A DNA stretch of 41,205 nt from a virus. A program made the translations under genes and the position numbers. The DNA lies in the IMG/VR virus record IMGVR_UViG_3300027976_000081, positions 1 through 41,205 of that record; one strand, given 5' to 3'. The notes below the pieces were generated by a model. The model was not told where the DNA came from and searched no databases. It worked only from the letters and a program-made list of their open reading frames with translations. Positions 1-41,205 of this stretch are shown in pieces; within the stretch, counting starts at the first letter, position 1, and each line of letters starts with the position of its first letter.

Positions 1-67
1 CCGTGTAGTAAAGATGTGGAGAAATAACGGATTAAAATGCTTACAAGTGGCAGAGGGGGATTTTTAA
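1..67 (+). CDS. 3' part of small membrane protein gene that spans the window ends
   Basis: This is the last 21 codons, plus one base of the preceding codon, of a gene that starts at 41090 at the other end of the window. Joining the last two bases (aa) to base 1 (c) gives an AAC codon, and the frame stays open to TAA at 65-67. The stop overlaps the ATG of the next gene (TAATG), the same coupling seen throughout this arm. The whole product would be 60 aa with a hydrophobic helix in its N-terminal half and a soluble tail. Function is unknown. The frame continuity is seen directly; circularity is inferred from it. Confidence 0.75.
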   Translation, partial: RVVKMWRNNGLKCLQVAEGDF

Positions 68-192
68 TGACTAATAATAAACCTCACGAGGACGAACCAA
101 GTGAGGTGACACCTAGTAATAATACACCAGTAGAACAATTCATACGAGCGATCCAGAATCCTGATATGGATGATATGTGGGATGAAGTATGA
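67..192 (+). CDS. Small acidic hypothetical protein, 41 aa
   Basis: This short acidic early-arm protein begins MTNNKPHEDE and ends DDMWDEV. The start lies in a TAATG overlap with the upstream gene, whose stop is at 65-67. The ribosome site is the GGGGGA-rich stretch just before it. The last codons overlap the next start (GTATGATG). Its final 18 bases (175-192) recur exactly at 470-487, the end of the gene at 296, so the two proteins share the C-terminus MWDEV. I recognise no family. A tail-shared tag or recent duplication is an inference. Confidence 0.65.
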   Translation: MTNNKPHEDEPSEVTPSNNTPVEQFIRAIQNPDMDDMWDEV

Positions 193-299
193 TGCGCCAT
201 AAAATACTAACAATTAAGCTCTGGAAACTTAAATATACATTTTGGGGTAAAGCACATTCACTTTATTCATGCGCTGAATGTAGAAAGAATTATAGATGA
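189..299 (+). CDS. Tiny CxxC protein, 36 aa
   Basis: The start is ATG at 189, or ATG at 192 giving 35 aa; the sequence reads ATGATG. It overlaps the previous stop, and its own TGA (297-299) overlaps the ATG at 296. The product is basic, with several aromatic and lysine residues, and carries a CAEC pair near its C-terminus (YSCAECRKNYR). That may be half of a zinc knuckle, because the next protein begins with a similar CQEC pair. Function is unknown. The tight ATGA overlaps on both sides are the main support for it being a real gene. Confidence 0.55.
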   Translation: MMRHKILTIKLWKLKYTFWGKAHSLYSCAECRKNYR

Positions 300-487
300 C
301 TAAAACAGCCTATAAAGTATATTGTCAAGAATGTGGGGATTCTTACGTCGAGTTTATGGTAGATGTAAAACCTTTAAAAGCTCTTGCCCGTAGTATTAGT
401 GAAGTAACAAACCTAATACATAGAGGTCATAACTATGGGATTGAAGTTATTGAGATAAGCAATTCGGAGATGTGGGATGAAGTATGA
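296..487 (+). CDS. Small CxxC protein, 63 aa
   Basis: The N-terminus (YKVYCQECGDSY) holds a CxxC pair, followed by a helical region and the C-terminus EMWDEV. The C-terminal 18 bases duplicate those of the gene ending at 192. The start overlaps the previous stop (ATGA) and the stop overlaps the next ATG at 484. It looks like a zinc-ribbon remnant or a small regulator of the kind common in phage early arms, but no partner or substrate can be named. Confidence 0.6.
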   Translation: MTKTAYKVYCQECGDSYVEFMVDVKPLKALARSISEVTNLIHRGHNYGIEVIEISNSEMWDEV

Positions 488-597
488 AACAGATTACCGT
501 AGTACGAGAACATGACTGTATCAGTCACTATTTAGCCAGAGTTAGAATAAATGGAAAATTGTTTTGGATGACAATTTTTAAGGAGGTATCAGAATGA
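484..597 (+). CDS. Small hypothetical protein, 37 aa
   Basis: It starts MKQITVVREH and ends FKEVSE. The start overlaps the preceding stop and the TGA at 595-597 overlaps the next ATG at 594. The sequence AAGGAGG inside its last codons supplies the ribosome binding site for the next gene. The composition suggests a compact beta-rich peptide (alternating hydrophobic residues, one Cys, one Trp). No family is recognised. Confidence 0.6.
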   Translation: MKQITVVREHDCISHYLARVRINGKLFWMTIFKEVSE

Positions 598-998
598 CTA
601 ACAAAAAGATATTAGAGAAAGCTATTCAGAAAGCGATAGCTGGTGGGTGGGATGTTTTTAGTACCGAGAATCACCAAATAGACGTCGTGCTGATAACACT
701 GGACATGCTAGATGACCCAGAAAACTATCACAATGAGGCACCACACTCAGGGTTAACTGTGTATATCCGACGAAACGGGTACTACGCTCCAGACGAGATT
801 ATCTTCAATCACGAGTTTGCTAAGGCTCTGTGGTCAACACGAGAAATGTGGACTGACGAAAGACTTTCATTAAACAAGCAGACTTGCGAATATAAGACTG
901 CAATATTAAGCAACAACAAATCATGGCAATTTCACCTACAAATGATGGTAGTAGCACTAGACCCTATTAAATACTTAGGAGAACACTTAGATGATTAG
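594..998 (+). CDS. Hypothetical phage protein, 134 aa
   Basis: This is a well supported gene. A strong AAGGAGG site sits about 7 nt upstream, inside the previous gene, and the ATG lies in an ATGA overlap. The N-terminal pattern (KKILEKAIQKAIAGGWDV) is a helix followed by a glycine turn, resembling the start of many short phage proteins. The middle contains a probable beta segment (GLTVYIRRNGYYAPDEII) and a Trp-rich helix. It ends the operon segment before the promoter at 1002. No enzymatic motif is visible, and a role in early takeover or DNA metabolism is only guessed from position. Confidence 0.75.
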   Translation: MTNKKILEKAIQKAIAGGWDVFSTENHQIDVVLITLDMLDDPENYHNEAPHSGLTVYIRRNGYYAPDEIIFNHEFAKALWSTREMWTDERLSLNKQTCEYKTAILSNNKSWQFHLQMMVVALDPIKYLGEHLDD

Positions 999-1001
999 AA
1001 C

Positions 1002-1030
1002 TTGACAACTGCCCTATGGTTTGCTACTAT
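1002..1030 (+). promoter_or_regulatory. Early sigma70-type promoter P1 (conserved-spacer family)
   Basis: The -35 TTGACA (1002-1007), a 17-nt spacer and the -10 TACTAT (1025-1030) are seen directly, with a TG one base before the -10 (extended -10). The spacer shares its core CCTATGGTTTG with the promoters at 33892 and 40017 and largely with the one at 4825. It drives the nuclease/SSB/RusA cluster. The TACTAT is followed by AGGGG. Confidence 0.85.
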
Positions 1031-1059
1031 AGGGGTATTAAAGAAGTAAGGAGCTTTAC

Positions 1060-1137
1060 ATGGAATTTGCATTCGCCGTAATAGTCGGGCTATTGGCACT
1101 CGGCGCAATATTATTAGCGTTATTTATTGAAACTTAA
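1060..1137 (+). CDS. Tiny single-helix membrane peptide, 25 aa
   Basis: ATG at 1060 follows an AAGGAG site 6-8 nt upstream and is the first frame after promoter P1. The product (MEFAFAVIVGLLALGAILLA then LFIET) is almost entirely one hydrophobic helix with an acidic end. The stop is followed at once by the AAAGGAGG site of the nuclease gene. It is too short for family assignment. Small membrane toxins, holin-like modulators and superinfection-exclusion peptides all look like this. Its good ribosome site and first position suggest it is expressed. Confidence 0.6.
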   Translation: MEFAFAVIVGLLALGAILLALFIET

Positions 1138-1148
1138 AGGAGGAATTG

Positions 1149-2306
1149 ATGGCATTTCGCGATATAACCAAGGTTCTATATTCAGGGAAAATTAAGTTAG
1201 ATTATAAGGACAAAGCGCACAGATACTATGTTCGAACTCGTGTGGACTTTGACCTACCAGAAGATGATCCAAAAGCCTGGAGTAAGATTATTTACCCTAA
1301 AGGTACTACTACACTCCTAGGCGACACATTAGAGAAAAAAGGTTTGATGACATGGCCACTTGGTTTAGCAATACGGGAACTCTTTGGGTTCTACGACTTC
1401 AAAACTGATGATGGTAAGCAGATGACAGGATTCTCCAAGGGTGTCGGTACTCTGTGGGATAATGGAATCACCAAAACACTAGATAAGGATAATCTACTGC
1501 CAATCGTTAAGTCAGCTAATACAGCATGGCAACGTAAGCAGAAGCAAGGTGCTGATATAGGTTCTGCAGTGCATGATGCTATTGAGCATTATGTTCTAGC
1601 CCACACCAACAACCCAAGCCTAAAAGACATACCATCATTATTTGACATCAAAGGGCAGTATCTATGGGGCATTAAGGAATCATTCCCAGATTCAAACTCT
1701 GAAGAATTTACTAAAGCAATGGATGCTCTCGACGAAGAAGTAGAGATGGCCGAGAAGGCATTCGAACAGTTTGTTCTCTGGTGGGATACTACTAAGCCAG
1801 TTCTGTATGGCGCTGAGGACTTACTATATTCAGAAGTACACAATGTTTGTGGAACTTATGATGGTGATCTTGGAATACGCAGAGAGCATCACCCAATGTA
1901 TGAGGCTGCTGGGGAATCTGATACTGAGAACTCTGAAATAGAGTGGAACCCTATTTTTGGAGTGATAGCCACCAAGGAAATTATCCGTGTTACAGCAGAC
2001 TGGAAGACAAGCAAAGCTAGCTCCAGCAAGGACGCAGCTTCCCCAGAAGGCGTGTACTACAGCTATTTCATACAGTTAGCCATTTACGAGCTAATGCGCC
2101 GCGAGATGGGCTTTCCTCATGCCGACGACCTATTGACTGTATCGGCCAGGAAAGACGGAGGATTTTCACTTATATATGCCAGTGAGCTTGGATTAACAGT
2201 CCAGGATTGTATCGACTGGGCCATAGCGGTAATTACATGTTACCGATTCATGGACAAAACTAAAAAAGGTTTGCTAGCGCACGCCGAGCCAAAGGAGGCA
2301 AAATAA
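1149..2306 (+). CDS. PD-(D/E)XK exonuclease, Cas4/RecB-like
   Basis: The start is ATG 1149, just after AAAGGAGGAATTG, giving 385 aa. The motifs fit the RecB/Cas4-type nuclease fold in order: GSAVHD near residue 138-143, GTYDGD near 235-240, the D-x-K strand TADWKT near 282-287, and the helix FIQLAIYELM near 307-316 carrying the Gln-x3-Tyr type signature. Such phage nucleases resect or degrade DNA ends in recombination and host DNA breakdown. It is followed by an SSB-like gene (shared A at 2306) and, further on, a RusA resolvase, so a recombination/repair cassette is likely. No CxxC cluster for a Cas4 iron-sulphur centre is obvious. The fold call is firm; the exact substrate is inferred. Confidence 0.8.
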   Translation: MAFRDITKVLYSGKIKLDYKDKAHRYYVRTRVDFDLPEDDPKAWSKIIYPKGTTTLLGDTLEKKGLMTWPLGLAIRELFGFYDFKTDDGKQMTGFSKGVGTLWDNGITKTLDKDNLLPIVKSANTAWQRKQKQGADIGSAVHDAIEHYVLAHTNNPSLKDIPSLFDIKGQYLWGIKESFPDSNSEEFTKAMDALDEEVEMAEKAFEQFVLWWDTTKPVLYGAEDLLYSEVHNVCGTYDGDLGIRREHHPMYEAAGESDTENSEIEWNPIFGVIATKEIIRVTADWKTSKASSSKDAASPEGVYYSYFIQLAIYELMRREMGFPHADDLLTVSARKDGGFSLIYASELGLTVQDCIDWAIAVITCYRFMDKTKKGLLAHAEPKEAK

Positions 2307-2953
2307 TGTCAATAAAACCAATTCGTGCTAAGGCAGGAGAGAACCAAGAGTTCGAACAGATACCAGCTGGAGTATATCTAGCTCGTTGTTACAAGATGGT
2401 TGATATCGGTACTCAACAAACTCATTCTGCAAAGTTTGGAGATAAAGAAGTACGCCAAGTGATCCTGTCATGGGAATTACTACAAGATGATGATGGCAAA
2501 GCAGTATCTATGGCTGATGGCGAAAGAGTATTCTCTGTCAGCAAGAAGTATACGCTTTCAATGAATAAGAAATCTAACATGCGTAAGGATCTTGATTCTT
2601 GGCGCGGTGTTCCATTCACTGATGCAGAAGCTAATGACTTCGATATTACTAAGCTACTAGGACAGTTCTGTAAGCTCCAGGTAGTGCACAGTACTACTGG
2701 TGATAAGACGTATTCTAATGTTGCTACGCTTATGAACACCAAGAAGAAGGTAGATGGTGTTAATGATATTGTAGGATTCTCTATAGAGGAACCAGACATG
2801 GAAGTGTTTAACGCATTACCAGGATGGCTCCAGACTAAGATCCGTGAGTCAAACGAATGGACAGATGATGCAGAAGTAGACGAAGAATCTGATGGTTCAG
2901 CAGTTGAGAGCGCTGAGCAAGAAGAAATAGACGTTAGCGGATTGCCGTTTTAA
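2306..2953 (+). CDS. Single-stranded DNA-binding protein candidate
   Basis: The product is 215 aa. The first about 165 residues look like a beta-rich OB-type core (for example PAGVYLARCYKMVDIGT and VRQVILSWELL). This is followed by a long acidic, low-complexity tail (residues about 185-212) ending DVSGLPF. An acidic tail ending in a short hydrophobic tip with Pro-Phe is the hallmark of bacterial and phage SSBs, used to recruit replication and repair partners. The start overlaps the nuclease stop (TAATG at 2304-2308). Phage families of this type are often annotated only as conserved hypothetical or DUF669-like. The role is strongly suggested but not proven. Confidence 0.65.
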   Translation: MSIKPIRAKAGENQEFEQIPAGVYLARCYKMVDIGTQQTHSAKFGDKEVRQVILSWELLQDDDGKAVSMADGERVFSVSKKYTLSMNKKSNMRKDLDSWRGVPFTDAEANDFDITKLLGQFCKLQVVHSTTGDKTYSNVATLMNTKKKVDGVNDIVGFSIEEPDMEVFNALPGWLQTKIRESNEWTDDAEVDEESDGSAVESAEQEEIDVSGLPF

Positions 2954-2982
2954 AGTGTGGTTGAGTTTAAGGAAGGTGTTAA

Positions 2983-3180
2983 ATGTTGACATTTAAATCA
3001 ATCTCCATTATGGAGTTCAGTGATGAAGAATCTTTAGAGGTATTTGTGAGAATTTTACCTCTAAAGGCTCATCAGCAGATCGCTCTGTTAGAGCGTAAAA
3101 CTGTTGAAGACGATGACAAAGTACAAGTAACTGGTTGCAAAAAAGTAACCCATACGTTCTCCATAGAAGGGGAAGAATAG
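2983..3180 (+). CDS. Hypothetical protein, 65 aa
   Basis: ATG follows AAGGAAGGTGTTAA, a good ribosome site, 29 nt after the SSB-like stop. The product is a small beta/alpha protein with an acidic end (SIEGEE). Position between the SSB-like and RusA genes suggests a DNA-metabolism accessory. No motif is recognised. The stop TAG at 3178-3180 is directly followed by the GTG start of the next gene. Confidence 0.65.
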   Translation: MLTFKSISIMEFSDEESLEVFVRILPLKAHQQIALLERKTVEDDDKVQVTGCKKVTHTFSIEGEE

Positions 3181-3540
3181 GTGAAAACCTTACTATTAAA
3201 AGCTAGCCTGACTCGCATGGGTAGGATTAAAGATGGTTCAGTCAATCTTTCATTCAACACCATGGAGGAAATTGATTCTGACAGTTTTAAACTGATGGAT
3301 GAGTATTTTAGGCAAGATGGTTGGCTGGCATTTCAAATGAATGAATATGATGGGTCTGAAGTCCCCAAAGAGAATGCACAGGTGGAGGGGAGTAAGAGCC
3401 CCTCCACGTACCTTAGAATTTGCTTATTCGCTAAGCACATGGCCTCTGGTGGTACTAAAGATAACTTCCCAATATACTATAATAAAATCATGGCTGGGTT
3501 CGCGAAAGCAGTCAATGATACATATCCAGGAGAAAATTAG
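3181..3540 (+). CDS. Hypothetical protein, 119 aa (GTG start)
   Basis: The frame starts with GTG immediately after the previous TAG. The purine-rich GAAGGGGAAGAA upstream serves as ribosome site. The N-terminal half has a beta pattern (LLLKASLTRMGRIKDGSVNL) resembling small OB-like or modulator proteins. The second half includes SPSTYLRICLFAKHMA. The stop at 3538-3540 shares its last base with the next GTG. It sits in the recombination cassette, and function is unknown. Confidence 0.65.
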   Translation: MKTLLLKASLTRMGRIKDGSVNLSFNTMEEIDSDSFKLMDEYFRQDGWLAFQMNEYDGSEVPKENAQVEGSKSPSTYLRICLFAKHMASGGTKDNFPIYYNKIMAGFAKAVNDTYPGEN

Positions 3541-3848
3541 TGCAGAAAAAATTTGATAAACTTGGGAGAAAGATCCCTGTATTTGACCGATCAGCAGCCG
3601 CTGTGAAAGCTAATAAAACGAGTAAGGAGAAGTATGGACCTGACCATCATAAGAGGATTGGTGCTATTGGCGGTAGTCATAGTACTAGGGGTTATTTTGG
3701 TAGCCTTAAAGATCAGGGCAAAACCGAAGAACTTAAAACTATTGCGAAAAATGCTGCGGCTGAAAGTGCGAAAACCCGTTCGGCTAAAGGATATAAAAAT
3801 CCCCTCAAGAAAGAACAGGGCAATACACCCCTTTCTGGAGGAGTCTAA
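3540..3848 (+). CDS. Basic hypothetical protein, 102 aa (GTG start)
   Basis: The GTG start overlaps the upstream stop, with GGAG 7-8 nt before it. The product is Lys/Arg/Gly rich with a glycine-rich centre (GAIGGSHSTRGYFGSL) and no hydrophobic core, consistent with a nucleic-acid-binding or disordered protein. The stop overlaps the ATG of the HNH gene at 3848. A second frame (3634-3978) with a good ribosome site lies inside it and is listed separately. Confidence 0.6.
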   Translation: MQKKFDKLGRKIPVFDRSAAAVKANKTSKEKYGPDHHKRIGAIGGSHSTRGYFGSLKDQGKTEELKTIAKNAAAESAKTRSAKGYKNPLKKEQGNTPLSGGV

Positions 3849-3978
3849 TGTTAAAAAGAGGTGGGCTCATAAAGTCAAAGCCAATAAAGAAACAAGGTCC
3901 AAAGGCAATGGAATGGAAAAAGTTTCGAAACGAACAGTTCCAAAAGGACTGCGACGAAGAAGGACTGATAAGGTGTGA
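3634..3978 (+). CDS. Candidate nested out-of-frame membrane protein, 114 aa
   Basis: This open frame lies inside the genes at 3540 and 3848. It has features uncommon in shadow frames: an AAGGAG site 5 nt before the ATG, and an N-terminus (IIRGLVLLAVVIVLGVILVA) that is a clean transmembrane helix followed by a very basic tail. Nested membrane proteins are known in phages, for example Rz1 within Rz. The basic tail could be an artefact of the Lys-rich host frame. Treat it as a hypothesis; the two enclosing genes are better supported. Confidence 0.25.
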   Translation: MDLTIIRGLVLLAVVIVLGVILVALKIRAKPKNLKLLRKMLRLKVRKPVRLKDIKIPSRKNRAIHPFLEESNVKKRWAHKVKANKETRSKGNGMEKVSKRTVPKGLRRRRTDKV

Positions 3979-4129
3979 AGATACTAAAGTTGGTCTTATT
4001 CATTGTGGTGTTGCGAATACTAATCCAGATCTTCATCACCTAGAGGGTAGAGACGGTAAGTTGATGTTCGATAGGAGTAAAATGGTTTGGTTAAGGAGAT
4101 CTTGTCATGAAGCTGTCCATAATAGGTAA
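3848..4129 (+). CDS. HNH-type endonuclease, small
   Basis: The product is 93 aa: a basic N-terminus, then C43 and C53, the HH pair at 63-64 (DLHHLEGRDG), and C86-H87 with H91 (SCHEAVHNR). This is the order of a zinc-bound HNH (beta-beta-alpha) nuclease. The Asn normally found between the HH and CH motifs is not evident (the region reads RSKMVWLRRS), so activity may be altered. Overlap with the preceding stop and with the RusA start (4107) places it in the recombination cassette. Phage HNH proteins act in DNA processing or as homing enzymes, and being compact and inside the operon it looks like a resident gene. Confidence 0.7.
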   Translation: MLKRGGLIKSKPIKKQGPKAMEWKKFRNEQFQKDCDEEGLIRCEDTKVGLIHCGVANTNPDLHHLEGRDGKLMFDRSKMVWLRRSCHEAVHNR

Positions 4130-4481
4130 TGTGCCGAGCTTGAAGAACCGTAAAATTATTTCTATGAACCGAGCTACAGGTAGACCATTTCTAAGGAGTG
4201 CACCAGCAGTAAAGCAGTGGCAAGCGGAGGCAGAAGAACAGCTTCGTAAGCAATTTAAAGGGCTAAAGGTTGCTGATTACCCCATCAGCATAGCTGTCTC
4301 TATCTATTATGGAAACCTTAGAAGACACGATTTAGACAATTCATTAGCTACAATCATGGATGCACTTGTTGCGGCAGAAATTATAGAAGACGATAATATA
4401 AATAATGTAGATTCAATAAGTATCAGCTATGGTGGTTATGATAAAGAAAACCCCAGAGCAGAAATATTTTTGGATGATTAA
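4107..4481 (+). CDS. rusA: RusA-like Holliday junction resolvase
   Basis: The product is 124 aa, the normal RusA length. The N-terminus (IIGNVPSLKNRK) matches the family opening. The catalytic acid cluster is visible as RRHDLDN near residues 72-78, followed by DAL near 85-87 and IIEDDN near 92-97. RusA dimers cut four-way junctions in recombination and resolve branched replication DNA before packaging. The gene overlaps the HNH gene by 23 nt. An AAGGAG site lies a few bases upstream inside that gene (GGTTAAGGAGATC). The family call is confident. Confidence 0.9.
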   Translation: MKLSIIGNVPSLKNRKIISMNRATGRPFLRSAPAVKQWQAEAEEQLRKQFKGLKVADYPISIAVSIYYGNLRRHDLDNSLATIMDALVAAEIIEDDNINNVDSISISYGGYDKENPRAEIFLDD

Positions 4482-4491
4482 GGAGATAAAT

Positions 4492-4821
4492 ATGAGTGAA
4501 GATATAGATAAAATTAAAGAAGCAAAGATACCAACTAGACGAGCTAAAATGTTGATGGTGAACCCAGTAGATTTTATGTTCTTGTTTACTAAGGGGTTGA
4601 AGTGGCGAAAGAATACTTCATTGGTATCTGGCATCCCCGAAGATGCTGAGCTACTCACAATAGCTGCTGAGCCAGTTCGTGGAGGTATTATGTTAGTAGT
4701 TAAGTCAGCTAGTTACCCTGAGATACCTATAAGTCAAATGCCACCTATAGAACTTGTAGAGATCCAGACAGGTGTGACTGGAGCTACTAAGAAAAAGGTA
4801 GTTAGGAAGAAACGAAAATAG
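4492..4821 (+). CDS. Hypothetical protein, 109 aa
   Basis: I chose ATG 4492 (MSEDIDKIKE) because AAGGAGATAAAT precedes it; upstream in-frame codons lack a site and lie in the RusA gene. The middle (NPVDFMFLFTKGLKWRKNTS) and a Pro-rich segment (PEIPISQMPPIELVE) look like a small alpha/beta domain. The C-terminus is very basic (KKKVVRKKRK). It is the last gene before promoter P2. Unknown function; a DNA-associated role is plausible from the tail. Confidence 0.7.
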   Translation: MSEDIDKIKEAKIPTRRAKMLMVNPVDFMFLFTKGLKWRKNTSLVSGIPEDAELLTIAAEPVRGGIMLVVKSASYPEIPISQMPPIELVEIQTGVTGATKKKVVRKKRK

Positions 4822-4824
4822 GTG

Positions 4825-4853
4825 TTGACACATGGCTTATGGTGTGCTAGAAT
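4825..4853 (+). promoter_or_regulatory. Early sigma70-type promoter P2 (lysis pair)
   Basis: TTGACA (4825-4830), a 17-nt spacer and TAGAAT (4848-4853) are seen directly. The spacer holds CTTATGGTGTG, matching the other three promoters of the family at most positions. It sits directly upstream of the holin-like and SLT genes, so this lysis pair can be transcribed on its own. Confidence 0.8.
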
Positions 4854-4883
4854 GGTCTAGTAATCAATTAGAAGGGATTAACA

Positions 4884-5102
4884 ATGAAAAACAATAAAAC
4901 AACTGAGCCAAAAGCTCCTAAACAGTCAAAAAATATTAAAGCATCGATACTAGGACTTATGAGCTTAGTAGTAGCGTTAGCTGAGATAGCAGGAACATAT
5001 GTTTTTGTTACTCAAGATAACCAGATATTACTACCAATAGCAGTAGTTCTTGGTCTTGACGCAGCACAACGTCTAGCACGTGCATTTACAAAAGTGGTAT
5101 AA
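4884..5102 (+). CDS. Holin-like small membrane protein, 72 aa
   Basis: It starts after AGAAGGGATTAAC. A basic, soluble N-terminus of about 20 residues is followed by two hydrophobic segments (ILGLMSLVVALAEIAGTYVF and ILLPIAVVLGLDAAQ) separated by a short polar turn, and a basic end. Size, topology and position directly before a murein hydrolase fit a class II holin or phage membrane pore. The TATAAT-like string at its stop (5099-5104) may be incidental. Holins are recognised by layout rather than sequence, so the call is contextual. Confidence 0.6.
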   Translation: MKNNKTTEPKAPKQSKNIKASILGLMSLVVALAEIAGTYVFVTQDNQILLPIAVVLGLDAAQRLARAFTKVV

Positions 5103-5165
5103 TTTACTCGTAACTAATAAAGGAGTTTACATACCGCTCTCTGTAGACCGAGCAATTAACATCTT

Positions 5166-5819
5166 ATGAAAAAAAGAATACTTACAACCGCTATCGTTGC
5201 GTTGCTTATAGCAATAACAATGGCAGGGTTACGACATATAGACGTATTGAACGATGGAATTAAACTAAAGCAAATAGAAATTAAAGATAATAGTTCGCAG
5301 TTACGTTTGTTAGACAGCAAGTATCAGAAATTAAATGATGACTTGTTAAAGAAAGACGCTGATAAGGCAGAGCTAGAAAAGCGACTCCAAGACTTACAGA
5401 AAGAACGTGAGAAGCTACAAGCTGACCTACAAGCTAAGAGAGAGCAGAAAGCTAAAGATATAGCAGTTAAGGCTCAACAAGCTCTTACTGCTCCTGTACG
5501 GACGCAGACAGCCTATGCTTCTGGCGGTAGCTGTGCTGAATGGATGGCTCAGGCTGGTATACCTGCAACTACTGCTACTAATAAGTTAATCCTTAAAGAG
5601 AGTAATTGTAGACCACACGCAGTCAATCCAACCTCGGGTGCTTGTGGCATCGCCCAGGCATATCCTTGCGCCAAGATGAAGTGTCCATTAAATGATTCTG
5701 GTGCAGTATGCCAATTACAATGGATGAATACTTACATCGTAAGCAGATATGGATCGTGGGATAACGCTTTGTCTGCATGGTACTCAAGATGCGGTAGTCC
5801 ACAAGGATGCTGGTATTAG
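5166..5819 (+). CDS. Signal-anchored SLT-type murein hydrolase
   Basis: The product is 217 aa. Residues 5-21 are a signal anchor (ILTTAIVALLIAITMAG). Residues about 35-105 form a charged coiled coil (EKRLQDLQKEREKLQ). Residues about 118-217 resemble a lytic-transglycosylase-like domain: LILKESNCRP with catalytic Glu candidate E145, AVNPTSGACGIAQ, and a C-terminal WDNALSAWYSRCG. Eight cysteines in the last 100 residues suggest disulphides outside the membrane. Known relatives are secreted SLT proteins of Gram-positive bacteria and, from memory, Saccharibacteria. It may act as a signal-arrest endolysin with the gene at 4884. The ribosome site is weak: AAGGAG lies about 43 nt upstream, so ATG 5166 is the only sensible start but translation may be unusual. 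Confidence 0.75.
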   Translation: MKKRILTTAIVALLIAITMAGLRHIDVLNDGIKLKQIEIKDNSSQLRLLDSKYQKLNDDLLKKDADKAELEKRLQDLQKEREKLQADLQAKREQKAKDIAVKAQQALTAPVRTQTAYASGGSCAEWMAQAGIPATTATNKLILKESNCRPHAVNPTSGACGIAQAYPCAKMKCPLNDSGAVCQLQWMNTYIVSRYGSWDNALSAWYSRCGSPQGCWY

Positions 5820-6053
5820 TATATAATGGGATAGTTGAGTACTTTGCGAGACTACTCAACTACCTTATTCGGCTCCTTTAAGCAAACTTTTTGCTTGCCG
5901 TGGGGGAGTCGATAGGTGTAGCTGGTGCACACCGAAGCGTTGCACATCACTATGCTACTAGGCTAGTTCATAGTCGAACGTATAAATAAGCCGTCCCTCC
6001 CAGCCCTCCATTTAATGTTATAATTAGATCAAACAAAAATGTTCACAAAATTG
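5820..6053. other. Non-coding region after the lysis pair, structured
   Basis: No gene is visible here. A perfect 10-bp stem (5832-5841 with 5853-5862, 11-nt loop) follows the hydrolase stop, then a 7-bp stem AAGCAAA/TTTGCTT around 5880-5896. Further G- and C-rich stretches lead to the terminator at 6054. A TATAAT at 6019-6024 lacks a -35. The stretch could be a structured 3' UTR or a small RNA ending at the terminator. I found no tRNA or known RNA family. Confidence 0.4.
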
Positions 6054-6082
6054 AAGAACCCCGCAATGTGGGTTCTTTTTTT
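6054..6082 (+). terminator. Rho-independent terminator for the rightward arm
   Basis: Stem AAGAACCC (6054-6061) pairs with GGGTTCTT (6070-6077) around an 8-nt loop, and the T-run extends to 6082. It lies about 235 nt after the SLT gene and faces the rightward transcripts. Confidence 0.9.
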
Positions 6083-6250
6083 GTATTAGCTGGCCGCCAC
6101 GCTTTTTTATTTTACGTCTAAAAGACAAGTACTGACAGAATTAGGTGAAGGGTAATTAAACCAAGGTTCGAAGCCATTGCGCTTATGACTTTTATTATAC
6201 ACTAATTACACCAGCCTGGTTCTGTACTGTAGTAGCTTAAAAATGTAAAC

Positions 6251-6271
6251 AAAAACCACCCCGAAGGGTGG
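6251..6271 (-). terminator. Rho-independent terminator for the leftward late block
   Basis: Read on the minus strand, CCACCC-TTCG-GGGTGG forms a 6-bp stem with a stable TTCG loop followed by TTTTTGTTT. It lies about 105 nt past the last leftward gene (stop at 6376). A second inverted repeat, ATATTGTGG/CCACAATAT (6303-6311 with 6335-6343), lies between. The stretch 6083-6250 shows no gene; a GGTTCGAAGCC string at about 6171 is a near-palindrome, not a tRNA arm. Confidence 0.9.
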
Positions 6272-6375
6272 ATAGTGGCGTGGAGTCATCAACTCCTTGT
6301 CTATATTGTGGCTTACAACGCCCTATAAGTTACTCCACAATATCCCGTGATTAAGCCGAGTACTATTCTATTATA

Positions 6376-6804
6376 TCACGTCCATTCTTTTTCATAGTAA
6401 GCCCACTCACTGTCTATATGCAGTACAGCTAAGTCTACGATCTTACCAATCATATCTATTTTCATTGGCTCTCTGCCAAACTTATCCCTAAAAGCAGCCA
6501 AGTCATAATCACACATAGTGTCGGATATAATCTGAGTGAAGTATCGCTGTGCCATGTCACTCACAAGACTTTCATAAGCTCCATCACCTAACGCTTCATC
6601 TACAGTAGGCTTGTAAAGTCGTAAGCCTAGATTGACATCTTCATCTTTTGCTTCTACTTCATGCCAAATATGTGACCCCTCTTGATACGTTGGAAAGAAA
6701 AACAGCTCGGTGTTACTTTGTCGCAGTTCATGGTCACCAGTGTCTGCACGTAAAATTAAAAATTCGCCCTCGTTATCTTCTTGCCAAGGAAATTCGTGAT
6801 TCAT
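6376..6804 (-). CDS. Hypothetical acidic protein, 142 aa, last gene of late block
   Basis: The start overlaps the stop of the upstream gene at 6801-6803 (ATGA). The product is acidic, with many Asp/Glu and aromatic residues (EFPWQEDNEGEFLILRADTG), a predicted beta-rich N-terminal half and a helical C-terminal half (KIDMIGKIVDLAVLHIDSEW). No signal peptide or known motif is seen. As the distal gene of a 26-kb leftward block it may be a late accessory protein or an inhibitor; no firm assignment. Confidence 0.65.
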   Translation of the reverse strand: MNHEFPWQEDNEGEFLILRADTGDHELRQSNTELFFFPTYQEGSHIWHEVEAKDEDVNLGLRLYKPTVDEALGDGAYESLVSDMAQRYFTQIISDTMCDYDLAAFRDKFGREPMKIDMIGKIVDLAVLHIDSEWAYYEKEWT

Positions 6805-6977
6805 GTTACATCGTAGTTAATACTACGCCTCCCTAATTCTATTAAGATTACATTCCTATCCGCTTCTAAAGCAAGACGCTGTTTATTAAGTGCTTGTTGT
6901 TTCAAAGCAACAAGAGCTAAATCATCATATACTTGATTCAAGTCCATCTCATAATCGAACCTTTTTTCTGGTGTCAT
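6801..6977 (-). CDS. Small helical protein, 58 aa
   Basis: It begins MTPEKRFDYEMDLNQVYDDL and continues as one long amphipathic helix. The start overlaps the stop of the upstream gene at 6974 (ATGA). A weak GGAAAG ribosome site precedes it. ATGA overlaps on both sides support it. Function is unknown; coiled-coil or chaperone-like roles are possible. Confidence 0.65.
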   Translation of the reverse strand: MTPEKRFDYEMDLNQVYDDLALVALKQQALNKQRLALEADRNVILIELGRRSINYDVT

Positions 6978-7231
6978 AACGCTTTCCTTATGCCATTTAT
7001 TATCATTAACATTTCATCTCGGTTAGGTTTCATGGGTGGTTGTTCAATCTTGTGTAGTTGGTCATGTTCCACCATACACAAAACCACCTTATTATCCTGT
7101 AACTCACGGAACTCTTTTTCTATAGGAGTAGTGTAGTCATTTTTTGGATAATATAGGTGGTGCGTGTTCTGTCTGCATCCATGTTTGCTTTCCCAATACT
7201 TACAGCTTTCGCTGGCATTGGGGCATTCCAT
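6974..7231 (-). CDS. HNH-like zinc protein, 85 aa
   Basis: The order of residues is HH at 24-25 (NTHHLYYP), Asn47 in DNKVVLC, then H56 and H60 (EHDQLH), with extra cysteines near the N-terminus (C3, C10, C19) and at C52. This fits a small HNH nuclease with all three signature positions present, unlike the protein at 3848. Similar proteins, from memory, occur in Patescibacteria-type genomes with the pattern HHL-x-P...N-K-V...EH-x2-LH. Late-block HNH proteins can assist DNA packaging or processing. The start lies in an overlap with the gene at 7231. Confidence 0.55.
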   Translation of the reverse strand: MECPNASESCKYWESKHGCRQNTHHLYYPKNDYTTPIEKEFRELQDNKVVLCMVEHDQLHKIEQPPMKPNRDEMLMIINGIRKAL

Positions 7232-7446
7232 TATTCTATGTCTCCGAATGAGCGAGTATAGTCATCAAGGCACTGTGAAGCGTCCTGGATAGTCATCTCG
7301 CCGTCTAATACCGATTGTTTTAACTGATACTCTAAAGTCAACTGTTCCTCACCAGCAGGCTGTATGAGCGTTTCAGCTAGGTTATCTAATTGACCCTGGT
7401 ATTCAGGTGATACTAGCGGTTTTTGATGTATGATGCTTTTCCACAT
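7231..7446 (-). CDS. Hypothetical protein, 71 aa
   Basis: The product is helical, acidic and Gln-rich (QLDNLAETLIQPAGEEQLTL; DASQCLDDYTRSFGDIE). It overlaps the next gene start by one base. No motif is recognised. Two short helices after a Pro-rich lead could be a small adaptor. It lies between the HNH-like gene and the small membrane gene cluster. Confidence 0.6.
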   Translation of the reverse strand: MWKSIIHQKPLVSPEYQGQLDNLAETLIQPAGEEQLTLEYQLKQSVLDGEMTIQDASQCLDDYTRSFGDIE

Positions 7447-7450
7447 ATCA

Positions 7451-7609
7451 TTAGTTATTAGGAACGAAATAAACTATAACTGCGGTGATTATGAGCGTTA
7501 CTTGCTCTGCTAACTCTGGTGTTTGAACTATACCAAGTTGTGCTAGTAGCCACAATGCTGTTGCGATTGCTACTGGTACGATTGCTTTACGAATTGATGA
7601 TAGACCCAT
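7451..7609 (-). CDS. Small two-helix membrane protein, holin candidate, 52 aa
   Basis: ATG 7609 follows GGGAGATAAAGCA, the site lying in the end of the upstream tiny gene. The sequence has a basic N-terminus (MGLSSIRK), hydrophobic segment 1 (VPVAIATALWLLAQLGIV), a polar acidic turn (QTPELAEQ) and hydrophobic segment 2 (VTLIITAVIVYFV). The size and topology resemble a small class II holin. It is part of a membrane/lysis cluster with the amidase at 7793-8746. Function is inferred from layout only. Confidence 0.6.
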   Translation of the reverse strand: MGLSSIRKAIVPVAIATALWLLAQLGIVQTPELAEQVTLIITAVIVYFVPNN

Positions 7610-7613
7610 TGCT

Positions 7614-7682
7614 TTATCTCCCTGCTACAATTAAAACTAAAATTACTACTACTACGATTACTAGAATTGATGTTAAACTCAT
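7614..7682 (-). CDS. 22-aa transmembrane peptide
   Basis: Read on the minus strand, AAAGGAATAAAAA precedes ATG 7682. The peptide MSLTSILVIVVVVILVLIVA plus GR is a single hydrophobic helix. The start overlaps the stop of the basic gene upstream (ATGA), and its last codons supply the ribosome site of the holin candidate. The tight packing supports translation. It may modulate the holin or amidase; that is inference. Confidence 0.55.
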   Translation of the reverse strand: MSLTSILVIVVVVILVLIVAGR

Positions 7683-7792
7683 TTTTTATTCCTTTTATTA
7701 CTACCGACTTTATGATTCTTTAGCCAAAGTTTAACCTTTGCCCACGTAGTATTCTTTCTACGTCCTCGCTTGTCTTGGATATCTTTCTTCAT
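7679..7792 (-). CDS. Small very basic protein, 37 aa
   Basis: ATG 7792 directly follows the amidase stop TAG (7793-7795), with AAGGAG spanning the amidase end. About half of the residues are Lys, Arg or Asn (MKKDIQDKRGRRKNTTWAKV). Its stop overlaps the start of the 22-aa membrane peptide. Nothing identifies a function; a nucleic-acid or lipid-headgroup binding peptide is possible. Confidence 0.6.
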   Translation of the reverse strand: MKKDIQDKRGRRKNTTWAKVKLWLKNHKVGSNKRNKK

Positions 7793-8746
7793 CTAACTCC
7801 TTGTAAATTTAGCTAAAAATTCCCCGATAGACTTCATTAAGCCAGTCAGGAAAGCGATAATTGCGTTACGGTCAGGGTCAACAGGTACAACCACAACAGG
7901 TGGTACGACAGGAGGTACTGGAATTGGTTGCGGTAAGGATACTAAGTCTAAGTCTTTCATGTTTACACCGTTAGTGAGCTTCTTATCGAATGAGTACTTT
8001 GTGATGCCATACTGAGCCTTTACGGAGTGATTATCTGCAATTGCATGTACAGTGTAACCTTCGCCTTTTTTAAGTGCCTTGACCTTTAGAAAGCCAGCCC
8101 AGGTTGCGGTATTAAAGTTCCAAAGGTTTGTATCTTTATTGACGGTGTAGCTTACAGGTGCAGGTAATACAGAATAAGTGATACTAACAGTAGGGGCAGG
8201 AACCACAGGCGGTGCAGGTTTAGGAGTTGCTACAGGTGGTGCAGGATTGTATCCGCCAGTTTTCCACTTGTCAGCTTCGGCTCGGATTCTGTTTAGGCTG
8301 ATAGAACCAGGACACTGAGTAGGCTGGAACTTATTGTGTGGGAATAATTCTAACCTGCGACCATAGCGTTCTTCCAGTTGGTCTACTAACCAGCCTGACT
8401 TCTTATAGCCCTCTGCACCGAGAGTAGGCTGATGTTCTATAGAGATAGTAGTAGGATTCCCTGGACCAGTAGTCCACGCTACATTATCAGGACTGACCAT
8501 TAGAGTAATCTTGTTATCTGATACAACGTAGTTTACTGACTTCTTACCGAGATTGCCCTGGTTAAGGAAGTAATTAACAATGTTATCGTGATTAGACGCA
8601 CCAGTGCCATCACCCCACCAGTGAACCGCTATAGCATTACGAGAGTATCTAGTCCTATAATAAGCGTTCGATTCGGCTGGAGTAAACCAAGACTTTTTGT
8701 TGGCTATCTTAATTTCAATAGGATAGATTATACCTTTATTCATCAC
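7793..8746 (-). CDS. N-acetylmuramoyl-L-alanine amidase endolysin (Amidase_2/PGRP)
   Basis: The product is 317 aa. The catalytic domain (about 1-160) shows the zinc ligands H42 in AIAVHWWGDG, H137 in LFPHNKF and C145 in TQCPGS. This fold cuts the bond between MurNAc and the peptide stem. A Pro/Ala-rich linker (about 168-185) leads to a second domain (about 190-270, SYTVNKDTNLWNFNTATWAG) that probably binds cell wall. A Pro/Val-rich linker and a hydrophobic amphipathic tail (AIIAFLTGLMKSIGEFLAKF) end the protein; such a tail can help cross membranes. The gene overlaps the coiled-coil membrane gene upstream by 4 nt. Confidence 0.9.
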   Translation of the reverse strand: MMNKGIIYPIEIKIANKKSWFTPAESNAYYRTRYSRNAIAVHWWGDGTGASNHDNIVNYFLNQGNLGKKSVNYVVSDNKITLMVSPDNVAWTTGPGNPTTISIEHQPTLGAEGYKKSGWLVDQLEERYGRRLELFPHNKFQPTQCPGSISLNRIRAEADKWKTGGYNPAPPVATPKPAPPVVPAPTVSITYSVLPAPVSYTVNKDTNLWNFNTATWAGFLKVKALKKGEGYTVHAIADNHSVKAQYGITKYSFDKKLTNGVNMKDLDLVSLPQPIPVPPVVPPVVVVPVDPDRNAIIAFLTGLMKSIGEFLAKFTRS

Positions 8747-9153
8747 TTCTCCTTGTTTACTGTTTGAACATCTACTATCTGGGTTTCTATGTGCTGGTCT
8801 TTATTGAGTTTAAGTAGTTCGACAATCTTCTTATTGGTGTTTCTTATACCTTTAACATCTGTGTTCTGGCTAGTGACTAATCTAGCTATCTTTATGTTCT
8901 GTTCGCCTAAGTGTCCGTTGCGTATCTTAGCTTCCTCGTTGCCCTTATTAGTGGCTTCGGCTATCTCACGGTTAGACTCTGCCATATCTGCAATAGCTTT
9001 AGATAATTGTTGACGTTCTCCCCTATCTGACTCAGAAGTCTTTTCTGATTGACTAAGGACAAACTTTAGTAGTGCATAGAAGCCAGCTAACATGCCAACA
9101 AAGATGGTTAATATCGGTGCTAGTTCTGTTAGGGTTACGGATGCAAATATCAT
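8743..9153 (-). CDS. Membrane-anchored coiled-coil protein, 136 aa
   Basis: One N-terminal hydrophobic helix (residues about 9-33, LAPILTIFVGMLAGFYALLK) is followed by a long charged region typical of coiled coils (RQQLSKAIADMAESNREIAE). The topology recalls holin partners, spanin-like or XhlA-type hemolysin proteins that sit beside amidases in Gram-positive phages. It overlaps the amidase start by 4 nt (ATGA), so the two are translated together. Function is inferred from topology and neighbours. Confidence 0.65.
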   Translation of the reverse strand: MIFASVTLTELAPILTIFVGMLAGFYALLKFVLSQSEKTSESDRGERQQLSKAIADMAESNREIAEATNKGNEEAKIRNGHLGEQNIKIARLVTSQNTDVKGIRNTNKKIVELLKLNKDQHIETQIVDVQTVNKEK

Positions 9154-9154
9154 G

Positions 9155-10708
9155 TTAGTAAGCTAGCTCCGCAGTTATGATAAACGAACCCTCGTTACCG
9201 TTGGGTCTGAAAGTCTCGGTTCCAGTTGCTGAGTCAATAGCACCATATAATGTGTATGTTGTTTGAGCGGTTGTAGTCACTGGTGCATTTTTAACCCAGT
9301 TAGATAATAGGAAAGGACTGCTGTGTGTAGCGTTCCTTGATGTTAGTTCTTGGCTATATACGGCAGCTGTCGGTACTGATGATGAAAGAGTTACAAATCC
9401 ACTCCTAGTGCCTGAGACAGTAGAGTCAAACCTTACTGAGCCTTGATAACCTAAGTTCCATAAACCAGTTGGTACAGCTAGATTTAGCAAGCCCGATTGC
9501 CAAACATTGACAGCCCCGAAACCTATATTCGTAAAATTAGCTATACTATAGGTTTCCACTTTCCACTTACCCCTCGCATTATTAAATCCGAACGGAGTAT
9601 CTTGTGTTGAGTAGAACGGATTAGTTAGGGTCATGTTTGGTACTTGGTTATCTTCTCCACCAAAGACAGTGATAACACCAGCGGTTATTTTGGTTATCTT
9701 GAGCATTTCAGTAGCGTTAAAAGGATTACTGAGGTTTGTAGCAACAGCACTAGACACGGCTGTAAGGTTGTTAGCGTTAGCATGAGAGTCGTTACCATCA
9801 CCGTTGAACTTGTGGTAGCCAGCAAGGTTTGTTTCTGAGCCTGTAAGTTCTTGGTACTGGCGGTCTTGTATCTGAGTTGCTGTTAGGACTGCTGAGTATA
9901 CAAAGGTTTGAGCTATGAAGCCAGGGAATGGATTTGTTCCTGCTGATTTTTCTGCACCTATAACCAAAGCTGTGACACCCTGGACGAGAGCAGTACAAGT
10001 TCCCGTAGTATTTACAGAACTAGGTACAACAGCTCCATTTATATATATTACTGTAGAAGCATCGCCTGCCACCGAAACATCCATACTAGTGGCTATGTGT
10101 GTCCATTTATTAAGCGGAACAGACTGCCTGCTAGTACCAGATTTGTTATTAACAGCGATTCTTAGAGCCGATACTACGACTTGTCCACTTGCATTGATTC
10201 CAAGCGACCAACCCTCTACATCTGCATTTCTTCGAGCAATAATCCCACCCCCTGCATAACTTGTGAGATATACCCACCCTCCAGTTGTAAATGTAGTAGT
10301 GAATGAAAGTCCTGTAGGTGTAGCTCTACTCCAATACTGCGAAGTACCGTTAAGCGCAGTAGATTGTGTAGGCGGAGTTGTACCTCTTGTTACTTTAAGT
10401 CGCATTCCAGGAGAGAGGACAGTGGTAAGGTCAGCACTAGAAGTGATGTCGAACTCTTTGTTACCTTTGTTATAGCCTGATGCTACGGAGAGGGTAGAGC
10501 CAAGATCAATCCAACCTTGACGAGCAGCTGCATTTTGAGCAGTTGCGGGGAGAGTGTTGGCAGTTATCTTTGTGCCACTTAAACCAGAAATATTATTATC
10601 ATCAAGTCCGCCATTAAGTCCTGAGACTATCTGAGTGAGAGGGTCGTTATAATCGGAAACGTCTGCGTTAGTGCCGTCGGATGGAAGTGTTATGCTAAAT
10701 ACTGACAT
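9155..10708 (-). CDS. Tail fibre / receptor-binding protein with LamG-like domain
   Basis: The product is 517 aa. The N-terminus (residues about 1-65) is a collar or attachment segment (ADVSDYNDPLTQIVSGLNGG). Residues about 115-300 fit a concanavalin-like LamG fold: FTTGGWVYLTSY, GIIARRN, PLNKWTHIATSMD, VIYINGAVV and FPGFIAQTFVYSAVLTATQI. The C-terminal part is beta-rich. Such domains bind glycans, so a host-recognition role is likely. The start follows a leader (TAAGCACTAGGAGAAAATA) also present before the gene at 14863. No catalytic motif is seen. Confidence 0.75.
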   Translation of the reverse strand: MSVFSITLPSDGTNADVSDYNDPLTQIVSGLNGGLDDNNISGLSGTKITANTLPATAQNAAARQGWIDLGSTLSVASGYNKGNKEFDITSSADLTTVLSPGMRLKVTRGTTPPTQSTALNGTSQYWSRATPTGLSFTTTFTTGGWVYLTSYAGGGIIARRNADVEGWSLGINASGQVVVSALRIAVNNKSGTSRQSVPLNKWTHIATSMDVSVAGDASTVIYINGAVVPSSVNTTGTCTALVQGVTALVIGAEKSAGTNPFPGFIAQTFVYSAVLTATQIQDRQYQELTGSETNLAGYHKFNGDGNDSHANANNLTAVSSAVATNLSNPFNATEMLKITKITAGVITVFGGEDNQVPNMTLTNPFYSTQDTPFGFNNARGKWKVETYSIANFTNIGFGAVNVWQSGLLNLAVPTGLWNLGYQGSVRFDSTVSGTRSGFVTLSSSVPTAAVYSQELTSRNATHSSPFLLSNWVKNAPVTTTAQTTYTLYGAIDSATGTETFRPNGNEGSFIITAELAY

Positions 10709-10742
10709 TTTTTTATTTTCTCCTAGTGCTTATTATAGCAAA

Positions 10743-13700
10743 TTATTGTTTTTCGCGTGCGTCAAATGATCTTTTTGTAGTATTAAAGAATAAACCATTA
10801 AGCATTTCATCCCACATAGGGTCATCTGTAGGGTTGTCACCATACTTTTTGTAATACTTACCAAACTTGCCATTAAGGCTTGCATTAAATTCCTCAGCCT
10901 TACGTTTAGCCTCATTTCGGCGACGGTTTTTGACTAGATATGTAATTTCCTTAGAAGCAACACTACGCTTAGCAGATAAAGGGTTGTAGGCATCATAGAA
11001 ATCGCCTGTCACCTGACCAGGAGAGAAGCTGGCATCTCTGGTTGATTTTGGTGATTGTGTCCCAAACCTTAAAGGAGCTTCCGCAGCTTGGGCTAAGTTC
11101 TGCTCCATTGGCTTACCTTGTGACGCACTGATACCCGCCCGAACAGCAGCAGGAGTAGATTGACCAGCAAGGTATAAAGCTCGCTTCTTGAGCTTACCAA
11201 GATTACTATCTTCCTCTGTCCTAGTAGCGCGAGCAGCTGCCGCATCAATTACTATTGGCCTACCGAAGTAATCTTTGTTAGCTGCAAGTTGCGAGCCCGT
11301 CATTATAGGCATTGAGAGGAACTTTCCACCTTCACTGAGTACGGCATCCGTATCTCCCGTTATAGCCCCCTTGACGGCTCCTATACCTGCACGGGGTATT
11401 GTTAGGAAGCCAGGCATGAATGGTATATATGCAACCTTTTGATTGCCTTTGTCATCTTTGCCACCATACGGTATTGCAAGGGTTAATTCTTTGCCTTCTG
11501 GGTTTTTGTGCATACCGTGGCCAGTAGTCTGTTTGTTAATTTGGTCGTAGATCATATATGTCGCACCAATACCAACTGCTAAACGACGATTCAAGGCATA
11601 AGAACGATCTCCATATGTCCGAGGGTCGCCAACTGCTTTAAGAGTATGAGCAAGAACATTTATGATACCTTCACGGTATTTAGGAGCAAAGGCGATAGTA
11701 CCAATAGCATCTTGGACACCCTGAGAACGCCCTGTTGCTAATTGGTCGGTGATACCATACATCTTCTTCATTGTTTCAGCAGTTAGATCAAGTGCCGCAT
11801 CTTTGCCAAGTTTTTTTTCCAAAGCGTTTTGTACATTCTTGGCAGTATTAAGTTGGAGGTTAGGCATGAATCTGCCGAATGTTGGTTCGTTAAATAACTT
11901 ATTCCATACACCACCATCACTAGACGGTGTAATCTCAACGCCGCGCTTTGCCATAGACTCAACGAACCCTGAGTTAGCGGCAAATACTTTATCGGTTTGC
12001 TTAGTAGAGAATGATCGAGCAAAAGCTGCGACTGGACTATAGACAGTTTTAGCGCCCTTTATTGGGGCACCTGTTACTATCTGGCCAACACCGAGAGAAG
12101 CCTCTTTCATCATCTGCGAGAAAGTAAAGAAGTTAGCTGGAGTACCTGGGACACCACCAGCAAGAGCAATGTCCTGCCACTTAGAGTTGAATGAGGCTGT
12201 CTTACTAAGACCCTTTTCTATGATGCTGTCGCTTTTGCCATAGATATTGTTCAGGATAGTCGCCACTTCTTTTGGTGCAGATAATTGATTGCCTTGAGCT
12301 GTACGCGGAAAACCCTCAGCTGCGATAGTAGCCCAGCCAGCAGGGGGTCGTCCACTTTTCATAAGTCCCTGTTGTTTAAGGTCAGTCATAAGGGCAACAT
12401 TGGTTCGAGTAGTCTCTAGACTCTTGACGTATGCACCCATCATCTCAGCAGGGTTCTTATACTTAGGTTTAAGACCCAGTGCAATACCTTCTTCATAAGT
12501 CGGTATAACGCGCTTAAAGCCAGCCTGTGGCTTTAAGCCAGCGCCACGAGCCATCTTATCTACAGCTTCTGGTGCTTGCTTCCACATATGAGGAACGTAA
12601 TCTTCTCGATAGCCTATGTCTAGTCCTGCGTCTACGGCCTCTTGGCGGGTTTTATCAGCAATAGATCTAAACTGTTGCGTAAAAGCATTATCAGCAGCTG
12701 TACCAGCCTCTATTTGGTGAGCAAGGTTCATATCTAACTTGACATTAGCTTCATCGGCAGCTTTTTGTAAATTCTTCTCAACTGATTTGCCCCGTATCTC
12801 CGCAACATTACGGTCCCCCGCATTCTTTTTGAAAGTTGTCTGGGTTTCTTCACCTAGATTATTGACTGGCTGAAATATTGCATTCACCTTAGCTTTGATA
12901 CCAGTAGTCTTAATAGCGTCAACCTGATTAGGAGCTGTAGCCCCATAAACTCCACCATCTTTGAACCCTTTGCTAAGCATACTTTCAGGCGTTCTAGCGG
13001 TGACATGTGTGACTTCACCAGCAACAGATTTCCCAGCAGTTCCACCCTTACCGATAGCGTTACGTTCGTTATCAATAGCGTTGACTATATCGTCACGTTG
13101 GTCAGAAGGAATACGAAAGAATGTTTTGTCGCCAGTTTTAGGATTAACTATTTGTACTACCTCATCAGCCTGTGTCGCAATATCTTGAGATACTTTAGAT
13201 GTGGCTTGTCCTGGCGCACTACCTTTAATCTTGTTGATTCCTTTGCCTAGCCCATCAAAAGCTACGGGGAGGGCTCCACCGAGGGCTCCACCGATTGCAG
13301 CTCCTTTAGCGAAATCTAGGCCGCTAGCATCTGGATTATTCTTTCCAGTAGTTGTAGCACCATAGGCAGCGCCAAACAAAGCACCCTCACCAGCCTTAGT
13401 CAGTAGCTTCTTGCCACCCTGTTTCACGATTTCTTTTGTTGCTCGTTCTCCGCCTTCTTTGACAAGCTGTTCAATAGCTTCAGCCCCACCAGTTTTAATG
13501 GCTTGCTTTATGGCGTCTTTAGCAAGAGTCTTGACAGCTGTTTTTGCTATTTTACCGCCTAAAGCACCCGCGCCTGGTATGAAGTTTAGTGCAGTCTCAG
13601 CAGATTGGAATGCTAGTTTCTTAGCATCTATTTTGTTGAGTGACTCCATATCCTGTTTGGTGTTAGCACTAACTGTAGTAAGTTTCTTAGTTTCTTCTGA

Positions 13701-14102
13701 GAATTTCTTAGCTTCAGCCTGAAACTTAGAATCTTTCCACTGAGCATCAGAAGCAGAGCCAAACTTTTCACGCCACTCTTTGTTGCGCTCATTTAGCTTA
13801 TTAGTATTATCAGATAAATCTTTAGTAGCTCGAACACCACGACCAACGTCGCCTAGTCCTTGGTAGGTATCTACAGTAGTATTCTTGAGGTCAAGAGCAG
13901 CATCCCGTGCAAAGTTAGCAGCACCCTTAGTTATACTCTTAAGACGATCAAACACTCCCTTGCCACCAGGCTTATCGGCTTCTGGCGTCTTTAGAGATTG
14001 AGTCATTTGAGCTGACTGTGAATCAGAATTACTGGAAGCCATGAAACTATTATGTTTTTCAAGGTTCTTTAATGCTTTGTTGAAATTTTTACGCGATAGC
14101 AT
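10743..14102 (-). CDS. Large internal virion / DNA ejection protein
   Basis: At 1119 aa this is the largest frame in the block. The N-terminal about 450 residues are Ala/Gly/Lys-rich with amphipathic helices and glycine-rich segments (LNFIPGAGALGGKIAKTAVK; GAAIGGALGGALPVAFDG) able to enter membranes. The rest is helical with few Cys. In podoviruses the large proteins encoded next to the tail nozzle and adaptor are packaged in the head and form an ejection conduit (for example P22 gp16/gp20 and T7 gp15/gp16). No lytic transglycosylase signature was found, so it probably lacks a murein-cutting domain. The role is inferred from size, composition and position. Confidence 0.65.
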   Translation of the reverse strand: MLSRKNFNKALKNLEKHNSFMASSNSDSQSAQMTQSLKTPEADKPGGKGVFDRLKSITKGAANFARDAALDLKNTTVDTYQGLGDVGRGVRATKDLSDNTNKLNERNKEWREKFGSASDAQWKDSKFQAEAKKFSEETKKLTTVSANTKQDMESLNKIDAKKLAFQSAETALNFIPGAGALGGKIAKTAVKTLAKDAIKQAIKTGGAEAIEQLVKEGGERATKEIVKQGGKKLLTKAGEGALFGAAYGATTTGKNNPDASGLDFAKGAAIGGALGGALPVAFDGLGKGINKIKGSAPGQATSKVSQDIATQADEVVQIVNPKTGDKTFFRIPSDQRDDIVNAIDNERNAIGKGGTAGKSVAGEVTHVTARTPESMLSKGFKDGGVYGATAPNQVDAIKTTGIKAKVNAIFQPVNNLGEETQTTFKKNAGDRNVAEIRGKSVEKNLQKAADEANVKLDMNLAHQIEAGTAADNAFTQQFRSIADKTRQEAVDAGLDIGYREDYVPHMWKQAPEAVDKMARGAGLKPQAGFKRVIPTYEEGIALGLKPKYKNPAEMMGAYVKSLETTRTNVALMTDLKQQGLMKSGRPPAGWATIAAEGFPRTAQGNQLSAPKEVATILNNIYGKSDSIIEKGLSKTASFNSKWQDIALAGGVPGTPANFFTFSQMMKEASLGVGQIVTGAPIKGAKTVYSPVAAFARSFSTKQTDKVFAANSGFVESMAKRGVEITPSSDGGVWNKLFNEPTFGRFMPNLQLNTAKNVQNALEKKLGKDAALDLTAETMKKMYGITDQLATGRSQGVQDAIGTIAFAPKYREGIINVLAHTLKAVGDPRTYGDRSYALNRRLAVGIGATYMIYDQINKQTTGHGMHKNPEGKELTLAIPYGGKDDKGNQKVAYIPFMPGFLTIPRAGIGAVKGAITGDTDAVLSEGGKFLSMPIMTGSQLAANKDYFGRPIVIDAAAARATRTEEDSNLGKLKKRALYLAGQSTPAAVRAGISASQGKPMEQNLAQAAEAPLRFGTQSPKSTRDASFSPGQVTGDFYDAYNPLSAKRSVASKEITYLVKNRRRNEAKRKAEEFNASLNGKFGKYYKKYGDNPTDDPMWDEMLNGLFFNTTKRSFDAREKQ

Positions 14103-14116
14103 AAATTATACTTCCA

Positions 14117-14863
14117 TTATCCGTTATAGTATGACTTCCACCTCTTTTGATTGGGTTGGCCATCTCCAGCGCCAGTGTATTTCCAGAAATCCTTAGCAAA
14201 TTGTCTAGGATCTCCACCAGCTTGGCGGTAGTAATCACGGGCAATCTGGAATGTTGATGGTGAAACGAATCCATCTTGCCCACGACTTCCTTGAGCGGTT
14301 ATGATACCAAGAGCAGCTTCCTGTGGGCTTACTTGTTCACCAGCTTGGCTTGAAGCTCGGTTAGCGGCAGAGTTACGCGCATCAGCTGCCATCTTAGCTT
14401 GGTTCTGTTGAGCTTCGAATACACGCTGTTTATCTGCTTGATCAGAGTTGAATTTCTGTTCAGCGGTCATTCTGTTCCAAGCATTGAGTGTTTGCATATC
14501 ATTTTCGCGCATTGCACTAGCTTTATCGAATACGTTAGTAGACAGATCGGCTTTCTTACCGAGTAGGTCAGAACGAGTTTTAGCGATAGTAGATTGTAGT
14601 TGAGCTAATGCAGGTAGATAAGTAGATGAAGTGTAGTTAGCTTGTTCGTCAGGTGAGAAGCCAGAAAAGAACATTCCTTTGTTCTGAGCTCCTTGTTCAA
14701 TTTGGCCAAAAGCCTTCTTTTGAGTTGCTGCTAGACCCTGCTCTTGAGCTTGTCCAGCTTGAGCATTTTGGTTAATGCTTTCATCAATAAGTTGATTTTG
14801 GGGTGCTATTGCCCTAGACTGTTCATTGATTAGGGATTGTATGTCTCTTACTGCTGGCGCCAT
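14117..14863 (-). CDS. Putative internal virion protein, 248 aa
   Basis: It is Ala/Gln-rich and helical (NAQAGQAQEQGLAATQKKAF; ANRASSQAGEQVSPQEAALG), with a compact C-terminal region containing several aromatic residues (IARDYYRQAGGDPRQFAKDF). It follows a repeated leader (AAGCATAGGAGAAAATAAAA). The neighbour on its downstream side is the 1119-aa ejection protein. Podoviral ejection proteins come in sets of two to three of this character. No enzyme motif is seen. Confidence 0.65.
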   Translation of the reverse strand: MAPAVRDIQSLINEQSRAIAPQNQLIDESINQNAQAGQAQEQGLAATQKKAFGQIEQGAQNKGMFFSGFSPDEQANYTSSTYLPALAQLQSTIAKTRSDLLGKKADLSTNVFDKASAMRENDMQTLNAWNRMTAEQKFNSDQADKQRVFEAQQNQAKMAADARNSAANRASSQAGEQVSPQEAALGIITAQGSRGQDGFVSPSTFQIARDYYRQAGGDPRQFAKDFWKYTGAGDGQPNQKRWKSYYNG

Positions 14864-14897
14864 TTTTATTTTCTCCTATGCTTATTTTATCACTTTT

Positions 14898-15257
14898 TTA
14901 CGGTATCAATAAACGATAATTGTATGCTACTGGAGTTGAGGGGAACCCACCGCCACCACTATCGTTATTTAATCTCACTATATATAGGTTTCTGTCATCT
15001 AGAAAAGCGTATATCAATACCCTACCATCAGGGGATCCCCAGGGTAATGTAGTCTGTTGGCCAGTCCCTGCTACATTTGTAGTAGCCGAGACTTGGAATA
15101 TTAAGTTATCGCTATTAAAGTTATGAGCAATAACTTCAGTTGTAGATACTTCACCAGCTCCAGGTAAAAGAGCTACCACGAATGTGCCACTACCCTGTCG
15201 TAGTACTTTGTTAGAACTAGCTTTAGACGTCATCTGGAGTTTGCTAAAATCAGGCAT
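14898..15257 (-). CDS. Short beta-rich fibre-like protein, 119 aa
   Basis: This is the last of four consecutive short virion-type frames (16347 to 14898) joined by 1-nt overlaps or short gaps. It has alternating hydrophobic residues, a glycine run (NNDSGGGGFPSTP) and a Tyr-rich end (VAYNYRLLIP). It looks like a beta-sandwich tail or head fibre. It starts at the base of the previous stop (15257). No catalytic residues are apparent. Confidence 0.6.
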   Translation of the reverse strand: MPDFSKLQMTSKASSNKVLRQGSGTFVVALLPGAGEVSTTEVIAHNFNSDNLIFQVSATTNVAGTGQQTTLPWGSPDGRVLIYAFLDDRNLYIVRLNNDSGGGGFPSTPVAYNYRLLIP

Positions 15258-15607
15258 TATTCTACACTTTCTTCATAAAATCTATAATATATTACTCCAC
15301 TGATAGCAGAACCGTTATTCTCTGAGATTGTTACATTTAAATTAGTAGAATCTAAATAAACAGTGTCAACTTGTCCACCGTTACCATCTATAGCATAACT
15401 AGCTGTACTACTAAAAAGAGGGAAGACCTTACCACTGGTGTATTTATAGAAAGCTACAAAATAAGGTTTATAGGGTAGGCCATGAGGAATAGTAAAGTTT
15501 GTAAAGCCAAACGCACCAACAGAGAAAGCTAGGCTGCCTCTAGTAAATACTCGTTGATAGCGGAAGTCGCTTGAGAAGGCTAGTCTGGATGGTCTACTGG
15601 CACTCAT
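15257..15607 (-). CDS. Short beta-rich fibre-like protein, 116 aa
   Basis: A beta-sandwich-like composition is rich in Phe, Tyr and Ser (FSVGAFGFTNFTIPHGLPYK; VIYYRFYEE). It contains an H-x-LP-x-KP segment typical of phage tail and baseplate beta domains that meet a receptor or trimer axis. It shares one base with each neighbour. Possible roles are a receptor-binding accessory or decoration of the nozzle. Confidence 0.6.
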   Translation of the reverse strand: MSASRPSRLAFSSDFRYQRVFTRGSLAFSVGAFGFTNFTIPHGLPYKPYFVAFYKYTSGKVFPLFSSTASYAIDGNGGQVDTVYLDSTNLNVTISENNGSAISGVIYYRFYEESVE

Positions 15608-15924
15608 TAGTACTCCGTCTTATCTGCCCATACGCGGACTCTTACAGTGCCACTTCTGTCGGCTACGGCATATATGAGATTGTTAAGGCTGTAGCCATAA
15701 AAGACTATAGCACCAGCTACCGTATTATTAGTGGAGCTCCTACCAGCCTGATACCAATAAGCAGAACTAGTAGGTTTAAACTCTAAACTATAGAGTGGTG
15801 GGAAGGCGCCTTCAACTGGGGTATGGACTAAAGTAGTGCCAGTATTCACAGCTACCTCTGTATCTGTTATCAACTGTTCTATGTTCCAAGATGATAGATA
15901 ATTCAGTTTATCATTGTCAGCCAT
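15607..15924 (-). CDS. Short beta-rich fibre-like protein, 105 aa
   Basis: It starts MADNDKLNYL, sharing MADN with the next protein upstream (MADNVSAVG), and has a Trp/Tyr-rich beta core (TSSAYWYQAGRSSTNN) and a charged Tyr end (WADKTEY). N-terminal similarity suggests the two proteins use a common docking segment. The ribosome site AAGGAG stands before its ATG. Function is inferred from genomic position. Confidence 0.6.
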   Translation of the reverse strand: MADNDKLNYLSSWNIEQLITDTEVAVNTGTTLVHTPVEGAFPPLYSLEFKPTSSAYWYQAGRSSTNNTVAGAIVFYGYSLNNLIYAVADRSGTVRVRVWADKTEY

Positions 15925-15933
15925 TACAACTCC

Positions 15934-16347
15934 TTAGAAAGCATCATTTACGCTGAAGCCAGCTTTAGCTATTGCTTGACCGCCAGTACCGTCTGGTAGA
16001 ACACCAATCTGTACTATGTTCTTACCACTAGAAGGGTCATACCAATACCAAGTTGCAAGATCCATTTTGAATACTAGTTGGGTATCAGTAGCAGAAGAAA
16101 CATCAACACCAGCCTGAGAAACTTTAATTCCAAAGTCTTGGCCAGCGCCCCAACCATTAGCTTGATAGCCAATAATCATACGCTTGGTAGTTCCATCAGA
16201 GAACACCTGTGTTTTCAGTAAAGTGTTTAGCCTGTTAATAACATCATTCAAAGCTCTGATTTGAACTTCCTGAGAAGAACCAGGAGTGACTGGAGGTAAG
16301 TAACCGCCAGATAGACCAGCACCTACTGCGCTTACATTGTCAGCCAT
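15934..16347 (-). CDS. Short fibre-like protein, 137 aa
   Basis: A helical N-terminus (QEVQIRALNDVINRLNTLLK) is followed by a beta-rich, Gly-rich C-terminus (MIIGYQANGWGAGQDFGIKV; LATWYWYDPSSGKNIVQIG). This resembles a coiled-coil stalk with a beta head. It begins at the stop of the nozzle gene (16347), so it is translated together with it. A trimeric fibre attached to the nozzle is a reasonable inference. Confidence 0.6.
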   Translation of the reverse strand: MADNVSAVGAGLSGGYLPPVTPGSSQEVQIRALNDVINRLNTLLKTQVFSDGTTKRMIIGYQANGWGAGQDFGIKVSQAGVDVSSATDTQLVFKMDLATWYWYDPSSGKNIVQIGVLPDGTGGQAIAKAGFSVNDAF

Positions 16348-18326
16348 TACTTAACTCGACCACTCTTGATTTGTGCCATATAACCGTATAAATCTACAGG
16401 GGCGGCTAAGTAATCACATTCAAAACGGAACTGTGTGTGTTTGCCACGGCCACTCATTGGTACTTTAGTGTCAACAAGCCTATCGCCATCACCCCAAACA
16501 GTACCATCATTCCAGTAAAACTGTCCCCATGTTGCACCACCTGGATTTACAGGGAATTGAGCTAGCTGTGGATTATCAGCGAAATCTACATCTTTACCGA
16601 CCATGAGTACATAAGCAGAGTCAGTGGGTCTTACATACGGTCTGAAGCGCTTAATACGGTCTTTAGCAGAGCCAGAACCATAAGGCTTATATGCAGTCCA
16701 GTATCTAAAGGAGATGATCTTACCTAGGTCACTCTCACTGTTCTCACCAAGATATAGTGCTCCACACTTTGAACTGAATTCAATCATCTGGTTATTATCT
16801 TGTGTCCATTCTAATGAGCCAGTTACTGGGCGCCCTGAGTCTTGGAACCATTGTAAGTGCTTATTGCTATCTTTTTTGGAGAGTTCAAGGAGTAGCATAT
16901 TCTCTGACTGTAGATCAAGGCCAGATGGGTAATAAACTCTGAGTTGGTTACGGTACAGATGCAGACGGACCTTACTTGTATCCTGGATTGATTGTAGTGC
17001 TGGCTCTACCTTCTCAGAAAGGATCTCGTCTTCAATGCCGTTATATCGGTAGATATGCTTGTCGTCTGCCATAAAGTAGATGTAGTTGCGATCCACAGCT
17101 ATGGCTTCGTCAGACACAGCGCCCTTAGTACCAATAGCTTCTTTACGAGTAAATGAACTGAGGTCAGAGCCATAGAGTGTGTGTTTAGTCTCACGAGTGA
17201 ATATGACTAGATTATCCTGGAACACGCGCCAACCAGCTATCCAGTCAGGTGATTTAGGATTCGGTACATAGAAGAAATCTACAGAACGGTAACTTGTGAA
17301 GTTGTAGAGTTCAGAGAAATTTATACGAGTAGGGTCATTAGCAGGCACGAAGAAAGCTCTGTTCTGGAAGATGATTATATGAGTTGGTGTGCCAGCAACA
17401 TTAGCAATATCTGAGACAGTTGTACCGTCCCATTGTCGAGCTGGCTTTATACCATCGACCCACATAGTCTTATCGTCTACTTGTACGAATCTGACCTTCT
17501 TAGCGACAGCGCCAACATCAGCATTGATACTAGTAGGTACGCCCAGATCAGTTACTGAATATACGTTAGTACCCATCGCGAATAAAGTACGGTTAGCTAG
17601 ATCTGATGGGTAACGACGAGTGAATCCAAGTATTTCGCCAACTGTGGATAAGTAGCTTTTGTAGCGCCAAGTATAGCCTAATGCAGTGTAAACACCCCCA
17701 GGTGTTGCTGTTGATTGACCACCAGTTGCAGCTGTTCGATTTAAAGCATAAGTGGAAGCTCCGCCAGTTTCAACACGGACACGATGCCAGTACTGTGTGC
17801 CATTAGTGAGTGTAGGCGCATCGATGAAGTAAGCAGGCAAGTATTGGAAGCTAGCAGAGATGAGTCCTGAAGATATTGAACCTTGCGCTAACAACGTGCC
17901 TGGGACTCCTGCACTATCAGCATAGATCTCTACTATTACTGAGCCACCGCCTGCTACGCTTGTTTTTATCTCGTATTCTAATTTAGTGAGTGCACCGCTG
18001 GATGAGGGTGTGAATGGTTCAACTAACCAAGTTAGCGCGGTGAATGTAGCTTCCCCAGTTGATGCAGCAACATTCTGCACGTTAAGAGTCTCGCCTACAG
18101 GAGTAGACAATCGAGTGGACCCCTTACGAGTACGGATAGCAACACGAGTTTCCCCGTCTTGTCGAGCATACATACGGCAGTTTGAGTTATAAGGGCTTTC
18201 TCCAAGAGGCATTACCTGGTCTGGCGTAATGAGGTTCAAGCCACGAAGATCGTAAACTTCATCAACTCGTGGGACACTACCAGCCTGCGTACGGCGTCTT
18301 TGAGCTTTATTAAAGTTACTTTGCAT
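16347..18326 (-). CDS. Tail nozzle protein, P22 gp10/T7 gp12-like, with inserted beta domain
   Basis: The product is 659 aa. The N-terminus (VDEVYDLRGLNLITPDQVMP) and the repeated blade-like stretches (QNRAFFVPANDPTRINFSEL; IFTRETKHTLYGSDLSSFTR; YIYFMADDKHIYRYNGIEDE) fit the beta-propeller of podoviral tail nozzles. Residues about 90-215 look like a separate beta-sandwich insertion (VAGGGSVIVEIYADSAGVPG; TQYWHRVRVETGG) of a type found in secreted and surface proteins. The nozzle closes the head after packaging and channels DNA. It shares one base with the adaptor gene upstream and one with the fibre gene downstream. Confidence 0.75.
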   Translation of the reverse strand: MQSNFNKAQRRRTQAGSVPRVDEVYDLRGLNLITPDQVMPLGESPYNSNCRMYARQDGETRVAIRTRKGSTRLSTPVGETLNVQNVAASTGEATFTALTWLVEPFTPSSSGALTKLEYEIKTSVAGGGSVIVEIYADSAGVPGTLLAQGSISSGLISASFQYLPAYFIDAPTLTNGTQYWHRVRVETGGASTYALNRTAATGGQSTATPGGVYTALGYTWRYKSYLSTVGEILGFTRRYPSDLANRTLFAMGTNVYSVTDLGVPTSINADVGAVAKKVRFVQVDDKTMWVDGIKPARQWDGTTVSDIANVAGTPTHIIIFQNRAFFVPANDPTRINFSELYNFTSYRSVDFFYVPNPKSPDWIAGWRVFQDNLVIFTRETKHTLYGSDLSSFTRKEAIGTKGAVSDEAIAVDRNYIYFMADDKHIYRYNGIEDEILSEKVEPALQSIQDTSKVRLHLYRNQLRVYYPSGLDLQSENMLLLELSKKDSNKHLQWFQDSGRPVTGSLEWTQDNNQMIEFSSKCGALYLGENSESDLGKIISFRYWTAYKPYGSGSAKDRIKRFRPYVRPTDSAYVLMVGKDVDFADNPQLAQFPVNPGGATWGQFYWNDGTVWGDGDRLVDTKVPMSGRGKHTQFRFECDYLAAPVDLYGYMAQIKSGRVK

Positions 18327-19015
18327 TAGTAGTCTCTATCTACTCTGTAACCGCCACTCCTGCGCCCACGATTAGTCTTAACGACTTGGGGGCCAACCTT
18401 AAAACCGCCACGACCATAGTTCTTGATAAAAGCAGTTCTAAGCCCTTGCAATCGGTTTAACTCAGCATCAGCTTCTGGGTAATCCTCATTAACGCGCATA
18501 ACACGTTCAAGGGTACCGATAGTCATTAGTTCACGATTATTTATTGGTAGTTCACATTCGTCTGTGGCTGCTACCATCAATACTGGTGAGCGGAGATAGT
18601 CTAAAGTTATATTGTAAATAGCGTCAGTACGTGATTGGAAGCGTAAGCCTTCACCAAAGAAAGTCCAATCGCGGATTTTAGCAGTCGTAGCGACACTAAA
18701 GTTGGCGTAGCGTGACATGAATTCGTCATACTCAATGAAGCCAGTCTTGGTTATATTGCGATAAGTTGAAACGTTGTCTAAAACAATAAGATTTATTAAG
18801 TTCATAAAATCTTCAGGCAAGTCTTTTTGAGATGAATTAGCTGCAACAGATAGAGTCTCGTTTTGCTCCATGAAGCGGATGCGATTGTCATTGAATAGTT
18901 CAAACTGAAAATCATTAGCAGCGCGATCTATTGTAGTATCTGGGAAGCCACTATCATCAAGTTTGTCTTTTACTGCTGTTCGGATGTCGCTTAGTGTGAA
19001 TTTTTCAAATGCCAT
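18326..19015 (-). CDS. Portal-tail adaptor protein (gp4/gp11-like)
   Basis: The product is 229 aa. The N-terminal helix pair (FTLSDIRTAVKDKLDDSGFP; RAANDFQFELFNDNRIRFME) followed by a beta part (SVAANSSQKDLPEDFMNLIN) and a C-terminal helix plus basic Gly/Arg tail (GRRSGGYRVDRDY) is the layout of podoviral adaptors such as P22 gp4, T7 gp11 and the SU10-type portal adaptor. It forms a ring between portal and nozzle. Position directly before the nozzle gene supports it. The leader contains AATAAGCATATAAGG. Confidence 0.75.
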   Translation of the reverse strand: MAFEKFTLSDIRTAVKDKLDDSGFPDTTIDRAANDFQFELFNDNRIRFMEQNETLSVAANSSQKDLPEDFMNLINLIVLDNVSTYRNITKTGFIEYDEFMSRYANFSVATTAKIRDWTFFGEGLRFQSRTDAIYNITLDYLRSPVLMVAATDECELPINNRELMTIGTLERVMRVNEDYPEADAELNRLQGLRTAFIKNYGRGGFKVGPQVVKTNRGRRSGGYRVDRDY

Positions 19016-19089
19016 ATTTTTCCTTATATGCTTATTTTGGAGATTCTGTATACACAGCTAATCTTACCCCAATTATATCACGAAAAAAG

Positions 19090-19245
19090 TTATTTCTTAG
19101 TAACAGGCGTAACATTGTCCTGCTCTAATTGTTGCATTCTTGCTTGTAATGCTCGTAGATTGGTCTGGGCAGTTTCTAGTGCGACTACCTGTTCGTATGC
19201 TAGGCTCTTGAGTTGCTGAATATCTTCGATTCTTGAAATGTCCAT
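19090..19245 (-). CDS. Small coiled-coil protein, 51 aa
   Basis: ATG 19245 follows AGGAGATTAACTA and overlaps the stop of the upstream frame (TAATG). The sequence is a single amphipathic helix (LKSLAYEQVVALETAQTNLR; ALQARMQQLEQDN) with a basic end. Short coiled-coil proteins of this kind accompany fibre genes in many phages and may be chaperones or structural. A TATAAT-like string follows its stop on the minus strand. Confidence 0.7.
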   Translation of the reverse strand: MDISRIEDIQQLKSLAYEQVVALETAQTNLRALQARMQQLEQDNVTPVTKK

Positions 19246-19370
19246 TAGTTAATCTCCTCTGTTATTACTTTGACTACTTTTTCTAACTCTACTACATCTA
19301 TGAGTGGTTTAGCGGATTCTACTAGTGTTATTGTTTGTTGTGCAACATCGCTAGACTCAAAACTCTGCAC
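19245..19370 (-). CDS. Downstream frame of possible +1 frameshift gene (41 aa if GTG start)
   Basis: The open frame reads MQSFESSDVAQQTITLVESA onward to VITEEIN. Its only near-start codon, GTG 19370, lacks a properly spaced ribosome site because AAAGG touches it. It overlaps the end of the frame 19482-19357 by 14 nt in the +1 phase. The junction offers TTT TGA G, where a +1 slip by tRNA-Phe on TTTT would join the two frames into one 78-aa protein. Independent translation, frameshift or an indel are all possible. Confidence 0.5.
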   Translation of the reverse strand: MQSFESSDVAQQTITLVESAKPLIDVVELEKVVKVITEEIN

Positions 19371-19482
19371 CTTTAATAGTAAACCGAACAGTTGCACCGA
19401 CAAGTGTAGTAGCTACTCCGTTTTTCTGATAGTTGAGGGTTATACTGTATGTAGTCCCTCTGTTAATTTTCAAATTTGCCAT
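19357..19482 (-). CDS. Short N-terminal fragment, fibre/BppU-like opening, 41 aa
   Basis: ATG 19482 has a strong AAAAAGGAG site. The opening (LKINRGTTYSITLNYQKNGV; LVGATVRFTIKGAEF) matches, from memory, the N-terminal strand pattern of BppU-like or tail-fibre accessory proteins, which are usually around 100 aa or longer. It stops at TGA 19357-19359 within GAG TTT TGA G, preceded by SD-like AAAGGTG. The truncated length together with the open downstream frame is odd. Confidence 0.6.
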   Translation of the reverse strand: MANLKINRGTTYSITLNYQKNGVATTLVGATVRFTIKGAEF

Positions 19483-19498
19483 AATGTCTCCTTTTTAA

Positions 19499-21961
19499 TT
19501 ATACACTGTTATTTCTTATAAACTTAGCCAGCTTGTTGGTATCTACTACTACCTTACCCTTTTGAGTTCCAGTATAAGTGGTGGTGTCGCTCCATATTGC
19601 AGTTCTTGTAGCTTCGGCAGCAGCAGCAGGGTCACCTAGTGTTTCTGGTGTTAGCTGGAAAGCAAGTGGTTGACCCTCATACCAGATGTCAAGACCAGAT
19701 ATAAGGTTAGTACCTCCGTTAAGGTCATCAACGAAAGCCTTTCCGCCAGCTACTGTACCCCTAGCAGTTAATCTAACTGTTGCTACATCGCTTGTACCAG
19801 AGGTGTTGACAAGTCCAAGCCTATAAACAGCGTTGTTGCTTGTCGGGTCGGTTGTCTTAGTCATGGTAACTGTTTGGTCAGCTACTAATGAACCAGGTAG
19901 GAATAACTCAGCCGTTAGAGTCGAGCCAACGTCAGCTAGTGCAGTTGCATTGCACCAGAAATCACCAAAGACTGAGATAACTTCGCCGACTCTGACAGGT
20001 ATACGATATTGAAATCTAAGACCAGTAGCCGTTTCAGGTAACAGAGCAGTAGCTAATGAACCTGCTGTAGCAACAGTGGTTTCGTCTAATCCTGCGCCAG
20101 ATGAGTACCCTGAACCATTTGTGGTGTACCAACGGTGTCGGTTATTAGTTGTGTTATACCTATGGAATCTTGCTAGAGAACCCTCTAACTGGTTAATATA
20201 GTTACTTATTAAAGTAGCAGACCCGAAGTTGCAGCTATTAAATAGAGCGGTGTTTTGTGTTGAGCTAATTGTAAGAATGTCTATAGCGTTAGTAAAGAAA
20301 TTACCAAATCCGCAGTTGTTAAACTCACTCTCTGTAGAGCCATTTAACACGATTGCTTGTAGCCTACCTGCGTTAAAACTACAAGAGTTAAAAGTATTAC
20401 TACCAGATGATGCGACACTGACTGCACCAATGTTAGCTGTAGCGTTTGAGTTAGTTCCGTAACTATGGCAATTAGTGAATGTATTTTTATACGAAGTAAC
20501 TGCTAGACCGATAAACTGACCACCAGTAGTTCCAGCTTGTCCGTTAAAGTAAAAGCAATCCACAAAGTTTTTGTTAGATGTTGTGGATACGCCTAAAGCT
20601 GCGTTAGACAAGTTCGTAGCGAGGCAGTTATAAAAGATGAGTCCTGAAATCGTTTGTGTAGACGTAGTTCCTTGGATGTTTATGACGTTACGGTTGCCAG
20701 TAGAGTTTTCAAATATAACAGCGTTATCGTAAGTAGAGGCAAAACCAGTCGCTGATGTTAAGTAATCAAGGTTTAACCCATGAGATGATGCTCCTGATGG
20801 GTGCTCAAACCTACAGCCGTTAAACGAACTGCCAGAGTTAGCGACTGCCATATATGCCTTATAACCTCTTGTTGTAGTGAGAGGCTTAACAACACAGTTG
20901 CTTGTCATATTAGCAATATGCACACCTACTGCATGAGTAAAACTTAAACCACTTTCAGCACCGCCAGAAGTAGCAGAAAGCACATAAGATGTGCCAGAGT
21001 TACGAGTAATTATAAAACGCTTTTCATTCTGGTTATGAGCGGTTGATGTACCTACGACTATTTCATCGCCTACTTGCCAATCTTTAGTTACGCTAATTAT
21101 CATAGGACTTGCTGCCGTTCCTAGACCAGAAGCGTATGTTGAGAAGTTATTTCGTCTCAAGCCTACAAATAAGAATTGTCCACCACGACTATTGGTAGCT
21201 TGCATAAACCCAAACTGACCGTTAGTTGTATTACTATCAATTATAGTTGTAGATACCCTTGTCATGTCAGCTACGTTACCAGAGCCATTGTATATGCCAG
21301 TTCCATAAGTGTTAATTGAACCCCTGATAGTTACTGTAGTAGAGACGGCTGTATCGTAAAGTACTGTTCCACCAGTTCCTACGGTTACAGCGGCACCAAC
21401 AGAAGCTAAGAAGCCGTTAGATTGTAAAGTCTCCAAACCATCGCCAATCACGTTTGCTACTGTACCTGAGAGAGTTAAAGTCTTAGCTGTCATACCAGAG
21501 TTATGAAAGCCAGCCACCCATAAGTTATCATTGGCGTTTAGTGTTGTGGCGGTGTTATAAGTTACGCTAGTTGTTATGGTAGTGCCACTACCTGATACAA
21601 GCGACCCAGAGGTACCTGTATCGTTAGCTGCTCTAACGGTATAAGCCAAAGCGGTGAGTGTTGCAAAAGTGTAGGGAGTTGTAAAGCGAGCATAATTCCA
21701 GCCAAGTCTAATATCTGCGGGGTTCATAGTGGCAGATACTTTTGGTACTCCTGACTCCAATAAGCTAATAACTGCATTACCGAGTGTTGGTACACCATTA
21801 TAAAAAACCCATATACCAGTGGCAGCATTAACGAGGTTAGGTGCAGTAAAGCCAACCGATGTTATACCAGCAGTTGTCAGGTTAGAGTTCGTACCACCAA
21901 GAGTAGTCGTACCTATATGGTCGTCGAATACACCTGCTGAGACAAAAGTTTTAAGTGCCAT
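19499..21961 (-). CDS. Large tail fibre/spike with right-handed beta-helix
   Basis: The product is 820 aa. The N-terminal about 190 residues form a beta-sandwich attachment region (GVFDDHIGTTTLGGTNSNLT). Residues about 275-350 resemble a G8-like domain (SVTKDWQVGDEIVVGTSTAH; KRFIITRNSGTSYVLSATSG). Residues about 350-580 repeat short N/S/T/G-rich turns with internal asparagines and cysteines (NSGSSFNGCRFEHPSG; FVDCFYFNGQAGTTGGQFIG), the look of a parallel beta-helix. The C-terminal part is another beta-sandwich (EVISVFGDFWCNATALADVG). The likely role is host surface binding, perhaps depolymerisation, but no catalytic acids can be assigned by eye. Confidence 0.7.
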   Translation of the reverse strand: MALKTFVSAGVFDDHIGTTTLGGTNSNLTTAGITSVGFTAPNLVNAATGIWVFYNGVPTLGNAVISLLESGVPKVSATMNPADIRLGWNYARFTTPYTFATLTALAYTVRAANDTGTSGSLVSGSGTTITTSVTYNTATTLNANDNLWVAGFHNSGMTAKTLTLSGTVANVIGDGLETLQSNGFLASVGAAVTVGTGGTVLYDTAVSTTVTIRGSINTYGTGIYNGSGNVADMTRVSTTIIDSNTTNGQFGFMQATNSRGGQFLFVGLRRNNFSTYASGLGTAASPMIISVTKDWQVGDEIVVGTSTAHNQNEKRFIITRNSGTSYVLSATSGGAESGLSFTHAVGVHIANMTSNCVVKPLTTTRGYKAYMAVANSGSSFNGCRFEHPSGASSHGLNLDYLTSATGFASTYDNAVIFENSTGNRNVINIQGTTSTQTISGLIFYNCLATNLSNAALGVSTTSNKNFVDCFYFNGQAGTTGGQFIGLAVTSYKNTFTNCHSYGTNSNATANIGAVSVASSGSNTFNSCSFNAGRLQAIVLNGSTESEFNNCGFGNFFTNAIDILTISSTQNTALFNSCNFGSATLISNYINQLEGSLARFHRYNTTNNRHRWYTTNGSGYSSGAGLDETTVATAGSLATALLPETATGLRFQYRIPVRVGEVISVFGDFWCNATALADVGSTLTAELFLPGSLVADQTVTMTKTTDPTSNNAVYRLGLVNTSGTSDVATVRLTARGTVAGGKAFVDDLNGGTNLISGLDIWYEGQPLAFQLTPETLGDPAAAAEATRTAIWSDTTTYTGTQKGKVVVDTNKLAKFIRNNSV

Positions 21962-22185
21962 TAGACTTCCAGTATATCCCCGACTTTAAGTTTCCTCACC
22001 GACTTGTATTTAAACTCAAACTGGCTAGTGATAGACTTGATCGTGTCTGCTAATTGTTCTACGTCTGCGGTAGCTGAACTTGATGTCAGTACTTTGTTAT
22101 TACCGTTCAGTATGTCAAATGCTGCTGATTGTTGTAGGTTTGGTTCTACTTCGCTGATACTTGTTATTATTGCTTTAAATGCCAT
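21961..22185 (-). CDS. Hypothetical virion-associated protein, 74 aa
   Basis: The gene shares one base with the start of the 820-aa fibre gene (21961) and has an AGGAG site just before its ATG. A small mixed fold ends with a beta hairpin (FKYKSVRKLKVGDILEV). Position directly before the fibre suggests a connector or fibre-assembly factor. No motif is seen. Confidence 0.6.
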   Translation of the reverse strand: MAFKAIITSISEVEPNLQQSAAFDILNGNNKVLTSSSATADVEQLADTIKSITSQFEFKYKSVRKLKVGDILEV

Positions 22186-22193
22186 GATGTCTC

Positions 22194-23204
22194 CTAGTTA
22201 TATGTTTTTGCCGCTAATGATGTAAATGTATTATTAAACAAAATGTCCCCATCTGCATATTGAATAGTGGTCGGTGATGCAGACTCATCAATCCTAGTAA
22301 TCTGCCAGGCTGCCGTTGCAGTACTAATACTTGCTCCTGTGGGCACAGCCTTGCCGATATAGGTAACATTCGTGGTTGTAGTATCGTCTATAATAGTAAC
22401 GTATTTAGTTTCACCACCTCCTCCTCCGCCAGCTACAACTGTCACTGGGATAGATCCATCTGCTTCAGTAGCTACCTGTACAGATAGACCAGTAATAGGA
22501 TCCTTATAAGGAACCATTCCGCCTCCGCCACCTCCTCCGCCGCCACCGCCAAACTTCTTCTTTTCTATTTTTGTGAGTAACTCATTAGCTTTTTCAAGAT
22601 GTTGTTCAACAGTAGTAAGATCTGTAGGGATAAATTCTGGTGCTTCATAGGCACGGATGGCAGTGACCGCATCAACTAGTGGCTGCACCAGCGTAGAGAT
22701 GTCTAGCTTTTCGACTACTACTTGAGCTTTAGGAACCTTAACATTAACGTCTGGTGCTTTGACTGTTAGTTGGCCAGCAAGACCCTTGATAGCACTGATA
22801 GTCTCATCTAGTTTTGTATTAGTGCTTGAGAAGTCTACCTTGACCGATTCTGGAGCTTCTGGGAGGTCGTTAGGTTTCTTTTCAAGTTCTAGTACAACTT
22901 TCTCTAAAAGAGTCGTCAGAGGACTTATATCGAGGGCATTTGCTTCGACCTTTTCAGATAGTTCACCAATAGCAGTAACAACCTTGGCCGCGTCAGGAGT
23001 ACCAATCTCTTTCAGCTGGTTAGTAATCTCAGTTTTACTAGTTCTACCATTAAGGAATTTTATAAGTATTTTAGTGGTGGCTAGTTGAGCCTGGCGGATT
23101 TGGTCTAGTTTATCCAGTTCAGCCTGATGACGTTCCAGTTCAGCTTGCTTCTCAAGTCTTACAGCTGTTTTCTTTTGGTTTTCTAATATTTTAGCAGATG
23201 GCAT
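22194..23204 (-). CDS. Coiled-coil stalk protein with polyglycine hinge, 336 aa
   Basis: The N-terminal about 60 residues are a strong coiled coil (ARVLEKQ-type heptads; ELERHQAELDKLDQIRQAQL). A helical middle (KVEANALDISPLTTLLEKVV) and an extended Val/Pro/Lys segment (KAPDVNVKVPKAQVVVE) follow. There is a run of 11 glycines near residue 220 and a six-glycine run near residue 260. The C-terminal beta domain (TIIDDTTTTNVTYIGKAVPT) looks like a head. The shape suggests a flexible fibre or head-fibre stalk. It is the first gene after the terminator at 23228, so it probably needs its own promoter or readthrough; GCTATAAT lies just upstream. Confidence 0.65.
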   Translation of the reverse strand: MPSAKILENQKKTAVRLEKQAELERHQAELDKLDQIRQAQLATTKILIKFLNGRTSKTEITNQLKEIGTPDAAKVVTAIGELSEKVEANALDISPLTTLLEKVVLELEKKPNDLPEAPESVKVDFSSTNTKLDETISAIKGLAGQLTVKAPDVNVKVPKAQVVVEKLDISTLVQPLVDAVTAIRAYEAPEFIPTDLTTVEQHLEKANELLTKIEKKKFGGGGGGGGGGGMVPYKDPITGLSVQVATEADGSIPVTVVAGGGGGGETKYVTIIDDTTTTNVTYIGKAVPTGASISTATAAWQITRIDESASPTTIQYADGDILFNNTFTSLAAKTYN

Positions 23205-23227
23205 GTTGTTATTATAGCAAAAACAAC

Positions 23228-23254
23228 AAAAAAACGCCCTCCGAAGAAGACGTT
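23228..23254 (-). terminator. Rho-independent terminator after the head gene cluster
   Basis: On the minus strand, a 9-bp stem (AACGTCTTC with GAGGGCGTT, two G-T pairs) around a TTCG loop is followed by TTTTTTT. It lies about 20 nt after the stop of the decoration-type gene and limits readthrough into the fibre genes, giving high capsid and low fibre levels. Confidence 0.9.
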
Positions 23255-23275
23255 AGTTTGTTTAGGAAGATTAGC

Positions 23276-23716
23276 TTACGCTTCTCTTGCCCACGAACCC
23301 TTTAGAGAAGTTACCAAAGGACCATTGGTTTCACCAGTGTTTTGAATAACTGCGAAATCACCAACCTTGGACAAAGCCTTAGTTAAGATCAAATCTTTGT
23401 TATCCACAGCTGTACCGTCAACTCCACCTTGGATGAGGTCGGCTGCAACTGGGCTAATTTGCACCAATTGCTGTGCGTTACCAGTTATTGCTCCAGTAGG
23501 ACCGCTAGTAACCTGAACTCCACCAAGCTGTACTGTGAATACACCTTGAGCAGCAGTTGCAGGGAGAGTGTACACAATACCTGTAGCTATGGTGTTCTGG
23601 ACATATCCAGAATCAGCGATAGTAAGTGTCTTTGCACTATCAACATCTACACCTTGACGTCCAGCGAATGGACCAGTTCGAATTTTGTATGCGTTTGCAT
23701 TTGTCATATTTGCCAT
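23276..23716 (-). CDS. Head decoration / capsid-associated protein candidate
   Basis: I place the start at ATG 23716 (MANMTNANAYKIRTGPFAGR), preceded by AAAGGAGAAAAAATT; an upstream TTG frame is less likely. The product is 146 aa, Ala/Gly/Thr/Val-rich and beta-patterned (TLTIADSGYVQNTIATGIVY; GVFTVQLGGVQVTSGPTGAI) without cysteine, like small capsid cement or decoration proteins. It lies two genes downstream of the capsid gene and just before a terminator, consistent with high expression. It could also be a head-fibre base. Confidence 0.6.
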   Translation of the reverse strand: MANMTNANAYKIRTGPFAGRQGVDVDSAKTLTIADSGYVQNTIATGIVYTLPATAAQGVFTVQLGGVQVTSGPTGAITGNAQQLVQISPVAADLIQGGVDGTAVDNKDLILTKALSKVGDFAVIQNTGETNGPLVTSLKGSWAREA

Positions 23717-23761
23717 AATTTTTTCTCCTTTCAAGAGAATTATTGTTTATATCCCGTCATA

Positions 23762-23799
23762 AGCGTTTTATGGTAGGAGCGGTTTCCCGCCCCGACGCT
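23762..23799 (-). other. Two-stage stem-loop between head genes
   Basis: The inner stem pairs 23776-23782 with 23787-23793 (7 bp, one G-T pair) around a GAAA loop on the minus strand. The outer stem pairs AGCGT 23762-23766 with ACGCT 23795-23799. No T-run follows, so it is not a simple terminator. It may be a processing or mRNA-stability element for the abundant head transcript. Confidence 0.55.
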
Positions 23800-23809
23800 C
23801 ATCGGCTAT

Positions 23810-24226
23810 TTACTTTGAAGTTTTAGCTTCTTCTTTTTTGCTAGCTGTGGCCTGAGCCTCAGCTTCTTCACGTTCCTTCTTCTCGCGACGTAGGTTAGCA
23901 AGTTCAAGCTGGTCAAGTCGTTCTTTATCTTCCTTCGCCTGAGAGACTGCATCAAGTGGTTGAACAGTTCCCTTCTGAAGTCCGATTATTGACTTAACTT
24001 CACCTTCATTTGCTGGACGTAGGTATTTAAAGCCTACCCGTATTGCTGCTTCAGCCTGGGAATTACCAAAGAGGGGGTCCTCAACGGTAATTACCTGGGC
24101 TAGCTCACCAGTTTCCTGGTCAATAGAAAATGAGTGTTGGTAAACACCTGAGCCTGGTACTTCTTTGTCGGAAGTTTCACGGGTTTTACCGCCTGTTTTT
24201 CCTTTTACATTTGTATCGTATGCCAT
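23810..24226 (-). CDS. Head-cluster hypothetical protein, 138 aa
   Basis: It starts after AGGAGTACAAAAAT. An N-terminal beta part (GSGVYQHSFSIDQETGELAQ), a central segment (QAEAAIRVGFKYLRPANEGE) and a long charged C-terminal helix (ELANLRREKKEREEAEAQAT) are visible. It directly follows the capsid gene in transcription. A head-completion, capsid-associated or decoration role is possible. No family is recognised by eye. Confidence 0.6.
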   Translation of the reverse strand: MAYDTNVKGKTGGKTRETSDKEVPGSGVYQHSFSIDQETGELAQVITVEDPLFGNSQAEAAIRVGFKYLRPANEGEVKSIIGLQKGTVQPLDAVSQAKEDKERLDQLELANLRREKKEREEAEAQATASKKEEAKTSK

Positions 24227-24253
24227 ATTTTTGTACTCCTTATACTTTAATTG

Positions 24254-25090
24254 TTAGGCGATTCTTCGGTATCGAATTGCAACACCCTTGTTAGTAGGGA
24301 TGAATGCGTCGTAGTAACGTCGTCCGAATGCAACCATACCAGAGATACCGAATGGGAAACCGTCGCCAGTTTTGATTTCGTTAAACTTGGTAGGAGCTAC
24401 TAGAACTTTTTTACTTACTAACATGAAACCGAAGTTTGCAACGTAGTAACTTACAGGACAGACAACAATTGTCATACCCATAACTGTACCAATCACACCT
24501 GTTGCTCGGTCAGCATTTGTACGGTCACAAGCTGTTTTGAACTCAGGATCACGGAATAGGAAAGCTTCGGCAGTTGGTTCGATGAACACAACAATGTCGT
24601 CTAGGCTTACTTTAGCGTTAATCAGAGCTACACGTTCTGCAAGAATACCTTGGAAGATATTAGATGCTGAAAGTGCTGAAGTAGTAACTTGTGAGTTTGC
24701 AACTGCATAAGTTGTAAGAACAGCCAAACGGTAGATGTCTACAGTTGGGACTGAAACTTCACGAACCTGTCGTTTAACAGCTTCGTCGATTGCAGGAACC
24801 ATTTTACTGTCTTCACGGTTTCCACGATCAATTGAGATCGAGAAAGACTTGTCTTGTGAAAGAACGAAAGTCTGTGTACCGTTACCAAGTTCGACTAATT
24901 CGCCGTAGCGCATAGTACCAGAACGTTGGTAGTTATTCTCAGCTACAACATCCATGTTGTAGATGGTTACGGCATTGTTGCCGTTACTGAATTCTATATC
25001 TATTCCATTGTTGACAATAGAGTTTGTTTTTGCCTCAAGATAAAATCGTTCGTCAATTTTATTAAGGACGTCTGTTGCATAGTTTTGCAT
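24254..25090 (-). CDS. Major capsid protein (HK97-fold candidate)
   Basis: The product is 278 aa, the usual mature size. It follows the scaffold gene and has an even mixed alpha/beta composition. Segments fit the family layout: an N-arm (QNYATDVLNKIDERFYLEAK), an E-loop-like stretch (TMRYGELVELGNGTQTFVLS), a spine helix region (AIDEAVKRQVREVSVPTVDI; TTYAVANSQV) and A-domain strands (LDDIVVFIEPTAEAFLFRDP; MGMTIVVCPVSYYV), then the C-terminal GRRYYDAFIPTNKGVAIRYR. No procapsid maturation protease is evident nearby. The call rests on order and pattern. Confidence 0.75.
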   Translation of the reverse strand: MQNYATDVLNKIDERFYLEAKTNSIVNNGIDIEFSNGNNAVTIYNMDVVAENNYQRSGTMRYGELVELGNGTQTFVLSQDKSFSISIDRGNREDSKMVPAIDEAVKRQVREVSVPTVDIYRLAVLTTYAVANSQVTTSALSASNIFQGILAERVALINAKVSLDDIVVFIEPTAEAFLFRDPEFKTACDRTNADRATGVIGTVMGMTIVVCPVSYYVANFGFMLVSKKVLVAPTKFNEIKTGDGFPFGISGMVAFGRRYYDAFIPTNKGVAIRYRRIA

Positions 25091-25111
25091 TGTTTATTTC
25101 CTTGTGGGTTA

Positions 25112-25939
25112 TTAGCCCCAGTTCGAGAAACGTTCGAGTCGCTGTTGTTCTGGTGATTTATTACCAGAAGTAGTTGTCGTCGCACCTCGGCCTGGAGAAT
25201 TTGCTTTGGATTCTTTCGCAATTCTCACACGTTCAGCCTGTTGCGCTTCATCGACAGCGATTTGAGTATCCGTTGTAGGATCCGACATATTAGCTTTCGC
25301 TAGCTTATGCCATTGCTCAAGTCGTTTAGGGTTTGTCCAATAAGCATGAGCCGCCCTTTTTTCTTCAGGCGTATCTTCTTTTTCGATCATCTCTTTCAAG
25401 ACGATACCCATTGCCGTAACTTCTTCGGTAGACACTTTGTTAGTCGTCACATATTCAGATTGCTGTCGAGTAGCTCTTTCGGCATCTCTATCAGCCGTTA
25501 AATCATTGATCTTCTTTTCAAGAGGGTCAATTTCATCATCGTCTTCTGAAATATCTTCAGGTTTAACATTATGGATCTCCTCCCCTAATGCTTTAGCATC
25601 AGCGGCTGATTTCTTGGCTTGTTGTTCACGAGTGAACTCACGTTGGTTAGTACGAAGTTCCTGATAAGAAGTTCTTTCGTCATCCGTTTCAGGGGCTTTG
25701 TGTCCGCGCTTTACAATCCAATCGTCGAGATCTTCGTCGAAGTTGGAAGCGGGAGTGTCATCCGTACTAGTTGTGTCTTCCGACTCACCAGATGTGGTTG
25801 ACTCTGCTTGGTTAAGGTTGTCGCTGTCTCCAGCGGTCTGTTGATCTGTTCCTGCTTGTGGGTCCGTAGCGGTTGTGACATCAGCTGTGTCGTCGCCAGT
25901 ATTCGGGTTGTCCGCAGAAGTTGTAGATGTTTCCATCAT
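25112..25939 (-). CDS. Scaffolding protein
   Basis: The product is 275 aa: an acidic, Asp/Thr/Gln-rich disordered N-terminus (residues about 1-70), a charged helical middle (REFTREQQAKKSAADAKALG; DPLEKKINDLTADRDAERAT), and a basic C-terminus with the short helix EQQRLERFSNWG that would contact the capsid. This composition, with the gene sitting between portal and capsid, is typical of phage scaffolds that guide procapsid assembly and exit. The start is at ATGATG after AGGAGAA; either Met works. Confidence 0.8.
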   Translation of the reverse strand: MMETSTTSADNPNTGDDTADVTTATDPQAGTDQQTAGDSDNLNQAESTTSGESEDTTSTDDTPASNFDEDLDDWIVKRGHKAPETDDERTSYQELRTNQREFTREQQAKKSAADAKALGEEIHNVKPEDISEDDDEIDPLEKKINDLTADRDAERATRQQSEYVTTNKVSTEEVTAMGIVLKEMIEKEDTPEEKRAAHAYWTNPKRLEQWHKLAKANMSDPTTDTQIAVDEAQQAERVRIAKESKANSPGRGATTTTSGNKSPEQQRLERFSNWG

Positions 25940-25998
25940 TTCTCCTTAGTTTGTGTTTGAAAATTACTTAACTGTAATACAGTTATGGCTTAATAATA

Positions 25999-26400
25999 CT
26001 ATTGTGCAGTGCTTGGGTCAACTGTAACAGATGGGACAGTATTTGGAATAGCTAGCTGTCGTTCAATATAATCCAGGAGCTCCATAAGACCAGCTGATTT
26101 ATCAAGATGAGTAACTCGCTGTTCGTGAGTAAAATAAAAGAGTTCCTGTTCAGGACTGCCGTCTTCTAGCTTTGCACCAGTAGAACGGTAGCCGACGCCA
26201 TCTTGAGCTAGTTTTATGTGGTAGTCAGAGAATGACTTAGCCTTTTTCATGATATCAGCAATAACAGTATCGCTAGCACCAGCAAGATAAGCAGACTTCA
26301 GCCCAGCTGCATCTTCTTTACGTTCTTTAGTCTTACGAGCATGTAGCTCGACTTTTTTACGTTTTTCTTGAATTCTCTTAGCTACTTTTTCATTATCCAT
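25999..26400 (-). CDS. Hypothetical protein between portal and scaffold, 133 aa
   Basis: A strongly basic N-terminal helix (ARKTKERKEDAAGLKSAYLA) is followed by a mixed domain (SDTVIADIMKKAKSFSDYHI) and a C-terminal helix (DKSAGLMELLDYIERQLAIP). It starts after AGGAGCCATT. It could be an internal head protein or portal partner; nothing specific is recognised. Confidence 0.6.
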   Translation of the reverse strand: MDNEKVAKRIQEKRKKVELHARKTKERKEDAAGLKSAYLAGASDTVIADIMKKAKSFSDYHIKLAQDGVGYRSTGAKLEDGSPEQELFYFTHEQRVTHLDKSAGLMELLDYIERQLAIPNTVPSVTVDPSTAQ

Positions 26401-26437
26401 AATGGCTCCTTACCCTTAATAGATTTATTGTAGCACT

Positions 26438-28510
26438 TTATCCTGCTGTCATGCCAGTTGGCGCCATAGCAGGCTCTGGTGCTGGAGGTAGAACTGAGTC
26501 AACGCCAGGTAGTGGTGCTCCAGCAGTATCAGTCGTAGGATTCATAATATCTACGCCCCGTCCTGCTATCTCCATCATTTCTAATTGAGCTTCGGCCTCA
26601 TGGACTGGATCTGGCTGGTATCCAGCTTTAAGTTCCATCTGCGCCTTCGTGTGAGCTGTAGCGTCTTTGTAGTTGATGACGGCGATATCTTTAACCTGTT
26701 CTTCTTGTTGCTTAGGCTTAGCAAGGAGTTTATTAAATGCTTCATCAGTAAGAGTTGGGTCAAGTTTCTGCATCATCCAGCGCTTAATCTCAGCTGGTTC
26801 GAATACCTGGTGTGGATCATCAGTAAGTATTTCATAAATCTGGTTGTCTTTCTGACCAACTTCCATCTGTTTCTGCTTGATAGTAGTATCAAGTTGTACA
26901 TGGGCTTCCCATTCGCCGCCGTACTCCCAAGGATCGAAGTCTTTGAAGAACACGCCATTCTTACCGACAATACGCATTGCAGTTTCTTTGGTGACAAATA
27001 TTTGTACCATTTTGAAGATAATAGTACCGAGCTGAGCATAGCCTTCGTTCTCAAGGTTCTGTAGCTTAGTAGCAAACCGCTGTTGAGCCTGCTGTAGCTG
27101 TGTTGATACTTCAGTAGCAGTTGTACGGCTATTTCCTGTTGCACCACCCTGGACGGCTGCGTCTGCGGCTGTGGCACGACGCATACGTTCCATAATACGA
27201 TCTTCTTTGTTATCTATGTCAGTAGACAGTTGAGGTCGTTCAAGCGCACCCATAGCGTTACGAGGGATTGGGTAGACTGCACCAGGTATAGTTTCAATCT
27301 CTGGTGCTAAGTCTGCAAACTGTGGGTCGATCCAATACATAGGAGTATTTTGGTAAGCATTGTTGTCAACCTGCATAGATTCATAATCATTTAACAGTTC
27401 AGCATCATAGATAAGTAGTGCCATCTCACCTTCAGCATAGAATTGTGAGCTATCAATGTAATCTCTGAGGACAACATAAGGTAGGAATGGTTCAATTTCA
27501 TCAAGTTTCTGTTCAACTTCCATTGGTGGTAGTGGTGGAGCAGATGGGTCCATAGAACCTGTTGGGTCGTCAACCATGACTTTTTTAGTCATTTCTTCAC
27601 GCTTACACCAAGTTTCTTCGTCGTAGATAAATTCCTTGCGGTTTCCAACCTCATAGATGCGGCCAGTCATAAGATCATGTAATTGGATAACGTGAACCTG
27701 GCGCTTAGTAGCTTCATCACCAAGAGTAGACCCAGAGAACGCATCTTTCATTGCCTTGTCCATGCCCTTGTTGTCGCCACTATCTTTGCCTTTAGCGGTA
27801 TCAAAACCAATCGTTGCTAGATTCTTATAGCGTGGAACCCAAGCAGCTTTATCAGCATCATATATCTTCTCGCGTTCAAGAACAGTTTTATCTTGCAAGT
27901 ATTCATAGCCAGCATAACGAGCTGGAGTAAGTGTATGGACTAGCCCATTACTGGCAGGATCAACGAAGAAGTCCCTGAGAGGGATATTAAAGATAAATGG
28001 CTTGCCTTTTTTCCATTCAACACCAAGGATACCAGTACCGTAGAGAAGCATGTCTCGTACCCATTGTTGGTTCTTGAGGCCGATGTTATTACACACCATG
28101 TAGTAGTCAAGCATTTCATTGAGTATTTCAGTATCATTTGATTGTTCTTCGTTGGTCTGTACGAAACTGAACGTAGGGTTTCCACCAGCGATATTAGCTA
28201 CTAGTGTTTCGATAATAGTGTGAGATTCACGGATAACAGGATCAGATACGCCTTCGTAGTTTCGAATAACGCGCTGTCCTTTATAAACTTTAAAATAATT
28301 ATCCCAGTTAGTACGATGTCCAGTGTCGATATACTTCTTAGCATCATCATACATCTTCAAGACTTGTTCAAGAGTGAGTCTACCCTCGGCGTCGGCTTGT
28401 TTTGTGCGCTGCTCTTGCTGCCTTTCGTCTTCTGACGGCTTCGACGTTTCCTGTCCGTATGCTGGTTCCTGCGGCGATTTCTTCAAGGCTGGTTCTACTA
28501 CTGGTGGCAT
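26438..28510 (-). CDS. Portal protein
   Basis: The product is 690 aa, in the range of P22/SU10-type portals. After a disordered acidic/Gln-rich start (residues about 1-45), the body shows portal features: LTLEQVLKMYDDAKKYIDTG, NWDNYFKVYKGQRVIRNYEG, SHTIIETLVANIAGGNPTFS, a WVRDMLLYGTGILGVEWKKG strand-helix, FIFNIPLRDFFVDPAS, and a C-terminal helical barrel (TATEVSTQLQQAQQRFATKL). It sits between TerL and scaffold, as expected. The first about 44 codons overlap the end of TerL (28380-28510) in another frame. The ribosome site AAAGAGAAATAAAA is modest. Twelve copies form the DNA gate. Confidence 0.85.
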   Translation of the reverse strand: MPPVVEPALKKSPQEPAYGQETSKPSEDERQQEQRTKQADAEGRLTLEQVLKMYDDAKKYIDTGHRTNWDNYFKVYKGQRVIRNYEGVSDPVIRESHTIIETLVANIAGGNPTFSFVQTNEEQSNDTEILNEMLDYYMVCNNIGLKNQQWVRDMLLYGTGILGVEWKKGKPFIFNIPLRDFFVDPASNGLVHTLTPARYAGYEYLQDKTVLEREKIYDADKAAWVPRYKNLATIGFDTAKGKDSGDNKGMDKAMKDAFSGSTLGDEATKRQVHVIQLHDLMTGRIYEVGNRKEFIYDEETWCKREEMTKKVMVDDPTGSMDPSAPPLPPMEVEQKLDEIEPFLPYVVLRDYIDSSQFYAEGEMALLIYDAELLNDYESMQVDNNAYQNTPMYWIDPQFADLAPEIETIPGAVYPIPRNAMGALERPQLSTDIDNKEDRIMERMRRATAADAAVQGGATGNSRTTATEVSTQLQQAQQRFATKLQNLENEGYAQLGTIIFKMVQIFVTKETAMRIVGKNGVFFKDFDPWEYGGEWEAHVQLDTTIKQKQMEVGQKDNQIYEILTDDPHQVFEPAEIKRWMMQKLDPTLTDEAFNKLLAKPKQQEEQVKDIAVINYKDATAHTKAQMELKAGYQPDPVHEAEAQLEMMEIAGRGVDIMNPTTDTAGAPLPGVDSVLPPAPEPAMAPTGMTAG

Positions 28511-31349
28511 TTTTATTTCTCTTTATAGGTTTAGATATGTTTTCTTTTGCGTATTCAGCATTCACTGAATTGAAATCCGTCATTTGTAAAGCGATTGCCT
28601 TAGCGATTACAGTGTCGTCGTACATACCTTCTTGGGCGTTTGTGTGACCCTGATCATCACGGACGTATGTCATACATTCACGAATGAATACTATGTCCAA
28701 GTCAATTATATCATTATCGCGAATGGCTTGCACTAAATTGTTAATGATTATAGGCTTGGTTTTTCGGTTTGTCTGCCATCCCATCAGTGCAGTACGTTCC
28801 TGGAACTGCTGTTCTTCAGAGGTTTTACGCATGTATAAGTTTCGGTAGAATTTATTGCGCAGATGCTGGACAGTAGTGAGCCCGTGGTTATTAACCTCGA
28901 CACCCACCAAAGCAGTACCGTAGAACGTTCCGATATTGAACGTAACACCACCGAGTAAATCAGGATCTATATGGCCGCGCCAGCGAGCAACAGTCTTTAA
29001 ATCACTTTGACGCGTGACATCTATAGCTGAGTAGTCATTCTTCTTTTCTGAGCTTTCAGTGTTGAGGATACCCTCAGAAACATCTACACCAATACAATAC
29101 TTCTCATTCTTCTCTGGCAAATCCCAAATCTTGAGTGGAGTTGGGTCTTGGTCTTGGAATGTTTTTGGAACCTCATTGAATATATATTTTTGTTCAGATG
29201 TCTCATCAGGGTTGCGAACAACTTCGCCAAACATAGGCGGTTCAGTCTTGAGCGACGACTGAGCAAACTGTTCCATCTTGACAAGCGCACCAATGTCGAA
29301 TACAGGGCGTCCACTAGATAGGAAGGCTTCCATGTCGTCCTTAGGGTACTCCTGGTAGAACTTCTTAGGATCAGAGCGGAACTCTTTCTTCTTCTCTCGC
29401 CTCCACATAATCTTACGATTATAGCTGGCGATTGGGTAGCCCTTCTCTTTAAATATATCTATAAGACCTTTTTCTTCTTCGTCGTATATCATCACATCAT
29501 CAGCAGGGAATTCGTATTCAGAGTGTTCATGCCAAGCAAAGAACAGAGGCTTAAAGGCAGATTCACCCTTCTTAGCAAACTGCCATTCATCATAAAAGAA
29601 TCCACCAACACCATTCGCGGTGCTCTCCAAGAAAGCGAACGTATTACCCGCCATAGGAATAGCCTGGATAGCACTAGATACCACATCAGCCTTAGCTTCC
29701 CAGAAGGCAACTTCGGAGTTAGATACTACGCCTGATGGTGTTTCAAAATTATGGTCAGGATGGCCTATCTCTATATCATAAGTTTCTGCTGTTTCGAATA
29801 CACCAACTGACTTAACTCGGACAAAACATTGGCCATCTATAAATTTGTACTTAGAGCTTTTCCCGTTACAGAACGAATTAGTCCATATCGGCTTAGAGGG
29901 TACCCCATATCGTTCGCGCTCTGAGTAGTGAAGTGACCCATGGACACCGCGCATATCGCCAATGCGGTTTATATTGCGAGCTATCTTCTCATGAATACTT
30001 GGCGCTCGTTCTCGCTGTGCATCGGTTTTACTACCATCGCCATCCATATAACCTCGGTAGATGCCTTTAAAGAAACTTTGATTACCAAACAGAGGAACAT
30101 GTTTATCCGATACTCTACCACACAGCTCATTCAAAGCATTGGCCATGAACACACTACTAAACACACTACGCTTTCTATTACCCTCAATAATATATTTTGG
30201 AGCATTGGGGAAGAATTTGTTGATACTCTCACAGAATTTCTCTGTTGTTTCATAGGTAAAAGTAATTCGTCCAAGTTTTTTATCAATATGTCCTTCTGCT
30301 AAGTAATAGCCTACTAGATAGCCAAAGTCTTCATTAAGCATGAACCTTTCTGAAGATTGACGGCTTGTACCCCCGTTCTGGGGCCTAGGAAGTAGGGGAA
30401 GATCAAAAGCCCACATCTCTTTATGTTCGAAACTATATTTTGGTTTAGCTATCCAGTCTTTAGAAGTTATATTAGAGAGTTTTTTGTAACCGTCCTCAGT
30501 AAAAATTTTATGGTCTGCGCTAGCTATTATAGGTTCATTTGCCATCCAAGTATTGAGCTTATAAGTCTTCTTAACCCCAGTCATTGTTTTAGCGGTCACA
30601 GGAGCTATAGCACCAGAAGATGTAAAGACTTTATCTCCTAACACAATGTCTTTGATTGGTTTAGAAGCTCCATCTGCTAAAACAACTAAAGAGTCTTTAT
30701 GCAAACACCCGTGGAAGAAGTGGATGGTAGCAGAACGCCCCTTGCCCTCTTTTGCTACAAGCGTCTGGATCTGACTACTTAGTCCTGGTGATTTATGGAG
30801 TTGTCCACAGCTCTCTGGGCTGGTGCAAGAAGCAATATGTTCTTTAATTTGATCCTTGACATTTTCCTCAACATCAAATACCAGCTCTTTCTTGGTGTTA
30901 TATTTACGCCTCGGCTGGAAAGTAGGATGACAGTTGTCGAAGTATCTCTTAAACATTTCATAAAGGTTCTCAGAAGCCTTGACCTCATGCGCAATAATTA
31001 CTGTCTTGATGTTCTTATGCGTCGTAGTCCACCAGAAACCGAGTGCTTCTATGACGGTAGACAAGCCCATCTGACGAGCTTTCAAGATAATATAGCGAAC
31101 TGGCTTTCCATGCGCTATATCGTCTACCACCCGCTCCACAAGCATCTGCTGAGCCCAGTTAGGCTTAAAGGGAACTATAGTACCGCTGATCTTGTCCTGA
31201 ATCATCAGGTTACGTTCACAGTAAATATAGAAATCAGCCGCTATCACCTTAATTGCAGCTCTTAATTGGTCAGTAGGCCCAAGGCTTGGGTAGTTTTCTA
31301 TCCGACTTCTTACCAGAGTTCTTGTGTCTTCGGCGAGTTCTTGGGCCAT
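28380..31349 (-). CDS. terL: Terminase large subunit interrupted by an intein
   Basis: The frame is 989 aa, of which 330 are intein (listed separately), leaving a 659-aa TerL. ATPase motifs: Walker A-like LKARQMGLST (89-98), Walker B region split as IHFFHG / SEVAFWE (209-214 and 545-551), coupling motif FLESTANG (573-580). RNase H-like nuclease acids: GVDVSEG (D756), VGVEVNNHG (E818) and YDDTVIAKAIA (D911/D912). It pumps DNA into the procapsid through the portal and cuts the concatemer. The C-terminus is basic (KAARAAHKTSRRRG) and overlaps the portal gene by 131 nt. The start overlaps the RHH gene upstream. Confidence 0.9.
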   Translation of the reverse strand: MAQELAEDTRTLVRSRIENYPSLGPTDQLRAAIKVIAADFYIYCERNLMIQDKISGTIVPFKPNWAQQMLVERVVDDIAHGKPVRYIILKARQMGLSTVIEALGFWWTTTHKNIKTVIIAHEVKASENLYEMFKRYFDNCHPTFQPRRKYNTKKELVFDVEENVKDQIKEHIASCTSPESCGQLHKSPGLSSQIQTLVAKEGKGRSATIHFFHGCLHKDSLVVLADGASKPIKDIVLGDKVFTSSGAIAPVTAKTMTGVKKTYKLNTWMANEPIIASADHKIFTEDGYKKLSNITSKDWIAKPKYSFEHKEMWAFDLPLLPRPQNGGTSRQSSERFMLNEDFGYLVGYYLAEGHIDKKLGRITFTYETTEKFCESINKFFPNAPKYIIEGNRKRSVFSSVFMANALNELCGRVSDKHVPLFGNQSFFKGIYRGYMDGDGSKTDAQRERAPSIHEKIARNINRIGDMRGVHGSLHYSERERYGVPSKPIWTNSFCNGKSSKYKFIDGQCFVRVKSVGVFETAETYDIEIGHPDHNFETPSGVVSNSEVAFWEAKADVVSSAIQAIPMAGNTFAFLESTANGVGGFFYDEWQFAKKGESAFKPLFFAWHEHSEYEFPADDVMIYDEEEKGLIDIFKEKGYPIASYNRKIMWRREKKKEFRSDPKKFYQEYPKDDMEAFLSSGRPVFDIGALVKMEQFAQSSLKTEPPMFGEVVRNPDETSEQKYIFNEVPKTFQDQDPTPLKIWDLPEKNEKYCIGVDVSEGILNTESSEKKNDYSAIDVTRQSDLKTVARWRGHIDPDLLGGVTFNIGTFYGTALVGVEVNNHGLTTVQHLRNKFYRNLYMRKTSEEQQFQERTALMGWQTNRKTKPIIINNLVQAIRDNDIIDLDIVFIRECMTYVRDDQGHTNAQEGMYDDTVIAKAIALQMTDFNSVNAEYAKENISKPIKRNKNATSSRTSLEEIAAGTSIRTGNVEAVRRRKAARAAHKTSRRRG
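29718..30707 (-). mobile_element. Intein with LAGLIDADG endonuclease inside TerL
   Basis: It runs from TerL residue C215 to N544 (330 aa). Splicing blocks: Cys1 with CLHKDSLVVLADGASKPIKD; block B as ASADHKIFTEDGY (277-280 SADH); block F AETYDIEIGHPDHNF; block G GVVSN ending in N544, with Ser545 as the +1 nucleophile. The penultimate residue is Ser543 rather than the usual His. Homing endonuclease motifs YLVGYYLAEG (344-353) and IYRGYMDGDG (430-439) both keep acidic residues, so the enzyme may be active. Removal rebuilds FFHGSEVAFW. It selfishly targets an essential conserved site. Confidence 0.92.
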
Positions 31350-31612
31350 TTGTTCGTCCTTTTCTGAGTTAGCTTATCTTGGGGGTATTTATCGTTAAAT
31401 TCGTCCTTGACATCTTCTATTTTTCTAGTCATGTTAAATTTATCAGGCTGAGCCTCTGCAAGCATAGCCCAAGCCATTATACTTGGCGCCTGGTCAAGTG
31501 CTATTTGTATGAAGTTACTGAGATTATCAATATCCTTAGCAATCTTGACGTACTTAGGCGGCAACCAAATGCCTACACGCTTCCCAGAAACGAGAGGTTT
31601 CGGCCTTGACAT
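31310..31612 (-). CDS. Ribbon-helix-helix DNA-binding protein candidate, 100 aa
   Basis: The N-terminal region (KRVGIWLPPKYVKIAKDIDN) reads as a beta strand followed by two helices (DNLSNFIQIALDQ), the pattern of RHH proteins (Arc/MetJ/CopG type). The C-terminal half is polar and basic. The stop overlaps the TerL start by 40 nt, and its start abuts the stop of the RecA-like gene at 31612. It may be a packaging factor, a late regulator, or the protein that reads the TTAGCGTAAA repeats about 1.1-2 kb away; RHH proteins often bind such arrays. Domain call moderate; target inferred. Confidence 0.55.
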   Translation of the reverse strand: MSRPKPLVSGKRVGIWLPPKYVKIAKDIDNLSNFIQIALDQAPSIMAWAMLAEAQPDKFNMTRKIEDVKDEFNDKYPQDKLTQKRTNKWPKNSPKTQELW

Positions 31613-32598
31613 TAGAACGCTGGTTTCCCAGCCTCCTCAATTACTTCAGTCTCTACAGGATTTGGGTAGTGCAGCTTAAAGGTAGCACTACGCCAAGGAT
31701 TATTGACCTTGCTTTTAATTATTGTAGCGGTGACTTCGTGGCCGAGGTAGATATGTCTTTTTGCACCCTGCTTAGCAACAGGATAGCGAGCTGATTTGGT
31801 CGTTTTAAGCTGAATAAGTAGGCTAGCAGCGTATGGGACTGCGTTCCCTCCAGGCGTATATTTTTCGGGGTAATAGGTTCCAATTTTGTCCCTCTCTTGG
31901 TTAATTATTACAAATGCAGTGTTGGTCCGTTTAAAGTCCATCTGCGTCATGTGTATCATTTTATGTGTGAAGAAGGCTTTTTGTCCAATATTCCTATCAG
32001 TCAACTTGCCCTCAGTCTCGGCCTTCGTAGTAGTACTGGCCAGTGAATCAAAGATGACCATCTCATAATCACCAGAAGAAGCGGCCTTCTTAATCACTTC
32101 TACAATATCCTCCATGTCGGCAGAACCATTGTACAAATGGAATTTGGTAGCATCGAGCTCCAGATTAGCTAATAGTTCAGGGTTCAGGGACGCCTCAGAG
32201 TCGATGTAAAGCACCTTCTTGTCGCTGAGCCCCTTTATCATATTCAAGCACAAGGTCGTCTTACCGACTCCATATGGCCCCTGGATCTGAGTAATACGCC
32301 CACGAGGTATCTGCGTCAGCGCATCAAAGTCAGATATACCAGTAGAAATCCAATCTACCTTGGCGACCCCCATCTTAATAAAAGCATCAAGGTTTTTCTG
32401 GCGATCATAGGCTTTCTTAACAAGGGTAGGAGTTAAACGCGCCTTCCCACCAAGAATAGTTGAACCGAAAAGGTCCTGTGGGCCGAGCTCGATACCCTGA
32501 GCAGCCTTAACACGACAATTCGTAGAACAGAATTTAGCAGTTGATCGCTTAGCATCAAACTCAACATGGTCATACTCACAATTTTTAATCATCGGCAT
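31612..32598 (-). CDS. RecA-like recombinase with N-terminal zinc finger
   Basis: The product is 328 aa. A putative zinc site lies at C7, H11, C24 and C28 (KFCSTNCRVK). The RecA core has Walker A GPYGVGKTT (107-115), Walker B EMVIFDS (179-185), NQERDKIG (233-240) and a conserved PGGNAVPYAAS (249-259). It should form ATP-dependent filaments on ssDNA or act as an annealing/remodelling ATPase like phage UvsX or Sak4 proteins. It is encoded in the late strand directly before the RHH protein and TerL, not with the recombination cassette. It overlaps the 50-aa gene upstream by 14 nt. Confidence 0.85.
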   Translation of the reverse strand: MPMIKNCEYDHVEFDAKRSTAKFCSTNCRVKAAQGIELGPQDLFGSTILGGKARLTPTLVKKAYDRQKNLDAFIKMGVAKVDWISTGISDFDALTQIPRGRITQIQGPYGVGKTTLCLNMIKGLSDKKVLYIDSEASLNPELLANLELDATKFHLYNGSADMEDIVEVIKKAASSGDYEMVIFDSLASTTTKAETEGKLTDRNIGQKAFFTHKMIHMTQMDFKRTNTAFVIINQERDKIGTYYPEKYTPGGNAVPYAASLLIQLKTTKSARYPVAKQGAKRHIYLGHEVTATIIKSKVNNPWRSATFKLHYPNPVETEVIEEAGKPAF

Positions 32599-32737
32599 GA
32601 TCCAGTAGCATTTGCAGATAATTCATAGTATCCGACAATCGCCTGTTAGGTTGCTCTACGGCCAAATCTTCCAAGTATGCAACAGTAATCTCAATTGCAT
32701 TAAATGTCCTATCATTCATTGGTAATTCTGTACCCAC
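32585..32737 (-). CDS. Small acidic helical protein, first gene of the leftward block, 50 aa (GTG)
   Basis: GTG 32737 follows AAGGAGCTGAAAA on the minus strand. The product (GTELPMNDRTFNAIEITVAY, ending LLDHADD) is acidic and helical. An internal ATG (MNDRTF) lacks a site at good distance. The AAGGAG partly overlaps the first copy of the repeat TTTACGCTAA (32749-32758), so repeat binding could affect its translation or transcription. Its stop overlaps the RecA-like start by 14 nt. Possible antirepressor, RecA modulator or head-packaging adaptor; unknown. Confidence 0.6.
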   Translation of the reverse strand: MGTELPMNDRTFNAIEITVAYLEDLAVEQPNRRLSDTMNYLQMLLDHADD

Positions 32738-32748
32738 TTTTCAGCTCC

Positions 32749-32961
32749 TTAGCGTAAATTGTTAATGCTCTTAGCGTAAATCCTTAGCGTAAAAATAGCA
32801 AGCTCTTAGCGTAAAGAATCGCCTTAGCGTAAATGATAAATCGACAGGGAGTGAGTATTCACGACCTGGAGAACCCCATAACTGTAATTTTTTTAGAATA
32901 TTTTTTAGCGTAATAACAGTTAGCGTAAAAAATTAGCGTAAATTAAAATAATTAGCGTAAA
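32749..32961 (+). repeat. Nine copies of TTAGCGTAAA (left half of inverted array)
   Basis: Starts at 32749, 32771, 32784, 32806, 32824, 32905 (last base T), 32920, 32933 and 32952. The first five are preceded by C-rich flanks (GCTC, CTCC), the last four by A/T. Spacings range from 13 to 22 bp with one 81-bp gap. Transcribed leftward they would form UUUACGCUAA copies in the 5' leader of the late block. Possible functions: operators, replication iterons, partition or packaging site. Confidence 0.95.
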
Positions 32962-32969
32962 AATAATAT

Positions 32970-33238
32970 TAGTTAGAGGGGGTGCGTTGGTACCGTAACG
33001 TCTCATTCTATCTCATATACACACCAGCAAGGCGCTCACCTCAGTCGGGACTACCCCCCTACCCCCACCCCCCTGTACTGCCTTGTATCAATGTATCAAT
33101 AACTTATTAACTTACTACATCATATATGTATGTATATGTATAGTACTACATATAGCGTATACATATAGCACTATGCAATTAAGCGTAACATAACAGGGGT
33201 GGCATACGTCGTACAATGTGTAATGTGCGCCATGCATC
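32970..33238. other. AT-rich core and C-rich tract between the two repeat halves
   Basis: No gene is visible. The C-runs at 33054-33059, 33062-33066 and 33068-33073 give a G-quadruplex-capable minus strand. The segment 33085-33180 is AT-rich with TGTATCAATGTATCAAT and a near-palindrome TATGTATAGTACTACATA; it could be a DNA unwinding region. Weak relatives of the repeat appear at about 33151 and 33179. Together with the flanking repeats this looks like an origin or a regulatory centre. Confidence 0.55.
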
Positions 33239-33342
33239 TTTACGCTAAGGGGTATATATACCCAACTTCTTTACGCTAAGCCCGTATACAGGCTTAGAAT
33301 GCGTCATATTTACGCTAAGCATTACGCTGATCTTTACGCTAA
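33239..33342 (-). repeat. Five copies of TTAGCGTAAA in opposite orientation (right half)
   Basis: On the plus strand these read TTTACGCTAA at 33239, 33270, 33309 and 33333, with a variant ATTACGCTGA at 33321. The last copy abuts the stop codon of the gene 33343-33723. The copies face the nine on the left, forming a large imperfect dyad centred near 33.05 kb. Confidence 0.93.
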
Positions 33343-33723
33343 CTATTCTAGTACTGATTCAATAGTGATGTTCAGGTTTTTGTTCTCTGACCTCTGTACA
33401 GCCTTGCCCCGTAGGTGTTCAATAGCGAAGTGTGAATTCTTTGTAGCAATGCGTTCGTCCACACTGTTCACCATAACTCCCACCCTCTTAATAGCATCAA
33501 CTCCTATCTGTTGTAGCTCTGTCTCTATATAATCCAACGGTGTCTCTAGTTCCTCTTTTTTTCGTATTTTCCAAGCCCTTTCACCTTTATTCAATATAGT
33601 TGGTGTTTGAACTGCTACGGCTTTACTACCATTACCCTCTGACAACTCTAGTGCTTTGAATTGTGCAATAACTCTTGGTGTTATTCTGTTGTATTGCCTG
33701 GGCTTCTTAGATTCTATACTCAT
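33343..33723 (-). CDS. Small terminase subunit candidate
   Basis: The product is 126 aa: a basic N-terminus with a possible helix-turn-helix (KPRQYNRITPRVIAQFKALE), a central helical part (PLDYIETELQQIGVDAIKRV), and a C-terminal pattern NSHFAIEHLRGKAVQRSENK ending LNITIESVLE. The end, with HLRGKAVQR followed by a short acidic strand, recalls small terminase proteins of Gram-positive phages. It is on the late strand but separated from TerL by the RecA-like and RHH genes and by the repeat array, which it abuts; small terminase genes often carry or border the packaging site. A different DNA-binding protein remains possible. Confidence 0.5.
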   Translation of the reverse strand: MSIESKKPRQYNRITPRVIAQFKALELSEGNGSKAVAVQTPTILNKGERAWKIRKKEELETPLDYIETELQQIGVDAIKRVGVMVNSVDERIATKNSHFAIEHLRGKAVQRSENKNLNITIESVLE

Positions 33724-33834
33724 GTAATGATTATACCACCATCAAGTATAACCACCAGAACATCGCGTTATGAATATCTGTCACCTGCTATTTATGGTGC
33801 AACAACTTGTTAAATATCCTTGTTTATTACTCTT

Positions 33835-33864
33835 ATTATACCACGCCTACCCCTGTTACAACAA
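33835..33864 (-). promoter_or_regulatory. Possible leftward promoter upstream of the terminase-small candidate
   Basis: On the minus strand TTGTTG (33859-33864), an 18-nt spacer and TATAAT (33835-33840) are seen, with a poor -35. A second GGTATAAT (33730-33735) lies right before the start codon. It stands back to back with P3 at 33892, so a divergent control region is likely. Confidence 0.45.
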
Positions 33865-33891
33865 GTATATAAAAGATTATTCATAAAGTAG

Positions 33892-33920
33892 TTGACATAC
33901 GGCCTATAGTTTGCTAATAT
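33892..33920 (+). promoter_or_regulatory. Early sigma70-type promoter P3 (main early arm)
   Basis: TTGACA (33892-33897), a 17-nt spacer holding CCTATAGTTTG and TAATAT (33915-33920) are seen, with extended -10 TG. It is the first promoter of the rightward arm and belongs to the conserved-spacer family. Confidence 0.9.
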
Positions 33921-34098
33921 ATAAGTAGTCAATTGTTACACGGCAAGCGACAACAGCAATCAATACAGATCAGCACCAGGCGCAAGCCCTGAAGTACAAA
34001 AAGCAAGCTACTGATTACACTGATTGACAATATAGCGGGGCTAGCAGTACTAGTCCCGCGCCATATAAAACTAATAATCACAAAAGGGGATCAAAGTT
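33921..34098 (+). ncRNA. Structured untranslated leader or small RNA
   Basis: This stretch of about 180 nt after P3 has no start codon with a ribosome site until 34099. GTCAAT near 33928 can pair with ATTGAC near 34022, closing a domain that contains a small GGC-GCAA-GCC hairpin. A second stem pairs 34035-34044 with 34050-34059 (10 bp, one G-T pair) with no T-run. It could be a leader, attenuator or antisense/decoy RNA. I do not recognise a known family. Confidence 0.4.
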
Positions 34099-34167
34099 AT
34101 GACACAAATTAAAGTAATACACCTATTAGCAAGCGGTACTACTATCGTAGTAAGACGGGTTAAATAA
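34099..34167 (+). CDS. 22-aa peptide, first frame after P3
   Basis: AAGGGGATCAAAGTT precedes ATG 34099. The peptide (MTQIKVIHLLASGTTIVVRR then VK) is hydrophobic/basic. Its stop overlaps the next ATG (TAATG), which supports translation. It may be a leader peptide or small regulator. Confidence 0.5.
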   Translation: MTQIKVIHLLASGTTIVVRRVK

Positions 34168-34283
34168 TGAACATATTCACAATTAAGCACTATCAAACAC
34201 CTAATAAGATCATATTTAAAACATTCAAGACTGTTGCATACTTCGGTAGTGCAATACTTTTCGGACAACTAATAATTAAGTAA
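34167..34283 (+). CDS. Small basic/hydrophobic protein, 38 aa
   Basis: The start is in a TAATG overlap. The N-terminus is basic and Phe-rich (MNIFTIKHYQTPNKIIFKTF), then comes a hydrophobic stretch (VAYFGSAILFGQLII). It may be a single-pass membrane peptide. It is followed by AAAGGAGTT, the site of the next gene. Unknown function. Confidence 0.55.
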   Translation: MNIFTIKHYQTPNKIIFKTFKTVAYFGSAILFGQLIIK

Positions 34284-34304
34284 ATAGACAAAGGAGTTAT
34301 TACA

Positions 34305-34619
34305 ATGAAAAAACGAGACAAAATAGCAGAATACAACAAGTTACACGATAACTACTATATAACAGATATCAAGAAAATGACCGAAGCGGAGATTGAAGGG
34401 CGTATAAAATATGGCGCAAGATCACTAGATGACTGCTACAAGAGTTACAGCAACCAAAAACGGTCAAGCTACCAGGCTATATTGAACACCTATGAACCTA
34501 GAATACTAGCAGTTACAGGATCAAGTTTTAGCTATAGCGTGCTACTTATGGCAAGTAATAACGATATGCTACTGATAACCAAAAGCAATAATTACCTGAT
34601 AGAAAGGGTTCAATCATGA
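34305..34619 (+). CDS. Hypothetical early protein, 104 aa
   Basis: A clear AAAGGAGTTATTACA site precedes it. A charged helical N-terminal half (MTEAEIEGRIKYGARSLDDC) is followed by a beta half (RILAVTGSSFSYSVLLMASN). Its stop overlaps the next ATG at 34616. It is the first sizeable gene after P3, a common place for host-takeover proteins; no family is recognised. Confidence 0.65.
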   Translation: MKKRDKIAEYNKLHDNYYITDIKKMTEAEIEGRIKYGARSLDDCYKSYSNQKRSSYQAILNTYEPRILAVTGSSFSYSVLLMASNNDMLLITKSNNYLIERVQS

Positions 34620-34816
34620 GTATGTATCTAAACTTTGAACCACATTCATGGTATAGGGGTTTTGCAATAGAAAAGACAGGTATAAGTCATAATGACATTA
34701 CTAACTATCCCTATAATGCTTATACCGATGATGGTAATACGTACACTATTGTAGAATTGCATGCAACAACATTAAAGCAATTAAAACAATCAATAACAAA
34801 TTACAGGAGTAAATAA
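34616..34816 (+). CDS. Hypothetical early protein, 66 aa
   Basis: The start overlaps the previous stop (ATGA); a second Met two codons on is possible. The product has many aromatics and Asn/Thr (NDITNYPYNAYTDDGNTYTI) and a helical end (TTLKQLKQSITNYRSK). The next gene follows after ACAGGAGTAAATAATC. Unknown function. Confidence 0.6.
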   Translation: MSMYLNFEPHSWYRGFAIEKTGISHNDITNYPYNAYTDDGNTYTIVELHATTLKQLKQSITNYRSK

Positions 34817-34818
34817 TC

Positions 34819-34962
34819 ATGAGCAAGCGTAAAACTCATTTTGAAATGACAAAATATATCGGAAGTTGTGGATATTTTGCGACGGCTGGTAATTGTACAA
34901 AAGACAAAACAACCGTAACATGCAAAATTTGTAAAGATTTAATAAGCATAGGCAAGGAGTAA
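34819..34962 (+). CDS. Small cysteine-pair protein, 47 aa
   Basis: AGGAG stands before ATG 34819. Four cysteines (GSCGYFATAGNC; TVTCKICKD) form a probable zinc-binding knuckle with a basic N-terminus (MSKRKTHFEMTKY). Zinc-knuckle peptides are common phage regulators or inhibitors. The end holds GGCAAGGAGTAA, which also gives the next gene its ribosome site. Confidence 0.6.
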   Translation: MSKRKTHFEMTKYIGSCGYFATAGNCTKDKTTVTCKICKDLISIGKE

Positions 34963-34968
34963 ATAGCC

Positions 34969-35103
34969 ATGAAAATATCAATTGATCTTACAGAAAGTGA
35001 TCTATATGAGTTGGTAAAGGGTGAAAGTTTTGACTGGAGCTATGAAAGCGATACAGGCGAAATGGTGCAAGTTCATTTATACAATGAGGAGTTTATAAAA
35101 TGA
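34969..35103 (+). CDS. Small acidic protein, 44 aa
   Basis: AAGGAG at the end of the previous gene serves its start. The product is acidic with a compact alpha/beta pattern (MKISIDLTESDLYELVKGES; FDWSYESDTGEMVQVHLYNE). The stop overlaps the next ATG (ATGA at 35100). It could mimic DNA or RNA because of its charge; that is only a guess. Confidence 0.6.
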   Translation: MKISIDLTESDLYELVKGESFDWSYESDTGEMVQVHLYNEEFIK

Positions 35104-35303
35104 CATATATATTACAAGTAAAGCGTTTTAACGACTTAATGCTGTTAAGAAAAAACTATGCAATGGTTATGACGTTAGGCAACGGGTCAATGGTAGATGA
35201 ACCACGCAAAAATGGCTATGTGGTATACGGAGACAATTTTGCAAAATGGTATTCAAACATTAAACAGGCAAAATTAGAATTAGAAAGTAGGATAGTATCA
35301 TGA
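35100..35303 (+). CDS. Hypothetical early protein, 67 aa
   Basis: ATGA overlap with the previous stop, GAGGAG just upstream. A beta-rich start (TYILQVKRFNDLMLLRKNYA) is followed by YVVYGDNFAKWYSNIKQAKL, a helix ending in ELESRI. The stop overlaps the next start at 35300. No motif. Confidence 0.6.
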   Translation: MTYILQVKRFNDLMLLRKNYAMVMTLGNGSMVDEPRKNGYVVYGDNFAKWYSNIKQAKLELESRIVS

Positions 35304-35500
35304 CAAGACGCGACTATGAACTACTGGCAACAGGCTTTAATAAAGCATTAAATACCTGGACGCCTGATACGCAAGGACGCAAGGACTGTATTTATGCTAT
35401 ACACGATGCAATTATGACCATCGGGGATGCATTAGAACAAGACAACAAAGCGTTTGATCGTGATCGTTTTCTAAGGGACTGTGGAATAGAAATTAAATAA
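35300..35500 (+). CDS. Hypothetical early protein, 66 aa
   Basis: The start is in an ATGA overlap. It is helical (RDYELLATGFNKALNTWTPD; DCIYAIHDAIMTIGDALEQD) and ends FLRDCGIEIK. It resembles many short phage proteins of unknown role. The next ATG follows the stop within a few bases. Confidence 0.6.
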   Translation: MTRRDYELLATGFNKALNTWTPDTQGRKDCIYAIHDAIMTIGDALEQDNKAFDRDRFLRDCGIEIK

Positions 35501-35611
35501 ATGAGTAGACGTAAAAAGCCATTGCAATATATAGATGATGGTTATAACTGGATAATATTATTAAGTTGTTTATACATCATTGCAAGGGTAGTTATAGAGG
35601 TTACAGCATGA
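35501..35611 (+). CDS. Tiny membrane protein, 36 aa
   Basis: The start comes directly after the TAA of the previous gene, without a clear AGGAG. A basic N-terminus (MSRRKKPLQYIDDGYNW) is followed by a hydrophobic helix (IILLSCLYIIARVVI). Its TGA overlaps the helicase ATG (ATGA at 35608). Translational coupling to the helicase is likely. Confidence 0.5.
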   Translation: MSRRKKPLQYIDDGYNWIILLSCLYIIARVVIEVTA

Positions 35612-36852
35612 AATATACATTACGCCCGTATCAGCAAGAAATGGTCGATCTTGCGGTCAAGGAGCTGAACAGAGACAAGCCCAAGCCGTTTGTGTTACAA
35701 GCTGGTACGGGCGCTGGCAAGTCCCTGGTAATTGCGGGCATATGCCATCAATTGCCAGGGAAGACACTAGTATTACAGCCTAGCCGTGAGTTGCTTAAAC
35801 AGAATTATGACAAGATGCTTTCATACGATATTAAAGACGTCAAAATATATTCCGCGTCACTAGGTAAAAAAGAGATTGGCAACTATGTCATGGCGACAAT
35901 TGGATCGATATATAAAAAGCCCGAACTATTCAAAGACTTTGAGTATGTGATCATTGACGAATGCGACCTAGTGAACCCTAAAGAGATGGATACGATGTAT
36001 AAAAAGTTTTTAACTGCTATCGGTTGCAATAATGTTTGTGGCTTGACTGCTACGCCATACAGGACAGTATCAAAATTCTATACTGATGAGTGGGGCGGGT
36101 TATTCTACACCGCGCATTTAAAATGTATCACGCGTATAGGCTATCCAACATTTTGGAAAGGTATCAAATATAAGATTGAGACTCAGGAACTTATAGACGA
36201 TGGTTATCTGTCGCCAATAAAATACTATATTGAACCAAGTGATATATCAAAGCTGAAAGTGAATACCACGGGCGCGGACTTTACAGTGGACAGTCTCGAA
36301 GCCTGGGGCGCTGAGAAAGTGGCCAGGATATGTCAGGCAATAGAGTACGCAAGAGACAATCATAAACGAGCGCTGGTCTTCTGTAGTTCACTAAGGCAAG
36401 CTAATGCCGTCCTTGACGCATTCTCAGGCGATTCTAGCTACATTCAGTTAGTAGATGGGAAAACACCCAAAAAAGAGCGTGAGGAGGCTGTCAGGCTATT
36501 CAAAACAGGCGATAGACCCGTCATGTTGAATGTCGGCGTGTTCCTGGCTGGGTTTGATGTTCCAGAATTGGATTGCATTATTTTTGCACGGCCAACACTA
36601 AGCCTTAGAGTTTGGTATCAAGCAGTCGGGCGTGGTGTCAGGTTAGATCCTGGAGCGCCAGAGAAAGTGCTACATGTTTATGATCTGGCGGGGGTTACTG
36701 AATCATTGGGGCGCGTGGAGACTATTCAAGTACGGAGAGAGGCCCACGGGTTCAGAGACGAGGTGTGGTCAGAACGTGGCAGAATGGACGAGACTCCACT
36801 TTTTAATTGGTTTGTTAAGAATAATAAATTCAAAGGAGTAAAGAATGCTTAA
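35608..36852 (+). CDS. SF2 DNA/RNA helicase (DEAD/H-box type)
   Basis: I start at ATG 35608 (MKYTLRPYQQ), coupled by ATGA to the tiny gene, giving 414 aa; an upstream frame start would overlap that gene. Motifs: Q-like LRPYQQ, Walker A AGTGAGKS (32-39), DECD (117-120), LTATP (146-150), motif V NVGVFLAGFDVP (308-319) and motif VI QAVGRGVR (338-345). This is the RecQ/UvsW/RadD-like class that unwinds branched DNA. It probably works in origin opening, replication restart or recombination. The end overlaps the next gene by 8 nt. Confidence 0.9.
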   Translation: MKYTLRPYQQEMVDLAVKELNRDKPKPFVLQAGTGAGKSLVIAGICHQLPGKTLVLQPSRELLKQNYDKMLSYDIKDVKIYSASLGKKEIGNYVMATIGSIYKKPELFKDFEYVIIDECDLVNPKEMDTMYKKFLTAIGCNNVCGLTATPYRTVSKFYTDEWGGLFYTAHLKCITRIGYPTFWKGIKYKIETQELIDDGYLSPIKYYIEPSDISKLKVNTTGADFTVDSLEAWGAEKVARICQAIEYARDNHKRALVFCSSLRQANAVLDAFSGDSSYIQLVDGKTPKKEREEAVRLFKTGDRPVMLNVGVFLAGFDVPELDCIIFARPTLSLRVWYQAVGRGVRLDPGAPEKVLHVYDLAGVTESLGRVETIQVRREAHGFRDEVWSERGRMDETPLFNWFVKNNKFKGVKNA

Positions 36853-37186
36853 AACGAAAACATTTAAGGCCGTTTTTGAAGTGTTGGAGACCAACCGCAA
36901 ATCACCAACGAACCCTGTAAGTCCACGGGACAGTGATCACGAGTTGTTAATACAATTCTTGCAACTGCATATGGGTATGGGGTTAAATCAAAAGCAGATA
37001 GACAAGATGCGTCAAATTAGTTTTGAGAGTATCACCCGTTGTCGGCGCAAGCTACAAGAAAACGGGGAGTTCTTGCCATCACCAGAAATAGCTAAAAAAA
37101 GGAGATTAAAAAGCTATGAGATACAACAGACTGCACCAAATGAATCATCCGCTGGGATACAACGGCGCATTGAGGAGAATAATTAG
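36845..37186 (+). CDS. Helix-turn-helix-like replication accessory, 113 aa
   Basis: AAAGGAGTAAAG precedes it inside the helicase end. The central part (MGLNQKQIDKMRQISFESIT) then RCRRKLQENGEFLPSP fits a helix-turn-helix with a recognition helix, as in small phage replication/transcription proteins. The C-terminus is basic and polar. It may load or regulate the helicase, or act as a transcription factor; the motif is seen, the role is inferred. Confidence 0.6.
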   Translation: MLKTKTFKAVFEVLETNRKSPTNPVSPRDSDHELLIQFLQLHMGMGLNQKQIDKMRQISFESITRCRRKLQENGEFLPSPEIAKKRRLKSYEIQQTAPNESSAGIQRRIEENN

Positions 37187-37334
37187 AGATCCTTTGGCCA
37201 TTCTAAGCATTATTGCATTGACATACTGGTTAGTATTTATGTTTTCGTTTAGTGTTCAGAAATGGACGATAGACACCACATATAGGGTTGTTGTAAAACT
37301 GGATGGCCAGGTGTATGCTGAAAGGAAGTTTTAG
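37116..37334 (+). CDS. Single-pass membrane protein, 72 aa
   Basis: It overlaps the preceding gene by 71 nt but has a good AAAAGGAGATTAAAAAGCT site. A basic N-terminus is followed by a hydrophobic helix (LAILSIIALTYWLVFMFSFS) and a beta-type tail (TTYRVVVKLDGQVYAERKF) that would lie outside the membrane. Possible superinfection-exclusion or membrane anchor. It is followed by a hairpin region before the initiator gene. Confidence 0.5.
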   Translation: MRYNRLHQMNHPLGYNGALRRIIRDPLAILSIIALTYWLVFMFSFSVQKWTIDTTYRVVVKLDGQVYAERKF

Positions 37335-37367
37335 TGCTTCAAACCTAAAACTCAAATAATTAAAAAT

Positions 37368-37388
37368 CCCCGTAGGATTAGTACGGGG
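37368..37388. promoter_or_regulatory. Hairpin upstream of the initiator gene
   Basis: CCCCGTA (37368-37374) pairs with TACGGGG (37382-37388) over a 7-nt loop. On the plus strand no T-run follows. On the minus strand it is followed by ATTTTTAATTATT, so it could stop an antisense transcript. Flanking direct repeats of TTAGTGCTTCA start at 37331 and 37389. Confidence 0.55.
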
Positions 37389-37458
37389 TTAGTGCTTCAC
37401 CATCAACTGTAGCATCAACCCCTAAAACTTGTCAAGCGGATAAGTAAGAGAGGGTAGA

Positions 37459-38130
37459 ATGTCAAAATCAATATCAATGGACTTTGAGCTAGCAAAAGAG
37501 CTAGGGTTAGCACCAGCGCTGGTGTTTAACGAGTTAAGCTTCTGGTGCACCAGGGGCAAAAGAGAAGATGGTTGGGTTTATAAATCTTATAAAGAAATGA
37601 TGGGTAGATTGCCATTATCTGAAAGCACCATAAGAAGATCCTATAATGTTTTAATAGCAGCTAAATTGATAGAAACTAAAGTAATGAAAGTGGACGAAAA
37701 GCCTACTTTTCATTACAAATTGACCGAAACTATAGAATCAGCCAAATTGACTGGTACTATAGAATCAGCCAAATTGACCGAAACTATTAATACAGTAATT
37801 AACAACAGTAAGAGTGCACCAAAACAAAAAGAAGAGAATCCACCAAAACAAAAAGAAGAAGAATTATTACTTTTGGTGAATAAGATTACTGGAAGGAATT
37901 TCAGAGTTTTTGGAATTAAGAGTGGAGTAAAGAAATTACTGAATACTTTTTCTATGGTGGAAATAGAATCCGCACTTTCCGCGCTCGCAAATGATGATTG
38001 GCATAAAGATAAAATTAAAACATTCAGTGTTGATTATTTTATTAGATCCACGACAATAGACCGATTCTTGGAGATCCACAACAAAAACAATTACCGCGAC
38101 CCGCGAGTGTGGGGAGACAAGAATGTCTAA
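37459..38130 (+). CDS. Replication initiator/organiser candidate with winged helix
   Basis: The product is 223 aa. The N-terminus (MDFELAKELGLAPALVFNEL; YKEMMGRLPLSESTIRRSYN) is a winged-helix DNA-binding domain as in DnaD/RepA-like phage replisome organisers. A linker has three copies of a 9-aa unit (LTETIESAK type) and a Lys/Gln/Glu-rich stretch. The C-terminal domain (NFRVFGIKSGVKKLLNTFSM; ALANDDWHKDKIKTFSVDYF) resembles a DnaD/helicase-loading part ending DYF-x3-T. It lies directly before the replicative helicase and primase genes with an 8-nt overlap. Role in origin binding and helicase loading is inferred. Confidence 0.7.
   Translation: MSKSISMDFELAKELGLAPALVFNELSFWCTRGKREDGWVYKSYKEMMGRLPLSESTIRRSYNVLIAAKLIETKVMKVDEKPTFHYKLTETIESAKLTGTIESAKLTETINTVINNSKSAPKQKEENPPKQKEEELLLLVNKITGRNFRVFGIKSGVKKLLNTFSMVEIESALSALANDDWHKDKIKTFSVDYFIRSTTIDRFLEIHNKNNYRDPRVWGDKNV
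37717..37788 (+). repeat. 27-bp tandem repeat inside the initiator gene
   Basis: Two full units (37717-37743 and 37744-37770) and a partial third (37771-37788) encode LTETIESAK-like units between the DNA-binding and C-terminal domains. In several phages (for example lambda O and Gram-positive replisome organisers) the origin lies as iterons in exactly this linker. It may therefore be the replication origin or part of it. Confidence 0.9.
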
Positions 38131-38929
38131 AAAAGTAAACCTAGGTGGCCAGATTGTTTACCTGACTGACTTTGATGCTGAGACCGATAAACTCTCTAAA
38201 GATTACGGGCGTACAAATCTCTATAGTTTTGGTTCAGTTGATTTAGATAATTACATGTTTGGTGGGTATGGTCGTAGGAATGGTTATGAAATTGTAGTTC
38301 TCTTTGGTGATACGGGTATTGGGAAATCAACCGTAGCTTTGAACATGATTGCTCCAGCAGTTGTCGATGGCGCTAAGGTAGGTTTGCTTATGCTGGAGGA
38401 TGATGGCGCAGATGTTAATGCGAAGCTACAGAGAATTATGGGTAAAAATGTTTTAGGGGAACACAGAGAACAAATTCACTTTACCCCCCAGGATGTAGTG
38501 GACGGAGAAAAACTTTGGGGACTGGAGGATCTACTGGTGCTTATTGAAAAATGGTTCACACAACGCAAGATAGACATCTTGGTGCTTGATCCTATCCAGT
38601 TTGCATTTGAGTCAGCGGTATCCATCAAAGGGGAGAATGAATATATCTCTCAACGTATTTTTATTAGAAAAATAAATTACTTGATGCGAAAACTCAATAA
38701 AACAATTATCTTGGTAAGCCACACAGCTAAAAACACCCAGGCCAAAGGCATGGGGCGTATTATTGGTTCCAGTGGTATCGCGGCTGGTGCAACAAAAACC
38801 ATTGAGATTAAAAAAGATAAAGAGGGATACCTTTTTCTAAGGTTGTGGAAATCCAGGTTTACAGCTACGCCAGAGCATGAACGAGTATTTTCATTTGATG
38901 ATAACCATAAATTCAGTAGACAAAATTAA
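38123..38929 (+). CDS. Replicative helicase, RecA-fold (DnaB/KaiC-like)
   Basis: The product is 268 aa: Walker A GDTGIGKST (62-70), a Glu-containing LMLEDDGADV stretch (89-98), Walker B DILVLDPIQF (151-160) and ILVSHTAKNT (196-205), the sensor strand typical of DnaB/RecA-like ATPases. It lacks the N-terminal collar of full DnaB, which is common for phage helicases working with a separate primase. It overlaps the initiator by 8 nt and is followed 3 nt later by the primase gene, forming a compact replication module. Confidence 0.85.
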   Translation: MSKKVNLGGQIVYLTDFDAETDKLSKDYGRTNLYSFGSVDLDNYMFGGYGRRNGYEIVVLFGDTGIGKSTVALNMIAPAVVDGAKVGLLMLEDDGADVNAKLQRIMGKNVLGEHREQIHFTPQDVVDGEKLWGLEDLLVLIEKWFTQRKIDILVLDPIQFAFESAVSIKGENEYISQRIFIRKINYLMRKLNKTIILVSHTAKNTQAKGMGRIIGSSGIAAGATKTIEIKKDKEGYLFLRLWKSRFTATPEHERVFSFDDNHKFSRQN

Positions 38930-38932
38930 GAT

Positions 38933-39988
38933 ATGAAAGGAGATTACCCCGATGATAATTTTACAGAAACAGACGTCCTCAGATGTCTTGAACAACAAGG
39001 ATTGCAATATAAAAACGGCCAGAGGTATATCCTCAGCCAGTGTCCACTGCACGATGACGCAAGTCCCTCGGCGCAGATATTCAAGGATGATTGGTTCGTT
39101 CTCTGCCATGCGAATTGTGAGGGTGGGAGATTCCATATCACCAAAGCGTTCCCCGAACTACGGAACTCTCAAAGAGGTGGGGAAGGTTCAGGAGTTTATT
39201 CTAGTAGATCCCCGATCATTTCTAAGGCCAATAAAGTGATTACCTACAAAACATTCGACCAGATGGCGTACTGGAAGACATTGCCACTGATTCCTAGGAC
39301 TCACCAATTCAAGAGTATTCCTTTGGAGGTTCTTGACGATCTTGGTTGGCGCTGGGTAGCTGAAAAGAAAAGTTACTACCTACCCTATTTCAACATGTAC
39401 AAAACTCAAATACCCTTCAGCCAGCTCAGGCACTTGGAGGGGGATCGCCGTTTCACATTCTTAAAAGATGCTAAACCAATTGCCTATGGCCTCTGGAACT
39501 TAGACAATCCTAAGCTGTTTATTGTGGAGGGCGCAAGTGATTGTGCAGTCATGCAAACGTGTGGAGTGCCATGGATAGGCATGCCAAGTGCATCGTCAGG
39601 AGCCATATTAAGCGGTCTGGCGGGTTATTGTAAGAAAAACGATATAGTACTGGTATTTGCTGGTGACAACGACTCAGCAGGCTTAGGATTGCTTAAAAGC
39701 ATTGAAGGAATTGTCCCATATCGCATTAAGCAACCACGAGCACCTTACAAAGATTGGGGAGACATGTACGAAGCCGAGGGCATAGAGTCTGTTCGTGACT
39801 ATTGTTTTTCAGAATTATTTGGAGTAGTTCCAGAAGTAGAAATATTAAAAGTTGAAGAAGTTGAAAATAATAAGCCAATGACATTGTTTAATCAGGCTAT
39901 GGAGGTATTCCCTGGCAGTAAAGAATTAAAGATTGTTGATGCAACAAACAGTAAGGAGCAATTTGATGCACCAACAGTACTATTTTAA
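38933..39988 (+). CDS. DNA primase with CHC2 zinc finger and Toprim domain
   Basis: The product is 351 aa. Zinc-binding ligands C37, H40, C58 and C62 (QCPLHDDASPSAQ; VLCHANCEGG). The Toprim core: FIVEGASDCAV (E199) and VFAGDNDSAG (D245, D247). It synthesises RNA primers on DNA unwound by the helicase just upstream. ATG 38933 has AAGATATGAAAGGAG around it, so the ribosome site is unusual: the AGGAG lies inside its first codons, and the start might be translated by coupling with the helicase stop. The C-terminal 60 residues are polar and may bind the helicase. Confidence 0.9.
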   Translation: MKGDYPDDNFTETDVLRCLEQQGLQYKNGQRYILSQCPLHDDASPSAQIFKDDWFVLCHANCEGGRFHITKAFPELRNSQRGGEGSGVYSSRSPIISKANKVITYKTFDQMAYWKTLPLIPRTHQFKSIPLEVLDDLGWRWVAEKKSYYLPYFNMYKTQIPFSQLRHLEGDRRFTFLKDAKPIAYGLWNLDNPKLFIVEGASDCAVMQTCGVPWIGMPSASSGAILSGLAGYCKKNDIVLVFAGDNDSAGLGLLKSIEGIVPYRIKQPRAPYKDWGDMYEAEGIESVRDYCFSELFGVVPEVEILKVEEVENNKPMTLFNQAMEVFPGSKELKIVDATNSKEQFDAPTVLF

Positions 39989-40016
39989 CTTATGCACAAG
40001 TGTTTCAATAATCCAC

Positions 40017-40045
40017 TTGACATATGTCCTATGGTTTGATAATGT
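40017..40045 (+). promoter_or_regulatory. Early sigma70-type promoter P4
   Basis: TTGACA (40017-40022), a 17-nt spacer with CCTATGGTTTG and TAATGT (40040-40045) are seen. It drives the small gene cluster that runs across the window ends. Confidence 0.85.
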
Positions 40046-40069
40046 AAAAGGAATGAAGTAAGGAGCATT

Positions 40070-40432
40070 ATGAAAGAAAATATAAGTGACCTAATAGATC
40101 CGAAAGCATACAAAGATCCTAAATTCAAGAAAGGATTAGTTCTGAAGTTTTCGGAAGCTACTATTCGTATAACGCGGGTAGATCGTAAAAACGAAAAGAC
40201 TTGGGGCGAGCATATAAAATTAGTAAATAATAATAAAGGCTTCAGCCATTACGAGCATCACCTTGATTCTACATCCGATATGTTAAAAGAATATGGCGTA
40301 CCGTACTGTTCCGACTGTGAGATACCAGTCAGTGAAATGGCAAATAATGTCGGCCACAAAAAGGCTCAAGACAGAGAGGATGCTAGATTAAGTGATGGAA
40401 CAATTATCGAGGATGAGGAACAAATAGCATGA
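40070..40432 (+). CDS. Hypothetical early protein, 120 aa
   Basis: The AAGGAGCATT site is right before ATG 40070. A beta-rich middle (KGLVLKFSEATIRITRVDRK) and a CSDC pair (YCSDCEIPVSEM) precede an acidic tail (DGTIIEDEEQIA). The single CxxC pair could form half of a zinc site. It is the first gene of the P4 operon. No family is recognised. Confidence 0.65.
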   Translation: MKENISDLIDPKAYKDPKFKKGLVLKFSEATIRITRVDRKNEKTWGEHIKLVNNNKGFSHYEHHLDSTSDMLKEYGVPYCSDCEIPVSEMANNVGHKKAQDREDARLSDGTIIEDEEQIA

Positions 40433-40650
40433 GTACACTAGACGAAATTAAAGAAGATTTAATCAACCTAAGAGATGACGCACCAGTATACCCACTCTGG
40501 ACTATTGGAGATATTAAGGCTCTCGTAGCAGAAGCAAGGATTGATGAAGTTCATCTAGCTATATCAGATTTCCATGTAGTAACTAGAACTAAAGACAATT
40601 ACCTAACTTTCCTAAAGGGTCGCCTAAAGCAACTCATGGAGAACAAATAG
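40429..40650 (+). CDS. Small helical protein, EARIDE family, 73 aa
   Basis: ATGA overlap with the previous stop. The sequence holds IKALVAEARIDEVHLAISDF, whose ALVAEARIDE core is shared with the protein at 40827 (ALITEARIDE). Both begin with a similar M-x-TLD start (MSTLDEIK, MRTLDKIL). They look like paralogues, perhaps subunits or competing adaptors. Function unknown. Confidence 0.65.
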   Translation: MSTLDEIKEDLINLRDDAPVYPLWTIGDIKALVAEARIDEVHLAISDFHVVTRTKDNYLTFLKGRLKQLMENK

Positions 40651-40651
40651 C

Positions 40652-40825
40652 ATGAGTGAATACCCAAACTTTAGATGGTGGCAGTTCATAAAGAAACGTA
40701 GGTTTGCAAAAAGCATGAGTTATTTTAGTTCTGGTGAAAGAGTAAAAATAACTAACGGTACTAAGTTTACCGATGACTTAACAATAGATGCCTGGATAAA
40801 GCCCAAACTCAAGGAGGACAAATAG
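40652..40825 (+). CDS. Small basic protein, 57 aa
   Basis: The start follows AGCATG after the previous stop; the ribosome site (ATGGAGAAC) lies inside the end of the previous gene. The product is Trp/Arg/Lys-rich at the start (MSEYPNFRWWQFIKKRRFAK) with a C-terminal part containing IDAWIKPKLKEDK. The next gene has its ribosome site AAGGAGGACAAAT inside this one. Unknown function. Confidence 0.6.
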   Translation: MSEYPNFRWWQFIKKRRFAKSMSYFSSGERVKITNGTKFTDDLTIDAWIKPKLKEDK

Positions 40826-40826
40826 C

Positions 40827-41093
40827 ATGAGAACACTAGACAAAATACTTGAACAAGCATTTACGGACGGGCAGAGCGACACCATGTGGCAAAATGAAAG
40901 ACACATTGAGATATTTGCTACCGCTAAAGCAGAAATCGAAGCTCTCATAACAGAAGCACGGATAGATGAGCTAATAAAATTCGTGGAAACACTTGGGGAG
41001 CAAGACCCCTATGAACCACTTGGAGGTACACCTAGGCAATATGTTGAGGGCAAACTTAATGACCGCCTAGCCGAACTTAAGGAGAAAAAATGA
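40827..41093 (+). CDS. Small helical protein, EARIDE family, 88 aa
   Basis: It starts after AAGGAGGACAAATAGC. It shares ALITEARIDE and the M-x-TLD opening with the 73-aa protein upstream, plus a longer C-terminus (PLGGTPRQYVEGKLNDRLAE). Its TGA overlaps the next ATG at 41090. Paralogy suggests duplication within the arm. Confidence 0.65.
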   Translation: MRTLDKILEQAFTDGQSDTMWQNERHIEIFATAKAEIEALITEARIDELIKFVETLGEQDPYEPLGGTPRQYVEGKLNDRLAELKEKK

Positions 41094-41205
41094 GCAACAA
41101 TAAAGACTTAAACGCCAGTATAAAGATGATGTTTACCTTAGTCATAGGACTTACAATAATGTTCTTTATGGCTGTGGGTGGGCTAATAGTCTGGGTGATA
41201 GTGAA
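41090..41205 (+). CDS. 5' part of small membrane protein gene spanning the window ends
   Basis: ATG 41090 follows AAGGAGAAAA and overlaps the previous stop. The 38 codons in this window encode MSNNKDLNASIKMM followed by a hydrophobic helix (FTLVIGLTIMFFMAVGGLIV). The frame is open at the last base and continues in frame at base 1 to the stop at 65-67, giving 60 aa in all. A small single-pass membrane protein of unknown function. Confidence 0.75.
   Translation, partial: MSNNKDLNASIKMMFTLVIGLTIMFFMAVGGLIVWVIV

Follow-up and report, generated by a model that had tools for sequence, protein, structure and literature searches.

A conserved, lineage-drifting repeat array beside a dif-like palindrome at the late-operon start of a podophage family

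What might a phage do with fourteen copies of one short sequence packed into a 600-bp hub between its genes? The question is raised by IMG/VR virus record IMGVR_UViG_3300027976_000081, analysed here over positions 1 to 41,205 (41,205 nt, hereafter the window). Profile searches identify the record as podophage-like, with an SU10-like portal, a large terminase subunit (TerL), a RecA/UvsX-like recombinase, a DnaD-like initiator, a helicase, a primase and lysis genes; no tRNA was found in the window. The late genes run leftward and the early genes rightward from a divergence point near 33.8–34.1 kb, and a good match to a sigma70-like early promoter (TTGACA-17-TAATAT, 33892–33920, + strand) stands at the start of the rightward genes. 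The array proves to be a genuine, conserved, lineage-drifting set of putative DNA sites at the start of the late operon, and its hub includes a host-type Xer-like site as well.

The repeat array and its hub

Allowing one mismatch, TTAGCGTAAA occurs 17 times in the whole 41-kb window against 3.98 expected, a count reached in none of 100 shuffles. Thirteen of these 17 matches fall within 32749–33342, where inspection of the open reading frames gave no convincing gene, bearing out the fourteen-copy array in a non-coding hub that the first-pass annotation had described. The total of 14 comprises 12 exact copies and 2 variants, of which nine have one orientation and five the opposite one. The recA-side array (32749–32961, + strand) has copies at 32749, 32771, 32784, 32806, 32824, 32905, 32920, 32933 and 32952, all exact except the one at 32905, which reads TTAGCGTAAT. 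The terS-side array (33239–33342, − strand) has exact copies at 33239, 33270, 33309 and 33333, and a two-mismatch variant, TTACGCTGA, at 33322–33330, which is counted as the fourteenth. The earlier tally had the nine-to-five split and the variant at 33322 right and left the variant at 32905 unmentioned.

Read on the coding (−) strand, the recA-side copies are TTTACGCTAA and point towards recA. The first overlaps AAGGAG, the Shine–Dalgarno (SD) sequence of the first small gene of the recA operon (32585–32737, −, read from the sequence; GTG start at 32737), and the last copy of the terS-side array abuts the stop of a terS-like open reading frame (33343–33723, −). Both placements had been reported, as had the AT-rich region and C-rich tract between the two halves (the latter at 33052–33073, a G-tract on the coding − strand), and all of these are present. 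The recA operon includes the RecA/UvsX-like recombinase (31612–32598, −), the anchor gene of the phage family, and a ribbon-helix-helix (RHH)-like protein (31310–31612, −) encoded between recA and terL. The RecA-like protein carries an N-terminal C..F..C..C cysteine motif, largely kept in 16 aligned relatives, that resembles a small zinc-binding module.

Relatives were collected by RecA, TerS and RHH searches, and 15 podophage genomes, window included, form the comparison set. Among the relatives are MW202692.1 (Manatee Spring), with 80% TerL identity over the matched pieces, many IMG/VR contigs, and two contigs found in metagenome-assembled genomes (MAGs), one of Saccharibacteria (L037) and one of Dependentiae (L038). 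The hub is conserved across all 15, between the small-terminase-like gene and the recA–terL operon, and the motif is kept at the equivalent place on the recA side, which answers the earlier suggestion to look for the 10-mer in related phages. Where hubs are readable, their order is terS-like gene, variable repeats, palindrome, AT-rich DNA, usually the G-tract, T-rich DNA, repeats and first recA-operon gene. The G-tract is strong in most relatives, 110–210 bp beyond the dif-like palindrome described below, and went undetected in L016 and L039 by the measure used.

The motif drifts by lineage yet remains in the hub, its generic form being TGTYACRCTWA. The window shares TTTACGCTAA with L014 and L038; TGTTACGCTAA is the motif of L016, L019, L020 (with variants), L021, L022, L023, L024 and L037; and further lineages carry TGTCACGCTAA (L040), TGTCCCGCTAA (L026), TGTCACACTTA (L015) and TGTTACATTTA (L011). 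In L039, TGTCACAGATA occurs beside TGTTACGCTAA; a single hub of that genome (5680–5830) holds copies of TGTTACGCTAA and TGTCACAGATAA, possibly a motif in transition. Ten of the 15 genomes have exact copies nowhere but in the hub or at the recA start, and the other five each have one copy elsewhere. When 2.9 million viral contigs were scanned for pairs of GTTACGCTAA, three contigs matched, all of them family members. The same scan with TTTACGCTAA also gave three, one being the window's own phage; the other two (L136 and L137) were rejected as hubs, being coding-region look-alikes without terS, RHH gene or dif-like site.

The inverted layout stressed in the first reading is present in the window, and it varies in the family. 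Inverted terS-side copies are a feature of the window, L014, L015, L016 and L020; L038 has them in direct orientation, L021 mainly so, and in others they are scarce or lacking. The inverted arrangement is not essential, and the recA side is the constant part.

Late-operon control and the packaging alternative

The reading that we favour, tentatively and at rather less than an even chance, is that the array comprises operator or promoter sites of the late operon, bound by a phage-encoded protein. It draws first on geometry. A copy with NNN[CT]AT directly after it was seen in 13 of the 15 genomes, in about 11 of them at a gene start, usually that of the operon's first gene, and most such YAT-linked copies have a partner 13 bp upstream (at 14 bp in L014 and 10 bp in L037, lacking in L021). 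At other offsets YAT recurs mostly in one to five genomes, the exceptions being offset 16, an echo of the 13-bp partner, and offset 4 (seven genomes). The window's putative late-promoter box (32762–32793, −) consists of two copies 13 bp apart, GAG and then CATTAA. In most genomes the recA-side copies share one orientation. Extra copies also stand directly before recA, 1.7–2.5 kb from the hub, in L021 and L039, and groups of the motif precede two successive small genes in L037, a distribution that fits control at gene starts.

A putative phage protein would thus bind the 10-mers and control entry into the late operon (recA–RHH–terL–capsid). The gene-proximal copies would lie just upstream of a presumed transcription start at about 32766 (−); from this position, and from the lack of any −35 consensus at the putative promoter, we infer a regulator-dependent promoter. 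No sigma70-like promoter was reported on the − strand within the array, and a −10 element inside the motif itself (TACGCT) is ruled out, as L026 and L039 lack its key bases. Further copies, including the opposed group 280–590 bp away, may play an auxiliary part, through cooperative binding or looping. Six genomes have an ATG start codon at the YAT box, so a translational signal or a leaderless start may apply there. What counts against a late promoter is that a simple one would not need the copies next to the terS stop or surrounding the dif-like site, and that no activator family was recognised for it.

Regulated phage late promoters, such as those served by phi29 p4 and P2 Ogr, have an activator-bound upstream site and a weak −35. 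The array resembles them in site-like repeats whose distance to the presumed start downstream would be short and fixed, and in having no −35 consensus. It differs in its 14 copies, spread in both orientations over 600 bp, in a motif not common to those systems and in an activator that is only putative. If active, these sites would allow gene control to be tested in phages of epibionts that are difficult to grow.

Which protein might bind? The best candidate is the 126-aa product of 33343–33723 (−), a possible small terminase subunit (TerS). We ran 12 Mantel tests of motif distance against protein distance over up to 15 related genomes. The TerS N terminus gave r = 0.38 (p = 0.005), or 0.35 (p = 0.012) given TerL, and whole TerS gave 0.37 (p = 0.014), beside 0.32 for portal, 0.32 for capsid, 0.19 (p = 0.042) for RecA and 0.17 for TerL. 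This modest covariation of TerS and motif is a lead only, and since terS is physically linked to the array, co-inheritance could mimic it. The first-pass annotation had also named the RHH protein and the initiator as candidate binders. Neither follows the motif: r is −0.02 for RHH (0.19 for its ribbon region, p = 0.17), leaving it less supported, and −0.01 for the initiator. The motif drift over 15 genomes itself supplies ready-made comparative data with which to seek the binder.

Identification of the 33343–33723 product as TerS is weakly supported, by its predicted structure. The model (mean pLDDT 69.7), built from an alignment of the window and relatives with the L014 sequence left out, shows three helices at the N terminus along with two long ones, and a fold search placed the small terminases of PaP3 and NV1 at ranks 1 and 4, with E values above 1. 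Profile searches do not support the identity. Profile searches of solved structures with RHH and TerS gave only unrelated weak matches, and the RHH model had no matches in the PDB.

These observations also feed the main rival, in which the array is a packaging-initiation site, pac or cosB-like, bound by the adjacent TerS and possibly cleaved in the G-tract block. The array adjoins a terS-like gene in every hub where such a gene was found, its location is near-exclusive to the hub, and the best motif covariation and the helical model both concern TerS. In known phages, pac and cos sites are recognised by TerS, and the pac site of P22 lies inside the terS gene (PMC9611059). The array is like the TerS-bound sites lambda cosB and SPP1 pac in placing repeats beside terS, at a single locus with T-rich and G-rich neighbours; it differs from them in sequence, in its extra copies at gene starts, and in that TerS binding and ends are only putative here. 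Against packaging, the copies track gene starts, including the groups before recA 1.7–2.5 kb away (L021 and L039), several genomes have few terS-side copies or none, and the TerS identity lacks support from profile searches. Nor was a physical genome end seen: five complete relatives have end overlaps of 88–127 bp, as circular assemblies do. Contigs L017, L018 and L028 start near recA, and these starts were rejected as physical ends, since the three contigs pass through other genes at that point. We regard packaging as unlikely, if the strongest competitor to late-operon control. Of the site classes first proposed for the array (origin, partition or pac site), the general DNA-site reading stands, as lineages differ in the sequence they use within a single motif class and, on the terS side, in its orientation; pac is a live rival, and the iteron origin has lost ground.

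The dif-like palindrome and host Xer recombination

Beside the repeats, one hub element is clear in every genome measured, and it had gone unmentioned in the first reading. The palindrome GTCGTACAATGTGTAATGTGCGCC (33208–33231, +) has 5 mismatches to the dif-like consensus searched, GTCGCACAATATACATTTTGCGAC, and the next best match in the genome has 8. The best match lies in the hub in 15 of 15 phages, with 1–6 mismatches against 7–9 for the next best.

The same consensus (at most 3 mismatches) was found in 69 of 80 genomes of the Saccharibacteria class, as a single copy in most, and in 51 of 116 Patescibacteria genomes, some of them Saccharibacteria already counted. In the phylum to which the Dependentiae MAG belongs, one genome out of 34 has it, and there the match is the phage contig itself. 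At the loci read, with genes named from sequence, the chromosomal site lies mostly between convergent genes, often beside ftsQ- or murG-like genes, a setting that rules it out as an operator there. One to three tyrosine recombinases were found in each of five host genomes searched, exactly one in two of them. In two single-contig genomes (G090 and G057) GC skew drops at or just after the site, which is not at the exact antipode of dnaA. Taken on this sequence context, the chromosomal site is probably dif.

The phage family therefore probably infects Saccharibacteria. The link ties an uncultured podophage family to its host by a cis-acting site rather than by co-occurrence. The contig in the Dependentiae MAG (L038) carries a dif-like site that none of the other 33 genomes in that phylum has, so its placement in that MAG is probably a binning error. 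Among the host assemblies, four contigs of G089 (C2, C9, C12 and C13) have several extra dif-like sites, with pairs about 1.3 kb apart on C2 and C9 reminiscent of Xer-flanked modules, and contigs C6 and C7 of G065 (L087 and L088) overlap by exactly 55 bases across a dif-like site, as if the assembly had branched.

The single dif-like site of the hub may serve the host Xer recombinase. No phage tyrosine recombinase (PF00589) was found in 12 records (the window and 11 relatives, several of them fragments), and among the window's open reading frames the sole integrase-named match in PHROGs was partial (E = 0.006), in a protein better matching transglycosylases. It is conceivable, with a chance clearly short of even, that these recombinase-less tailed phages use host Xer through this site, for integration, monomerisation or both, under control of the flanking array. 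Xer-borrowing integrative mobile elements exploiting Xer (IMEX) include Vibrio filamentous and related phages, CTXphi, TLCphi and VGJphi (PMC5357621). As in those phages, the site is single, with palindromic arms and a 6-bp centre, and no recombinase was found. Unlike them, this family is tailed, of about 43 kb, has a phage RecA, keeps the site in a late control hub and shows no integration. The dif/Xer literature also includes a non-tailed vibriophage family and a gokushovirus (PMC9966536 and PMC7062461); no tailed Xer-borrowing phage was found among these search results, which are not a full survey. Nothing was found on Saccharibacteria, phage and dif together in the literature covered, which includes few subscription papers. 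Should the site work, tailed phages would join the viruses known to borrow host Xer recombination.

Could the array itself then serve recombination? As accessory sequences for Xer at the dif-like site, acting in multimer resolution or in integration at host dif, it would have a role like that of the accessory sites in plasmid cer, where ArgR and PepA act in Xer recombination. In the hubs measured, the dif-like site does sit inside the array or next to it, and no tyrosine recombinase was found in the 12 phage records. Several genomes, however, have no terS-side copies, and there are copies a long way from the dif-like site. Moreover, a TerS profile search of 393 Saccharibacteria-class genomes revealed no terS-bearing prophage, its sole match being a phage contig, and integration at host dif was not encountered. 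An accessory role for the array is improbable.

Replication origin and RNA leader

It is similarly hard to sustain that the initiator or the RHH protein binds the array as an iteron replication origin or as a partition site. The hub DNA is AT-rich, G-rich and repeated, and the cumulative GC-skew minimum lies 0–2.8 kb from the hub in seven genomes. The skew turns, however, coincide with changes in gene orientation, which confounds skew as an origin marker. Neither the RHH protein nor the initiator covaries with the motif, and the initiators of the window and L014 differ at their N termini although the two phages have the motif in common. The initiator gene also contains tandem repeats of its own (37716–37864, +; 27 bp × 2.7, then an A-rich 24 bp × 2.2), a better candidate for the replication origin. 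With these repeats, and with N-terminal divergence at an unchanged motif, the hub is not needed as an iteron origin, and the earlier proposal of one is less supported. The lambda origin has its iterons inside gene O. The array is like them in setting repeated short sites beside AT-rich DNA, and unlike a lambda-type origin in not following the initiator, whose gene has the separate, lambda O-like repeats.

An RNA leader, in which UUUACGCUAA repeats would be bound by a protein or would base-pair with the complementary copies on the terS side and so hide the SD, is very improbable: 32747–32758 is an exact 12-nt complement of 33239–33250 and a copy overlaps the SD, but the terS-side copies have the same orientation or are absent in several genomes, and an Rfam search of the hub gave two matches, both far below the gathering score. 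The occurrence of copies in both orientations, together with the drift in sequence, favours DNA over the RNA role first suggested for the late leader.

Three further features were seen nearby. The terminase large subunit (28380–31349, −) has an intein-like insertion, matching PF14890 at residues 231–541 and PF05203 at residues 215–269, both under the curated cut-offs. A perfect 14-nt inverted pair (32673–32686 and 34230–34243) spans 1.5 kb, with one arm inside the first recA-operon gene. Finally, a second operator-like motif has a half-site TAACAGGGG at 33191–33199 (+) and a partner on the other strand at 33850–33858, upstream of the terS promoter-like sites; 14 of the 15 genomes have one or more instances of the motif, CCCCTGTTA/TAACAGGGG, which forms palindromes of the CCTCTGTTATAACAGGGG type in several hubs.
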